From: Owenia fusiformis
Lineage: Eukaryota > Annelida > Polychaeta > Sabellida > Oweniidae
Direction of reading: 5' to 3'
Length of the DNA stretch: 64,000 nucleotides
Assembly (NCBI GenBank): GCA_903813345.2
Contig: CAIIXF020000005.1
Coordinates: 5,545,375 to 5,609,374 of the forward strand
Both the position numbers and the translations under genes were made by a program. Positions within the stretch are counted from its first letter, which is position 1. Every line of letters begins with the position of its first letter. Positions 1 through 64,000 of this stretch are shown here, piece after piece. A model generated the notes under the pieces. That model saw only the letters and a list, made by a program, of their open reading frames with translations. It did not search any database and was not told where the DNA came from.

Positions 1-34
1 CATCACTTATCATTCAGACTCTCATGTTTTCCAG

Positions 35-301
35 GCAGCTGATGCGAGTAAGTCAGCAAAGAAAGAAAAGAAGAAGAAAAAGAAAGATAAAAAACGCAAG
101 CTAGATGATACTGCGGAAACGAATGGTGATACAACTTTGGATGACACTATGAATGACACAACAGAAGAACCAGACGCCAAGAAGGCCAAGAAGAAGAAAA
201 AGAAGGACAAACAAAATGAAAGTGTCGTCTCAAATGGAGATGTTTCAATGGAAGCTGAAGTAAAAACACCCAAGAAGAAAAAGAAGAAAGTAAAAGCATA
301 A
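35..301 (+). CDS. Last exon of a lysine-rich nucleolar-type protein (partial)
   Basis: An acceptor ending in TTTTCCAG at 34 is followed by 88 open codons ending in TAA at 299-301. The peptide is dominated by basic clusters (runs of five to seven lysines) separated by acidic and Thr/Asn-rich linkers, and ends in a lysine cluster followed by VKA. Such KKE/KKD tails are typical of box C/D snoRNP core proteins NOP56/NOP58, of dyskerin and of other nucleolar proteins. No folded domain lies inside the window, so the identity stays open. A polyadenylation signal AATAAA at 490-495 supports this as the 3' end of a + strand gene lying mostly upstream of the window. Low sequence complexity makes the family call weak, while the exon itself looks real. 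Confidence 0.6.
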   Translation, partial: AADASKSAKKEKKKKKKDKKRKLDDTAETNGDTTLDDTMNDTTEEPDAKKAKKKKKKDKQNESVVSNGDVSMEAEVKTPKKKKKKVKA

Positions 302-489
302 CAAGGAATTTTAAGTAACGTTATGCTTCTTTTTGTCATTTCAATTGACACTCATTTTGTTTTAATATAACAACAGAGGTCATATTTTAATATCTAAAAG
401 AAACATTTTCACGAATTCATTGAGCGAGTACAAGGCAGGAGCCCTTGTATATATAGTGGAGGTATACTGTATATGCTTGCATATTGCTG

Positions 490-495
490 AATAAA
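490..495 (+). terminator. Polyadenylation signal of the lysine-rich gene
   Basis: AATAAA lies 189 bases after the stop codon at 301, on the same strand, in AT-rich 3'UTR-like sequence. Confidence 0.45.
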
Positions 496-1958
496 CAGAC
501 ATATATACTTACAAACATTGTGTTCCAGTGGACATGTAAACACAAGGCCTTATGTTTATAAATTGTCATTTATTATTACAAAAAAAATCCAGACATATAC
601 TGGTAATTTCAATTTTAGTTCCATTTGAGTTTTTTTCTATCTATGGAAAATATTCTATGCCATCCATATGTATTGACACTAAGCCTCGTCTATGTTGAAT
701 TGACCTTGATTTTCAAATCGGCATGTCCATTGTCAGATTGTTCTTGTATTATTTCCTGTAGTGGACGTGGAATAAATAATGTAAGCATAGATCAAACTTT
801 TTTTGTTTAATATCTTCATATTAATTAATTATTAAGGAATTATGAATCAAAATTTCTAAGTTTGATCAAGTTGGACTCATCAGTTTCAAAATAAATGAGC
901 AATTCATTAGACAAACTTCTTCATATACAGGTTATAATTAAAAAATCAGTTTCCATCATTGTTGACTCTTCACAAAGCATGAAAATGCACTTAAATAAAT
1001 GTAGATAGAATTGACAAGTTGAATGAGGTGACCAGTTCAACCCGACCTAAGAAAGCGGTCACGGATTTGAATAGTGCACTTATAGACCATGGAACACTGA
1101 TATATAAAATCCCAGCCAATCAGAACACAGTATTTCAAACAATCTGCACTCTTGAAATTACAACCAAGCACTGGGCTATTATTTAGATTCAGCGAAATTT
1201 ATTACCCTCATCAAATTCATAATTTCAAGATGGCAGTTGAGTGAAAATCTAAAAGTAGTATCATAAGAAAAAGCAAGACAAGTGCTTATGCAGGTCAAAT
1301 GGTAGTGTTGACCTAGTTGTGACAATCTTGCCTAATAAACTTTGCAAAATAGAACCATCCTTCAATTCATTGATTCCTGAGCTGAAATCCTGGAACAGTA
1401 AACACTAACAATACAAAATTTTGTTGGTTGAGACTAAGAAGCCATGATTGAATAATGAATATTTTAATGAAAAAACTAATAGACTAGACTAAAAATGAAA
1501 TGTTCTGTTTTTCTGGAATTTTCAATAGATTTAATTTGACCTCGTGTAATGCAATTTTACCGCTGGAAAATTTAACTACTCAAAATATGCTTTGACAAAA
1601 TAAAGTATAATTCATCGGATTTAAAGTAAAAACTCAAGTCAGTCTTACTGTAGCAGATTGCCATTTCAAGAAAATGTTTTACGCGAGAAGGCACAGATGC
1701 AAAGCAACCGAAGCTGACCGTGTGAAATTCAGAATCTTCGTTAGGGTCGAAGTACCTTTGGCCATCTTCAATTGCGACCCAAAAATTATTAACCTGTTTT
1801 ATAAAAAAAATTCCATTGTTAATGAGAATAAGCAACTTTTTGTAATCAACGAAAATATCCACATGAAAAAGTTGAAAAGGACGATTGCACGTTTTGTGAA
1901 ATGCATTGAGACGTTTTATCTCTTGATCTTAACTGATTCGAAAGTTTTAAGGTAAATG
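496..1958. other. Intergenic sequence, no supported gene
   Basis: AT-rich sequence with only short open frames. At 1572-1862 both strands are open; the - strand frame (96 aa) has a protein-like composition and a possible donor (ACA|GTAAGA) near 1648, but no recognisable domain. I see no promoter or RNA gene. Confidence 0.4.
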
Positions 1959-3256
1959 GTACAATAGTTTGAAACTTCTAGTTTTTCAGTCGTTTAATGC
2001 GAGATTGAAGTTTTTCACAATAGCCTTTATAGTGCAATGGACTTGGACTTTTATGTGAAATATGTAATTTTTCATGGAAATGTGTTATGACAATCCAGTT
2101 TACAACCAGGTGATTTTTTGATGTTTAAGATGTAACCTAGTCTGGTTTTGATAGTTAAGTCAATGCCCTTACAACCAGACCAAAATAAGGATATTTTTGC
2201 TTAACTGCCACTGCGAATTGAGTACAAAAGAGATTACAATAAACAGACTTCTTTATCTGTAAAGATTTTAGACGTTATCAGTATACAGGTGCTCTTCTTG
2301 GAAAAACTTATCACTTTATTCCTTATTTAGCTTATAAGTAATTATAATATAATTGTTAAAGGTTCAGAAAATTAAAAAAAAATCACATCGTTATTTTAGT
2401 ATCCTAAATGTCGTGTATACTAGGGTCATTATCTTGTTTCTAAATTCGGATTTCAGCATTTTGAGACCTTGTTAACATGTGATGCACATTGGACGTATCC
2501 TGTTTGCATAGAACAGTATGTTAGAACTGTTAGAACTATACTCTGATGAACTGTAGTGAATCGCATGCTGGAATTTCAATTTGCAATAGTGTTTTCTGTC
2601 CTGGGAAGAAAGTACTTGGAAAGCCACATTTATTATTTCGAGTTGAGAATCCTGCATCTTCAGATCGAACGAGCGACTTTCGCGAAAAACATTCCGTTTT
2701 TATATCACCACCAAAAATCGGCGGATGGCAGTCGGCGATCGGCAAAAATCGACAAATACGAATACTGGTTAGACTGACTTAGACTGACAATTTTTTTTCA
2801 AAATCATCTACGGTACAAGTTTTCAGAAGTTCAAATCTGACTCTAGAATTAAGATTTGACCTTCGATGACCTTTTCAAGGTCAAAATAGGTTAAAAAAGG
2901 TGTTTTTAACTTGCTTCAAATTGACCAATTTTTTTTCAAAATTATCTTCAAGTTCTCAAAAAGTTCAAATCTGAATATAAATTTGACCTTCAATGACATT
3001 TTCAAGTTCAAAAAGGATTTGACCTCCAAAGACCTTCTCAATGTCAAAAAGGTCTTCTTTCATCTTGCTTCAAATTGACCAATATTTTTTTCAAAATCAG
3101 CTTCAAGTTCTCAGAAGTTCAAATCTGACTTCAGTATTTTTGTCTAATATATCGTCCTAACATGTCTAATATCGTTCTTTGTCATCCCTATTTTCTCAAG
3201 ATCTTTTAACATTTCATCGTAAATATTCATATGGAAATCCGAATATTTACCTTTAT
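1959..3256 (+). repeat. 1.3 kb direct repeat, copy 1
   Basis: This stretch is closely repeated in the same orientation at 9817-11128, from GTACAATAGTTTGAAACTTC to ATTCATATGGAAATCCGAA, with small indels and point differences only. It contains three tandem subunits of about 140-150 bp (2785-3135), each starting with a TTTTTTTCAAAAT tract and carrying TGACCTT/AAGGTCA motifs. No coding potential is shared between the copies apart from short frames in 2540-2780. The two copies are 7.86 kb apart, which recalls long terminal repeats, but no TG...CA ends, primer-binding site or gag/pol frame is visible. Confidence 0.85.
2785..3135 (+). repeat. Tandem subrepeats rich in TGACCT half-sites
   Basis: Three head-to-tail units begin near 2787, 2924 and 3076, each with TTTTTTTCAAAAT, then AAGTTCTCA/TTTTCAGAAGTTCAAATCTGA, then TTGACCTT. 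The first unit has TGACCT at 2857-2862 and 2867-2872 (direct repeat with a 4-base spacer) and AGGTCA at 2878-2883. The same array recurs at 10668-11005. Confidence 0.75.
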
Positions 3257-3387
3257 AGGTGATGGGCTAGCCCTTAAATTGCGGTATGGAGGTAGAATTT
3301 TGGAGACCATACTAGTTACATCCTAATTTGTAATTCTCACCACAATTTGGCAATAATTAAGCAAAATTTTACAGCGTTTGGGAAAAA

Positions 3388-4311
3388 ATCAATATTTATA
3401 CCCCCCGCACGACAAAAGTAGGGGGTACATAGAAAATAATTAATAACTTTACAAAAACATTATGAATAACTACAATTTTTTCAGAATATATGCACATATA
3501 TGTCATTGATAACTGGTAAAAAATTGGTGATTATAGGTATGATGGTTGCTATGGAAACATAATTTGATTGTCAAAATTTGCTAATTTGTGTCTATTTTGG
3601 GGGGCTCGTTAACGAAAAAATCCTATGTTAGCAAGTTATTCTGCAAAAATAGTATTGTTTTAAGGTCTAGAAAATTGCATATATATGTCCTGCATGCATT
3701 AGAATTGGAATGATGATTTAGTCTCAATCAGAAATATTTTTAAAATATTTTTCTATGACCCACCCCCTCTAAATAATCCAAAGTGGGCGTGGTATTTAAC
3801 TGAATGATCAAACCTACTTAACAGTAGATAACTTCAATTGTATAGCCTGTATTATCACAATTTCAACAGAATGTAGGAATCTGGTATCAGTTACCAGTTT
3901 ATATGATTTTGTTTATCCCCCTCAATATTTATAACCCCTCCTTCGTCACCACCACCCCTCCCACGTGACAAAAGTAGGGTATACCTTGAAAATTATTAAT
4001 AATTTTACAACAATGCAGCGAATAACCACCAATTTTTCAGACAGAATAAATGTATATGTCATCAGTAAAAATTCTTGGTAATTATAGGTATTTTAGTTTC
4101 TAAACAGGATTTGATTGTCAAAATTTGTGAAGATATTGGGATGAGGGGAGGGGGGGGCTGGTTCACAAAGAATACTATGCTAGCGAATTCTGCTGCAAAA
4201 CTAGCATCGTTTTAAGGTTTAGAAAACTGCATATGTATGTCCTGCATGCATTTAAACTGAAATGATGATTGGGTTTCAATTAGATTTTTTAGATTTCACT
4301 ATGACCCACTC
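3388..4311 (+). repeat. About 0.53 kb tandem repeat units (forward), first part
   Basis: Units begin with AATATTTATA plus a C-rich stretch and GACAAAAGTAGGG at 3388 and 3924. Within a unit come TATGTCATTGATAACTGGTA, ATGGTTGCTATGGAAACA, TATGTCCTGCATGCATT, and CCAAAGTGGGCGTGG. The second unit is interrupted at 4311 by a 2.26 kb element and resumes at 6573. The same units occur inverted at 8905-9712. Confidence 0.8.
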
Positions 4312-6567
4312 CACCCTACACATAGAGCGCGAGTAAATTACTACGCTGGCTGCATTTGAAGAGACTATCTGGCTATTTCTCAACTTCTTTCTCATGGTTT
4401 ACTTTTTTGGAAGAACCTACTGACTTATTTAAGATATTAATGTATCTTATATGGGTGGCAAACCATATAGCATACTCTTAATTGAAGAAATATGACAAAA
4501 ATATAGGAAAGTATGCCTACATAATGAATAAAATACGATGTAAAGTTGATAATTCAGAAAGTTACCGCGAAGTTTCCACTAAAGAATCTCAATATCCTCA
4601 TATTATCACGTTAACTGAAGTATTATGAGAGTAGTTTATACATTCCTAACATATTTTGCATCATTGATGTTATTTTGAAGAATTTTACCATTATTTTTCC
4701 TGAGGAAATCCCGAGATCAAATTTTTGGATGAGAGGACTACGCGTGTCAATATCAACCTCTTGGGATTAACACTACAACTTGAAAGATGCGATAGACTGC
4801 TCGATCAGATATCGACCACTGATCCAGTGCTCATGTGTATCAAAAGCACATAGATTGTGGAATAACTCACTATAATATCAAATTGTTATAAAATTTCGAA
4901 CTTTTATACAAGGGTTACGGTGGACCTGGGAGGGTAGCATTTGATCTTGAGCAGTGTTTGATATGTCGTGCAATTTTTACCAATAAATATTTGGTTGCAA
5001 TGTAGGCCTATCCAAAGAAAGTTACTTATGTGCATAAAATATATACAAGTGTCGAACTCTGTAAACAATTTTTGCACAGGTAATTAACATTTTAAACAAT
5101 AATGACCTTTTTTCAAGTGTAACTCTTTACTTTGGCCATGACATTGGACCTTCAGATGACAGTGATGCTATATACACCTAAACGGATTATTTTGCTGTAC
5201 CATACATGATATTAAGTGACTTATTTCCAAAGAGATATTCTGGATATACATACATGTACGGTATAGGGTTTGCCACTTGTGTGCATAACAAAATATGAAT
5301 GGATATTGCATTTGTCTCTTAGTGCCACAACTGTTGACGATGGAAGGACGGACGGACAAACGGATGCCACTTAATAATCTGCTGCTTCTTTCCAGCTGGA
5401 CGGACGGACTGATGGAGAATTCAATACGTTCACACAGCTAAAAATGATGTAAACTGACATGCTTTATTTCCCAAACTTTTCCAGGGGGACTCTAACACTT
5501 AAATTAAAGTTCCTAAAAATCCTCAAATACTGAGTAAGTTTGCAATAATCATTGGTCAAAGGGACTTCTTTCAAGTCCCTACATATGGGCCTGGCAATAG
5601 TTGGATGACCAGTTAATGAAAGCACTAGCATAGTACTGTACCCCCACTGAAGACACAAATCCATATATTGTTTCTCAACCAGTATGTAGGTACTAGGTAG
5701 AGTTGAGGAGGTCCTTGGTGAGGTCCAGTATGACTGTACATGGAAGTAAAGCTCATAGCTGTGTATTCAACATTTCATTGGGGCTGAATTTTGAATTTTT
5801 GAACATTTCATTTTATTACTATTAATTACACTTATTGTCATATATTCATCGCTGTCAATAATTATTCTTTTATTTGCGTTTGTCACTGCACTTGGTATAA
5901 TTCTGGAGAAATTTCTTGTTGTTATTCTTATATTGTTATTGATCCTGCTAATTTTTCTGAGCTTTAATTCATCATCTGGCCTGGGTGTATTTCAAGTAGG
6001 TGATGAATCATATCTGTAAATTTCTTACGTCTCCTGTTTGTGTTGCAATAGTAACATTCGAATCCTAGTCTGAAATAAAATGAAAACATTTTAGTATGCA
6101 TTAGAATCATAAAATACTCACCCGCCGTAGTCCTCTCCTAAATTTTCGGCAGAGTTCTACTTAGGACTCCTACTTTAACAAATTCGGGCTATTATAGGAT
6201 CTAATTACATGCATAGATGGTGGATGGGTTCATCATCGTTCAATTGTCAGCTTACCTGGATAATTGGTAGCTTAGCAGTTGATCGAGAGGAAGAAATAAA
6301 TGGAAATAATTTGGCGTTTTTTTTTGGAATTTGTTTTTATCTCAGCAGCACATGCCAATTGGTCGGCGTTTTATAGTAAGCTGTCAAACATAAGTACTTT
6401 GAATATCATTCTTTTAAGAAATTCAATAATCGCTGGTATACAGCTTGAAAAACAATCAAAATGTTGGAAAGAAAACTTACCTCTCTTCAGCCATGTTTGA
6501 AATAGCCAGATAGTCTCTTCAAATGCAGCCAGCGTAGTAATATCGCGCGCGCTCTATGTGTAGGGTG
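4312..6567. mobile_element. DNA transposon-like element with ~68-bp inverted termini and 5-bp TSD
   Basis: The left end CACCCTACACATAGAGCGCG and its reverse complement at 6548-6567 begin inverted repeats that run about 68 bp (through the AAGAGACTATCTGGCTATTTC segment, 4360-4380 against 6500-6520). The pentamer CACTC flanks both sides (4307-4311 and 6568-6572) as a target-site duplication, and the interrupted host repeat unit continues on the right. Internal sequence has no frame over 66 aa, so the element is non-autonomous. The superfamily is unclear: a CACCCTA start with 5-bp duplication is shared with the palindrome at 12562-13411. Confidence 0.85.
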
Positions 6568-6572
6568 CACTC

Positions 6573-6819
6573 CCTCTTTATAATCCAAAGTGAGCGTGAC
6601 ATTTAACTGTATGATCAAACCTCCTTAATAGTTCAGCATTTCTACAGAATGTAGGCATCAGTTAACTTTTTATCATTTTGTACATCCCCAAATATTTATG
6701 CCACTCCCCTCGTATTAACATACTAAAAATTACACTTGTATATGTCATTAGTAACTGGAAAAAGATTATGGTGATTATAGGTTTGATGGTTGCTATGGAA
6801 TAAGGATTCGATTGTCAAA
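6573..6819 (+). repeat. Continuation of the forward tandem repeat units
   Basis: This carries the rest of the second unit (CCAAAGTGAGCGTGACATTTAAC, homologous to 3779-3801) and the start of a third at about 6694, which is cut at 6819 by the next insertion. Confidence 0.7.
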
Positions 6820-7289
6820 CAAAGGACGGCATGTTGTTTGTAGAATGAATCGGGGGAGTTTTTCATGCATTTTGCTTGTGTTTTTATCTTAAAAACATCA
6901 ATACACTTTAAACCATTTTATTGACTATAAGACTGCACCATATAATCCCACCCATTTTTTTTTAACTTCAGAGGGCTTGGAATCATTGATAACGATCATA
7001 TAAATGCTGTTTTAAAATAGGTTTAATGTATGCAAATAATTTCTCAAATTGTGTAAATGGTACCCATTATTTATTTCTTAGAATGTTCTCTTTGTGGAAT
7101 TTCCCATGGCAATCCTATGATATCCAAGCAGATTTTGAGATAACAAGAAAGTTAATCATTAATACACACCTCATTGGGTTGTGATATAAACCAAAACAAT
7201 AGTCAATAAAATGTTTTAAAGTGTATTAAGAGAAACGCATGAAAAAACTCCCCCGATTCATTCTACAAACAACTCACGGTCCTTTTGTG
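6820..7289. mobile_element. MITE with ~110-bp inverted termini
   Basis: The left arm (6820-6935, with GTTTGTAGAATGAATCGGGG) is the reverse complement of 7190-7289 (CCCCGATTCATTCTACAAAC). Both arms extend through a segment about a cytosine-free GTGTATT/ACACTTTAAA stretch to the ATTTTATTGACTAT segment. It is about 470 bp long without coding potential and sits inside the third tandem unit. Confidence 0.8.
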
Positions 7290-8904
7290 AATTCATGTAG
7301 CCTTGTAGATTTTAGAGCAACAAAAGAAAACAATCTACCTGTCTACTTTGCTACTCTTGTTCCCATGACTCATACATCTCTTCATCACGTTTGATCATCA
7401 GAACCATGCCAGCTACAATATATCTTCTGACATTGCTTAGCGTAAATACAATATTTCCTGGTGTCAAATCTTAGCTAGATGATGGTGGGGATGTACCATG
7501 AAAGGAGGTCACAGGGTAGGTACAATGCTGTCCAAATCAAAACCTCAACAATACAACCAGCAATCAACAGGCACGCAAAGTTCCTTATTGGTATAAAAAG
7601 ATTCAGTCCCAAACATGTTGTTTATGATGATCATTGATGAAGATAACAGTTCACGTCCATTTGACAGCTTCACAGGCTACAGTACATGGTACCGTTTGGG
7701 CTATGGTACTGTATGATACGATAATATATGGTACCATTGACTAAAATAGTATTGTACGGTACCATGGACACTGTACAGCACCATAATAGAATGGTACTGT
7801 ACGGTACTATTAATGTACCATGAGTGCAGATTGGTGGTGTTTATCAAGCCATTTGATATCACAGAATCAAGACTCCTATGCATATCATCAGCACTTCCAG
7901 CACTTACTCAAGTCAAAAAGTCCACCCACTGTTAGGAGCTATTGCTTATCAAGAATTTGTTGAATGCCTGTATTAGGATCAATACTAAATCATTTGATGC
8001 GCCCAAATCATGATGAAGAAATACCATTCAGTTTATAATAAAAACTCATGGAGAGCCCTGGAATCATGGAAAGCCCATTAGGACAGATTCTATGGTGCTT
8101 AGCAAAAAGCAAATTGCAGTTATCTGGGGAGAAGGGTGTGTCACAACTTACAAAACAGTGAAAGTGCAAGTGGCAACATGTCCTTTTACCAAGTAGCCAA
8201 ATTTCCAAACACATTTCGTCAACTGGCTGATGTTTCATTCTCTGGTGTTTCAAAGTACAATGATATATCAATCACGTTCTGATATGTAACTCAGTATTGG
8301 ACAGTCTTTCCAAACTTTCCTTTCTTCATGTCATTCTTGAATGTTTGGTACTTTGTGATAAATCATTGTTTTCAATATTAACTAAGGCTTTAGTTGAAGT
8401 AGCAGTAATATAAGTTATTGAATGATTTGAAATGCAATACAGTTTATATTCTGCTCGAGAAATTCTGTGTTGGAACGAGACGAAGACGAGTCCCAATACA
8501 TAATATCTAGAGCTGAATATATCATGTATTGCACCTCAAATCATTCTATACCAATATTTCTTGGTTGCTACGGAGATGATCACTGACCAATCAGAGGGCT
8601 TCATTTTACAGATCATACGATAAGTTAAAGATGAATACTCTCCAGATTCATGGAATTTTGAAATCAACGAGGATTCCAATTCCTCATTCATGACTTTATG
8701 AATTCTGAAGGCCTTGTTGAAATGTTTTCCACCACCATCAACTGAACTGCATATATCTAAGATTCTATAAGTATGTCCCACTGCACAAAAGGGTATGGAA
8801 TGTCCCCAAACTAATGAAAGCATTTCAGTAAAACATTAAAGGATCAGGCAATATAATAATTTTTCTTTTCTGTCGCTAGCAAAGTTTGTTAATGGCACCT
8901 ATTA
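7290..8904. other. Unique core between inverted repeat blocks
   Basis: This 1.6 kb stretch separates forward (3388-6819) and inverted (8905-9712) copies of the 0.53 kb units. It holds two unrecognised - strand frames, 8008-8271 (87 aa, cysteine/histidine-rich) and 8536-8823 (95 aa), with no matching domain or splice pattern I can support. A GGTACC/GGTACTGTAC-rich cluster lies at 7685-7815. Confidence 0.45.
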
Positions 8905-9712
8905 TTACAATCTCATCAATAATTTTATTTGTGAATGACACCCTATCATTATTTCAGTTTTAATGTATGTAGGACACAGTTCCTAAACCTTAAAATAATG
9001 GTATTTTGCAGCATAATTTACTAGGATGTGCTTCTTTATGAACTACCTCCCCCCCACCCAATCTACACAAATTCACAACAATCAAATCCTGTTTCTATAC
9101 TAGAACCATCAATAATTATTTCAAATTACTGATGACATGTACATTTATTCTGTCTGAAAAATTGGTGGTTATTTGCTGCGTTGTTGTAAAGTTATTAATC
9201 ATTTTCAATGTATCCCCTACTTTTGTCATGTGGGAGGGGTGGGAAAGGGGGGAGAGGGGTTATAAATATTGAGGGGGGATAAAAAAATCATAGAAAGTGT
9301 TAACTGATACCAGAATCATACCTTCTGTTGAAATTGTAATAATACTGGCTATACAATTGAAGTTATCTACTGTTAAGTAGGCTCGATCATTCAGTTAAAT
9401 ACCACGCCCACTTTGGATTATTTAGAGGGGGTGGGTCAGAGAAAAAAAAGTAAAAAATATTTCTGATTGAGACTCAATCATCATTCTAATTTTAATACAT
9501 GCAGGACATATATATGCAATTTTCTAAACCTTAAATCAATGCTATTTCTGCAGCACAACTTGCTAACATGGTTTTTTTTTCGTTAACTAGCCCACCAAAA
9601 TAGATATAAATTAGCAAATTTTGACAATCAAATTCTGTTTCCATAGCAACCATCATACCTGTAGTCACCAATTTTCTACCAGTTATCAATGACATATATG
9701 TGCATATATGGT
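8905..9712 (-). repeat. 0.53 kb tandem units in inverted orientation
   Basis: Read on the - strand, this repeats the order of motifs of 3480-4260: TGTCATTGATAACTGGTA, ATGGTTGCTATGGAAACA, CCAAAGTGGGCGTGGTA, then the next unit from AATATTTATAACCCCTC and GACAAAAGTAGGG. It spans about one and a half units and ends abruptly at a unique 104-bp segment. Confidence 0.8.
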
Positions 9713-9816
9713 TCCATTCCCGTACGGGGCATTGACTCTAGCACATTCTCTTTCGAGTCTAGTATCTGAATCGGTACACTACAGCTCCCCGACGAACGTG
9801 CCCAAGGGTCGTTACA
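9713..9816. other. Unique 104-bp junction segment
   Basis: A GC-richer segment between the inverted unit block and direct-repeat copy 2, absent from the equivalent position at copy 1. It is open on the - strand in a balanced-composition frame that also runs into both flanks; no family is recognised. Confidence 0.4.
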
Positions 9817-11128
9817 GTACAATAGTTTGAAACTTCTCGTTTTCAGTCGTTTGATGCGAGATTGAAGTTTTTTACAATAGCCTTTACAGTGCAATGGACT
9901 TTTATGTGAAACATGTAATTTTTCATGGAAATGTGTTATGACAATCCAGTTTACAACCAGGTGTTTTTTTGATGTTTAAGATGTAACCTAGTCTGGTTTT
10001 GATAGTTAAGTCAATGCCCTTACAACCAGACCAAAGTAAGGATATTTTTGCTTAACTGCCACTGCGAATTGAGTACAAAAGAGATTAAAATAAACAGCCT
10101 TCTTTATCTGTAAAGATTTGAGACGTTATCAGTATACAGGTGCTCTTCTTGGAAAATCTTATCACTTTATTCCTTGTTTAGCAGATAAGTAATTATTATT
10201 TTATAAACTAGATAATTGTTAAAGGTTCAGAAAAGTATAAAGAAGTACCATCGTTATTTTAGTATACTAAATGTCGTGTATACTAGGGTCATTGACTCAT
10301 TATCTTGTTTCTAAATTCGGATTTCAGCATTTTGAGACCTTGTTAACATGTGATGCACAGTGGACGTATGTTAGACTGTTAGAACTATACACTGATGTAC
10401 TGTCAGTGAATTGCATGCTGGAATTTCAATTTGCAATAGTGTTTTCTGTCCTGGGAAGAAAGTACTTGGAAAGCCACATTTATTATTTCGAGTTGAGAAT
10501 CCTGCATCTTCAGATCGAGAGAGCGATTTCGCGAAAGACATTCCGTTTTTATATCACCACCAAAAAGCGGTGACACATTGTTTTGGTCTCCATTTTTTGT
10601 GATGGCAATCGGCGGTGGGCGGTCGGCGATTTGCAAAAATCGACAAATTCAAATACTTGTTAGACTGACAATTTTTTTCAAAATCATCTACAGTACAAGT
10701 TTTCAGAAGTTCAAATCTGACTCTAGAATTAAGATTTGACCTTCGATGACCTTTTCAAGGTCAAAATAGGTTAAAAAGGTGTTTTTAACTTGCTTGAAAT
10801 TGACCAATTTTTTTTCAAAATCATCTACAAGTTCTCAAAAAGTTCAAATTTGAATATAAATTTGACCTTCAATGACATTTTCAAGGTCAAAAAGGATTTG
10901 ACCTTCAAAGACCTTCTCAAGGTCAAAAAGGTCTTCTTTGATCTTGCTTTAAATTGACCAATATTTTTTTCAAAATCATCAAGTTCTCAGAAGTTCAAAT
11001 CTGACTTTAGTATTTTTGTCTAATATATCGTCCTAACATGTCTAATATCGTTCTTTTTCATCCCTATTTTCTCAAGATCTTTTAACATTTCATCGTAAAT
11101 ATTCATATGGAAATCCGAAATACCTTTA
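9817..11128 (+). repeat. 1.3 kb direct repeat, copy 2
   Basis: The partner of 1959-3256 in the same orientation, including the tandem TGACCT-rich array (10668-11005; TGACCT at 10737-10742 and 10747-10752, AGGTCA at 10758-10763). Differences are small indels such as a different G-rich stretch near 10565-10625. Confidence 0.85.
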
Positions 11129-12556
11129 GTGTTGAAGATGATATTTTTCGCCTGTTTTAGTTATTAGGTTTGATGCAGAAATATGTAAAGACACATTGGT
11201 TTTAAAATCTAGATTATTGGTTGTGATGTGTCCCCCCCCCATATCTCTGATTCTAGCTCCAATATTTGGGGTGCTAAAGAAATGTTAGTGCTACACCCTT
11301 CATTGACATATACCACCTTTATTTGGGTGTATTCACACTTCAAGCTATCAAAATAGAAAATGTTATGACACTTGACAAGAAAATGTTGCCGCACCAACAG
11401 TAAACGATTAAATGTGGTTTCATCATATTGTACGTTTTCTGTTTTTATATCTATGATCTGGGCGTTCGCCTGATAATCGTACACACATCACAAATCAGTG
11501 GTACAAAGACGCCTGGCGGTGGTAGTATTTTGTATAAAGAATAGTGAGTGACATCTCAAGAGTCATAATCCCAATGGCAAGAATAACTCTAGTATATCAA
11601 TTTGGTTCTTAGGCCCGTATAAGTCAATATGATTTGGTAGAAGTTAAAAAGTGTGTTGCAACGTTACGTGAACAGTTTTGGCAAATCATTCATCTTTACA
11701 GTCCAGGCATCCCGCTGGTGTCTCATTGCTCAAGATGACTCAAGGAGAAAGTGTCAAATATAATCTGAGGCAAAATATTCACATTTTTATGAGGCAAATT
11801 GAAAAATAGCGACGAGTCAACTTTTTTAAAAAGCGACGAGGCAAAACTCTTGGGGGTGCAGGCACACCCGACGCGACCCCCTGGCGACTATACGTATACC
11901 TAAATTCCGTCATTTAACAACCTGACATATTTTTTATTAAAAAGTGAAAAAAATCTTAAAAAAAGTATTATCATATTATAGAAAATATATGCTTCATGGT
12001 AGTCTTCAGAGCTACGCTTATCGGTCATTGGCACGAAGAGGAAAACTTCATTTGATAAAAACGCGTAAGGTTGTATTTTATAACAATGCCTACCAGATAA
12101 GTAATATGAGATTGCTTGAAATATCATTCTTAAGCTTTAAGTAGATGGCACTGGGTAAGTTTCTGTCTCTAAAACACCACTTTGAAGTTTTTTTGCAGCC
12201 ATCCACTGCAGTCCCCTTGTCCGATGAATCAATTTTAATTTTAAAAAGTGTTTTCAATGTTAGAGAAAAGGAGAACGTGGCAATATCTAGAGCAAGAAAC
12301 GCAGTGTGTAATGAGTCTTTAACGATGGCTTGCCGTATTTTATAATTGGCAATTTTAATTCAGCAAAAACTTTTAGCCTAACTGGCATCAATTTGCAAAG
12401 GATTTTTCAAAGCTAGCATCATTTGCAATTGGCTGTGTGATATTGCACGCTTGTAATGTATTTTGATTGGTACCGTATGGAAGATTGACATTCAATTCCA
12501 GTACCTCACACTTGTATTTGTGGCATTGTGTGAATTTTTATCTTTTCATTATTAAA
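11129..12556. other. Intergenic, nothing recognised
   Basis: AT-rich sequence with short, domain-less frames only (for example 11209-11484 on -, 12145-12345 on +). A polyC run at 11229-11237 is present. I see no gene or transposon ends. Confidence 0.35.
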
Positions 12557-12561
12557 ATGTG

Positions 12562-13411
12562 TACCCTATGCAGACAGAGCCTGTGGGAAATATTGGGTGC
12601 GGAGCAAATGAGCGGAGGGTGCGGAGCTAACGGTCATTTTTGAATTTAAAATTGGGATATTTCTGAAACTAAGCCGTTTTGGGACTTCAAATATACCAAG
12701 ATATGTGTATTTGACACCAAATATCAATAAAATTGTGAAAATAGTAGTGCAATTCATTTTATAGCGACGCAGTATGCCTTAAACATTTCCCAAACCTATA
12801 TATTTTGAGACTATCCTTTTAATACTGCGTCCCCAGCATTCATAAAAAATGGTGTTCAAGATACACTACCCATGCAAATTATTTTTGCATCTTGGAAGCC
12901 AGGCCGTATCTGTGTGATTTTATAAAAATTCGGAAATGTTCTTCAGATATGAGCCCCCTCTAAATATTGGGTGCGGAGGTACGTTTATGGAGCTCCTCCG
13001 CACCCAATATTTAGAGGGGGCTCTATCTGAAAAACATTTCCGAATTTTTACAAAATCACACAGATACTGCCTGGCTTCCAAGATGCAAAAATAATTTGTA
13101 TAGATAGTGTACCTTGAACACCATTTTTTATGAATGCTGGGGACTCAGTATTAAAAGGATAATTTCAAAATATATAGGTCTGGGAAAGGTTTAAGGCACA
13201 CTGCGTCGCTATAGAATGAATTGCGCTACTATTTTCACAATTGTATTGATATTTGGTGTCAAATACACATATCTTGGTATATTTGAAGTCCCAAAACGGC
13301 TTAGTTTCAGAAATATCCCAATTTTAAATTCAAAAATGACCGTTAGCTCCGCACCCTCCGCTCATTTGCTCCGCACCCAATATTTCCCACAGGCTCTGTC
13401 TGCATAGGGTG
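12562..13411. mobile_element. 850-bp near-perfect palindromic (foldback) element with 5-bp TSD
   Basis: Two arms of about 420 bp are reverse complements over their whole length, from the end (T/C)ACCCTATGCAGACAGAG to a centre near 12985. ATGTG flanks both ends (12557-12561 and 13412-13416), as expected of a target-site duplication. The arms differ by scattered substitutions and short indels, so they have diverged slightly. A 63-aa open frame in each arm (12566-12757 on -, 13216-13407 on +) is the same sequence seen twice because of the palindrome and is not evidence of a gene. The terminal CACCCTA resembles the ends of 4312-6567. Confidence 0.9.
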
Positions 13412-13416
13412 ATGTG

Positions 13417-14860
13417 TAAACATGGGCTTTCAAGAGAAAGAAAACCCCATGCTGTAAAATTTGATTAAATATACTATGTGTGTATGGAAGTGTCACTGTA
13501 AAAATCACTTTTTGAAAATATTAGAAATTAGTTTGTTTACATTTTTAATGAACACCCCTGGGTAAATAAATCAAATAATTAATGTGTAAATAAATAAGCG
13601 TTGAATACATCACGTTCGTTACAATATATAAAGTGATAATTTATATGCCCGAATTTTTTTCCTCAAGGGTAAGTAACTGAAAAATGAATATATTACTCCA
13701 GGGTAACGTAAGGTAAATTCACCTGTTTTTCAAGGCTCCCTGTGGCAATTTGCGATGCACATATACACTTCGTATTGTGTACTTAGTAACCTTAATGTCC
13801 ATTTCTCATTTTCTCTAGTCATTTATCAACACATCTCTTTGGATTTCAGTGTTAAGAGAGCAACTAATATTTTACTTGTGCACATATGATGGTATCAGGA
13901 TAGCCTTGTTACCGCTCATCATAACCGATGACGTGAGTGAGAGGATTTGTCCTGATTTTTCTTTTGTACTGATTTAATAGGCGGAGCACATTTGCCACCT
14001 TAGAGTGAAATCCCGTTCATTTTTGTATCTCTCGATTTATCAACCATATTGTTGTTTTTAGTAACTGCAACACAGTGATACGTTAGCATATATTATTATT
14101 ATATATTTAAAAATTTAAGTGCAGTGTATTATTATCCACTTTGTCACAAGTTTAGTCTGCCAGATCATTTCTCACTAAACATATGATGATAATATATTTG
14201 GTTAGTATTTATGATCATTTCTTATGTTGACGTCAAGTAAATAAATAGGTAGCTGAAGCGAACATTCAATTTCACACACAATTTAGACTACCGAAACAAC
14301 GGAAAAGCATAAAAGAGTTGGAAACGTTATATTTGATTTAAAAAATTTACAGTTGCAATAATAGAAAATCGCTTACGCAAGCACTTTTCCTTAAGTTCTG
14401 ATTATTGATTGGTATCTAGTTGTATTATTTTGGGAAGAATTTAGTACAATTATGAATCCATAGTCAGAGAAAGTAAGTTTTTGAAGGAAGGCATACCTGT
14501 GAAAGAATTATGACTTGCACAACCGTGTAACTAGTCGGACAACTGTAGGGAATATATCGGGTGTTATGCATTTGCTCACCTACAGCTAAAGACAAATAGA
14601 CGGCTTGCTTTCAGCATAGCATGGGTTTAAAGTAGGACTGGGTTTTCCATTTCGACAATCGCCGTAGACTATAGTATGATAATGTATTTGATTTGTGTTT
14701 CTTTACAATCTGGCATTTGAAAACATGAGGATATGAACACGTGGGATTAAAGCAGTAGATCGTGTTTGAGCTACTTGATAGCCTGAACAGACTCAACACT
14801 GTCTTATGTAGACCTCCTTAAGAAGTTATTATACACCGGAATTCTGAAAATACAGCTAAA
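13417..14860. other. Upstream region of the MAM gene
   Basis: AT-rich, without supported coding sequence or clear repeats. It ends in a TATA motif close to the MAM gene start. Confidence 0.35.
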
Positions 14861-14864
14861 GGAT

Positions 14865-14870
14865 ATAAAA
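14865..14870 (+). promoter_or_regulatory. TATA box candidate of the coiled-coil MAM gene
   Basis: TATAAA lies 65 bases before the ATG at 14930 and only 23 before the ATG at 14888. A start site about 30 bases downstream (near 14895) would exclude the first ATG and make 14930 the first ATG in the message. Confidence 0.45.
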
Positions 14871-14929
14871 TCATTTTACAACCAGAAATGACAGTTATTA
14901 CAAAGCTGAGGCCAAAAATATATGTAAAA

Positions 14930-17900
14930 ATGGAGGTACAGACACTAGTGTGGGTTTGTTTAGTGTTATTGACATTTTGCACAATTGCAGATTCACAGGC
15001 TAACCAATGTTATATACGAGAAGGGCAATGCTCATATAATATACAACTCAGCCATGGGTGTCAGGACCAAGATAAATTATCTAATGTCGTACCAGAAAAC
15101 GCCGAGAAGGCGTATGAAATGAGTTTAAGTGTCAAAGATACTCAATTAAAACAAGAACAACGAATTCTTGAATTAGAAAGAAGATTACAAGAAGCATTAA
15201 GTGGTTCGAATAATCAAATTCCTGGTGCTAAAGGGATTGTAATAAATACAGGGGGACCGTTTAAAGAGGACGGGACCCGAATCGAAATTGGTCTCCTCAA
15301 CACGCTTTACTCTCAGTTCACTGAACTTCGGACGGAATTAAATGCTACAAAAATCGCACTGTTGAGGTCGCAGGCAGCATTAAATCAGACCCAGAGAGCA
15401 TTAAATATTACCGAGGCAAATTTATTAATAACAACCCAAAAACTAATTCGTGCTGATAGAAGAATCGATTTCCTAGAGGATGAAAATAGAAGACTTAAGT
15501 TACGTCTCCAAGAGGTAACTTTCCAACTATTCCAAACAAAGACAAAATTGGATCGAACAATACGTAAACTATTCCGGGCTGAGCTGGATTTAGGTGTTGC
15601 GCGTAAAGAAAATGAGGAGCTCCGAAAAGAGCTGATACATACGCGCCGACGGGCTCATACACTAGAGACGAGACTCAACCAAACAGTGACGCAGTACAGA
15701 ATCTTATTGCAGGAGCATGAAGAGCTCAATGTAACCCTACAAGAAACACGCTTAAAACTAATTGAATGCTATAACTGTAAGTAATATAATTTATATATGC
15801 CCAGAAACATTTACCCTTATACAAGTAAAAACGTAGGAGGCGATGGCCTTGAAGTTAAACCGATTCAGCATAATTTGTCATTGCCTGCTGTTCCGTTAAT
15901 TTATCATTTATGACGCAAGGTACACCCGTTTGCCATTCAGAAAACATACACCATTCACCAACTCATAAAAATACAAAGGCCAGACCTAAACAGAACTCCC
16001 ATAATAAACAAAACAGCATTTTGCATATAAACAATAGTAATTATAAGCACAGACAAATTACGTAAACTGTTTAAGACAAAACACAAGAACAAATTGCCAC
16101 CAACAATACTTTAATGTTATCGATAGGAGCTAGCTACTTACCAATGCCTTACACTAGACACAACTTCCAAATATTTTAAATTAACTCAAAATAGACCAAG
16201 TCTGACCTTCTAGATGCATCAATCAGCTGATATTGCACATTTTCTGATTTAAATCAGAGAAATATAATTGCAATTGTAATCGTAAAATATTTTGCTAAAA
16301 GGTCTTACCGATGGATCATTTGTATTCCAATTCTAAATGAACATGCATATTAAAATAGAATCCATTATAGTCCATCAGAGTATCAAAGGGTCAACATTTA
16401 TTCTGATACAATAATATAAGAGAACTTTCCTTGTTGCAAAATTGATTAATTAGGGCTTTCATGAACAGGGGGCAATTTCACATTTTGGGGGTATTCTTTT
16501 TTAAATGAGCCAATTGTTCATGATACTAATTTTGAAGGTAAACTTCTTTTAAGATGACATTTGACCTAAACTGGCCTTTAAAGAAAATCACTATGGTTTT
16601 CTATTTTACGTCCTTGAACGTACTAGGCACATTGTATCCAAACTATCGAGTGACCAATTAAAATTTATAATAAAATATTACAAGATAATAACCAAAAATA
16701 CCAATTTTGACATTTTACCTTTACTGCCACGCCCATTTTTCACCCAGCATCTTTGTATCACCCTTCAAGCATTCTCCATAGGTCAGTGGTGTCGAATGTA
16801 AAATAAGACCTTGATGTGAACTGAAATATAATGTTATGACATCGGAAGATTTAGTGAAACGCCCATTGTTCAACAATCAGTAAATGACACTACCTCAAGT
16901 AATTAGCTTCTGAACACATTTAATCAACAGTTTGTGAGATATTACGGAAATATTGTATCATAAATAAATTTCCCACGTCATCATTTCTATATCTATTCGT
17001 CCACCCATCAAAGGCGCAGTTTTTATCAACATATTGAGCAACTTTTGAAAACGTTTGAAATCAAGCCTTTTTGTTATTCTCAAAAACATAAATAAAATTG
17101 AAATTCATTAGAATAACCCTTTAAGTCGAGGACAAATTACGCCATTCATGTGTTTTTAAAAAGGAGCAGACTTTGAAGCTCTCGCTTGCTCAACTTTAAT
17201 CATTAAACGAGGTTTCGATCCCGAATCCAAACACGTTTAATTGGTTTAGTTTAATTTGTAGGCGACCTCTGATGATGACCTCTTTCTAGACCTACAGTGT
17301 AGTCAAATCATTAAGCTCATTTGGGATATGTTTAAATCATCCGCCGTCTGTCTGCCAACAAGATGGTAGTGGTAGTCATGGTACTTGTGGATACCTCTGT
17401 CATCTTGTATCGTTTTAACTCACATAGTGAGCAACTCCAATCACCCACTTGTCTGTCTGTCTGTCTGCCCGTCCGTCTGTCAACAATATTGGCATGTTTA
17501 AAACTTTTGAAGTTATTTTTGTTCATTATCAACAGAAAAACTCCCTGTTCATGAGCTCGCCTTAGAAATTCAAAATTGCCGCTATTATGCCATACAAAAT
17601 CATTTTTGTAAGCGAACCCCCCCCCTCATTGGCCAAAACTTTCAAAATCATGCAGTTTTTCCCATTCTGAGCAATTTGCAAGTGATATTGGAACAAAGTT
17701 CGTCAAATTTGAAGCCTTTTGCTTTTTGAAAATTGACCCCCCCCCCCCACTTAACAAAAGCTGGCAACGGGCCCTGTCTAGTATCATAAAATGTTACAAA
17801 GAATAAGAAAATAAATCTAGACGGAAGCAATAGACAACTTTCCATCTGGAGACTACGTTATGCCAGGTATTGTAATACATGCTGTGTAAAATATATGACT

Positions 17901-20900
17901 CTGACTTCAATTTCTTATCGAGAGATATCAATCAGGGTCAGGATGATATCGTTTAGTTGTTTCGGCAACTTAACCTAGAAAGTATAGCATAACCCAAGGG
18001 AAAGATCAATACCCGGTGATTTCAGCGGGAAGTGGCGTTTCGTTCATTGGATGAGCTGCGCGCGCACGCATAAATGTGATTATCCAATATAATTAGGGGA
18101 GGGCTATTTGAAGTAGTTTTTGGTCTCAGGCGCGACCCAGGGCTGTTGTCTTAAGGACATTTCGTTGAAAATGAGCCATTCGGCTGATAATTGGTAAGAG
18201 TTTGCGATCTTATAATGTATAACTGTTACTCAGACACATATTTTGACACGATTCTGTTGGAAATAAGCTTTGAACCGAGAGATATTCACGATTGATATGC
18301 ACATTTTTGATTGTGCCATTGCTTTTCTATTGCACAATCCATGTATTGACAGAAGAAACATTAATAATACAGATTGGTTTACCTTCAATACATGGCAGAC
18401 ACTACATATCGGTCTATTAATACCAGTTTGTGCCTGAAATAGTTCTATATTTCCATCCACGGCCTGGAGCCTGGGTGTGTTTGTCTCTTATGTGTATGCT
18501 TGTGCATGGACTTCTAATCACTAGCAGAATTTAACATGATGCAAACTCGACATTATAACTCATGCTGTAACATTTTGACTTCGCTGGAAAACAATAGGAA
18601 TTATTTTTCTTGCCAATCAATCATGAATCACAATCAAAATTTCAGAATGATCAATCAGGCAATGGTCCAAATCAAGTTATAACATTATATGATATTCAGC
18701 AAGAAGTCCGGTAGAAATACAGAATATTTAAACATCAAAGCTGAAAGTTAAAAGCTAATCTGTCAATTTTCTGTCTGCAAAAGAGCGTCCCAAGAGCGTT
18801 TACATTTGACACAATAACAGACTGAGGCTTTGAAATCTAGGATTCCCCAGGAAAATATGACGTCATACTAATTAGCATAAGGATTTCCCTATTGGTGTGG
18901 GTCGAGCCTTGTTCGAAAACACAATCCATAAATACATGCTAATTTCTAAGGAGATAGGAAGTGTATAACGTGTTTATCGATTTTGTTTAAAGATTTAATC
19001 AATTATCAAATTGTTTAAGTGGATAAAGTGGTCACACTTGCTTCAATTCATAGCGAAATCGCGGATAGAAACTGACCGAATTTCCGATATCCTACCCCGT
19101 ATTACTGTAGGCTATAAGCACAGTGACCTACAGAGGGCGCTATCACAAACAAGTACTGGACGAACCGATAAATTCCCGGGTATTGTAACGCCCTTGCATA
19201 ACCCAGGTAGCTTCCTAGTCACTGGTACTGCACTCTTCAAACTAAACTAGATAGTTTACCGAAATAGTTAGTTTCGGTAACAAAATGTCGGAACCTCGAA
19301 GTTCTTTTTCCTTATTTCGCAAGTTGTAGGCAGAATTTCAACAATATTTTTATCACAAACGTGTGTCAGTTTTATATATTTAAGGAAATCTAACGTTTTC
19401 GAACAAATAGTTCAGTTCAGCAAAATCCAAATCATACAAGGGTACAAGGAAACCAAGCACAAACTCAAGAAAAAACAAACTTGTTTGTTGAGAAATGTAT
19501 ACATTTCAAGGGCATAAAAAAGGATCACATACCAATCTGCAGTGATTACAAACACAATATCTATACATACAATATATTTAAACATATTAGCTGTTATTCA
19601 AGGGTAAAAAATAAGAAAATACACAATGTATGCCAAAGTAATCAATCTTTGACGCACATCAAATTATCCGCCATTTCGTCTGATTCTGATGCAAGAACGA
19701 AATCCAATGGTACTTTCAGACCCTTGTGATTGCTATTTAGATGTGTTTGTTTTTTCTGATTTACTCAAAATCGTGCAAGAAAGGGGACGCAAAACAAAGA
19801 ATCTACTTCTTATGGCCTTATATTAGGGTCTTATTTTTTACGTAAACGGAACTTCAAACACGGTTAAGATTTATTTGCACTTTAAAACTTTAAACAAAAT
19901 AGAATTCAACTGCGGGTAGGTAGATCATTTTATTGACATCTGGCCAATTTCTATCAATTTCTAAATCCAATTTTGATTTTCATGTGCCTAGATATTCTAT
20001 TATCATAAAGAAAATGATAAATTGATCAAGACGATCTAACAAATAACAATTAAAATGAATTGAGTTATGAATTTGACATAATTTCAATAAATTTAGGTAA
20101 AGGGTAAAAATATATCTGCATCTGTTTTGGTCATAACTTGAATAGCATGAAGATGTAGAAAAAAAATTCTTGCTTTTTATCGAGCCTATCGACATCTGAA
20201 GTTTCAGCCTCACAATGAGATGGGTTATTTGGTGTTTTGCTAGTGTTGCTAGATTCATAATCTGGCGTGGAAATAGCGAAAGCGTAAAACATGTTATCAC
20301 CAACGTTAGTTTGAATAATACTATACTGTTAGACCAAAATATTCTAAATCTATATTTGCTGTTCCAGTTTGGTTCAAATAACAGATGTAACTTACTTTAA
20401 ATGACGGCTGGATGATAAGTTTAGAATCTTAAAGAACTCAACAATCCTCATTATCAGACCCTTAGCAAGGGGGATGGTGGGTTCGAGCGGAGCCCCCCCC
20501 CCCCCCCCCCGGCCAAAAAGTTCTTTCAAAATCATGCAGCTTTTCACCATTCTGGGCATTCTTGTTTTGGGACAAAGTTGTCAATCCTGAACCCCCTGGA
20601 TTTATTTGAAAAGTGATCCCCTTTTTGGTAAAAATTGGCTACGGGCATGCCCTTTATTGTGAGAAACTGTTTTACTCTTATTTGCCACTGCAAATGCGGT
20701 CACAACGTTGGGTCAGAATAAATGGTTCTGAATATACTCTCGGCGAAACTATCTCAAGAATAGTTAATTGATGCGTTTCTTTCTTTAGGTCAAAGTGTAA
20801 AATATTTATTAAATTGGCACAAATCTTTTGATCTAAGTAAAAGAAGAAAACTTTTTAACGTACCCTATCTATCAACCCGACAATAAACATATTTGCATTT

Positions 20901-23900
20901 CACACAAACAAAACATTATGACTAACGAAACACGTACACAACAGTCAGCCCTATTTACAAAGCCACAAGTACATCCTTTATATTTTCGTATGGTGAATCG
21001 AGATATTTAAAGGTCAGTACCATCAGTAATGCAAAGTCAATGTCATTATACCCCACATTCGGGGGGGGGGGGTGGGCGTTATACCTTATACTTTGTCTAG
21101 TTTGTTTTAAAAAATACGCATCGTGCCATTCATGGAGTAAATATATGCTTTTGAATGTTCCAAGTAACCATTTACCATTGTAATGTTGAAGTTTTGCAAG
21201 CAAAGCCAATGAAGTATTCTCTCTAAATCACGTTATCATAAAACTGTTCCATGGTCTTTGAATGCAAACAACCGCCGAGCATTCCACATCCCATGCCTGG
21301 ATTGAAAATACATAAAATATGATATTATTTTATCTTGTTTTCTTTAATTAAATTCCACTATCGTTATGGAGGAGTATCTTGATCATATCCGATCCATGTG
21401 AATACTCAGTTATCATCTGGTAAAGTTGCAACATCCACTTTAACTCACTTATCTACAGCTTACAGTTTTCCCCTCTCATTGATACTTCTCTGCGGTGCTC
21501 AATTTGAACGTCTCGTCTTCATTATTCCCATTTCTGACCAAAATGACGTAAATTATGTTAAACGTTGACAATCATTCCCATAGAGTTTGGCAACTGAAGG
21601 TATATCGCTTTTTGATCACTTATGAAAGCTGCACATCTTTGCAAAGTCAATAATTTCCAAATTATTGTAATTAAGGAGTACTTAATTACCTTGCCTTGGT
21701 AACTTATTAATTAATTGCCTTGGCAAGGAGGATTAGCTCACAGGAAAAGGAGGGAAAACCCCATGATTCATTTGATGACATACGATTTCCTCCTTCGCGC
21801 ACCTCCTTTTGTCGAAAACGTACCCTCCATCTTGGTTTTCAAAGTTTTCAAATTGACCTAGTTTTAAACCAATCAACGATCGACTCGCTAAACCAATCAG
21901 CGACGATGTCATCTCAATACGGATTTACATTATAAGCGTATGTCATCTTTGAACCCTGGGGTTTCTCCCCCTCTTGCTCACAGGATATCGAAACTCAATA
22001 TTTTCCAACAATGAAAACGTCGAAATGTCGTAATGGAGTAATATTTTATAAGATTGAAACCACGACAGTTTTTTATAGGCAATGCGGCCACTATGAAAGA
22101 ATTATGCCGAAACTCAATACAAGGTGAAGAACATACAAGGGGAAAATACGAGAGAGCATTTGTTTTTAAGGATTAAGCGCCGAGTGCATTGTGGACTGAT
22201 TAACATTCCTCAAATGTTTTGTTTCAAACTTTGCACGAATGCTAAGTTGTGTGCATTATCCCTCTGAATCTATTATCAACTTTAATTTCCTCATAGGTTA
22301 TTTAATCAGATATTCTTTCAATTCGAGCCAGTTTATTCTTAAACAGAACTAATTTCCCTACTTTGAATTGCTACTTCCCCAATTTTGATATGTATCCGTC
22401 TGGTTGAATACACAAGAGGGGAGGGAGTGAATAGAACAGCCAACTTGACAGCCAACATGAAATTATGAAATTAAAGTAATCAAAAAATGACCTGAGTAAT
22501 ATTGTAATGCAGTTATACGAAATAACATGTCCTGATTGGCTTGAATAGGATACACCTTGCCCAATCACATTTATTTGTGAAGGAAGAGTTATCATCAAAA
22601 TGAGATGCATATCTTAATAACAATCTCGATTATAGGTACCTGTATTTCGGCTTTTACGATCTAGTATAGAAAGCTGGTATCATGATGATATGACATTTTA
22701 CATTCAAATCACCCATATCTTCCCATAAGATATGTTTACGTGTAAGTGTCCAATTCATTTTAGTCGAGGATCCTTTTAAGTTCCCTTTTCGAAGATCTCC
22801 AGTTTTTAAACAGATTTCTAGACGAAGTAACATTCCTTTAGCTTGAATCGTTTATATTTTAATATAACTTAACACTCTCCTTGATATCATGCAGCATGCC
22901 TTTATATATATTTCTTTATTGCGACCAATCCTGATCATATACATATAGTTTAACATAAAATGTTATAAAATGTTATAAAGAAAAAACATACAAAAATATA
23001 ACAAAATATAGTTGTTTAGTGCAGGACGTTTAGAGTGTTGAGAAATCTAGTTCTCAGTTGGTACATATGATACACCGTCCTGGCTATTATAAATTTATAA
23101 TACAATCATCATATTATTTAAAACGATATAAAACAACCTACTAGTTGAGCAACACATCGGAAGGGCTGGCTGATCAAAGCAAAGGTACATTTATATTTGA
23201 AAAATGATTGGTATGATACGAATGGAATAGATATCACGGCAATTATGTAAAGATGCACTCTACCTTCTATAAATATGTAAACAAAGGATAATATTTCAAA
23301 CTTACCATTACCCTAAGGCCATTTTGGTTTAGAAGTTGTTTTTTAAACTAAGTGGCCCTTCGGGGGAAAGCTGCATATTCTGCAATGAAATAAAAAGTAT
23401 AGAGGTTCTGAACTTGGACATCAATAAGTCCAAGTAGCTATGGACGATTTATTTAAATGGTTCACTTACTACATATTTCACGTATTTTAGACACATTTAC
23501 ATATTTTCTACATTCTGATATCAAACTATAAAATGCCACATGATACCATACCATACCATACCATACCATACCATACCATATACCACGCCATTCAGTTTTG
23601 TTTTATTTTACGTTTCTTTTACTATAAGTCGAAAGTAGTAGAGTGGTTTTGTTGAAATTTTATATGTGACCAGTGACTACTATTAGACTTTGGATAATAA
23701 GCGGGCATTAATTTTGAAAAATGGAGGCCAATTTTACGCATGTTATTTTACGTTGTTGCTCTAACTGAAAAAAATAGCCAGTGGGACGATGTTGTTCATA
23801 TTTGATATGTGAATACTTTGAGGCATGGTACACTTTTTTATGACACGTTGGCTTGAAAAAAATTGATTTGACTACTCAGAAGCATATTACTCTTTCAATG

Positions 23901-26900
23901 GCTAGTAAGCGGCCATATTGACAAATGATGGCTATTTTTACGTGTATTATTTTACGTTGTTGCCATAACAGGAAAAGTAGTGGAGTGATTTTTAAATGTT
24001 TTTCTATATCTAAATCCTTAGAAGCAGATCGTACTGTCTAATGACAACTTGGCTAATTTGCGGCCATTTTCAAAAATGGCTGCCATGGCCACTTCATGGG
24101 ATTTGCTACGCCTTGGCATTGCTGTTATCTAGTTTCGATGTAACTCTGAAGAAGATCCCATAAATACTTTCATTTTGACCTTTATTGTCTTTTATTTTGT
24201 TCACTAAAAGCTTTTCGGTGTATTCTAAGTCAGCTATGGCATTAATGACTCCCGTTTAACTGTTAGTATGTAACTGTTTTCGTTTAGAGCATGTTAAAAA
24301 GTACGAGTACGTACAGGGAATTGTTACGTTTGGAGCTAATTTATTCAATTTGACAGATAGTTATCATCTTTGTCTCTCGTGCTAAAACTTGAACTTTCTT
24401 TGCCAATTTTTGTTGAACGAGATTGTTGGATCAATTTTTGTCGAACGAGATTTTTGTATTAGTTTCCTAACTTTTTCCCATCAAATAATGGTCAATTAAT
24501 TTTTTCCAACAGCAATGTTATCAATGTGACCACGATTTTTGGAGAGACAAAATATTTTACAATTAATATCCATATGTATTGAATAAACCGCAAACAAGTT
24601 AAACCATTAATAGCACCATTCAGCATATCTTGCCCGATCACTCCCAAAGGTTCGCAAATCCCAAGAGTTTTCTCCTATAACTCGCTTCTCTCATCTCGGA
24701 GTGCATCTGGCAAAAACAACCATTACTTTAGTAAATTGTATACTTCATATCGTAACATAGAAATCAAAAGTAAATAAAAACAATTGTTTATCGTTCTCAT
24801 GGCAAAAATCTTCCATGGCTTTCATTCTGTGTTTTCATTAACCAATTAGTTGTTAATTTGTAAAACAGTTTACCTTAGCAGTATGTTTTAGAGGTATCAA
24901 TGTCAGTATTAGTTGAGAAAATTAGTTGAGAGATTTATGAGGTATGTATGATGGTTTGCAGCACAGATGTGGCAACTTTTAAAATAAATCTCAAAATGAA
25001 ACTGATGTTCGTGGTTGGTCTATCCTTAGAAAAATATTTGCATACTGTTCTATTTCACGGCTGTTCTCCTCTCAAAATGTGTTAAAAATGTAGTTCTGCG
25101 TCTATTTCAATATTTCTTTGATCAGCTAGAAATCCTCTCCGAAGACATACATTCAACATAATTTGGTGTAGTTCACGCCAACGGGACAGGTGAAACGTCG
25201 ATAGTAGTTAACACAGATAACCCTATCATCGCTGATATTTATTAACTCCGTTTCAGTCATTCACCATGAGCTTATTCCACACTTCGTACATGGTGCTCTC
25301 TTTCACAAATGTTAAATCCTTCACACACATCAGCTGATTGAACTCTGAATCCAATGGCTACACAAAGTCTACAAGCTTCAAACGATTGTACTTTGGAATG
25401 TTTCCGCCTCATAAAGGTGTGAGGAAACGATTAATTTAAATATTTTCGTTCACCAAAAATATCTATATGGCGAACCACAAAATACACAAAGTATGGTGCT
25501 TAGACATCAATTTTATTTTATGCAATGCTTAGCTGGTATCCCCAAGAAATGAACAATTTGATCATATTTTTGTATTTGTATTTCAGCCAAGACTACTTCA
25601 TTCTGTGGTTTTGAAGACCCGGGCATTTGCGGATTTACCCAAGAAAGGAATGGTACGGATAGTCTGGACTGGTGGAGAAGGTCGAAAGCAACACCATCGG
25701 CTCTAACAGGGCCCAGTACGGATCAGACTTGCAATAGCCCAAAAGGTACGTGTGTACTACACCCCCGATAGTTTGAAAAATTAGTTAATCAATAAACCAA
25801 TAAACTGTGGACAAGTAAATTATGATTTGAAAAAAACACCTCTGGCCTTTTTCTGATTAAATTATGAAATCTGGACACTTTGATTCATAGCCATCAGAGA
25901 GATAGTCATTAATTATTTCATCATTTGCCTCTCTATCTGTGAAAATGAAATAGTGCGTTTGTCAGTCTATTCATTTGCATTCTTTGGCTAATTTTGGTGG
26001 CATAATAGCAGCCGGATGGTCAAATATATAGGAAATGAAGGCTAGGTGTGAGATATAGGATATCTGCCACTAAAAATTCATAACACAACAGCTCGTAAAT
26101 TTTCACCTTTACATCTAGAATGTTTGATGTCGACTGTTGAACTGACTAGGCCCGCTTTATTTTTGTTTCACATGTCAGAATTTTAGCATTTAAAACGCAA
26201 GTAGTCTCATCTCAAGGCGTGTATCTGCCATCGGCAAAATAAATGGTCGGGGTCAGCTGTTTATTAATGTATTTTATGACCTAATCTTTGTCTAAAACGT
26301 TGAAAACGTAAGTTTCGGTAATATATGCATTAGTACGTTGATATGTTCTTGGTGTGAGTATGGAATTCTAAGTACCCTCGGCTGTAGGAATCTAAAAATA
26401 TGTATTTCGGTATTTATGATATGATAATGTAGATACCAGTTTCAGTCCAATATTTAGGCACATTTATCACTGCATGCCTGCCTTCAGTCATCTACTTATG
26501 ATTATCTATTTTGCATTTGGGTTTCTTATAATTCAATTATTGCAAAAATAATTACAGTGACACCTGAAAAGTGGCATGGAACACCTCTGGAAGTTGAAAC
26601 CTCTGTTAGTGGAATACTTTTCAGCGTCCCAAGACTAACTGAAGTCTAACTGTCTTAACATCTATAAGTGGAACACTCCCAAAGTGGAACGATTTTTAGA
26701 GGTAACAAAGGTGTTCCACTTAGACGCATTTTACTGTACTAACACCAACATTTTCTACTACTTCAGGCTATTATCTATACATCGAGGCATCTGCGCGGGG
26801 CAGGGGTCAAAAAGCCAGGGTCATGTCGCCTAAATACTACGGGTATGGAGCGCAATGTTTCGAATTCTACTTCCACATGTATGGGAGAAACACGGGTACC

Positions 26901-29715
26901 TTGAATGTCTTCACAAGAGGAACAGATCAGGTAATTACTGTCACATAGTGTAACCTTGCTTTTTTGCTTAAATGTAGCACTGTGCAGCTGTAAAATTACT
27001 TGTTTATTGGTTCAGTGACATTTTGTTATTTCCTCTGATGATGTTTTGTATTAGAGAATCGTTTTTATTTTGTTGCCATTTAAGTCATTTTCTGTATCTT
27101 TTTTTGTGCACAAGCTGCCCATTTCTGTGTATACAGCTGTAATCATCAAACATCATTATTTTTAAATTATCCAGCATTTCTATCATTTATTCTTAGGGCC
27201 TTTATAGGTCTTACCTTTTCTGAACATTATTCCAATACTAATTTCTACAATGTTCTAATTTTAACAACTACTATACTATGTTTAACTAGTTTTGTTGTTT
27301 TGTAAATAAGCGCTGTAAATGTAAAATATGATCTCATTAAAATATTACCAAAAAAGTGTCTGTTAGAATTGCATTTACAAATGCAGGGACACTAGAATTA
27401 GAACCATCTTCATTTGGAACGCACGATCATGATTTGGAAAGAATTGGGAATGACCTGATTGATTTTGATTCAAAATTACTGTTTCAGCAAAGTATTTAGT
27501 GCAGAATGTTGAGAGCAGATTGAATTTTCAAGGGAAATGTCAGTGTGTCTTTTACATGTCAATGTGTCTTTAACATGTGTTCCAAACTTGATTTCAGAAA
27601 AACATATTTTAGAAAAACTGATTAATCGAAGGTTGAGCAAGCAAATTGGCCAAATTCAAAAAGAGTCTTTCAGACTTTTTACCGAATGTCTTTCTTCTGT
27701 TTGTGTTATTGAATAATATTTATTCAACTTGAACTGTTTCGATGAAAGAATATCGTTATGATATGAAAAATTCCCTTATTTAGAAATTCAATTAACGTTG
27801 TTTATTTGGATGTTTGATGGATACATTAGGAAAGTTATACTCTCTTTAGATTAAGTTACTATCCAGTTGTGTCATATTCATGACATACGACAAATAATGT
27901 TAAGTTCTATCTTAATGTTAGCTATACCTATTAATTCTTCTTTGCTGCTTCTCTTTAGGTAGAGGCATCCGAGCCAGTGCCAGTTTGGCGTGCATATGGT
28001 AACCAGGGTGACGTCTGGACCAAAGCAAAACTGGACATAGACGCCCGAAGTGCATTCTTTGGTTATCAGGTAGACTCTTGTTACATGTTGTTACAAAGAC
28101 ATGATATGGTGGTAAGGATTAAAAGGTAGACTGGATCGAGTGGATTGGATTCATCGGAATCTCCAAAATATGGAATTTCTTGAAGGTTTTTCTTATGATC
28201 TCCCTCTAAAACATGATTACTGGAAAACTGAGAATTGATCTGCTCACTTCAGTTTACTTTTAGACCATCAACTCAAAATTTTGCATGAAGAAATAATGGA
28301 TTAGAGTGATGGCAAGAAGCATAAAGATAAAGGAGTCGTATCGATATGGAGAACTTTTTGAACAAACGTTTCTCTCCCAGTCATAAAAAAATCTAAAAAA
28401 AATTTACATCGTCAATTTAATGGTCATCTTTTGAATGGTAACAATATAATTCGAAAAATATATATATACTTTCATCTACGAATATTGTTATATAAAACAC
28501 ATCAAACACTTCTTTTGTTCTTGGTATCATGTTTCCAGAGTGAAATGAAATATCTTTCCGAACCTCATTGGAACAAAACGACATAAACTTAGGTCTCTCA
28601 ATATTGTAACTGTACAAAGGAAATTTTGGTTGATTTAAAAAAAATCTTGTTAATGAAATGAAAGGTTTATCTTGATTTTTATCTATTTTGGGGGGATTTT
28701 GTTTTAATTTTTTGAATACTTTTTTTAAAATCAACCAAAAAGTCCTTTGTATAACTAGAGAGGTCTAAAAACATGCTGTATATGCTATTTTGTTCCAACA
28801 AGGTTCGGAAAGACATGTTACTTCATTCTCAAGAATTGGTAGGAAGGAGCAAAAACAATTTCACTAAAAAACAAAAAATGTTAACAAAACAGTTATATAA
28901 AATATTTCTAAATAATTTTCGCATCAAATTGTTGTCAATATTACATAAAATACCCTGTTTTTTACAGAATGTTTTCAATGATTGGTTAAGAGAAAAACAT
29001 TGTTGAATTCAGTTCTCCATATCGATACCAATCCTTTACTTAAATGCACCATCTGTTCAGTTCAGCATAATATTTAATTAATCCGAGCTTTAAGCCTTAT
29101 GGAAAATCTATATTTTGAAGATTCCCAATCCAATCCACCTTTTACATAAATCCAATCCGCTAGATCCAATACACGTTTTAATCCCTACCGATATGATCGT
29201 GATGAATCGTAATGCATGAATTAGTACTAATCTTATTTGCCATAGTACTTCTGATGGTTTAAATAACATTAAGTAATTTAAAAGTTGCTCTAAAGCATTA
29301 AAGCGTTGTCTTTAAACTTGGTTTAATTATTTCGTCATAAATGAAATTGATTAAAAGTAATCAGGCCCGTGTAGCCAGCTTTTGTCAAGGGGAAGGCTCA
29401 CTTTTCAGAAAATTCCAAGGGGGTTCACATTTGACATATTTGGACCAAAATCACTTGAAAAGTGCTCAGAATGGTGAAAATCGGCATGATTTTGAGTTAC
29501 GGGGTACGGGCCTGGCAATGACCTTCATTTTGCATCTTCTAGAGTTTTATTCTAATTTTCAGGTTGTTTTTGAGGGTATCTTAGAGACAGGATATCAAGG
29601 AGATATTGCAATAGACTCAATCAAAGTACACGATGGATTATGTAGTGTAACAGATAGTTTGTATAAGAAACCCAGAGGTGAAGATTATGATGAGCATTTT
29701 GAGGATTACCCATAA
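14930..29715 (+). CDS. Secreted coiled-coil protein with a C-terminal MAM domain (5 exons)
   Basis: Exons: 14930-15776, 25587-25745, 26767-26930, 27959-28069 and 29563-29715, with intron phases 1, 1, 0, 0; all have GT/AG borders (GTAAGT, GTACGT, GTAATT, GTAGAC). The 477-aa product starts with a hydrophobic signal peptide (MEVQTLVWVCLVLLTFC). A long charged heptad-like coiled coil (about 50-275) follows, with several N-glycosylation sequons (NATK, NQTQ, NITE, NQTV, NVTL). A full MAM domain (about 289-454) carries CGFED, CGFTQ, DW, TGP, YLYIEAS, SP, CFEFYFHMYG, GTLNVF, VW, VVFEG and GDIAIDSI. MAM domains are extracellular adhesion modules, so a secreted oligomeric matrix or adhesion protein is inferred. 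ATG 14888 is in frame 14 codons upstream, but 14930 gives the better signal peptide. The tail is acidic. No orthologue name is assigned. Confidence 0.87.
17568..17775 (+). repeat. Dispersed polyC repeat, copy
   Basis: Shares with 20458-20655, 51470-51655, 60415-60545 and (inverted) 29362-29520 the core TTCAAAATCATGCAGTTTT, CCATTCTGAGCA, a polyC tract followed by GGCCA, and an end like GGCTACGGGC. The polyC tracts are at 17617-17625 and 17738-17749. Confidence 0.65.
20458..20655 (+). repeat. Dispersed polyC repeat, copy
   Basis: Contains a run of about 18 C (20492-20510), the core TTCAAAATCATGCAGCTTTT and CACCATTCTGGGCA, and ends with GGCTACGGGCATGCCC. Same family as 17568-17775. Confidence 0.7.
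23543..23585 (+). repeat. (ATACC)n microsatellite
   Basis: About eight uninterrupted copies of the pentamer ATACC. Confidence 0.95.
23590..24110 (+). repeat. Three diverged tandem units of about 140-200 bp
   Basis: Each unit has TTATTTTACGTT (near 23601, 23742, 23948), then an AAAAGTAGTGGAGTG-like segment, then GGCTAATAAGCGGCCAT or similar, and a TGAAAAATGG segment. They are degenerate copies in one direction inside the MAM intron. Confidence 0.55.
26553..26738. mobile_element. Short MITE beside MAM exon 3
   Basis: Starts TACAGTGACACCTG and ends ATTTTACTGTA; the reverse complement of the right half repeats AGTGGAACACCTTTG-like sequence of the left half (imperfect inverted termini around GGAACACCTCTG and CTCTAAAAATCG). 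The terminal TACAGT/ACTGTA is typical of TA-targeting elements. It ends 28 bases before exon 3, in or next to its polypyrimidine tract. Confidence 0.55.
28105..29194. mobile_element. About 1.09 kb foldback element in MAM intron 4
   Basis: The left end (ATGATATGGTGGTAAGGATTAAAA, 28101-28124) matches the reverse complement of 29173-29194. Further inverted matches follow inward: GGATTGGATT at 28148 against AATCCAATCC at 29127, GTCGTATCGATATGGAGAAC at 28333 against CTCCATATCGATACCAATCC at 29014, and AAATCAACCAAAA on either side of the centre near 28660. Short frames at 28417-28734 (-) and 28773-29006 (+) are arms of this palindrome, not genes. Confidence 0.75.
29362..29520 (-). repeat. Dispersed polyC-family repeat, inverted copy next to the last MAM exon
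   Basis: Starts CAGGCCCGTGTAGCCAG and ends TACGGGGTACGGGCCTGG, giving terminal inverted repeats. On the - strand it reads CAAAATCATGCCGATTTTCACCATTCTGAGCA. It lies 42 bases upstream of exon 5, and its open frame runs into that exon by chance. Confidence 0.7.
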
Positions 29716-29781
29716 TACCTTTCGGGCACTTTTACTTCCGATTATACCATGAACCTATAAAATATCCAAAATAGAAGGAAA

Positions 29782-29787
29782 AATAAA
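29782..29787 (+). terminator. Polyadenylation signal of the MAM gene
   Basis: AATAAA lies 67 bases after the stop codon at 29713-29715. Confidence 0.5.
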
Positions 29788-31781
29788 CTCAAACGCCCAC
29801 ACACATAATTTTCTTAGATATAATGTAACCATGTTGTTATTGTTCGCAATTCCAAGATCTCAAGAACAGCCATTATAAAAAAGATGACAAATATGTATGT
29901 TCAATAATGTACAAAGATTATGTAAATAGTGTAAATACGTTTTTCATATTGTAAAATTGTGTGTAACATATAACACTTATAATTAACTTTAAATTATCTC
30001 CTATGCCACTTCACTGCCACAAACGTAATACCTCTGAACGAGATTGACTGTCTTAGTTTTGTATTGTGAGAATATATATTGCATAGTAAAGGTACACAAT
30101 AGTATACAAAAATGTGTTGGTTGGCTGTATGTTTTCCCATTGCACACGTGGTGTAGAGTTAACTCTTGTTAGTTTTGATTGTACTGTTTGATGTACAGAG
30201 TGGGTAAATAAAACAACCGGTATGAGCGAATCCAGCAGAACACCATACTTGCTTACCAGTTTGGTTTTCAATCATGGAAACCTCATACCTTTAGTAATCC
30301 AAGATGACAGAACACTTGCTATAAAATTAAAGTTCATGGTGTCCAATAGATATGTACACTCCCCTCAAAAGGTTTGACACCATCATAACTCCAATATTTT
30401 GTTATATTAAGCATGCTTATGTGCAGCGGTTTAAGGATTTAAGCCATGGACTCAATGCATTGTGGGCTGATTATCACTCCTCTAAGGTGTTGTTTCGAAC
30501 TTTACACAAGATGCATAGCATTGAGTGCTAAGTTTAGACAACAACGAAGAGGGGAATGGACAGCCACAATGCATTGGGTCTTGGGCTTAATTCTTTTCAC
30601 ACATGGCATTTACATTTTTCTACGAAATCACCTAAATATATGAAATCACGAAAAGAACATATTTTCAATGAAGCCTTTTTGCAAGGGTCAAGTTGGCAAA
30701 GTATCATGATCAATTTCAATCTGGCTGGAATCGGATAAACCTTGCCTAGCTATGTGTGAATTAAAAATCATTCATGATGAATATTAAAAGGTCATTAATA
30801 ATGTCGTTTTTGGCCTACATGGTAGTTCTGTAGTTTTTCAAGATGACTTTTGTGATGACTTAATAATGAGATAAGGTATACCAGATAGCAAATAGAACAT
30901 CGCAACGCAGCTAGGATTTTTATTCCATTCTCACTCATTTAAATCCGCCACAGGGTGCATCATTAACTGATAACCAAATGCAGCGATTTACCTATCTTTT
31001 GCGTTTGATTGATTCCAGTAAATGTATTTCCAAAACAATTACAGCTTCAATAAAAGATGGCGATATTTCTGATGAATTGAAAAGCAAGCGCCATCTATAT
31101 TAGTTTTAGTTATTCTTTAGAAAAACACACCGGCCATTCAAACCGCCAGTAATTAATCGAATCGCCAGGTTTTCCTTTTCAAAAATTCAAACATTTGTAA
31201 CAAGATCAACAATTCACGAAGATGTTACAATGATTAACAAAATTCAGAACAAAATTTACTTATCCATTACATTAAAATGCTGTGATTAACTTACCTTATA
31301 AATGGTTGTTTTATATCAGAATGTGAAATTGTGACTTTATCACTTTACATGCAGAGTTGTCACTCATTCAGTTCATTTTATATTCCCGTATTTATTTACA
31401 TTCTGTCTGTAATAATGATGTATTGTCGAATTATTATTGAGTGGAGGACGTCTGATACCGATTCAATAATTGAGTTAACTAGTTATACTAATGATTTCGG
31501 ATTTACTCTCAAAGAGTTCTGCCTCGTGGCTCTTTAAAAATCGAATGATTTTAGCTTTACACGAACCCAGATGCTGTGATACAGGTATTAATATCGCTTC
31601 CATTCTGATCTCTGACGTTGATGTCGGTATTTCAAACACATTAAGTCACAAAATGAGCATCAATAGGCATGTTAAAAAGTATTCATATTTCAGGGAATGC
31701 CCACAACCATGGCAACTTAACTAATTCAGAGTATCAACACTTGTGGCGATTTCTCACCTAGCGATTATAGCCTAATTAAAT
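29788..31781. other. Intergenic, nothing recognised
   Basis: AT-rich sequence. Short frames (30446-30643, 31331-31537, 31491-31724) have no domain or splice support. Confidence 0.35.
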
Positions 31782-32297
31782 CACTGTTCCACAACTAGTT
31801 ACTTTGACGGAACGTCAATGTAACAAAATGGATGAACTTTCTGGATACGAGTTTTTTGTTTTATCGATTCAAACTTACGTATTAGTCATGTTGCGTATTA
31901 TCATTTGGCACAAAGTTAGACAAAATAGTCTTGCTTTTAGAATTGCTCTCGGTTTGAAATTTGATTTTTGAATAAAGCTGTAATTCATTCAGACCATCGC
32001 TTTTGTTACATTGACGTAAGTCGTCAAATTAACATACATTGGTAATCTAGCGGACTTTCGTCAATGTAACAAAAGCGAGGGGTTAAATATATGGATTGCA
32101 ACTTCATCTACAATACAAATTCCAAATCGAAGAAACTTATTAAAACGGGACTATATTTACTAGCTTTGTGCCAACTTACAATCTGCAACTTGATTTATAA
32201 GTAGGCTTAAATCGAGAAAACAAAAAATTCGTAACCAGGAAGTTCATCCATGTTGTTACATTGACGTTCTGTCAAAGTAACTAGTTGTTGAACAGTG
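31782..32297. mobile_element. 516-bp foldback element with CACTGTT...AACAGTG ends
   Basis: The two halves are imperfect reverse complements: CACAACTAGTTACTTTGAC (31791-31807) against GTCAAAGTAACTAGTTGTTG (32271-32290), ATGGATGAACTT against AAGTTCATCCAT, and GGCACAAAGTTAG against CTAGCTTTGTGCC. The motif CGTCAATGTAACAAA occurs four times, two in each direction (31813-31827, 32002-32016, 32059-32073, 32253-32266). No target duplication is clear. Confidence 0.8.
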
Positions 32298-34128
32298 CTA
32301 ATAGCGAGAAGTAATGAGCGATATCACGATCGAAATTAATTTTTCCTTCCTGTCTGGTAAGGGACATTTCACGGTATGAAAATCTGGATTTGATTGAATC
32401 TTGGGGATCTCGGTTAGATTTAGGTAGTCCTTTTGAATTTCGTCATATAATCTTGCAATGCCTGTTCATCTTCGTGTACATGATACAACTGTGCATACAA
32501 ACTATTTACCTTTTCCCAAAAAATGCTTACATGTACCATGGGCTTTCTTTTGAAAGCCCATGCATGTACGTATAACTTTCAACTGATTCAATTCTGGCAT
32601 GCCGGGTAAAATATTTGGTCATTTTGGATTAATTTTGTGTCTGTCTGTCATGTCTTCGACGTGTTTTCAGCGGATTGAATTATGAAGCTCGCTTCTTGAA
32701 TCTTGTAAAGAGTATCTTTTTGATATAGATTTTAAGGTGCACGTGGCCTTTTGGACTTTCAATCCAAAAGCATTGGATACTTTTATTTGAATATAACTCA
32801 GAATTCTCTCGGATATGGGAACACATTTTACAAACTTGTATCCTTGGAATAACATAAAGAATCATCGATTTGAATCTTGGAGTAACTTAAAGAGTATTGA
32901 CTTCATTTTTCATCTCTCTTAAATTGTGTGCAGCCAGGTGGGTGTAACTATGTTACTTTGTATTGAATTCAAATAGCATTGAACTTGTCATTTGAATAAT
33001 ATATTGTAACAATATCTCTTTTACAATAGCTCGTCGTGTTTGCTCAATTTGCTATTTTAGTATATCGTTCACAAGGTCCCTCTACTATATAGTCCTGTTT
33101 GAGATCTCTGAGGAGAGATGTATTTGTTATAACAAAATAGCAACCATTATATTACTAGTTAGTTTTTGTTGGTATGATCTTCTCAGACCCTCTCTCATAC
33201 GATTTTTCTTCACAACACTTCACAATTTCGGGTTTGTTTGCATAAAGGTGAAAACGCAACGAAAGGTCTTTGTTATTTGACACAAAATGAAAATAAAACG
33301 TGCTTCAAAATTCCTGTCTATTATTAAACATTTACTGTGGAACAAAATATGGTATTTATTTACCTCGCCGAATATTTTGTTTTTGAGTATCACGTATTGT
33401 TTATTTGCCATTTCTCATATTTCTCGTAAACTTATAGAAACAAGATGACAATTAAACTCAAAAAGAATAAATACGTTTAGGAATTGTATTTATTGTACTG
33501 CATTATGCCTTTCCGTCATTGTGGTATATGTGTTATATGAAATGCTAGCTACAAGCCCTTGTGACCACCCCCCCCCCCCCCCACCTTCCGACAAGTGTAT
33601 GTTGTGTTGGTGCAGTAATGGGGTAAGATCCACAGTGTTGAAGCAAGACTTAACTGTTTAGTTTCATGTAGTATAAAAACGTTTGCCTTTACCAGTAATA
33701 TGGGAAATCCATTTGCCAACAATAAAATTAGAAATGAGAAAATTGTCAAATCTTCTCTAGTGCCATTTGATTCCAACAGTTGCATTTACATGTGTGTTTT
33801 ACGTAACTTTTCCAGGTATAACTCTCATTGAATAAACCGCGTTTGACGGCCTGTCAATAGAAGTGTATTTACAGGGTGATTCAACAACTTCTAATGCCAC
33901 TCTTTCTCATCTACACACGTCAATGATTGTCCTTGGTGACGAATGTCTTGGTTTCAATATACAACTATTTCTCCTTCTCAGAATTCATATCAATAGCTCA
34001 GCTAATATTTATTTTTGACATTTTCCTATTTGTTTACTGGTGTAAACCAGGTTCTCGCTTACCTTAATCGAGAGGCTTAATAACTTCATCAAGTTTTGGA
34101 GCACGAGCCGCGTTCTTATTTTACACAT
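32298..34128. other. Intergenic with a strong hairpin
   Basis: Contains a near-perfect hairpin at 32527-32573, whose inner stem CATGGGCTTTC / GAAAGCCCATG (32537-32547, 32552-32562) closes a TTTT loop, and a polyC run at 33566-33581. No gene is supported. Confidence 0.45.
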
Positions 34129-34257
34129 TTTTTTTTTTTTTTTTTTTTTTTTTTTATTTATTTTATTTGACATACGCCTTAGAAACGGCGGCACACTAAA
34201 ATAGGTGCGTCACATATTAAAACAATAATACATACTAAAATCATTTATACAAGAACT

Positions 34258-37200
34258 TTATACACTTCTCGGTTTAAAAATCTTAATTAGAAATCTCTTG
34301 ACTAAATTGTCAAAGACAATTCCATTAGCTTGCCCCCAGTCCTCAAAGATTACATCACCTAACATGCAAATAAGTTTTCTCCTTAAATTTGAGGATAAAA
34401 ACATGGAGCTTAATTCTCTTGGACATTTGGACTCAATATCAAAATAAAATCCTGATCTCTCTTTAGTAAAGGCGGGGCATTCTAGGAGTCTATGTGTGAT
34501 ATCATCTTTACATTTACAATTACCCAACTTACAAATCCCATCACTTTTATTCCATCTTTCGTAATTAGATTCTAAACAAAAATTATTTGTCCTGGCCAGG
34601 AACTTCAGCTTGGCTCCATAAAAATCATTGTCATTTTTTAAATAGTTTTCAATCTTAGGGTGAATCTTCAGTGTCTTATAAAAGTCAAGCGAAGGATGTT
34701 CTGTCATGCTATCAAAAAACCGTTCTGTATTTTGTGTTTTACTTATTGACTGATATGCATTATACCAGTTACTGTCTTGTCTGAAAATAACATCATCTAA
34801 CCCTTTGTTAATCAATGAATTACGAATGTTGGAAACATATTTCCAGTATGATTCTTTTCCTGAAATATATGATTTAAGAAGGGATTCAAGAATACGGTGT
34901 GATAGAGAGCATTTGTGTAATTTATGTTTCAGGTAAATAAAATAGTCGACTTGTCTTTTTTCCGTTATTTCCAAAATAGAAGACCAGCCCAAGTCACCAA
35001 TCAAAGCTGACTTAGCTGGTTTACATTTGATTTGCATGACTGACTGGGCTACTTTATATTGGAAAGATTGGAGTTTACTCTTGGCATTTTCAGAAAGCAC
35101 CCATGTGCCACATCCATGTAAAATGGCAGGTTCAATCATTGAACTATAAATTGTTGATCCAAATTCTATCCTTTTTATGTTGCAGTGTTTGGATAATGTC
35201 ATTGAGGCATAATTTCGCATTTTAGTGGCTTTTTTTGTCAGATATTCAAAATGGGCATTTTCTTTCAGGGATCTATTTATCATTATACCTAGGTATTTAT
35301 ATTCATTCGTTTCTGGGAGCTTTAGATTTCCAAGATACCACATTTTTCCAGGATCAAGCCTCTTACCAATAACCATTACTTTTGACTTTTTTTCACTAAA
35401 TTTGAAACCCCATTTCACTCCAAAATTATTTACGGTATTAAGCATACTTTGTAATTCCTTGTCTGATTGTGCCATTAAAACAATATCATCAGCATAAAGT
35501 AAACAGGGGATATTCTTATCATCGAAAGGGATTCCTGCCTTGGAGTTGCTCAAACTGTCAATTAGATCACCCATAACAATAGTGAAAAGTGTTGGTGACA
35601 AAATACATCCTTGTTTCACTCCCACATCTGAATTAAACCAGTCAGTTGTATATTGGCCAAAAATAACTTTGTTCTTTATATTTGAGTAGAGTTCTTTCAT
35701 TAATCTCCATAATTTCCCTTGAATGCCTTTTTCCCATAGCTTCAAAAATAGTAGGTCACGGTCTAAAACATCAAAGGCCTTTGATATATCAATAAAAGAA
35801 AGGTACGTTTTAAGTTTGAGATCTTTTCTAAGGCTACATAAACCTTTAAGTGTGAAAACATGGTTCTCAAGCCGCTTTCCTTTTTGAAAAGCACCCTGTA
35901 GATCACCTAATAGATCATTAACTTGGAGATATTTCATAATTTGTTCTTCTAAAATACTTGAAAAAACCTTATACACATTAGATGTTATAGTAATTCCCCT
36001 ATAGTTGTTAAAAACTTCTGGATCCCCTTCTTTAAGTAAAGGCTTAATGATTCCTTGTTGCCACTCCTGTGGGACGGTCTCAAATGTTTTAATGACATTA
36101 AACAAATCAAAAAGGGGTTTTAAAATAATTTCATTCCCCATTTTCAAAAATTCATTCGGTATTTGATCAATCCCTGCAGCTTTCCCATTGTTAAGACACA
36201 AAAGATGTTCACGGATTATTGACTTTTCAAAAGATATACCAATAAGGGCATCCTCTGAAATCTCATTTTTAGATTCTAATAACTTCACTTTGTTTACAAG
36301 GGATTCATTGGTTGCTTCAGGATTTCTATTGTTTTTACCAACACTTTTCCAATAATTTTTCAGGGTCTCATTAACTACTTTAGGGTCACAAATAACTTTT
36401 TCTGGGTCCTCCGGGTCTTTCATTCTAATTGGAAAATTTGATTTTTCATTGAATTTCTTAAGGGTCTTCCAAAAACCCTTAGATGATTTTGATTTAAACT
36501 TAGCATTTGAAGTTATTACTTTAATATGGTTTTTGGTTCTATTTGATTTAATTTTAAGACTAACTTGAAGCTTGCGATCTTGATAAGTATCCCACAATTC
36601 CTGTAAAATTTCAGGGCTGGCATTTTTAGATTTTGACCATAACCTGTGTAACTTGTTAGCTTGTTTGCGGTCCTTAATAAGTTGTTTCAGTTCATCATCC
36701 CAGAAATCTCTGGAACTCATGGTAATATGTTTCTTTCCAATTGCTGTGTTTCCAGCATTTAATATTTTGGTTTTAAAATTAGACCATATCACTTCAATGT
36801 CGTCAAATGGGGTATTGATTGACCAATCATCAAATTCTTTTTGTAATTCAAATTTAAAGGTAGTCCAATCTGTTTCTTCACTTATATTCCATTTTGAATA
36901 GGCTACTTCGTTAGGTGAATTGATTTTTAATGGTTGGGTAGGGGTAGGAGTCAAAATAGATACAGTGATCACATTGTGGTCACTACCAATAGAAAAACAT
37001 TTGTCTTCATCAACAATCATACGATCAAAAAATTTCATAAAATGGTCGTTAGCTAAAACATAGTCTATAGTTGAGTGTTGGTCATTTCGAGACCATGTAA
37101 TCTGACCTTTACATTTCTCAGAGCAATTTAAAACATTAAGATTAGAGACCTCGCAAAATAGTTCCAATAGTTCCCCATTTGGGCTTTTTACACTAGACTT

Positions 37201-37800
37201 TTTAAATTTTTCTAATTTTCCATTAAAGTCCCCCATAATTAGTACAGAATTACTCTGATCTATAGAGGCGTAGTTTTGCATCATTTCATCGTAAATTGAT
37301 TGGGTTGCTTCCATGTTTTTACCATCACAGGGAAAGTAGACAACACATACAAATGTAATTTCATTCTCAACTTTTAACTTTAGCCAATACCTTTCAATGT
37401 TATCATGTTTTGAGTCAAATAGATTGTCATTTAGGATTACAACATCTTTATGAATGAGAAAACCAATTCCTCCACCTTCTTTATGCTGCCTATTCTTACC
37501 TTTCCAGACATAGTCATCATTTACCACAGTAATAGAATTGGTATCATTAAAGAAGGTTTCTCCAAGTGCAAAAATTTTAAACTGTTCATTTTTAAGTAGA
37601 TTGTCCATTTCAATTTGTTTGGCAATACCAAACCTTTGGCAGTTATTATAAGCGATTTTGATGTTAGAAACCTGAGACAATTTACGTTTACCACGTCGAT
37701 GATGTTTATGGCTTTTCTTATTGAAACTAGATTTGGTGATGTTGGCATGATTAGAGTGTTTATTTTGAACTGGGGGTAAGGCTTTCACATAGCCAAGTTC
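34258..37800 (-). CDS. LINE ORF2: APE-type endonuclease and reverse transcriptase
   Basis: About 1180 codons with no internal stop. Counting from the GTG at 37788, the endonuclease domain (about 41-285) shows YNNCQR, GETF, IMGDFNG, IDYV and GSDHN. The reverse transcriptase (about 530-830) shows FIDISKAFD, GVKQGCILSP and the catalytic LLYADDIVLM. The C-terminus has a CKLGNCKC...H..LECP zinc-binding-like cluster. It copies element RNA at nicked target DNA. There is no ATG before the endonuclease: the first in-frame Met lies about 60 codons in, after the first catalytic Asn, and the frame is continuous with ORF1 except for the TAG at 37801-37803. Translation by stop readthrough or reinitiation is therefore inferred. 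Confidence 0.93.
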   Translation of the reverse strand, partial: ELGYVKALPPVQNKHSNHANITKSSFNKKSHKHHRRGKRKLSQVSNIKIAYNNCQRFGIAKQIEMDNLLKNEQFKIFALGETFFNDTNSITVVNDDYVWKGKNRQHKEGGGIGFLIHKDVVILNDNLFDSKHDNIERYWLKLKVENEITFVCVVYFPCDGKNMEATQSIYDEMMQNYASIDQSNSVLIMGDFNGKLEKFKKSSVKSPNGELLELFCEVSNLNVLNCSEKCKGQITWSRNDQHSTIDYVLANDHFMKFFDRMIVDEDKCFSIGSDHNVITVSILTPTPTQPLKINSPNEVAYSKWNISEETDWTTFKFELQKEFDDWSINTPFDDIEVIWSNFKTKILNAGNTAIGKKHITMSSRDFWDDELKQLIKDRKQANKLHRLWSKSKNASPEILQELWDTYQDRKLQVSLKIKSNRTKNHIKVITSNAKFKSKSSKGFWKTLKKFNEKSNFPIRMKDPEDPEKVICDPKVVNETLKNYWKSVGKNNRNPEATNESLVNKVKLLESKNEISEDALIGISFEKSIIREHLLCLNNGKAAGIDQIPNEFLKMGNEIILKPLFDLFNVIKTFETVPQEWQQGIIKPLLKEGDPEVFNNYRGITITSNVYKVFSSILEEQIMKYLQVNDLLGDLQGAFQKGKRLENHVFTLKGLCSLRKDLKLKTYLSFIDISKAFDVLDRDLLFLKLWEKGIQGKLWRLMKELYSNIKNKVIFGQYTTDWFNSDVGVKQGCILSPTLFTIVMGDLIDSLSNSKAGIPFDDKNIPCLLYADDIVLMAQSDKELQSMLNTVNNFGVKWGFKFSEKKSKVMVIGKRLDPGKMWYLGNLKLPETNEYKYLGIMINRSLKENAHFEYLTKKATKMRNYASMTLSKHCNIKRIEFGSTIYSSMIEPAILHGCGTWVLSENAKSKLQSFQYKVAQSVMQIKCKPAKSALIGDLGWSSILEITEKRQVDYFIYLKHKLHKCSLSHRILESLLKSYISGKESYWKYVSNIRNSLINKGLDDVIFRQDSNWYNAYQSISKTQNTERFFDSMTEHPSLDFYKTLKIHPKIENYLKNDNDFYGAKLKFLARTNNFCLESNYERWNKSDGICKLGNCKCKDDITHRLLECPAFTKERSGFYFDIESKCPRELSSMFLSSNLRRKLICMLGDVIFEDWGQANGIVFDNLVKRFLIKIFKPRSV

Positions 37801-39339
37801 CTAGTGATTGTTAGGCTGAGAATTAGTGGGGCACTTTGAAAGTTTATGTCCTAGTTGGTTGCATCCATGACACCTAACTGAGTTTGGATGCCAACATGTA
37901 CTGGCTAAGTGACTACTCTCACCACATTTGAAGCAAGATGGCTTATTGACATTCCTTCTATTAGAACTAGGAGTATTGTCATTAAGTGAGGGTGGTGAGG
38001 GGTTTTTAGGGTGACGTCGCCGATTGACAGTCTGCCATTCATTCGCTTCGGGTGGGTTCTGTGAGGTGGTATGTCGGGGGAAACGGGGCCAGGGCTTTGT
38101 CACATCTTTCGATTTTGTGTCTAGTTGCATGTTACGGGCAAGGCTATTGGTACCAGCCTTCGAAAGATGTAGGCCTTTATTGTCAAGAAAACCTTCGTTT
38201 ATTGTACCATCTTGAAGACGGAAAGTTTTGTCGTTGTTGATGAATGTCATCTTATTATCGCCTTCGCAAATCACTTGGAGTTCAGCATTAACGGCCTCAA
38301 GTACCTGTTGTGCATGCTCATTGTCAGTGCGAGGACAGATACTGGAAATGCATACCTCATCACATACAGATTTGGCACAGGTAGCTAAAAGTTTGTATTC
38401 TTTAGTGATAGGCTCAGGTGTGGAGTCTTTTTTGGCACAGTCATTGCTTGCAATCTGGATAACAATGCGTTTGTACTGGTTCTTATTATTAGCTTGGCCC
38501 AGTTTTGATAAATGTTCATTCACATCTGTGATTTTTCCACCACTTATACATACAGTATCAGTGTTGTTCATTTTAGACTCATCAAAGTCCCTTATTATGG
38601 AGCTCCCAATTACAAGTGTTTTATTATGTTCGTTTTCATGCAATGATGATTTGTGGTTGTCTATAGTCTTTCGTAGTTTGATACATTCATTGTCTAGGAC
38701 CCTACATTCTGCGGTTTTTGCAGCTAATTGTGAGACAAGATCTACATTCGTTTTCTGCATGGCACTGAGATCAAATTGGATAGAGGTCAAGTTTTCTTTT
38801 AGGTCAGTTACTGTCGAGTTCAGGTTTTCTATGCTGCCTTTCATTCCTGCTACCATAGATATTAGTGTATCATATTGCTTTGTTGTGTCATTTGTTTTTC
38901 GGCGTTTGGGAGGTGAATAGTCATTTGTTGCTTTTGGTTTAGGTAGGCGTCCCCTGTGTTTTGGCTTAGCATGCGATTGTGGTATTTTCAGTGCTTTTGG
39001 CGTTGTACGGTTCATTGTGCGTTTGGAGCGTCGCACTGTATTCACTGGTGTATTGGAGGCATTTTTAGTTGGAAGTTGCAAAAGCACTTTGGGGTCTGTT
39101 GTGGAAGTATTCAAGTCATTGTCAGAACCCGGGGAAGGTGACATGATAGGTGTTGGTTGGCTACCTGGTCCATGTAGGGTTTCAGGCCCATCAGGCCTTG
39201 TTGGTGTACTATGGTTGGAGGATATGGTATTAAAACTATCGTCATGTGCATCTTGAGATGGTCCCTCTAGTAGATTCACATCAGCAGTTGAAACATCATT
39301 CATCAAATTGTTCTGTGACCTACTTAGGTTGGTTGCCAT
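37801..39339 (-). CDS. LINE ORF1: coiled coil, SGNH-hydrolase-like domain and CCHC zinc knuckles
   Basis: 512 aa from ATG 39337-39339 to TAG 37801-37803. The N-terminal 100 residues are Ser/Thr/Pro-rich and low complexity, followed by a basic stretch (about 100-150). A coiled coil spans about 160-240. A domain beginning VIGSSIIRDF (about 245-400), with the later ASND and the GLHLS segment, resembles the SGNH/GDSL esterase fold known in ORF1 of several LINE clades. Two zinc knuckles follow near the end, CFKCGESSHLASTC and CHGCNQLGHKLSKC. The role is RNA binding and RNP assembly. A + strand 230-aa open frame at 38228-38920 is an antisense shadow. Confidence 0.88.
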   Translation of the reverse strand: MATNLSRSQNNLMNDVSTADVNLLEGPSQDAHDDSFNTISSNHSTPTRPDGPETLHGPGSQPTPIMSPSPGSDNDLNTSTTDPKVLLQLPTKNASNTPVNTVRRSKRTMNRTTPKALKIPQSHAKPKHRGRLPKPKATNDYSPPKRRKTNDTTKQYDTLISMVAGMKGSIENLNSTVTDLKENLTSIQFDLSAMQKTNVDLVSQLAAKTAECRVLDNECIKLRKTIDNHKSSLHENEHNKTLVIGSSIIRDFDESKMNNTDTVCISGGKITDVNEHLSKLGQANNKNQYKRIVIQIASNDCAKKDSTPEPITKEYKLLATCAKSVCDEVCISSICPRTDNEHAQQVLEAVNAELQVICEGDNKMTFINNDKTFRLQDGTINEGFLDNKGLHLSKAGTNSLARNMQLDTKSKDVTKPWPRFPRHTTSQNPPEANEWQTVNRRRHPKNPSPPSLNDNTPSSNRRNVNKPSCFKCGESSHLASTCWHPNSVRCHGCNQLGHKLSKCPTNSQPNNH

Positions 39340-40767
39340 AAGTAATCGCTAATCAGGCTTAGTTCTGGTTTTTAATGATGTAAGAGTTCAATAATAGCCA
39401 ATATCTGCAGCACTGGGTTTTAGTCAAGGGGGTGTGAAGTACCATATACCTGTAGTATATTAGCTAGTTAGCCAATTAGTCCTGTGTATGTGCCAAGCTG
39501 TATATAATGTTTTAGAATCCACTCCAAAAATATCCAAAAATGTTGATCAAATATCACTTCCAATATAAAATATTTTTTCAAATAGAGTTCATGTTCCTAT
39601 CTGTTAGGAATTCCTATAGTTCTCTGCTAATTTATTTGCTGCAACCTTTCTTGGTTTTACTTATTTTCATGAATAAACAGGAGCAAATTTTTTGTGACTT
39701 GCTACTCTGATTGCTACTACTCTCCAGACTACTACTACTCTCCAGATCCAGATCACATACCTTTTAACATTTTAATTATGATATCTATGCAGTTTTAATT
39801 TCATAATAGAATGCCTATCAAAGGGGGAAATAACACAGAAATAAAAGATTACATGGAGAGTAAATCTACAACTTACTTGTGTCCTTTAGAATCAAATCTC
39901 AGAGTTGAGTGTCAGAGTTTGGAAATAAAGATGGAAATAAATTACCATTTATAATAACATTAATATTACATATTGGACCATTGTTATATCTTCCATTATA
40001 ATAACAGATATTAATGCCAATGCAGTGGATTGATTTTCATTGATATTATGATATCTTGACCTGACAGCTTGCATTCCCCGGCAAGTGTCCGAGTTATGGT
40101 AATAGACTTTATCCTCAAAGAAAACACTGTTTCGTTGTACTCGACGGTGTCCTTCCACCATCTCCAGACAGACGGTTGAATAACTAATCTCTACTTTTAC
40201 TACTGAGGGTGTTAGTTGCAGCTAAAGAATGACCATCCAATTCCCTAAGTACACACTCAAGAAGGCACTTACACTGTTAATTGAATATCATACAATATCT
40301 CTGTTTATACTATTTTCGATAAATGAATAAATGAGTGTACTCCATCTAGTAGTCGATAGATCGTGACTCAATATAACACAACAATTGAATATCCCATATT
40401 CGATAGTGAAAAGCCCATATACGGACAGAAAGAAAAACATTTTCACTAGATTATAAATGAAAAGTTCCTGGTATAAGCACTGCCATTTATTCTTATTTCT
40501 GACATTATCAGTAATATTCTCGTCACATCATCAGTCTTCTGATTTGAAAGTGTTTGTTTTTCATGTGTTGGATATGCAACTGTATAGATCAATGTGTTTC
40601 GTGGGTTTCTAAGTTTTTTGGGGGGAACTAATTCGTATAATTATTGGTGAACAATTGAAACCTACGTCATTTCATTGACATTGCAATTCATGTCATTTTA
40701 ATGTCTCTATAATCAACTCAATCATACCTTCTTTACGATCATAACAGATCAATATTAAGAATGCGGG
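39340..40767. other. Possible LINE 5'UTR, then intergenic
   Basis: The first few hundred bases probably belong to the LINE 5'UTR. A CTACTACTCTCCAGA-type short repeat lies at 39700-39750. The rest is AT-rich without supported genes. Confidence 0.35.
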
Positions 40768-40775
40768 TATAAAAG
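40768..40775 (+). promoter_or_regulatory. TATA box upstream of the amine receptor
   Basis: TATAAAAG in a GC-richer context, followed 55 bases later by an ATG-containing exon-like segment that ends in a GTGGGT donor at 40866. It is the best promoter candidate for the receptor at 42320. Confidence 0.5.
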
Positions 40776-40797
40776 AAACACGAACCTTTACTTCACA

Positions 40798-40865
40798 AAG
40801 TAGCGCATGCGAGTCGCAAAGGATTCAAAATGGACAATGAGCGTATTGACAATACGTCTGTAAAG
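40798..40865 (+). other. Probable 5'UTR exon with an upstream ORF
   Basis: ATG at 40830-40832 opens 12 codons (MDNERIDNTSVK) to the donor AAAG|GTGGGT. Splicing to the acceptor TTTTTGCAG at 42278 would add CAA ATG CAA TAA, ending the upstream frame before the receptor ATG at 42320. The exon 5' end is estimated from the TATA box. Confidence 0.4.
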
Positions 40866-42278
40866 GTGGGTTGTACATAACTTCATTTTCTGAATCTTAT
40901 ATTGACTTTAGGCTGATCAAGTAGTTAACAAAGAGCAAAGTCAAATATTGGAATTTTATTCAGAGTTTTGTTGTCTTTGAGTTCCAACATGGTTGCCATA
41001 GACTTCATGTACACACTGCACAAATACGAATGAGATTTGAGAGCGATAACATATCACAGTATATAATTTATGATAGAAAGATAAAGATCCTAATCTAAAG
41101 ATTTAATTTTTAAAATACAAAACACAACAGTTAAGTAACTAATGGCAATAAGAGAAGCATTTACAGAACAGTAGTTATTTGGTGAGATTTCATACTCCAG
41201 GACTTAAACCATTAAAAAAGGTTTGTATGCGTTTTCTCTATTTCACTTTATGTATGTGTGGTCTGTTAGTGAGGGTTGGTGACATACAAGATAGGCCTGG
41301 CATTTGTTTTGTACAATCTTTTGCAATATGCAATTATAATTTTTGTTTGAAGATGAATTCTACGTATGTTATGTAGAACTTTAAAGGTGAATAACAATTT
41401 AGCTATGAATAACTAAATTCATTGTTTTTATAATATATAGGAAGTAAAATTCCTAATTAGTACATGGACTTAACAACAGGTCATTTTTGTTAAAACATTT
41501 TCTTTTAAACCACAATCAAACTATTTATTCTATAAAAAAAAATTCAGAACTCAGGAATAAGGAATTTTAAAAGACCCGTTCTATTTAGATCACAGAGTTT
41601 TTATCAGAGAAAGTCGCACTCCTGAAATGTTTAGTTTTTACATGGGTGTTAAGAGCTATTGAGAGCCCTTGGTTTTTACGAGTAAATTAATTGAGACATG
41701 TTATTTGATAATGAACGGCATTGGCCATTTGAACAATGAGATGCCAGTGGGGGTACAGGCAAGCATATAATTTGTTATTGTTACCATTCAACCGTTTATA
41801 AACGGTTAAATAATGAGGATAATGGATGTATCTAATCATTTTAATTATCTTTAGAGGTATTAAGTACACCAGGTGAATAATATATACTCTTTAATATGGC
41901 AATTGATTTTATATCAGAATTAGAACAAACGATATTTTACAGAAAACACAACATTATATGACAGATATCATAACAGAAACAATGTGTTCGACCTCTCGAT
42001 GAAACGTTTGTGTTTATTTCCAGGTAGATTCTCTTCAATTCACGCCAGTGGTTATGATTTGAGGATTATAAAGAGGACTGTTATTCACGCCGACACAAAA
42101 TTTCTATACTTACTACATTCAGGAAACTACTAAATACAAGTTCATATGCCAAAGGATATAATCATCATTCGCAACGTTAAAGAATAATCGATTCTGATTT
42201 TGACTGAGAATCGAGAAGGATCATGACCGTTAATTGATGAAAAAATATCAAAAGATTCTTTTCATTTACTTTTTGCAG
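40866..42278 (+). other. Putative 5'UTR intron of the amine receptor
   Basis: AT-rich stretch between the donor GTGGGT and acceptor TTTTTGCAG. A short frame at 41179-41376 has no domain. Nothing else is recognised. Confidence 0.35.
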
Positions 42279-42319
42279 CAAATGCAATAACCAATTGAAG
42301 GATTTGGCTTATCGGGAAA

Positions 42320-43360
42320 ATGAGCACAACGGCTGACCCTAATGCGACAGCCGATGATGGTGGTGGTGGACCGCCAATTAACTATTCAGATGCAGAGCGT
42401 ATAGCTCTTGGATTCTTCCTCATCCTCATTATATTTGTGACATTCTTCGGGAACATGTTGGTTGTCATCGTCTTCTGTCTGTTTAAGAATCTCAGAACAA
42501 TGACAAACTATTTTGTGGTGTCATTAGCCGTGGCGGACATGCTCGTGGCAGCGTTGGTTATGCCATTTGGAGTTTATCAGCAAGTGAACAATACATATTG
42601 GCCACTTGGAGATATTGTTTGCAAACTGTCAATATGTTTTGATGTCCTGTTCTCCACATCTTCTATACTTCATTTATCCTGTATGGCAATGGACCGTTAC
42701 TTTGCTGTGTGCGATCCGTTCCATTACCATGAAAGAATTACGCAACAATCAGTTGCTATTATGATAGCTGTTTGCTGGACATTGCCTTGTTTTATATCAT
42801 TCTTACCTATACTCATGGAATGGAACCTCATTGGCATCGAGGACATATTTGCTGCGATGGTGCCACCTGATGGGACAGCCTGTATGTTTATCGTAAACAT
42901 ACCATATGCATATGTTTGTTCCTGTATTGCATTTTACATTCCAGTTATATTCATGACAATAGTTTACATCAAAGTTTTTATGGTAGCTCACAAACAGGCA
43001 CGTCAAATTCGTGCCATGGAACTTGCATCTGGTATGGGCAAGGGGAAGGGACCTAAATCAAGTGAAAATAAAGCTGCTGTGACACTTGCTATCATTATGG
43101 GTGCATTTTCTATATGCTGGTTCCCATTTTTCATAAACAATCTTGTTGGACCAGTTATAAACTATCAAACTACATTTATCGGGGACATGATTGTATTATG
43201 GCTCGGTTGGATCAATTCAACGTTGAATCCATTTCTATACTATGCATTCAACTCAAATTTTCGGAGAGCTTTCAAATATGTATTGTGCTGCCATAAATGT
43301 AGAGGACAAACACCTCGGGAATACCACACACAACAAACAGCCATATCTGATCAGTATTAA
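42320..43360 (+). CDS. HTR4-like: 5-HT4-like biogenic amine receptor (class A GPCR)
   Basis: 346 aa in one exon with seven membrane spans. Class A landmarks are present: N45 in TM1, D73 in TM2, C101 paired with C188, D108 in TM3 (the amine counter-ion), DRY 125-127, CWFPFF with W267 in TM6, and NPFLY 303-307 in TM7. The best family resemblance is to the serotonin 5-HT4 receptor. It shares TNYFVVSLA.AD in TM2, FISFLPI..EWN.IGI into loop 2, the NIPYA..CS..AFYIP run in TM5, and LWLGWINS.LNPFLY. 5-HT4 receptors couple to Gs and raise cAMP; that coupling is inferred here. Other Gs-type amine receptors (H2, trace amine) are less similar. The N-terminus has sequons NATA and NYSD, and the C-tail CCHKC suggests palmitoylation. 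Confidence 0.88.
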   Translation: MSTTADPNATADDGGGGPPINYSDAERIALGFFLILIIFVTFFGNMLVVIVFCLFKNLRTMTNYFVVSLAVADMLVAALVMPFGVYQQVNNTYWPLGDIVCKLSICFDVLFSTSSILHLSCMAMDRYFAVCDPFHYHERITQQSVAIMIAVCWTLPCFISFLPILMEWNLIGIEDIFAAMVPPDGTACMFIVNIPYAYVCSCIAFYIPVIFMTIVYIKVFMVAHKQARQIRAMELASGMGKGKGPKSSENKAAVTLAIIMGAFSICWFPFFINNLVGPVINYQTTFIGDMIVLWLGWINSTLNPFLYYAFNSNFRRAFKYVLCCHKCRGQTPREYHTQQTAISDQY

Positions 43361-43571
43361 TGTCCCACAGCCATCCATCCTCTGCCAGAATCAATAGGAC
43401 TACGTGCGTGTGACGCATTATCTCATATGGAAAGGACCTACTGTGCCAAATTAAAAAGGAATCGAAAACTACATTTTACCGGATTTCCGTCTGGCTGTAT
43501 TATTTTTTGCGCGCACGTAACAATGAGTTGTATTATTGCACGGATACAAATATTGTGAGAAAATTGTAACA

Positions 43572-43577
43572 AATAAA
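43572..43577 (+). terminator. Polyadenylation signal of the amine receptor
   Basis: AATAAA, followed by a further AATAAT, 212 bases after the stop codon. Confidence 0.5.
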
Positions 43578-44545
43578 TAATAATTTTTATAAATTGTGTT
43601 TTAATATCTATCAATATTATCATACACTTTGATTTGCTCTCTTTACGTCATTCGTCAAACTTGTCCCTGGCATTGTACTTCGCATGGAAAAGAGATCGCA
43701 TATGAAAGCTTATTTTTGTGGGTCTCGACGATCATCGACCAGTGTCAAAATATATTTAAGTTTGCTGGATATGTCATCAAGACTAGCATACATATATTTT
43801 TATTATCTACAAAGACACCCCCTGGATGGACATTATTTCAGCTGATATTCCTCATTAAACGTAGTGAATCTTGAAAATCTATAAGTGGGACTCCTTTTAT
43901 TACCCTGCGTGCAGAGTCTAGTTAAAGAGTGAAGACGAAGCTCTCTTTTAAGAAGTGAAGTCAAACGAATGCAAAGGGTACCTTTTATAGAAGTTTTGAA
44001 CTGAATTTACACTTCTTGATGCTGAAATTGAGAGTTTATCCATACATTTTAAGAAAATAGGTATGTCAAAGAATATGTTAAGCCAAACATTGACCTGATA
44101 CCTCAGAAAAAATTAAAAAAACTCAAATTTTCTCTCTACAGTCCTTGTTGCCCCTTTAACGCAGAATTTCATTTCATGAAGCACTTTTTAAGGTTTTTGC
44201 AAAACTGCCTGACAGTATTAGGATGTATCCGAATATGATGAACTTAAGATTACATACATTTGGCAGTACTATGAATCTTGGATTAATTTATATAGAATAT
44301 ACACAGAACAATACATACTATACGAAGAATTGTTACCAGTTGCATTCAGAATAAGGACTGCAACATGTACGCCATCTATTAAACCCAAAACATTACAGTT
44401 ACATGTACAAGTTTCTTCTCAACAAGCAATTCGCAATTAGATGACATAGGGTAATGCTACTCATTCGTTGTTGTTAAAAAATCGTTAAATGTTGCCCCGT
44501 CAAAAGGGATGCAATGTGAATCGAGTGACAATTTTAATTTATTGT
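43578..44545. other. Intergenic between convergent genes
   Basis: The + strand receptor and the - strand BTB gene converge here. AT-rich, no repeat or gene seen. TTTATT hexamers at 44538-44556 can serve as polyadenylation signals (AATAAA on -) for the BTB gene. Confidence 0.4.
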
Positions 44546-44701
44546 GCATTTTATTTTATTCAAATAATAAATGTATGAATAACAAGAAAATATATATTAG
44601 TTTGTGATCAAGCAGTGCTACTTCATCATCGATGATTTTCACCCTAGTTAACGCATCACACATGTAAATCAAGCATATTAAAGTCACTTTAACACTTGAC
44701 A

Positions 44702-46626
44702 TTAGTATCTTTTCTTATACACCAGTTTCATAAGATATTGTCGGAGTCCTTCGATTTGGTAGTATTCCGCCTCTGTAAGTAGTTCCCTCCATACATTCTC
44801 GTTCTTCGGAAGAGTTCCCTCCTGGACTCCTCCATCGCGTAGATAGTTGAGTATGTATCTACAATCGAACAATATCCTATTATAAGGTTTCATAACATTT
44901 ATTGTACATTTGAAAAACAACATTTTATTCGCATTCTACTCCTAATATACTCATTACGATTATGGTATTTATGGTATTTACTTGTTTCACATATTTCAGT
45001 CTCACCTGAAATGAGTTCCGTCTCTGTCGATAAAATGGCTTCCATCTTTTTCCTCTTTCAAACGATGTCTTCCACTAAACATTGCTGCCAACATTGAATC
45101 TGGGTCCTTAGTTAGAGTCATGACAGATGTGGTGAAAATGTGGCCACCGATGTCCAATTTGATGCGACTGTCTTGAATCGCATGTAGCTCGGCCATGTTC
45201 TGCAAATACGAAACAGTTAGAAAAATAAAAACACAATGATAAATATCATACTTTTTATCGGCCATGTTCTGCAAATACGAAACAGTTAAAAAATAAAAAC
45301 ACAATGATAAATATCAAACTTTTTATCGAAAACCTAAAGTGATTGCAAATTGATTTATCGAGCAAGATCAAATCTATGCCGGCCTGCCCAGACGGACGGA
45401 CAACGAACCGGCCGGCCGACCGACGGACCGACCGACGACCACGCACCCGCCAGCCAGCCAGCCATCACGCATTTCTGATTACTAATACTTGACATCAGTT
45501 TTACTAGGTATACATATATAGATCCTTTATAAACTGTACCTACTTTCAGTTCAGTATCAAATGTTGTCCTGTCTTCTATGAGCTTAGCACGAGCAACCTC
45601 CAGAACTTCCCATTGTTTAGTGAGCTCTTCTTTTCTTGATTCACAATCTTTTTGAAATTCTCTTACGTTATGTTCTTGTCTCTCTAAGTCTCTCTCTAGT
45701 TTTCTTTCACGTATCTCTAATTTCTTCAGCTTTTCAGCCAGCTTTTCTTCTTCCTTGTTTAGAGATTTGTCTTTGTGTTCAAGAACGCTTTGTTTCTCCG
45801 CAATGAAATCTTTACCCTTATCTAGAAATGTATTGAAGTTTGTATGGAGTTTTTCCAGAAATGTTTTCCCTAGGGCGTCGATTTCATTATGTATGTCTAG
45901 TTCCCAATTCGTCGTCACCTCTTCAAATATGCTGTGATCACAGAGTTTTCCAGTCGCATTCTCTTGAAGCTTTTGAGCGTGAGCTGGGCGATTTCGCCAT
46001 ACTTCATCAGGATCACGTATCTCGATAGCCACGGCAGAACGAATGAAGTCAGAGTCTATCATCAGTTCCTTCCCGATTGCCTTGTCCCTGTTGAACAAGG
46101 GTTTCCACAACGTGTCAGTCTCCATACATTTACCCCATAATCTGGTGCATTCATCAGTTTTGATCGAATATAGTTGTCTCAGCCTGAACTCAACATGTCC
46201 TACTTTTTCTAGTTTGCTAAATTTTAGCACGTGGGTATCTGCAACGACAGAATTAGCCTTACCACTTTTGAAACTATTGAGATTAGATTCCAGCTCATAT
46301 TTGCCACCGTACGAATAGACAACCTTCTTTGTGATTTTATGACCATCCGTAAGCCCATACCATTGCAAGAGCAGTTTCCATGCATCTTCGTGTATTGGGT
46401 CTATGCTGTGGGAAAATTCCTTTGTGGTTATGATGGGACCAGGGGTCGCCCGATCATGGTAGTATTTTCTCAATGACACAATCCCGACATAGCGTTTCCA
46501 TTGATTCAGCCAATCTGCAACGATTGCGTACCAGAAATCCCCTTCGACATAAGGTTTCGAAAGAAGGGGCTCGATAATTGCTTTTTGTGCATTGGCATCT
46601 GGAGGGGAAAGTGATGATGTTGCCAT
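44702..46626 (-). CDS. DUSP-UBL-coiled-coil-BTB (KCTD-type) fusion protein, 3 coding exons
   Basis: Exons on the - strand: 46626-45544, 45199-45006 and 44858-44702 (phases 0 and 2), giving 477 aa. Residues 30-90 resemble the DUSP domain of USP4/11/15-type deubiquitinases (FWYAIVADWLNQWKRYVG, TPGPI, DAWKLLLQWYGL). Residues 100-205 resemble their adjoining ubiquitin-like domain (TRLWGKCME, PLFN). A charged coiled coil occupies about 275-360. Residues 372-476 are a T1/BTB domain of KCTD type (IKLDIGGHIFTTSVMTL, DGSHFIDRDGTHFRYILNYLRDG). There is no protease domain. KCTD BTB domains usually oligomerise and often bind cullin-3, so a ubiquitin-ligase adaptor role is inferred. A 5'UTR acceptor (TTTTTTAG, 46641-46648) precedes the ATG. 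Confidence 0.85.
45200..45337 (-). repeat. 69-bp tandem duplication containing the 3' splice site
   Basis: The segment GTTCTGCAAATACGAAACAG plus AAAAATAAAAACACAATGATAAA occurs twice in tandem, at 45197-45255 and 45266-45323, with few differences. Both copies carry the acceptor TTTGCAG followed by AACATGGCCG. The distance is 69 bases, so both acceptors give the same reading frame. Confidence 0.85.
45375..45470. repeat. GC-rich CGAC/CAGC short-repeat patch
   Basis: Within intron 1 of the BTB gene: GGACGGAC, CCGGCCGGCCGACCGACGG, CCGACCGACGACC and CCAGCCAGCCAGCC. It contrasts strongly with the AT-rich surroundings. Confidence 0.8.
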
Positions 46627-47446
46627 GGTACCGTGTCATCCTAAAAAATAAAAAATGTAATTGTTTGTTCTAAATGCACTTTATTGGTAATAATTTATAA
46701 GTAAGTGCAAGCGTTACTTCCTGTTGTTTGCGATGCTTCAAAGCGGTACATGCAAAAAGATGGAACTGTTACTTTTTGATGATGCAGGTTTTGTGCTTTT
46801 TGTGATATTGCCCATAGACGACTTTAAATACCACCCTCTGCAGTGTCATGACTACTGAATGTCTTACGGAGGAATGGTTTTGCTGGTTGGCTATCAGTTG
46901 CGGTTGCCATGCCAACAGATGATACAATCTTATAAAAAACAACTTAGCCCCCTATATTCTGACTTATCCATGCTAGACTGGTGAATCATCTAACAAACTA
47001 GCATCAACAGATCAACCATTAGTCAATTCTATAAATATCCAAACGTCTGTATAATACTCGAAGTTCAAGTTTGTTTGTGGTAGGCTATCCGATAGTCATA
47101 CTTAGTTGGTGTTATGATGTATTCCGTTTGTCACAAAAGGCAACATGTACATACAGTGACAACTAAACAAAGTTAAATCCAGTAAATGTACGATACATTA
47201 CAGTACCATCTTTTATTTTTAGTTAGCGAGAGAGACGTTACGCACAAGTAAAATACTAAACAAGCTCAGTCTATTCATATAGGCATACATTCACCGATTG
47301 AGTAGATCAGATCTGAAAGAAGCAATTTATTTTTATTTCCAAGATGAATACATGAACAAGACGCTTATAGGCAAATCATACATAAGCAAATTGGAGCAAC
47401 CAAAATATGCATGCACATAACAGCATAATATGTATATTTAACTTAC

Positions 47447-47500
47447 CGAGACTTTCGAAAGCAGAAAGATTTTCCCTAGTTCATATTTGTGAAATGCGCA
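47447..47500 (-). other. Probable noncoding first exon of the BTB gene
   Basis: The - strand sequence ending TTCGAAAGTCTCG is followed by GTAAGTTA, a strong donor, at 47446-47440. It fits splicing to the acceptor near 46640. It contains only a minimal upstream frame (ATG AAC TAG). Its 5' end is unknown. Confidence 0.4.
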
Positions 47501-48836
47501 GTGTCTGATCAATGAGCCAGTATCTGTACAAAGTAGAAGGAAGCATTTGTTTCTTCGCCAGATAACTTCCATGATGAATGTTGTGGCAAACTACTCTCTT
47601 TAGCGAATAAACTAGATCGGCATTTGAGAATTCAGTTATCTTATCCCAACGAATTTCTGATGATGTAACCTTAGTTTTGTTAAAGGGTTTAGATAATTGA
47701 AAATCCAACACGCAACTATGAGCGTTCATTTTTGGAAGGATATACATGTACCTTATAATCAACACATGTATATCAACATTATGTTCCGGTTGGAAAAGGA
47801 TGTAGTGTTATGTTATATGTTGTTTATATTGTTGCTTTTACTATCTCGGCCTACTCATCTATATTAGAACAAACTAAGATTTCAGTTAACATCAGGCTTG
47901 TTTTATTTTCCCATCTGAATAAAAGCAAATAACGATTACATAATAGACAATGAATTAAATAATGGAGTTGTGCACACTTATTCTTAGCAACTTTAGTACA
48001 ATCTCCATCAAAGGTTTTGCAATCCCGACTTTCCTTTGCATAGACGCCCCTCGTATTAAAGAGTGCATCATTATGTCTGAATTTATCGTTAAAATGCACG
48101 ACTTTTAGAGTAGAGTGTATGTTCACCGAATACCAACGTCCGAACACCGTCCATGCATTAAAAAGTCGGAGCTAGACCATAACAACATATCACTTGTTGT
48201 GGTGACATAAAAACGATTACAAATGAGCATTTAATTACCAAACATACAGTTACAATGTCTCAAATGCAAATGGTATTTCATATTTACATCGATGATATCT
48301 AAAGGAAAACCCTTAACTTTAAGATTTGGGGTGGATTATCTTATCTTTTGTCGTAAAAATGGCGGGAAATTCAAATATTTGAAAATCCAATTACCTTTTA
48401 TATTCAATTTTAGTAGGTGATTTTCAAATGATGGACTGGGACTAGATATTCTATTCTATTTTAAAACAATGATTTCTTCGTTGAGGAGCATTGCTTCAAT
48501 TTTTAGAAGGGATACTACAACAGCATATAATTAAGCCTTTTGTGATACCACATCATATTATATACTTTTTTTGTTATTTTGGAAACTCTAATCACGAGAT
48601 GAATATTCATCATATAATATCACCATAGTCGTGATACGATAACGTTTAGGGCACTAACGGTGTTTGAAAATAATAACTCGTCCACTTACAATGTCTGATC
48701 AATGCATTTACATGATTCATAAATATAAAAATATATTTCCAAATTCCACCGGTGCTTTAAATTACTAGTAAATGCTGTAATTATATACATAAACAAAAAA
48801 TAATTAACGAGTATATACAGATATATGCTATTAATC
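47501..48836. other. Intergenic between two - strand genes
   Basis: Short frames at 47481-47765 and 47851-48147 (-) have no recognised domain. No transposon ends are apparent. Confidence 0.35.
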
Positions 48837-48940
48837 ACTAGACTTTTAAAGAATGTTGATTCACTTGTGAATCCCTGTCTCTCGAATAGATATTGTTACG
48901 TTCATACTATTGTTTATCAACGTTCATTTAAAAGTCTAGT
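48837..48940. mobile_element. 104-bp hairpin MITE
   Basis: Perfect 14-bp ends ACTAGACTTTTAAA / TTTAAAAGTCTAGT, with imperfect pairing extending inward about 10 further bases (GTTGAT). No clear target duplication. Confidence 0.55.
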
Positions 48941-49233
48941 AAAATATGAAATAACGCATTAAAATATAATTTCATCAGTTGTGCTCCAATACTAATTTGG
49001 TTTTCACCAGTGGAAAAATCTGACTCTAATTTAATTAGTTTTAATGGATTGTTCAAAACCACATGCTAGTTTTATTTCAAGACTGAGATTTTTTGATTAA
49101 TAGTATATGTATATGGGATAAAATGATAATTATTTGAAATAAAACAATTGTAAAATATCATCTGTTAAAGCTGCAATTGCTGATTTCGTAGAAATCATTG
49201 TAGAGTTTGAATAAATATGACTATATTCTTTGT

Positions 49234-52200
49234 TTATTGATTTTGAGTATTGGTATTTGAAGAACTGTTAAGAATGAATTTTGACTGTTCCACCGTAGGT
49301 AAAGGCACGTTGGTGTCATTTGAATCATTATTCTGGCCCTCTATTGGCTGGCTTTGCATTTCAATGTCTGAATCTCCATTAGCATTTGCGCTATAGTTCC
49401 GTGTGTTGTGTTCATTACCTAATATACGCTGTCGTTCACTGTTATCGCCATCTATATTCAACAAATCGTTACAATGATCAACATTATAATTCCTATAAAT
49501 CCATCGTCTCAGTTTGTACAACAAGAAGAGAACGCATTGAATTAGTGTGGCCCCTACGAGGCCCATTGCACACGTAATGGCCGCCGTAAAGGGATACGTC
49601 CAATCCATTGTGTTATATGCGTAGTGCTTTCCTTCGTATCCCATTCCATTATTGAGGAAATATAAAGCATTGAAGACTATGTATACTGCAGCTATAAAGA
49701 GTGGGTAGACAACATGGAAGAGTCTTATTGGCACAGCCTGTATCATGATATCAATCAGTACAAAGACAGTGTTCAGAGTATGTTTCACTCTACTCATTGG
49801 AGTCATCAGCACCTCTGGAATATATACGTGATGATTAGGACCTATAGATAATTTGACAGCTTATTTATATGTATATGCGAATTTTGCGTTCTTCAAATGT
49901 TTCAAAGGATTCCTACCAAAACACTTTGAGAAAATGTTCCCTTGTCTTTACTGATTATGCATTATCAACGTTTTGAGTCTCGTCAGATAAATTAATTTAA
50001 CGAGACTTAATGTCAAGGTCATAGCTTACCACCATCGTCGAAGGACACTAGGAATGTCCAGAATGATATAGTGACAACAAGGGCTGCATTAGAGACGATG
50101 TTATACAACATCCAGTGTATCATGATAGACCAAGGCATATTGTCCGACCCTAACTCCAAACCACAATCATCTGAAATAGCATGAGATCAACTTTATTTAC
50201 TTCATCTTGTGTTCCAGTGAAGCACGGGCGACCATTAATTACGTTTTCTCCCTCATGGGCATAAGGGCGGTAGAAATATTTTTTAATAAAGAGAGCATGG
50301 CAACGAAGAGAAGTTAATAGAATCTATCATTCTGCCATCTTTGTATCGTCCTAAAACCTAAGGTCTAGCTCATAGGGGTGTTGGCTTAAAATGACACGAT
50401 TAGACTACATAGGCGTTTAGGATGTCTGACTCAGGCCAAATTTTATCAGAAATAACAATGCGCGACATTGTTATTGGCTTGTTCAACCAATATCGCACAT
50501 TTATAATTTCCAATAAGTTACCAGAAGCAATGCCGGTGTAATTAGCGTAATAAGCACAAGTTGATAGTGGAATACTAGTCCAAATATCCATACATTGTGT
50601 AGGATGCAGTAATGTGTTGAAAAATGCATGTTCTATCAGGGTATCATCATAACCGCTTTGGAAGTTAATTGCAATGACATCTATACGATGTGTATTGAAT
50701 GACATCCACAGCGCATGAATGAATGCAACTGAAGCTGGGTTTAATACCAATACGTAGAAATATATTTGTGACAATGAATGGTTGGAGAGGGTTAGGGGGT
50801 ATTGGATATTTTTGTTTTGTGGTAGATGACAGTTTTGGATATTGGGGTTTGCTGGTTCTTGCCTTTTATAAATCTTTATTTTTCTTGCTGCTAGTATTTT
50901 CTCGCTTCTCAAATGTTCCAATACAATAAATATCATTGTACACACCCGTACCAGTAGTACACATTTATATTTAATAACGCAGCTGCAATGACTTGTGGTT
51001 GGGTTTAACCATCATCTGTTCTGATGGTAAATAATCTAGATCTGTACATTATACATACGAGATAATAAAGTTGAAAATAGGTGAAAATACTATGTGAGAC
51101 TATGCTATAGTTGTTTGATGTGCTTGATTTGGTTTGGTGAAATTCGTTATCGCTTTCCATCAAATAACGTAGAACCACGCTGTCGACAGTTTACAATTTA
51201 TGAGAATCTGCCACTATCAGCACTTTTTCTGTAATCGCGTTAATAATTTTCTTCCATGAATGGCCAAAGAATTCATATCATTTTTTGTCATCTGCATTTT
51301 GCCTTTGTGTTATTTCAAATGCATTTGTACTTGCGTTGTTTTGCAATTCAAATGCTGAGACTAACATAAAACCATGAAAGTATACTCTCTTACAATTTTG
51401 AAATATTTAAATATAGATAGACCCTCTAATATTTTTTGTTTGAGATATACTTATTCATTCTAATATCCAGTCAGGCTCGTAGCCAGGGAGAGCCTGGGGA
51501 GTGGAAGCTCCCCCCCCCCTCGGCCAGAAATTCCTTCAAATTCATGCAGTTTTCACCATTCTGAGCACTTTTTGCATGTATTTTTAGCCGAAGGTGAAAA
51601 AACTTCTCTTTGGCAAAAGCTCCACCTCCTGCTGGTTTCCTGGCTACGGGCAAGCCATTGTACAACACTTTCTCACAATTATAATATTTTGAAGAATTCC
51701 AAAATGCTCACCTTTTCCATCTTTCTTAGTTTTACAATAATAGTACACAACTAGGATGGCATTGTACATGTTGCTTATTCCCAGTAACATAAAGCTCCAG
51801 TTGGTTGCGTATATGAACCAAACTTCTGGGTGCCCGACGTAGAACTCGTTTGCCTCCGTGTATATATCCATGGCAACCCATACAATGAAGCCCACGCCGA
51901 CTACCACTCTGTAGACACAGTACCATAGTTGAGGTATGGGCCACTGGAAAAAATATGGTCAACAATAATATCAAGTAAAATGTATGAGAATGGTGTTGTA
52001 ATCAGTTCGAGGACGAAACTACAATTCAAAAACAACGAGGAAAAAATTTAATTAACCATTTTTGTAAGAAAATATCAGTACTGAAAAGACCGATTCACAA
52101 AGAAATTGAAGAGGCCAAGGCCCATTGAAGAGGTCATTCATTTGAGGTTAATAAAAGGTCAAATCTGAACTAAATTGAGGTCATTGAAAGGTCAAATCTC

Positions 52201-53799
52201 AAATAAATTGAGGTCAATGAAAAGTTAAATCTGTAATAAACGGACTTCTTGTAGGCTAACTTGGAGATGGATAACGAAAAATAAATATTGAATTTGAAGG
52301 TAGTGGAAGAAACATTCGCTGAAGATTTTTTCATAGAATGTATGCATGTTATTAACTGCCATAGTAAGTCATACAACAACGAACGTAGCATCAATGAGAA
52401 AAATCAATTACCAGTATGCAAAAATGATCATGTCATATCGACTTATCATAATTATGAGGGGATGCAATTATCTTTGTAATAAATGGAAGCATTTACATTT
52501 TATTCATTGCGCCGTGTAGAAAATTTAGAATAATTACGCGAACCATCACTACCAGTAAATGACCTAGCACAAAAAGGTCTAGTACATATGTTTCTATTTT
52601 CATACTGTTTCAATATGATCATTTGATTGCATATTTTTTTTAATCCAAAGCACTTTTTTAATCCAATAGAACTTTTAATTGGATTATAATCTCAAATGGA
52701 TACTGATCAATGATTAGCCTTTGAAACTCAACTCATGATTTGAAGCGAAGTATCTGTGGCCTACAACATAATACCTACATGTACATCATCCAATAGTAAA
52801 TAAAATTGTGTATTGACTTTGCCAAAAACATTGTGACTTTGCCAAACACACCATAGTTTGAAGATGTGTTACGTCAAATAATTTACCAAATAAAGGTATG
52901 TGCATCGTACTCTACCTACACTCCACGAGTGCAAGTGCACTTGACAGTTCCTTTTTATTTGCTATACAAAGTTGTATATCACTGAGCACTTATTCAAGGT
53001 ACACCATAGTGCACTCAAAAGTTACACGTTTTTATAATGAAAAGGGGATTCATTCAGCATGTTCTTTGTACTTGAAACTTTTTAACTAAGAAGAAAGTTT
53101 TGAGCCTGAATATGCGTGTATTTCTTATGTAGTTGTTTCCTGAATATACAGGCTTCTTCTGTATATATACAACATTAAGAATGCTCCATACAGGATAGCA
53201 AACCTAATAAAAGATGAAATAAAATGGATGACATATTTAATCACAATATAAGCAATATAATTGCAATATCCTTCACCACTTTATAACAACGTAATTTTAG
53301 TTCTTATCAGATATTTTATTGAGTGAAAATGTAAACTTTTTTGGCCATGTTGATATGCTTGGATCAAATGTTACCAACACAAATATTTTTACCAATATGT
53401 TTTCATATTTAGCAGTGTGTGTGTGTTTTGTTCTAAATTTTATATCTTGTTTGTGATGCGATATCCATTTGAATTCATTAGTGAAGAGTGAATGTATCCG
53501 ACCTTCAAGCATGATATCTTTCTATTGTGTTTATCATGGGGATATATAATATAATATTGATTGATAATATTGCATAAAATGTATGTACGTAAAGTTAGAT
53601 AAACTTCATAAATTAGTACCTGTGATCTAATGAACAAGTTAGGATTACTGTGTGATAGGGCAAAGTTATCGGCGTCCAATTCCTCTGCAGTGAAGTGACA
53701 ACATCCCTCCCTCCGCTCCTCCATATGTCTCCGAGGGCGATGTAGGCCCTGATATATGGCCTCGTCCCCGCTTTCGTCACTATCAGCTAGCTCGTACAT
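49234..53799 (-). CDS. Rolling-stone-like multi-pass membrane protein (4 exons)
   Basis: Exons on the - strand: 53799-53620, 51943-51712, 50170-50030 and 49814-49234, with phases 0, 1, 1 and consensus borders, giving 377 aa. An acidic/basic N-terminal segment (about 60 aa) leads to FIRSQWP and the first of about six membrane segments. These include YRVVVGVGFIVWVAM, WSFMLLGISNMYNAI, MLYNIVSNAALVVTISFWTF, the region around PIRLFHVVYPLFIAAVYIVF, and the last one beginning WTYPFTAAITC. The Asn/Ser-rich tail (about 290-377) is presumably cytoplasmic. The pattern matches the rolling stone family, named for a Drosophila membrane protein needed in myoblast fusion; a membrane or fusion role here is inferred. 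ATG 53799 is preceded by an in-frame stop. An AATAAA overlaps the stop codon (49233-49238), and another lies near 49072. Confidence 0.85.
50171..51711 (-). other. Intron 2 of the rolling-stone-like gene, with a polyC repeat
   Basis: Holds a dispersed-repeat copy at 51470-51655. The 181-aa - strand frame at 50400-50945 has no family resemblance and is not needed for continuity of the gene. Confidence 0.45.
51470..51655 (+). repeat. Dispersed polyC repeat, copy with terminal inverted repeats
   Basis: Ends CAGGCTCGTAGCCAGG and CCTGGCTACGGGCAAG are inverted repeats of each other. The core has a run of C at 51511-51519, then CTCGGCCAGAAATTCCTTCA, ATGCAGTTTTCACCATTCTG and AGCAC. Confidence 0.75.
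51944..53619 (-). other. Intron 1 of the rolling-stone-like gene
   Basis: Contains a 33-bp tandem repeat (52146-52244), and otherwise AT-rich sequence without supported exons. Confidence 0.45.
52146..52244 (+). repeat. 33-bp tandem repeat, three units
   Basis: Units at 52146-52178, 52179-52211 and 52212-52244 share GGT, AAAGGTCAAATCT and AAATAAATTGA. Each carries AGGTCA-like motifs, as the repeat at 2785-3135 also does. Confidence 0.8.
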
Positions 53800-54732
53800 A
53801 AAACCACACGGTTGGGCATGCGCGATGGCTCACCGCAGCTTGATCCTCTGCATTTATTCGACCCCTGCCACGTTGGTATTTGCTTCATTTACAATAATAC
53901 CGTTAACTGTTTTTTTCTGGTTTGATGATTACATTCATTTCCACGCTGTATGCAACTATGAAAAGTATTGTTCATCGGGTACTATTGGTATTTAATATAA
54001 ACCTGCATATATAAAGTAATGACTAGATGTCTGTTAAAATATGAGAAGAGCCTTTCATCATATTTTATCCAATGCAATGATTAGTGTATCGATCGGAAAT
54101 TGAAATCTGAATTAAATTGCAAACGGGAGGATGTTATAGCAACGGTAATATAAAGTAATGCAAATACAAAGAGACTGTTTAACCTTGAACAGTTTAGATC
54201 CTCGGATAGCATGAAAGTGATATTTCTAGTAGACATTGTCTCATATACATAGTATTAGGATTGTCATGTTATGCAATGGATAAACCATGAGTCCTGGGTA
54301 TTAGGTGAAATAAATACCAAGGGACGAATGGGCCGAGGCCATTATTTTCTGCTAATACCCAGGACGAATTCTTTATATACCTTTAACCTTACACTGACTG
54401 TTGTGAAAGGTAAATGGTCCATGATCAATCTGGAAAATTTCTTTTGCATTGACTATTCAACTGGAGGTAAGTGAGTTGATACATGTGAGTGAATAAGTGG
54501 GGTATAATTAGTTCAGTACGATACATGCAACAGGCCAGGTACAGTGTAAAATTTGATTTCTTTTGTATTTGCTATTAAACAATTGATTTGGTGAATAGGG
54601 TGTAATTAATTCAGCTTCAGTGCAGTTGCATTTGACAGTCCAGGTGTAAACATTGGACGTTGATGGAGCATAATTTGTAAATAAACTTAAACTAATATAT
54701 AGGAAGCAACACAAATTAATAAATTGTTTTAT
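53800..54732. other. Upstream region of the rolling-stone-like gene
   Basis: Contains a perfect 14-bp inverted repeat, GTCCTGGGTATTAG at 54291-54304 and CTAATACCCAGGAC at 54352-54365. No gene is supported. Confidence 0.45.
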
Positions 54733-55571
54733 TTAAAGGCCCCATGTAAAGTTTAAACCACTTTGGCTTATATTGTAGTCTTACCCAATGTTATCAAAGT
54801 GTGATATGTGAAACTTTTTTTTTTAATTTCAAAAAGTGGTTTTTGATAGACTTTTTGTTCCAAAATTTGTGAATTTATTTAAAACCAACTTTTAGAGGTC
54901 ACTCATATCTTCTAATTAGCCACAATTCATACCATTGCATAGCATACATCCTCCCATGTTTTTTGCCGAAAAAATTAAGAAAATCGGTTGATAAACAAGC
55001 GAGAAATGAACTTATCAGTGCATGAAAATGGTTCTGAGAAAAATGCATTTCAAAATTTTAGTTCTCATAGAAACCAATGGTACAATGATATCTAAAACAT
55101 AATTTATTCTTCCTTTTAACCTGGTTAGACAATCAACATTTGTTTTTTATGAAAGTGTAGCATATTTAGAAAAGATTGACATCGAAAAAAAAATTCAATT
55201 TTTTTCAAAAAGTTTTTGTTACCTTAGTGACATCACTAATGTTTCAAAATATTTTTGATAAGCTAAAACATTGAAGTGGCCCATTAAATATGACATTTTA
55301 TTATTGAAATAGTTTGTCTTTTGTTCAATCTTTGCATTGGTGTTAAAAATATAATCTTTTTTGAAATACATTAAGAAATATTTGATGATTAAGAAATTTC
55401 AACTTTTTTTGAAAAATGGCGGGAAATTTGAATATTTGAGAAATGAAATGCTAACAACTTTTTTTTCAAAAACATTTTTTGTTCAAAAATCTCTAAAATC
55501 ACTTTTTAAGTCCTGACAAATAGTAAATGAATGATAAAAAAATATTTTCAAACTTTAGACGGGGACTTTAA
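54733..55571. mobile_element. TTAA-flanked MITE of about 0.84 kb
   Basis: TTAA lies at 54733-54736 and 55568-55571. Just inside are inverted ends AGGCCCCATGTAAAGTTTAA and the reverse complement of AAACTTTAGACGGGGACT. TTAA duplications are the rule for piggyBac and Kolobok elements. No open frame of significance lies inside. Confidence 0.65.
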
Positions 55572-55689
55572 GAATGCACACTAAAAAAGAAGAGAACGTG
55601 TATTGTTTTTAAATGATTGAAACTATCACAACTGTCAATCGTCTGTTGTGCCACACTGGTTTTTGATAGCTTGTCAAGTGTGCATTCTT
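55570..55689. repeat. 120-bp inverted-repeat element abutting the TTAA element
   Basis: Perfect 13-bp ends AAGAATGCACACT (55570-55582) and AGTGTGCATTCTT (55677-55689). It starts within the right TTAA of the neighbouring element. Confidence 0.6.
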
Positions 55690-57864
55690 TAGAGAACAAT
55701 AGAAAAAATAAACAACAGTTCATTCTATTGTGTTGCTACCTAAGTGGGATTTAAGCTTCACACTTCATCTAAGCCTCAGGACTCATGGTTCACCCGTAAC
55801 GTATTTTCCACGCTCATAGTTATGCCGTGGAGAATATTTTATTCCAGATTTATTTATGTAACTGGACATAAAATACTGAATACTATATTATAAATACTGA
55901 ACAATGTGACCGTGCAACCAACTTGTGTCTTGTTCGTGTTGTTTTGGTTGTCTAATTATATTTACATTAATTACAAATTTATTTATTTATTTAAAAGCAG
56001 TTGATGTTGGTATATAGTGTCTGGATAAAATGGGAATAATTGGAGAATAGAAAAGGGGCCGAAAAGTGTTCGCATCTTTAGAGGTGTTCGAATACACAGG
56101 TTTTACTACATTGAGTAAACATTATCAGTCATCTGGTCTGGCAGAATAATAACAAATGTTGATCAGTAACAGTCAGTACGGTTTTAACAGTATAGAATGA
56201 ATATCCTCCTCTAATATAAATCCTACGAACCTTATCATCAATAATTTTATGAAAAGCGTGAATCATAACATCTGTTGCATCTCCATATTTAATAGTCGAT
56301 ATAGCGCAGAATCAAAATAAAAACTCGGAAAATCGTTTTATTTAAGTAAAGATGTCGCGTTGAACAAGACCATGAGTTGTGTAAAGATATGTTCAATCAT
56401 CGATAGTCATTGAATAACGTTAAAAATAATGAGAAACGTTACAAAATTTGGGAACCTCAGAAAGAAGAATCAGAGATGTTTTATATGTCTCTGGAATAAT
56501 GTACCCAAAAACCTCGGTATTAAAAACATGAGTGCGGTCGCTTTTGGGTAAAGTGTTTAGGCCGAGAGAAACATGTGTATCTCCCGCGGGACCACCCCCC
56601 CCCCTACTCCCCCTCCCAATATAGTTGTGATATTACCCCTCCTTGTTTGTGAAACCTCCTCATTTTAGGCTGAATCATCTATTCCGCATGTAAATACTTA
56701 TTATTCGTTCGACGTTCTTGTTTTCTACGATTGAAGATGCTATGTCGGATATATCATATTTGATAATTGATTCAAATCGATAAAGCAATTTGTATCTATC
56801 ACATTCTTGTTGAAACTGTCAGGGGATGGTGATATTTATTGCTCCCTTGACCAAAATATTGGTAGATTTGACATGTTACTATATGTTTGGTATGATTCCC
56901 GATATGGTTCCTACCTAAATACGAGTATAATCGATAGCATATCTGATTTTTATATTAGATGGCGCACTAAAATCGTGATACTTTTGTAGAATTTTGGGTA
57001 CGACAATCCATAAATGACGATAGATTTTAAGACATCACTAACATGACTTACAACTACCGGATCGCCATGGCCAGTTCCCTCACCTGCCACATGACTGACT
57101 ACGCCCATGTGGGTTTACAGCCGTACACGATTTTTGGGACAGAAATCCAAGATGGCCACTACAAGATCTACCAAGCATGACTAGAATATCCATGAATGTT
57201 TAACATCAAGTCATCAAAGGGTTTGGTTGGAAACAGATAGACCGGAGTTTCACGCCAATTTGCCCATGGTCATTTATTTGAACATCAACATGAGCGTTCT
57301 TACGAAAGCTTTCAAATAAATGCCCGTGGGATATAAACGCTCAATAAGCATATTAGCAAGAAACTATTGTATCGCAAGCACTCTTATCATCGTGTATAAT
57401 TTTGTAGTACAATAGACAAATATACAAAATTAAAAGGGGGACAAGCAACAGCTCGAGACAAATCCTAATACGTAGTAAGATCAGAAAAATGAAATCTAAT
57501 AGATACAGAGAATTTCATTTTGTATTATAACAGTGACGTAAGTTGCCGCCAGGAATATTACCAAATAAAAGAGTATGGCTCATTATGATTTGACACCCAA
57601 GGTAGGGGAGTATTAGGGTGTTAATTGGTTATGATTGGTGATACCTAATACATCTTGGATTACCAAAGGTATGAAGTGCTCAACCATGATTTCATATTTA
57701 TGATTGGAATCAAACTGGTAAGTGAGAACTGATCCCCGGGAACTGATCATACCCGTGAGTTGGTGCTAAGAGGTGTTTATCATTTTAACACATTTCACAA
57801 CTTTATTTATATTAGTCTGCACATATCTACCAGCAATACAGCATACAACATAATAAAAAGAGTA
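55690..57864. other. Intergenic upstream to the SREB gene 3' end
   Basis: A polyC run lies at 56595-56604. A short + strand frame (57043-57180, 45 aa) has a protein-like composition but contains CCAAGATGGC, common in repeats. An imperfect inverted repeat runs from 57267 to 57330. A polyadenylation signal for the SREB-like gene (TTTATT, AATAAA on -) is at 57802-57807. Confidence 0.4.
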
Positions 57865-59112
57865 TTAAAATTGATCATTTTCAGTATAAGCATCGTCTCT
57901 ACGGGATGTGTATCCATGTTGTGATCTCGGCTTCATTAACGTCTTGCGGAATGTCTTGCAATAAGTAATATAGACAGTCGGTGTCACGGCTACTTGAATG
58001 TAAGTCAGCCACGTAGCAACTGATATAAATATATCCGGGATAGATTGCTCACTGGCCACATCGAAGAGATACCAATAATTCATCACCATGTAGGGTCCCC
58101 ATAGTAAGATGAATGTACCAGTTACCAGGAGAAACATCCGGGTGAGTTTCTCATTTCGGCGTGCTTTGTATTGTCTCATTCTTGTCTGGGTCGCCTGTGG
58201 AATGGCCTGAAGTGCTATCACTCCTCGATTGGTTGGCATTCGTACCCCAAAACCGTTCAGCCATGTCGCTACTGCTTGCGCATTTGCCCCTGGACCGAAG
58301 AAATTCCAAGTCGAGCTTCTCATTGGTAAATGTCCAAGAGGACGCATGCGTCGATGCGCACGCATAAATTGGAATATCCGAAGATAGATGCAAAAAACTG
58401 ATGTTAGAATGACAAGGTAAATTAACATAAACCCTAATGTGTCATTGTTCTTGTAATAGCGATGCTCAAAAGTACACTGTGCCTCCAATTTCACGTATCG
58501 ATACGTCCCCAAACCAAACACCGGTGGGAATGCCATCATAAAAGACATAAGCCAACATATGACGACCAAGATCACACAAGCTACACCCTTTAATCGTTTC
58601 TTGTGGAACTTGTGGTGAAGTACTGCAACGTGTCTATCAACTGCAATAATGAACAAACCAAACAGAGCACCGAAGATAAACAAGGTATTTGCAAAAGCAA
58701 GGAGGGTACAACCCTCAGTGCCAAATACCCATTCGTATTTATTGAGCATGGTTACAAGAACGAACGGGATACATAGCGTTGTCCTCAACAAAATAGCAAT
58801 TGATAAGTTCATCATGTTGTAGAAAGGAGATCTATGTAGGCTCGTATTTCGTATTGTGTTGACAATGACAAGCAAATTAGACGCCACGCCCGTTCCAATA
58901 ATCAGCACGAGGATGAGACAGCTGAGCACCGGAACCTCAAGTTCGTTTTCTACATCCATTTTCTCGGTACTCACATCGTATGTTACGTTAACAAGCACAC
59001 TCGCGTCTGTGCTGACAGCCACAGCGACGTAGGGAGGTGGCGGGTCCATTGTTCGGTTTGCGTGGTCCATTATTGGCGCACTATCAATTAATGTCTCCAT
59101 TTTTGAGCTCAT
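57865..59112 (-). CDS. SREB-family-like orphan GPCR (GPR27/GPR85/GPR173-like)
   Basis: 415 aa from ATG 59112-59110 (or 59100). The frame is open further up to a GTG at 59166 and then meets a TGA. It matches SREB receptors in TLHRSPFY at the TM1-TM2 turn, MAFPPVFGLGTY and CTFEHR..KNNDTLGFML in TM4-TM5, and WNFFGPGANAQAVATWLNGF (about 269-288) in loop 3, then LLWGPYM in TM6. These very conserved vertebrate SREB receptors are mostly neuronal and have no established ligand. Oddities: the TM2 acidic position is Ile, DRY is DRH (159-161), and NPxxY is TPTVY (377-381). Cys135 and Cys213 can form the usual disulphide. A TTTCCAG acceptor 5' of the ATG (about 59210) suggests a spliced 5'UTR. Confidence 0.85.
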   Translation of the reverse strand: MSSKMETLIDSAPIMDHANRTMDPPPPYVAVAVSTDASVLVNVTYDVSTEKMDVENELEVPVLSCLILVLIIGTGVASNLLVIVNTIRNTSLHRSPFYNMMNLSIAILLRTTLCIPFVLVTMLNKYEWVFGTEGCTLLAFANTLFIFGALFGLFIIAVDRHVAVLHHKFHKKRLKGVACVILVVICWLMSFMMAFPPVFGLGTYRYVKLEAQCTFEHRYYKNNDTLGFMLIYLVILTSVFCIYLRIFQFMRAHRRMRPLGHLPMRSSTWNFFGPGANAQAVATWLNGFGVRMPTNRGVIALQAIPQATQTRMRQYKARRNEKLTRMFLLVTGTFILLWGPYMVMNYWYLFDVASEQSIPDIFISVATWLTYIQVAVTPTVYITYCKTFRKTLMKPRSQHGYTSRRDDAYTENDQF

Positions 59113-59219
59113 CTTTTGTCCAGTAAAAACCACTCCAGGTTGTGTTGAACGTGTTTCATGCCACACGTAACTCGGTCATATTTCTGTCCAATTTCTGGAA
59201 ATGACAAAAGTGTCGTATT

Positions 59220-61894
59220 TACATTTAGGTTATTTTTGTGCAACGTGTGTAATAATACGAATTGGGTTTGGTGATGTCTTGGTGATATAAAGCATGGGTG
59301 TGCAGGTCCACTGCTTTGGGCTTCATCGGATCATGAAGTACAAGGAGCACTATAGTGTATTTATTGCATCAATATTCGTAACATTAATAGCTTCGGTTTT
59401 TACCCCACGGAATAAGTTAAACCGAACATAAACAAAACCGGTTACAACAAATGAGACCTACTTTCCCACATATAATTGACTCAGTCATTCTGTGCTGATA
59501 GTTGAATTCGATGCACACTGTCACAGTTGAACATCAAAGTAGCAGCACACATTCTGCGTGACATTCATTATTGCTTACAATTGTGGAATTCAAAACCGTC
59601 TCCTGGTCTCTCTTAATTACAATTTCGCCTTGACATTGGCATGAGCGATACGTGAAAACGGGAAAATGGTATTCTATAAATGATGACTTTTTATTCACGG
59701 TTATTTTTGTGGTTGTTCGTAAGAATTTGATTATAGAATTACGTATTCAGTTTTTGAACTCATGTTCGACTTCCAAGGTGTTCGAGCAATAAGTTGGAAC
59801 AACGGAAACCTTGTGAATCAAGATATGATTTTACACGATCAGAGTCAGAATCATGCTCCATTACCGTTGATCGTGTTTATCAAAGGTGTCCCTAAATATT
59901 CAGTTTAGTGATGAGCGTTGTTGTATCTGATCACGAGACTCCTTTAAAAGCCATGATAAATGGCTAATTATAGCATAGGGAAATATTATACTTATTAGAT
60001 TAATTTATCTTTTGTTACTATGGTAACTAAAGCTCGCCAAAGGAGATTGTTCATCAGTTCTCATATGATCTCAAACAATGCAATTAACTGATCCGTGTAC
60101 TGTACTGTTATCTCGCACGCTCTGTTATTTCACTCACAGTTATCTCGCCCTCTTCTATTTTAGACCTTTATAATATGATATATTTAACATGATATTTATA
60201 TTCAGGATCACTGAATAAGACCTCATTTTACTGGCATAGACGTGCGTAAGGCAAGAGAGGCAATTTCCTCACCAAACATTTACATAAACATGGATATTAA
60301 GACATTTTTTCAATTAACATTATCGAAATGAAGTGCAAATGGATGATATCGTTTTGCCTCGCCCATTTACATTTGCCTCGCCAAATGTGTCATATTGATG
60401 TACTGTTGTGGTACAGCCCTCCTACTGTCAAAAATTCTTTCAAAATCATGCAGTTTTCACCATTCTTAATTTTGGGCCGAGGTTGTCAAACGTTAACCCC
60501 CTAGAATATTTAGGAAAGTGAACCCCCTTTGGCTGGCTAAGGGCCTAAAATCAGCTACACAACAATCTGATTGGTTAATCACTACACTGCCCCCGGACAC
60601 TGCCACCATGATAAACCATGACATCTCGTTTCTTAGATCAGTCATATTTCTGGTTTAAACAGAGTGATGTTACGAGAATCAGAAAGATGCACTGCCATAC
60701 TCATTCACATGTTCACAACTGATGTTCATGATATTTCAACTGCAACAGAACGAAATACAGGTCTTGTCCGACCAAACTGGTTGTAATTAGGACAGTATTT
60801 CAATCCTACCCTCTGGATATTAGGGTAAAAGGAGGAAACGGTTCATACTAATCTATTCAATTGGTTTTACTCGCATCATTTATATCAAAAAGGTCATTTC
60901 CTATCATTAAACATCAACTGCCTTTACTAGATCACTAAAAGGAACATTATTTTAACTGATTTACAGGCCCTGTGCAAAGTAAGAAAATATAATTTAATCA
61001 TTCAATTATTGCGTTTCATCATGGGCTTTCAAGAGAGAGTGTGAGGTATCCTTGGTTATGACAGAGGAAGATATAGTGAGCATAATAACGGACTTATTCC
61101 TTGGAATGTAAAAATCTCTTGAAACCCATGGTCTCATGACTTGAACAACTATTTAAAATGTGACTTTTGAAAATAAACTTAGCATTATATCTTCTTTACT
61201 CCATTGAATAGATCGGGTAAAGGTTATTTCAACCATTCAATCTATGATTTTTTAAAACTTGAACAGCTTTTTGAAAGATTTGTGATGTCACATACACTGT
61301 GATGTCAGGTGGCAAGAATTGTCATTTTTTCTCGGACAAATATTATCTAAATATGATAAACATTCAAAATAAAGTCATATTTCTGCCTTTGTTGGCCTAT
61401 CTAGGTTGAAAATAAGTTATGAAATAAATTCACAATTTTTCGAACAAAAATTCCTTCAAAATCATTAAATTGAACATCCCACATTTTGATTATTTGGACT
61501 GTATTTTTGTATGCCCGCGGTGCTAGTGAATTTGGTAATATTTTAATGGGTTTTCGCCCCAGGTATCACTAAAAAGAACAATAAGCCCCGCTGTGAAAAT
61601 TACATGCTCGTGTGTTTTCAACAAAAATAGTTCATCCAAGTGCACTTACACTCACATAATTATGAAAGACATCACGATTTATTGCAATCAAAATCCTGTG
61701 GTGCACTAGTAACTATATAGGCGACGCGGTTGACACGCGCGGCCGTTTACCGACAAGAGTGTCACATCGTAATTAGTGGTGTAAGAGCGCTTGGATGAGC
61801 TGTTTTTTTTTTGAAAACGTGTGAGCATGTAATTTGCAACGCAGGGGCTCATTGTTCTTTTTCATGATACCTACGGGAAAAACTTATTAGATAT
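59220..61894. other. Intergenic upstream of the SREB-like gene
   Basis: Contains a dispersed polyC-family copy at 60415-60545 and a shorter relative at about 61435-61515. No other gene is supported. Confidence 0.4.
60415..60545 (+). repeat. Dispersed polyC-family repeat, copy
   Basis: Has TTCTTTCAAAATCATGCAG, TTTTCACCATTCTTAATTTT and GTTGTCAAACGTTAACCCCC. It lacks the C-run of the other copies. Confidence 0.6.
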
Positions 61895-62610
61895 TAGAGA
61901 GGTTAAGCAAGACGATTTTTATGACGCGAACCGCAAACGTAAACCTTTACGTTCCCGTATACGTACTATGAACAAACGTGCTTTAAGCTGAGCACTTTAG
62001 ACGTAACGCAAACGCAAACCTCGAAATGATTTTTTTTCTTTTTCTTAGCGGCGTTTCGTTTTATTTTCTACTTTAAAAGTATAAAAAGATTACTTTATTG
62101 ACAAAGGAGATGTTTCACACCCTGGTAGTGTTCTATGACATCTTGAATCTTACAAAATACAACTGGACGCAATAATATCTTTAAAGCAAGTCTTCAAGGC
62201 ATTCATAGTTTTATTACTATGGTGTCACAATATGTATAAAGAATTGGGATGAGTTGACATGTGGGTAATTGCAATTGCATGTAATCTCATCAGATTTTAC
62301 ATATGGAATGGGTGCCTCAATATTCAAGTTATATTTGATTAGATTGGACACAAATGATCTCGATATATACACAGATTTGTGTCAAACATATTTATGTATT
62401 CGACCTATATCATATTTATCTCAATCGAACTTGATAAAGTATGAAAAATCCTTTACGGAACGACCTACCTAGACTTTGATTTTTCACGTTTGGATGTACG
62501 TAAACCGGGAAATAAATAGAACAATATGACGTCACATCCTGAGAAAAACCTGCGCGCGCCTTCCCGTTCGCGGTTTACGTTGTAAAAAGTGGTGTTGCTT
62601 AACCTCTCTA
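61895..62610. mobile_element. MITE of about 0.72 kb with TAGAGAGGTTAAGCA ends
   Basis: The left end TAGAGAGGTTAAGCAAGACG is the reverse complement of the right end around TGCTTAACCTCTCTA (62596-62610). Both ends carry an AACCGCAAACG/CGTTCGCGGTTT block further in (61929-61940, 62567-62578). ATT follows or precedes each end, compatible with a short target duplication. Internal frames are short. Confidence 0.7.
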
Positions 62611-64000
62611 TTATGTAATATACTTGCGCCGCGATCAGTTCAAAAACGCAGTCTTGGTAAGACTGTTATATTAGCCAAAGTTCTTTAAACTTGTATGGGG
62701 TCTTTAACAAAATTTTCAATATGATGTTGTTCAGCTATCACTTATATCACCCACTTCCCATCCCATTGAAAACAACATTTTCAATTAATACTCCAGTACG
62801 TTAAATGGCTATGACACTTTCATGTCAAATCGGGACTTAGTATGATAAAGTTAAATTAAAATGTAAACGATTAACGTAGCAGACTTTCCAAATATATAAG
62901 CAATGTTGTAATGTTGTAGTTTCCCATCATCTTTAGAAGCTAAAAACAAGTAACATTTTCACTTGAACAACTGTCCACCAATGTGTTTTTATTCCCAATA
63001 TACAATATACAATATCAGGGTTGATCCAATATAATATATCAAAATAAGATAAAGGATACCTTGCAAAACTAATGAATTACTTTTTGAAATTGCTGAGACA
63101 TGATAGTAGAATGTTTTAACTTTCAAAATGAAAATTAATCATTGAACTATGAATAGAACTATGGGTTTGCCCATTGGTTTTTCTCTTAGTAATAAATTGT
63201 GATTTTAATGAAACAAAGACAAAGCAAGGAATGATGACTTTCGGACTAGCATCTCGCTATCCGCTGAATCTAGGTTTAACATGACATGGCGTGTAAGTGT
63301 CTCATCATTCCATGTATTTGCTTCAGATCTAATTATTCTCCTCTTATTGAAATCTCTGAGAGTCTGTAATCAAATCAGGATAAGTCGACGGAAGCACCGT
63401 TAAAATCCACAGTAATTTGATCTCTTTTATCTTTTCCTAAAAAGCTGCTACTGAGCATCCAGTCGCCAATCATGGGAATTATATTACTGATACTAACATA
63501 AAGGACCGCGGAAGATAATGTGATATCTTTGGGTTTCAAATTGCATGTTTTAAATAACCAAGTGACAACTTCAGAATCACGGAATTGTTTAAGCTTCTAA
63601 GTTACTCAAAGTTTGGCATCACCCTGTGAGTCGGGCTGAAAACCCCGTCCGGCACACTCAAATACCCCTATACCCCTAGACAAATTTTAGTCTGAAAAGC
63701 AAAATTAGCAGCCATCTCGTACAATTATTCATAGTCGTCGCGATAACTGTCACATAGTTTAAGCAGGACTTCATAAAAAATGGTATCATTTTATGGTCAC
63801 CGGTCTACCATGACCACAAGTGATGACATATTATGGTCTGTGGACAGTGTTCGGCGTTCGGTGGTTGGTGTTCGGCGTTCGGCGTTCGGCGTCTGTAAGA
63901 AATGGCAAGTGATGACAATTTTTCATGTTAATCCCTCGTTATTGTTGTTGTGATTAATTACACTCTGAGTTTATGTTTCAGGATTCCTTTGAACTTATAC
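62611..64000. other. Intergenic to window end
   Basis: A GTTCGGC-type short tandem repeat lies at 63848-63894. The window ends with TATGTTTCAG at 63974-63983, which could be a splice acceptor of an unseen + strand gene. No exon can be verified. Confidence 0.35.
63848..63894 (+). repeat. GTTCGGC short tandem repeat
   Basis: GTTCGGC occurs about six times within 47 bases, with variants GTTCGGTG and GTTGGTG. Confidence 0.85.

Follow-up and report, generated by a model that had tools for sequence, protein, structure and literature searches.

A candidate gene of Owenia fusiformis joining a USP4/15-type DUSP–ubiquitin-like head to a KCTD-type BTB domain

A 64,000-nucleotide stretch of DNA from the annelid Owenia fusiformis (hereafter the window) carries on its minus strand, at 44702-46626, three exons that splice into one open frame of 477 amino acids, in which a deubiquitinase-type head is followed by a long predicted helix and a KCTD-type BTB domain. 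Judged from its sequence, this fusion is a real and clearly bounded gene candidate; its order of domains is striking, and one of its splices, the first, is unproven. Our main reading, to which we assign a probability of about one half, is that the 477-residue product of this single gene acts as a substrate adaptor of a Cullin-3 ubiquitin ligase and binds its client through a deubiquitinase head put to new use. According to this proposal, an old, intron-free DUSP-UBL copy would have come to lie ahead of an exon for a KCTD BTB and been spliced to it in frame; the BTB domain would assemble, probably as a pentamer, and bind the N-terminal region of CUL3, as its contact residues suggest; the long helix would space the heads apart and aid their assembly; and the heads would bind a client that the complex would then ubiquitinate. 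Against the adaptor reading stand the location of the BTB domain at the extreme C-terminus, the shifting heptad register of the helix, the AATAAA hexamers in intron 2, a first join that no homology spans, and a start codon of exon 2's own, from which the BTB domain might be translated by itself, in addition to the fusion or in its place.

Domains, gene model and splice joins

An hmmscan search of the 477-residue protein against Pfam placed all three domains above the Pfam cut-offs. The DUSP domain (PF06337) occupies residues 29-103 (46318-46542, minus strand; E 2.7e-9; 37.8 bits, cut-off 29.3) and was recovered at 39.7 bits in a six-frame scan of the genome. The USP4/15-type ubiquitin-like domain Ubiquitin_3 (PF14836) follows at residues 132-192 (46051-46233, minus strand; E 1.5e-5), barely over its cut-off with 25.3 bits against 24 and scoring 28.1 bits in the genome scan, and the KCTD-type BTB_2 domain (PF02214) covers residues 374-464 (44744-45163, minus strand, split by intron 2; E 4.4e-20; 72.3 bits, cut-off 21.4). 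No Pfam family reached its cut-off in the stretch that separates the ubiquitin-like and BTB domains. In phmmer searches of PDB sequences, residues 10-185 match the DUSP-UBL of human USP15 (E 1.5e-17) and residues 8-170 match USP4 (E 5.5e-17), in alignments that include the segment before the DUSP domain and continue through the ubiquitin-like domain; the tail of the protein matches KCTD7 (E 7.8e-20), which together with the BACURDs provides the best PDB matches. The sequence-only reading had proposed a DUSP and UBL head of USP4/15 kinship, a coiled coil and a BTB domain of KCTD kinship, in that order and in one frame, and had called for profile searches for DUSP, ubiquitin-like and BTB_2 domains; all three profiles pass, the DUSP match falling where given above, and Pfam and phmmer agree on the order and on both kinships. 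The absence of a protease, also claimed there, holds as well: hmmscan found no UCH protease domain in the fusion protein, and none of the at least 84 UCH matches in the genome lies in the 64-kb window. Lacking that domain, the fusion is not a deubiquitinase.

The exons and joins deduced earlier, with phases 0 and 2, were reproduced at their exact coordinates on the minus strand, and every splice site is GT-AG. Exon 1 (46626-45544) is an uninterrupted run of 361 codons that holds the start codon, the DUSP domain, the ubiquitin-like domain and the long helix; its own frame has no stop, compared with 23 and 32 for the remaining frames of the same strand, and so many open codons would be expected by chance at its base composition with a probability of about 2e-11. 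Intron 1 (45200-45543; 344 bases, phase 0) separates it from exon 2 (45199-45006), which encodes the first portion of the BTB domain, and intron 2 (44859-45005; 147 bases, phase 2) leads to exon 3 (44858-44702), which supplies the remainder of the BTB domain, 13 more residues and the stop codon. A candidate polyadenylation signal follows at 44543-44560 (minus strand), where AATAAA occurs twice, 141 and 158 bases past the stop. The start codon lies at 46626 in the context ACCATGG, and an in-frame TGA at 46638-46636 upstream of exon 1 fixes it there. Immediately before exon 1, and ahead of that TGA, is an acceptor-like site (46636-46641, minus strand), a pyrimidine run ending TTTTTTAG with its AG at 46641. 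An out-of-frame upstream ATG at 46639 on the same strand opens a short frame overlapping the start of exon 1 (46626-46639) and might lower translation of the fusion. Elsewhere in the window, two rhodopsin-type receptor frames (42299-43357, plus strand, and 57868-59175, minus strand) give a 7tm_1 match without introns, and part of a gene of the "rolling stone" (Rost) family lies at 49237-49860 on the minus strand.

The two joins differ in what bears on them. The second falls within Arg426, and the BTB_2 score rises from 40.8 bits for exon 2 alone (genome scan) to 72.3 bits for the joined protein, so that homology itself supports this join. The first has no homology across it, and we know of no protein that spans both of its sides. 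It is moderately supported by its splice signals (a GTAGGT donor, a pyrimidine-rich acceptor and a branch-like CTAAC site 20 bases before the AG), by compatible phase, by the lack of a poly(A) hexamer and by a predicted helix that reaches residue 360. A search of the 344 bases of intron 1 for AATAAA or ATTAAA found neither, and intron 2 has two AATAAA hexamers. The earlier statement that chance stitching is unlikely can thus be kept in full for the second join, where homology bridges the BTB domain, and only moderately for the first, on signals, phase and helix. The region of the exon 2 acceptor is itself duplicated in tandem (45191-45328, minus strand; period about 69 bases), and a second acceptor at 45269, in the region duplicated at exon 2, would add 23 in-frame residues if used.

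It is at the first join that a different account of the locus has to be weighed, in which the BTB exons are expressed mainly alone, from a promoter of their own upstream, as a protein of 115 residues starting at the exon 2 ATG, while the exon for the DUSP-UBL and helix is expressed either on its own or together with them, and little or none of the joined protein is made, much as at a KCTD1-like locus. Exon 2 begins AACATGGCC, which provides an in-frame ATG in good context directly ahead of the BTB domain; the exon 1 frame remains open for 63 more codons into intron 1, so that an unspliced transcript would give a protein lacking the BTB; and vertebrate KCTD1 is reported to make both a long grafted isoform and a BTB-only isoform (PMC3212892). 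On the other hand, the acceptor and branch-like site that precede exon 2 imply that some upstream sequence is joined to it, and on that strand no open exon lies closer than exon 1; intron 1 also has no poly(A) hexamer. We consider such split products somewhat unlikely, and retain the spliced 477-residue protein as the preferred product.

Origin and state of the deubiquitinase-type head

A separate USP4/15 gene lies on the same contig as the fusion, about 10 Mb away. Its DUSP-UBL is spread across six exons (five introns), with the protease Cys-box on the exons that follow, and the equivalent stretch of the fusion is a single exon. The fused head is 31.5% identical to this gene in one form (form A, 203 positions) and 32.2% in the other (form B, 202 positions), and 32.9% and 35.8% identical to human USP15 (173 positions) and USP4 (162 positions), respectively, whereas the genome's USP4/15 and human USP15 share 57.6% identity over 191 positions. 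Equally low identity to worm and human USP4/15 (31.5-35.8%) implies a head that is either old or fast-evolving. We considered and rejected the idea that the head was retrocopied recently from the USP4/15 gene of this genome, the identity of 31.5-32.2% being no higher than that to human USP15 and USP4. The head is probably an ancient copy of a USP4/15-type DUSP-UBL that was retroposed or stripped of its introns; retroposition is suggested solely by its lack of introns, and intron loss from a whole copy is a possible alternative.

The equal distance of the head from its worm and human relatives, with the fast evolution that it may reflect, also lends something to the suspicion that the locus is a pseudogene or an artefact of the gene model. 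We find this scarcely credible: 361 codons run without a stop, all splice sites are GT-AG, the domain cores are intact, and the BTB domain has kept 48-50% identity to human KCTD7 and the BACURDs.

A search of this genome for a second head-plus-BTB copy found none; its 12 protein-search matches (E<=0.01) comprise 3 from the fusion gene and 9 that have the BTB domain only. The genome scans gave five DUSP matches, of which the fusion gene accounts for one, and two Ubiquitin_3 matches, the fusion and the USP4/15 gene. A scan of a prokaryotic genome collection for relatives gave 13 pattern matches, with 0 confirmed, and is uninformative on animals.

Several other elements were observed alongside. 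A LINE-type retrotransposon (34261-39348, minus strand), with adjacent frames of 515 and 1180 amino acids, the second carrying endonuclease and reverse-transcriptase domains, stands roughly 5 kb from the fusion; we draw no tie between it and the event that copied the head. Forkhead matches, 38 in all, fall on 9 of the 12 large contigs of the assembly (C1, C3, C4, C5, C6, C8, C9, C10 and C11), which agrees with the 12 chromosomes, nine of them bearing 35 Fox genes, reported for Owenia fusiformis (PMC9539403), although the paper numbers those nine 1, 2, 3, 5, 6, 7, 8, 11 and 12; a search for COX1 in the assembly found none. The USP4/15 gene has two alternative exons of equal phases (C5:15710605-15710749, 145 bases, and 15711289-15711430, 142 bases) each encoding its own version of the DUSP-UBL linker and of the start of the ubiquitin-like domain; they look mutually exclusive, since joining both breaks the frame. 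In another USP gene, at C9:8171950-8173628, a 150-base unit is repeated head-to-tail 11.2 times with 95% matches, each unit carrying a USP Cys-box segment inside one 666-codon open frame, which from its sequence appears to be an amplified protease exon of that gene.

How far the head has drifted varies along its length. Region by region, within limits that we set ourselves, its identity to USP4 is 8/24 before the DUSP domain (9/24 for the genome's USP4/15), 16/34 in the DUSP core (27/36), 4/16 plus 14 gap columns in the loop after the PGPI motif (16/29), 8/15 in the last part of the DUSP domain (6/15), 6/23 plus 3 gap columns in the linker between the DUSP and ubiquitin-like domains (17/26), and 16/49 in the ubiquitin-like domain (28/49). 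By this comparison the head retains the DUSP core, and the linker is poorly kept. The DUSP-UBL of USP4 is reported to bind partners, and SART3 to bind its DUSP-UBL linker (PMC7935551). The suggestion in the sequence-only reading that the fusion borrows a spliceosome-binding surface is not supported, though it is not disproved: in the very segment that SART3 is described as binding in that source, the fusion matches USP4 at 6 of 23 positions. The head could still hold clients through surfaces other than the linker.

Ten positions of the USP4 DUSP-UBL (24, 40, 51, 88-92, 134 and 136) lower activity when mutated, on our interpretation of PMC4243247. The fusion is identical to USP4 at 3 of them (88, 89 and 134), in an alignment that is uncertain for the loop 88-92, where there is a 14-column gap, whereas form A of the genome's USP4/15 is identical at 5 and has similar residues at the rest. 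R40 has become D, reversing the charge, and Y136 has become N. Loss of such residues counts against activation more than against binding, and the drift of the head at the protease-activating surfaces fits a head that has been kept for binding alone.

These positions also bear on whether the protein might act as a decoy, its head competing for USP4/15 partners or binding the USP4/15 catalytic unit in trans so as to inhibit or recruit it. The USP4 DUSP-UBL is reported to work in trans and to bind an insert of the catalytic domain (PMC4243247), and the genome does contain an intact-looking USP4/15 gene. The lower count of activity positions in the fusion than in the genome's own USP4/15, and the changes at R40 and Y136, weigh against such a role, which we judge highly improbable.

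The helix, the BTB domain and its cullin-3 contacts

A continuous helix is predicted over residues 231-360 (45547-45936, minus strand) in an AlphaFold2 model of exon 1 run on the single sequence without an alignment, of mean pLDDT 50.4, in which the helix alone is confident. Its pLDDT is mostly above 78 from residue 251 and exceeds 90 across most of the second half, and the DUSP-UBL part (residues 1-237) stays below 50. Hydrophobic periodicity peaks at 3.54 residues over residues 286-361, a peak reached by 4 of 2000 shuffles, and at 3.52 over residues 286-373, which span the first join (3/2000); residues 231-290 peak instead at 3.70 (2/2000). The best local heptad register shifts toward the first join. 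The predicted helix is probably a coiled coil.

Over some 90 positions the BTB domain is 48-50% identical to human KCTD7, BACURD1 and BACURD3. Overall sequence similarity is reported to be unable to separate Cul3 binders from non-binders, most Cul3 contacts being attributed to a variable loop of the BTB domain (PMC10856315); in our alignment this loop has no insertion in the fusion relative to KCTD7 or the BACURDs. The same source gives eight Cul3-contact residues of KCTD7 (R65, D74, M76, M80, R84, H85, D98 and Y131), lists KCTD1 and KCTD15 as validated non-binders, and names KCTD6, KCTD7, KCTD13 and TNFAIP1 as binders (PMC10856315). Seven of the eight (D74, M76, M80, R84, H85, D98 and Y131) are kept in the fusion, where M397 and R405 stand for M76 and R84, R65 being replaced by S. 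The binders BACURD1 and BACURD3 keep 6/8 each, and the non-binders KCTD1 and KCTD15 keep 2/8 and 3/8. Among seven other KCTD-like BTB domains of the genome that were compared, one of which has no letter at position 65, a BACURD-like domain keeps 6/8 and the others between 1 and 4. Those that we judge to be KCTD6/21-like keep 3-4/8, and the list of Cul3 binders in the same source includes human KCTD6 and KCTD21 (PMC10856315); the low scores of the KCTD6/21-like domains indicate that the contact-residue test misses some binders. By its residues the fusion BTB looks like a Cul3 binder, and the idea of a cullin-3 adaptor, raised as a possibility in the initial reading, is supported as a reading by the seven KCTD7-type contacts.

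The same counts argue against an account in which the BTB domain is an assembly platform only, as in KCTD1, KCTD12 and KCTD16, which recruits no CUL3 and clusters the DUSP-UBL heads into a high-avidity scaffold. Several KCTD BTB domains are reported to assemble without binding Cul3 (PMC10856315), and a long predicted helix adjoining the BTB domain could drive assembly; still, 7/8 contacts would be a high number for a domain of that kind when the non-binders keep 2/8 and 3/8, and we regard the account as unlikely.

The adaptor reading can be carried one step further, to what would amount to a sign-inverted deubiquitinase: with the protease swapped for a CUL3-recruiting BTB domain and the USP4/15-derived head kept, the ligase would ubiquitinate the very clients that USP4/15 cleans, and the two genes would compete for one surface and set client levels between them. 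We offer this extension as a doubtful one, well below the adaptor reading itself.

Comparison with known systems

Like USP4, USP15 and USP11, the fusion has a segment before the DUSP domain, a DUSP core with the PGPI motif, and a ubiquitin-like domain, in equal order. Unlike them it has no protease, the helix and the BTB domain standing in place of the catalytic domain; it has lost 14 alignment columns in the DUSP loop after PGPI, and its linker is divergent. It differs from the genome's own USP4/15 in having its head in one exon rather than six. With KCTD7 and the BACURDs (KCTD13, KCTD10 and TNFAIP1) it shares a BTB domain, at the 48-50% identity given above, in which the Cul3-contact residues are kept. 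In Plasmodium Kelch13 a coiled coil precedes the BTB domain. The BTB domain of the fusion, like that of Kelch13, is of KCTD type (PDB 4yy8 was matched at E 3.9e-15), but Kelch13 has a Kelch propeller after its BTB domain and no DUSP-UBL.

We know of no described protein that combines a DUSP-UBL with a KCTD BTB domain, and a literature search found nothing on such a fusion among the titles and abstract openings listed, predicted-protein databases lying outside its scope. Ubiquitin writers and erasers are normally made from different parts. If the adaptor reading is true, the client-binding part of an eraser can serve again to the opposite effect once it is set on what is likely a writer's recruiting domain; the fusion would provide a direct route to the clients of the USP4/15 head, and would be nature's own equivalent of the adaptors engineered for targeted degradation.

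KCTD proteins are generally described as having an N-terminal BTB domain followed by a C-terminal domain (PMC13361646), unlike the fusion, whose BTB domain takes up residues 374-464 of 477 and ends the protein. The closest parallel in mode of origin is KCTD1 isoform b, whose BTB domain is reported to have gained a single-exon domain upstream while a BTB-only form remains (PMC3212892). The fusion resembles it in being a single-exon foreign domain grafted before a KCTD BTB domain, with a possible BTB-only form. The two differ in that the graft of KCTD1 isoform b is given as a Crypton recombinase domain (PMC3212892) and its BTB domain as a non-binder of Cul3 (PMC10856315). Together with KCTD1 isoform b, the Owenia candidate would make two cases in which a KCTD BTB domain has gained a single-exon domain on its upstream side.
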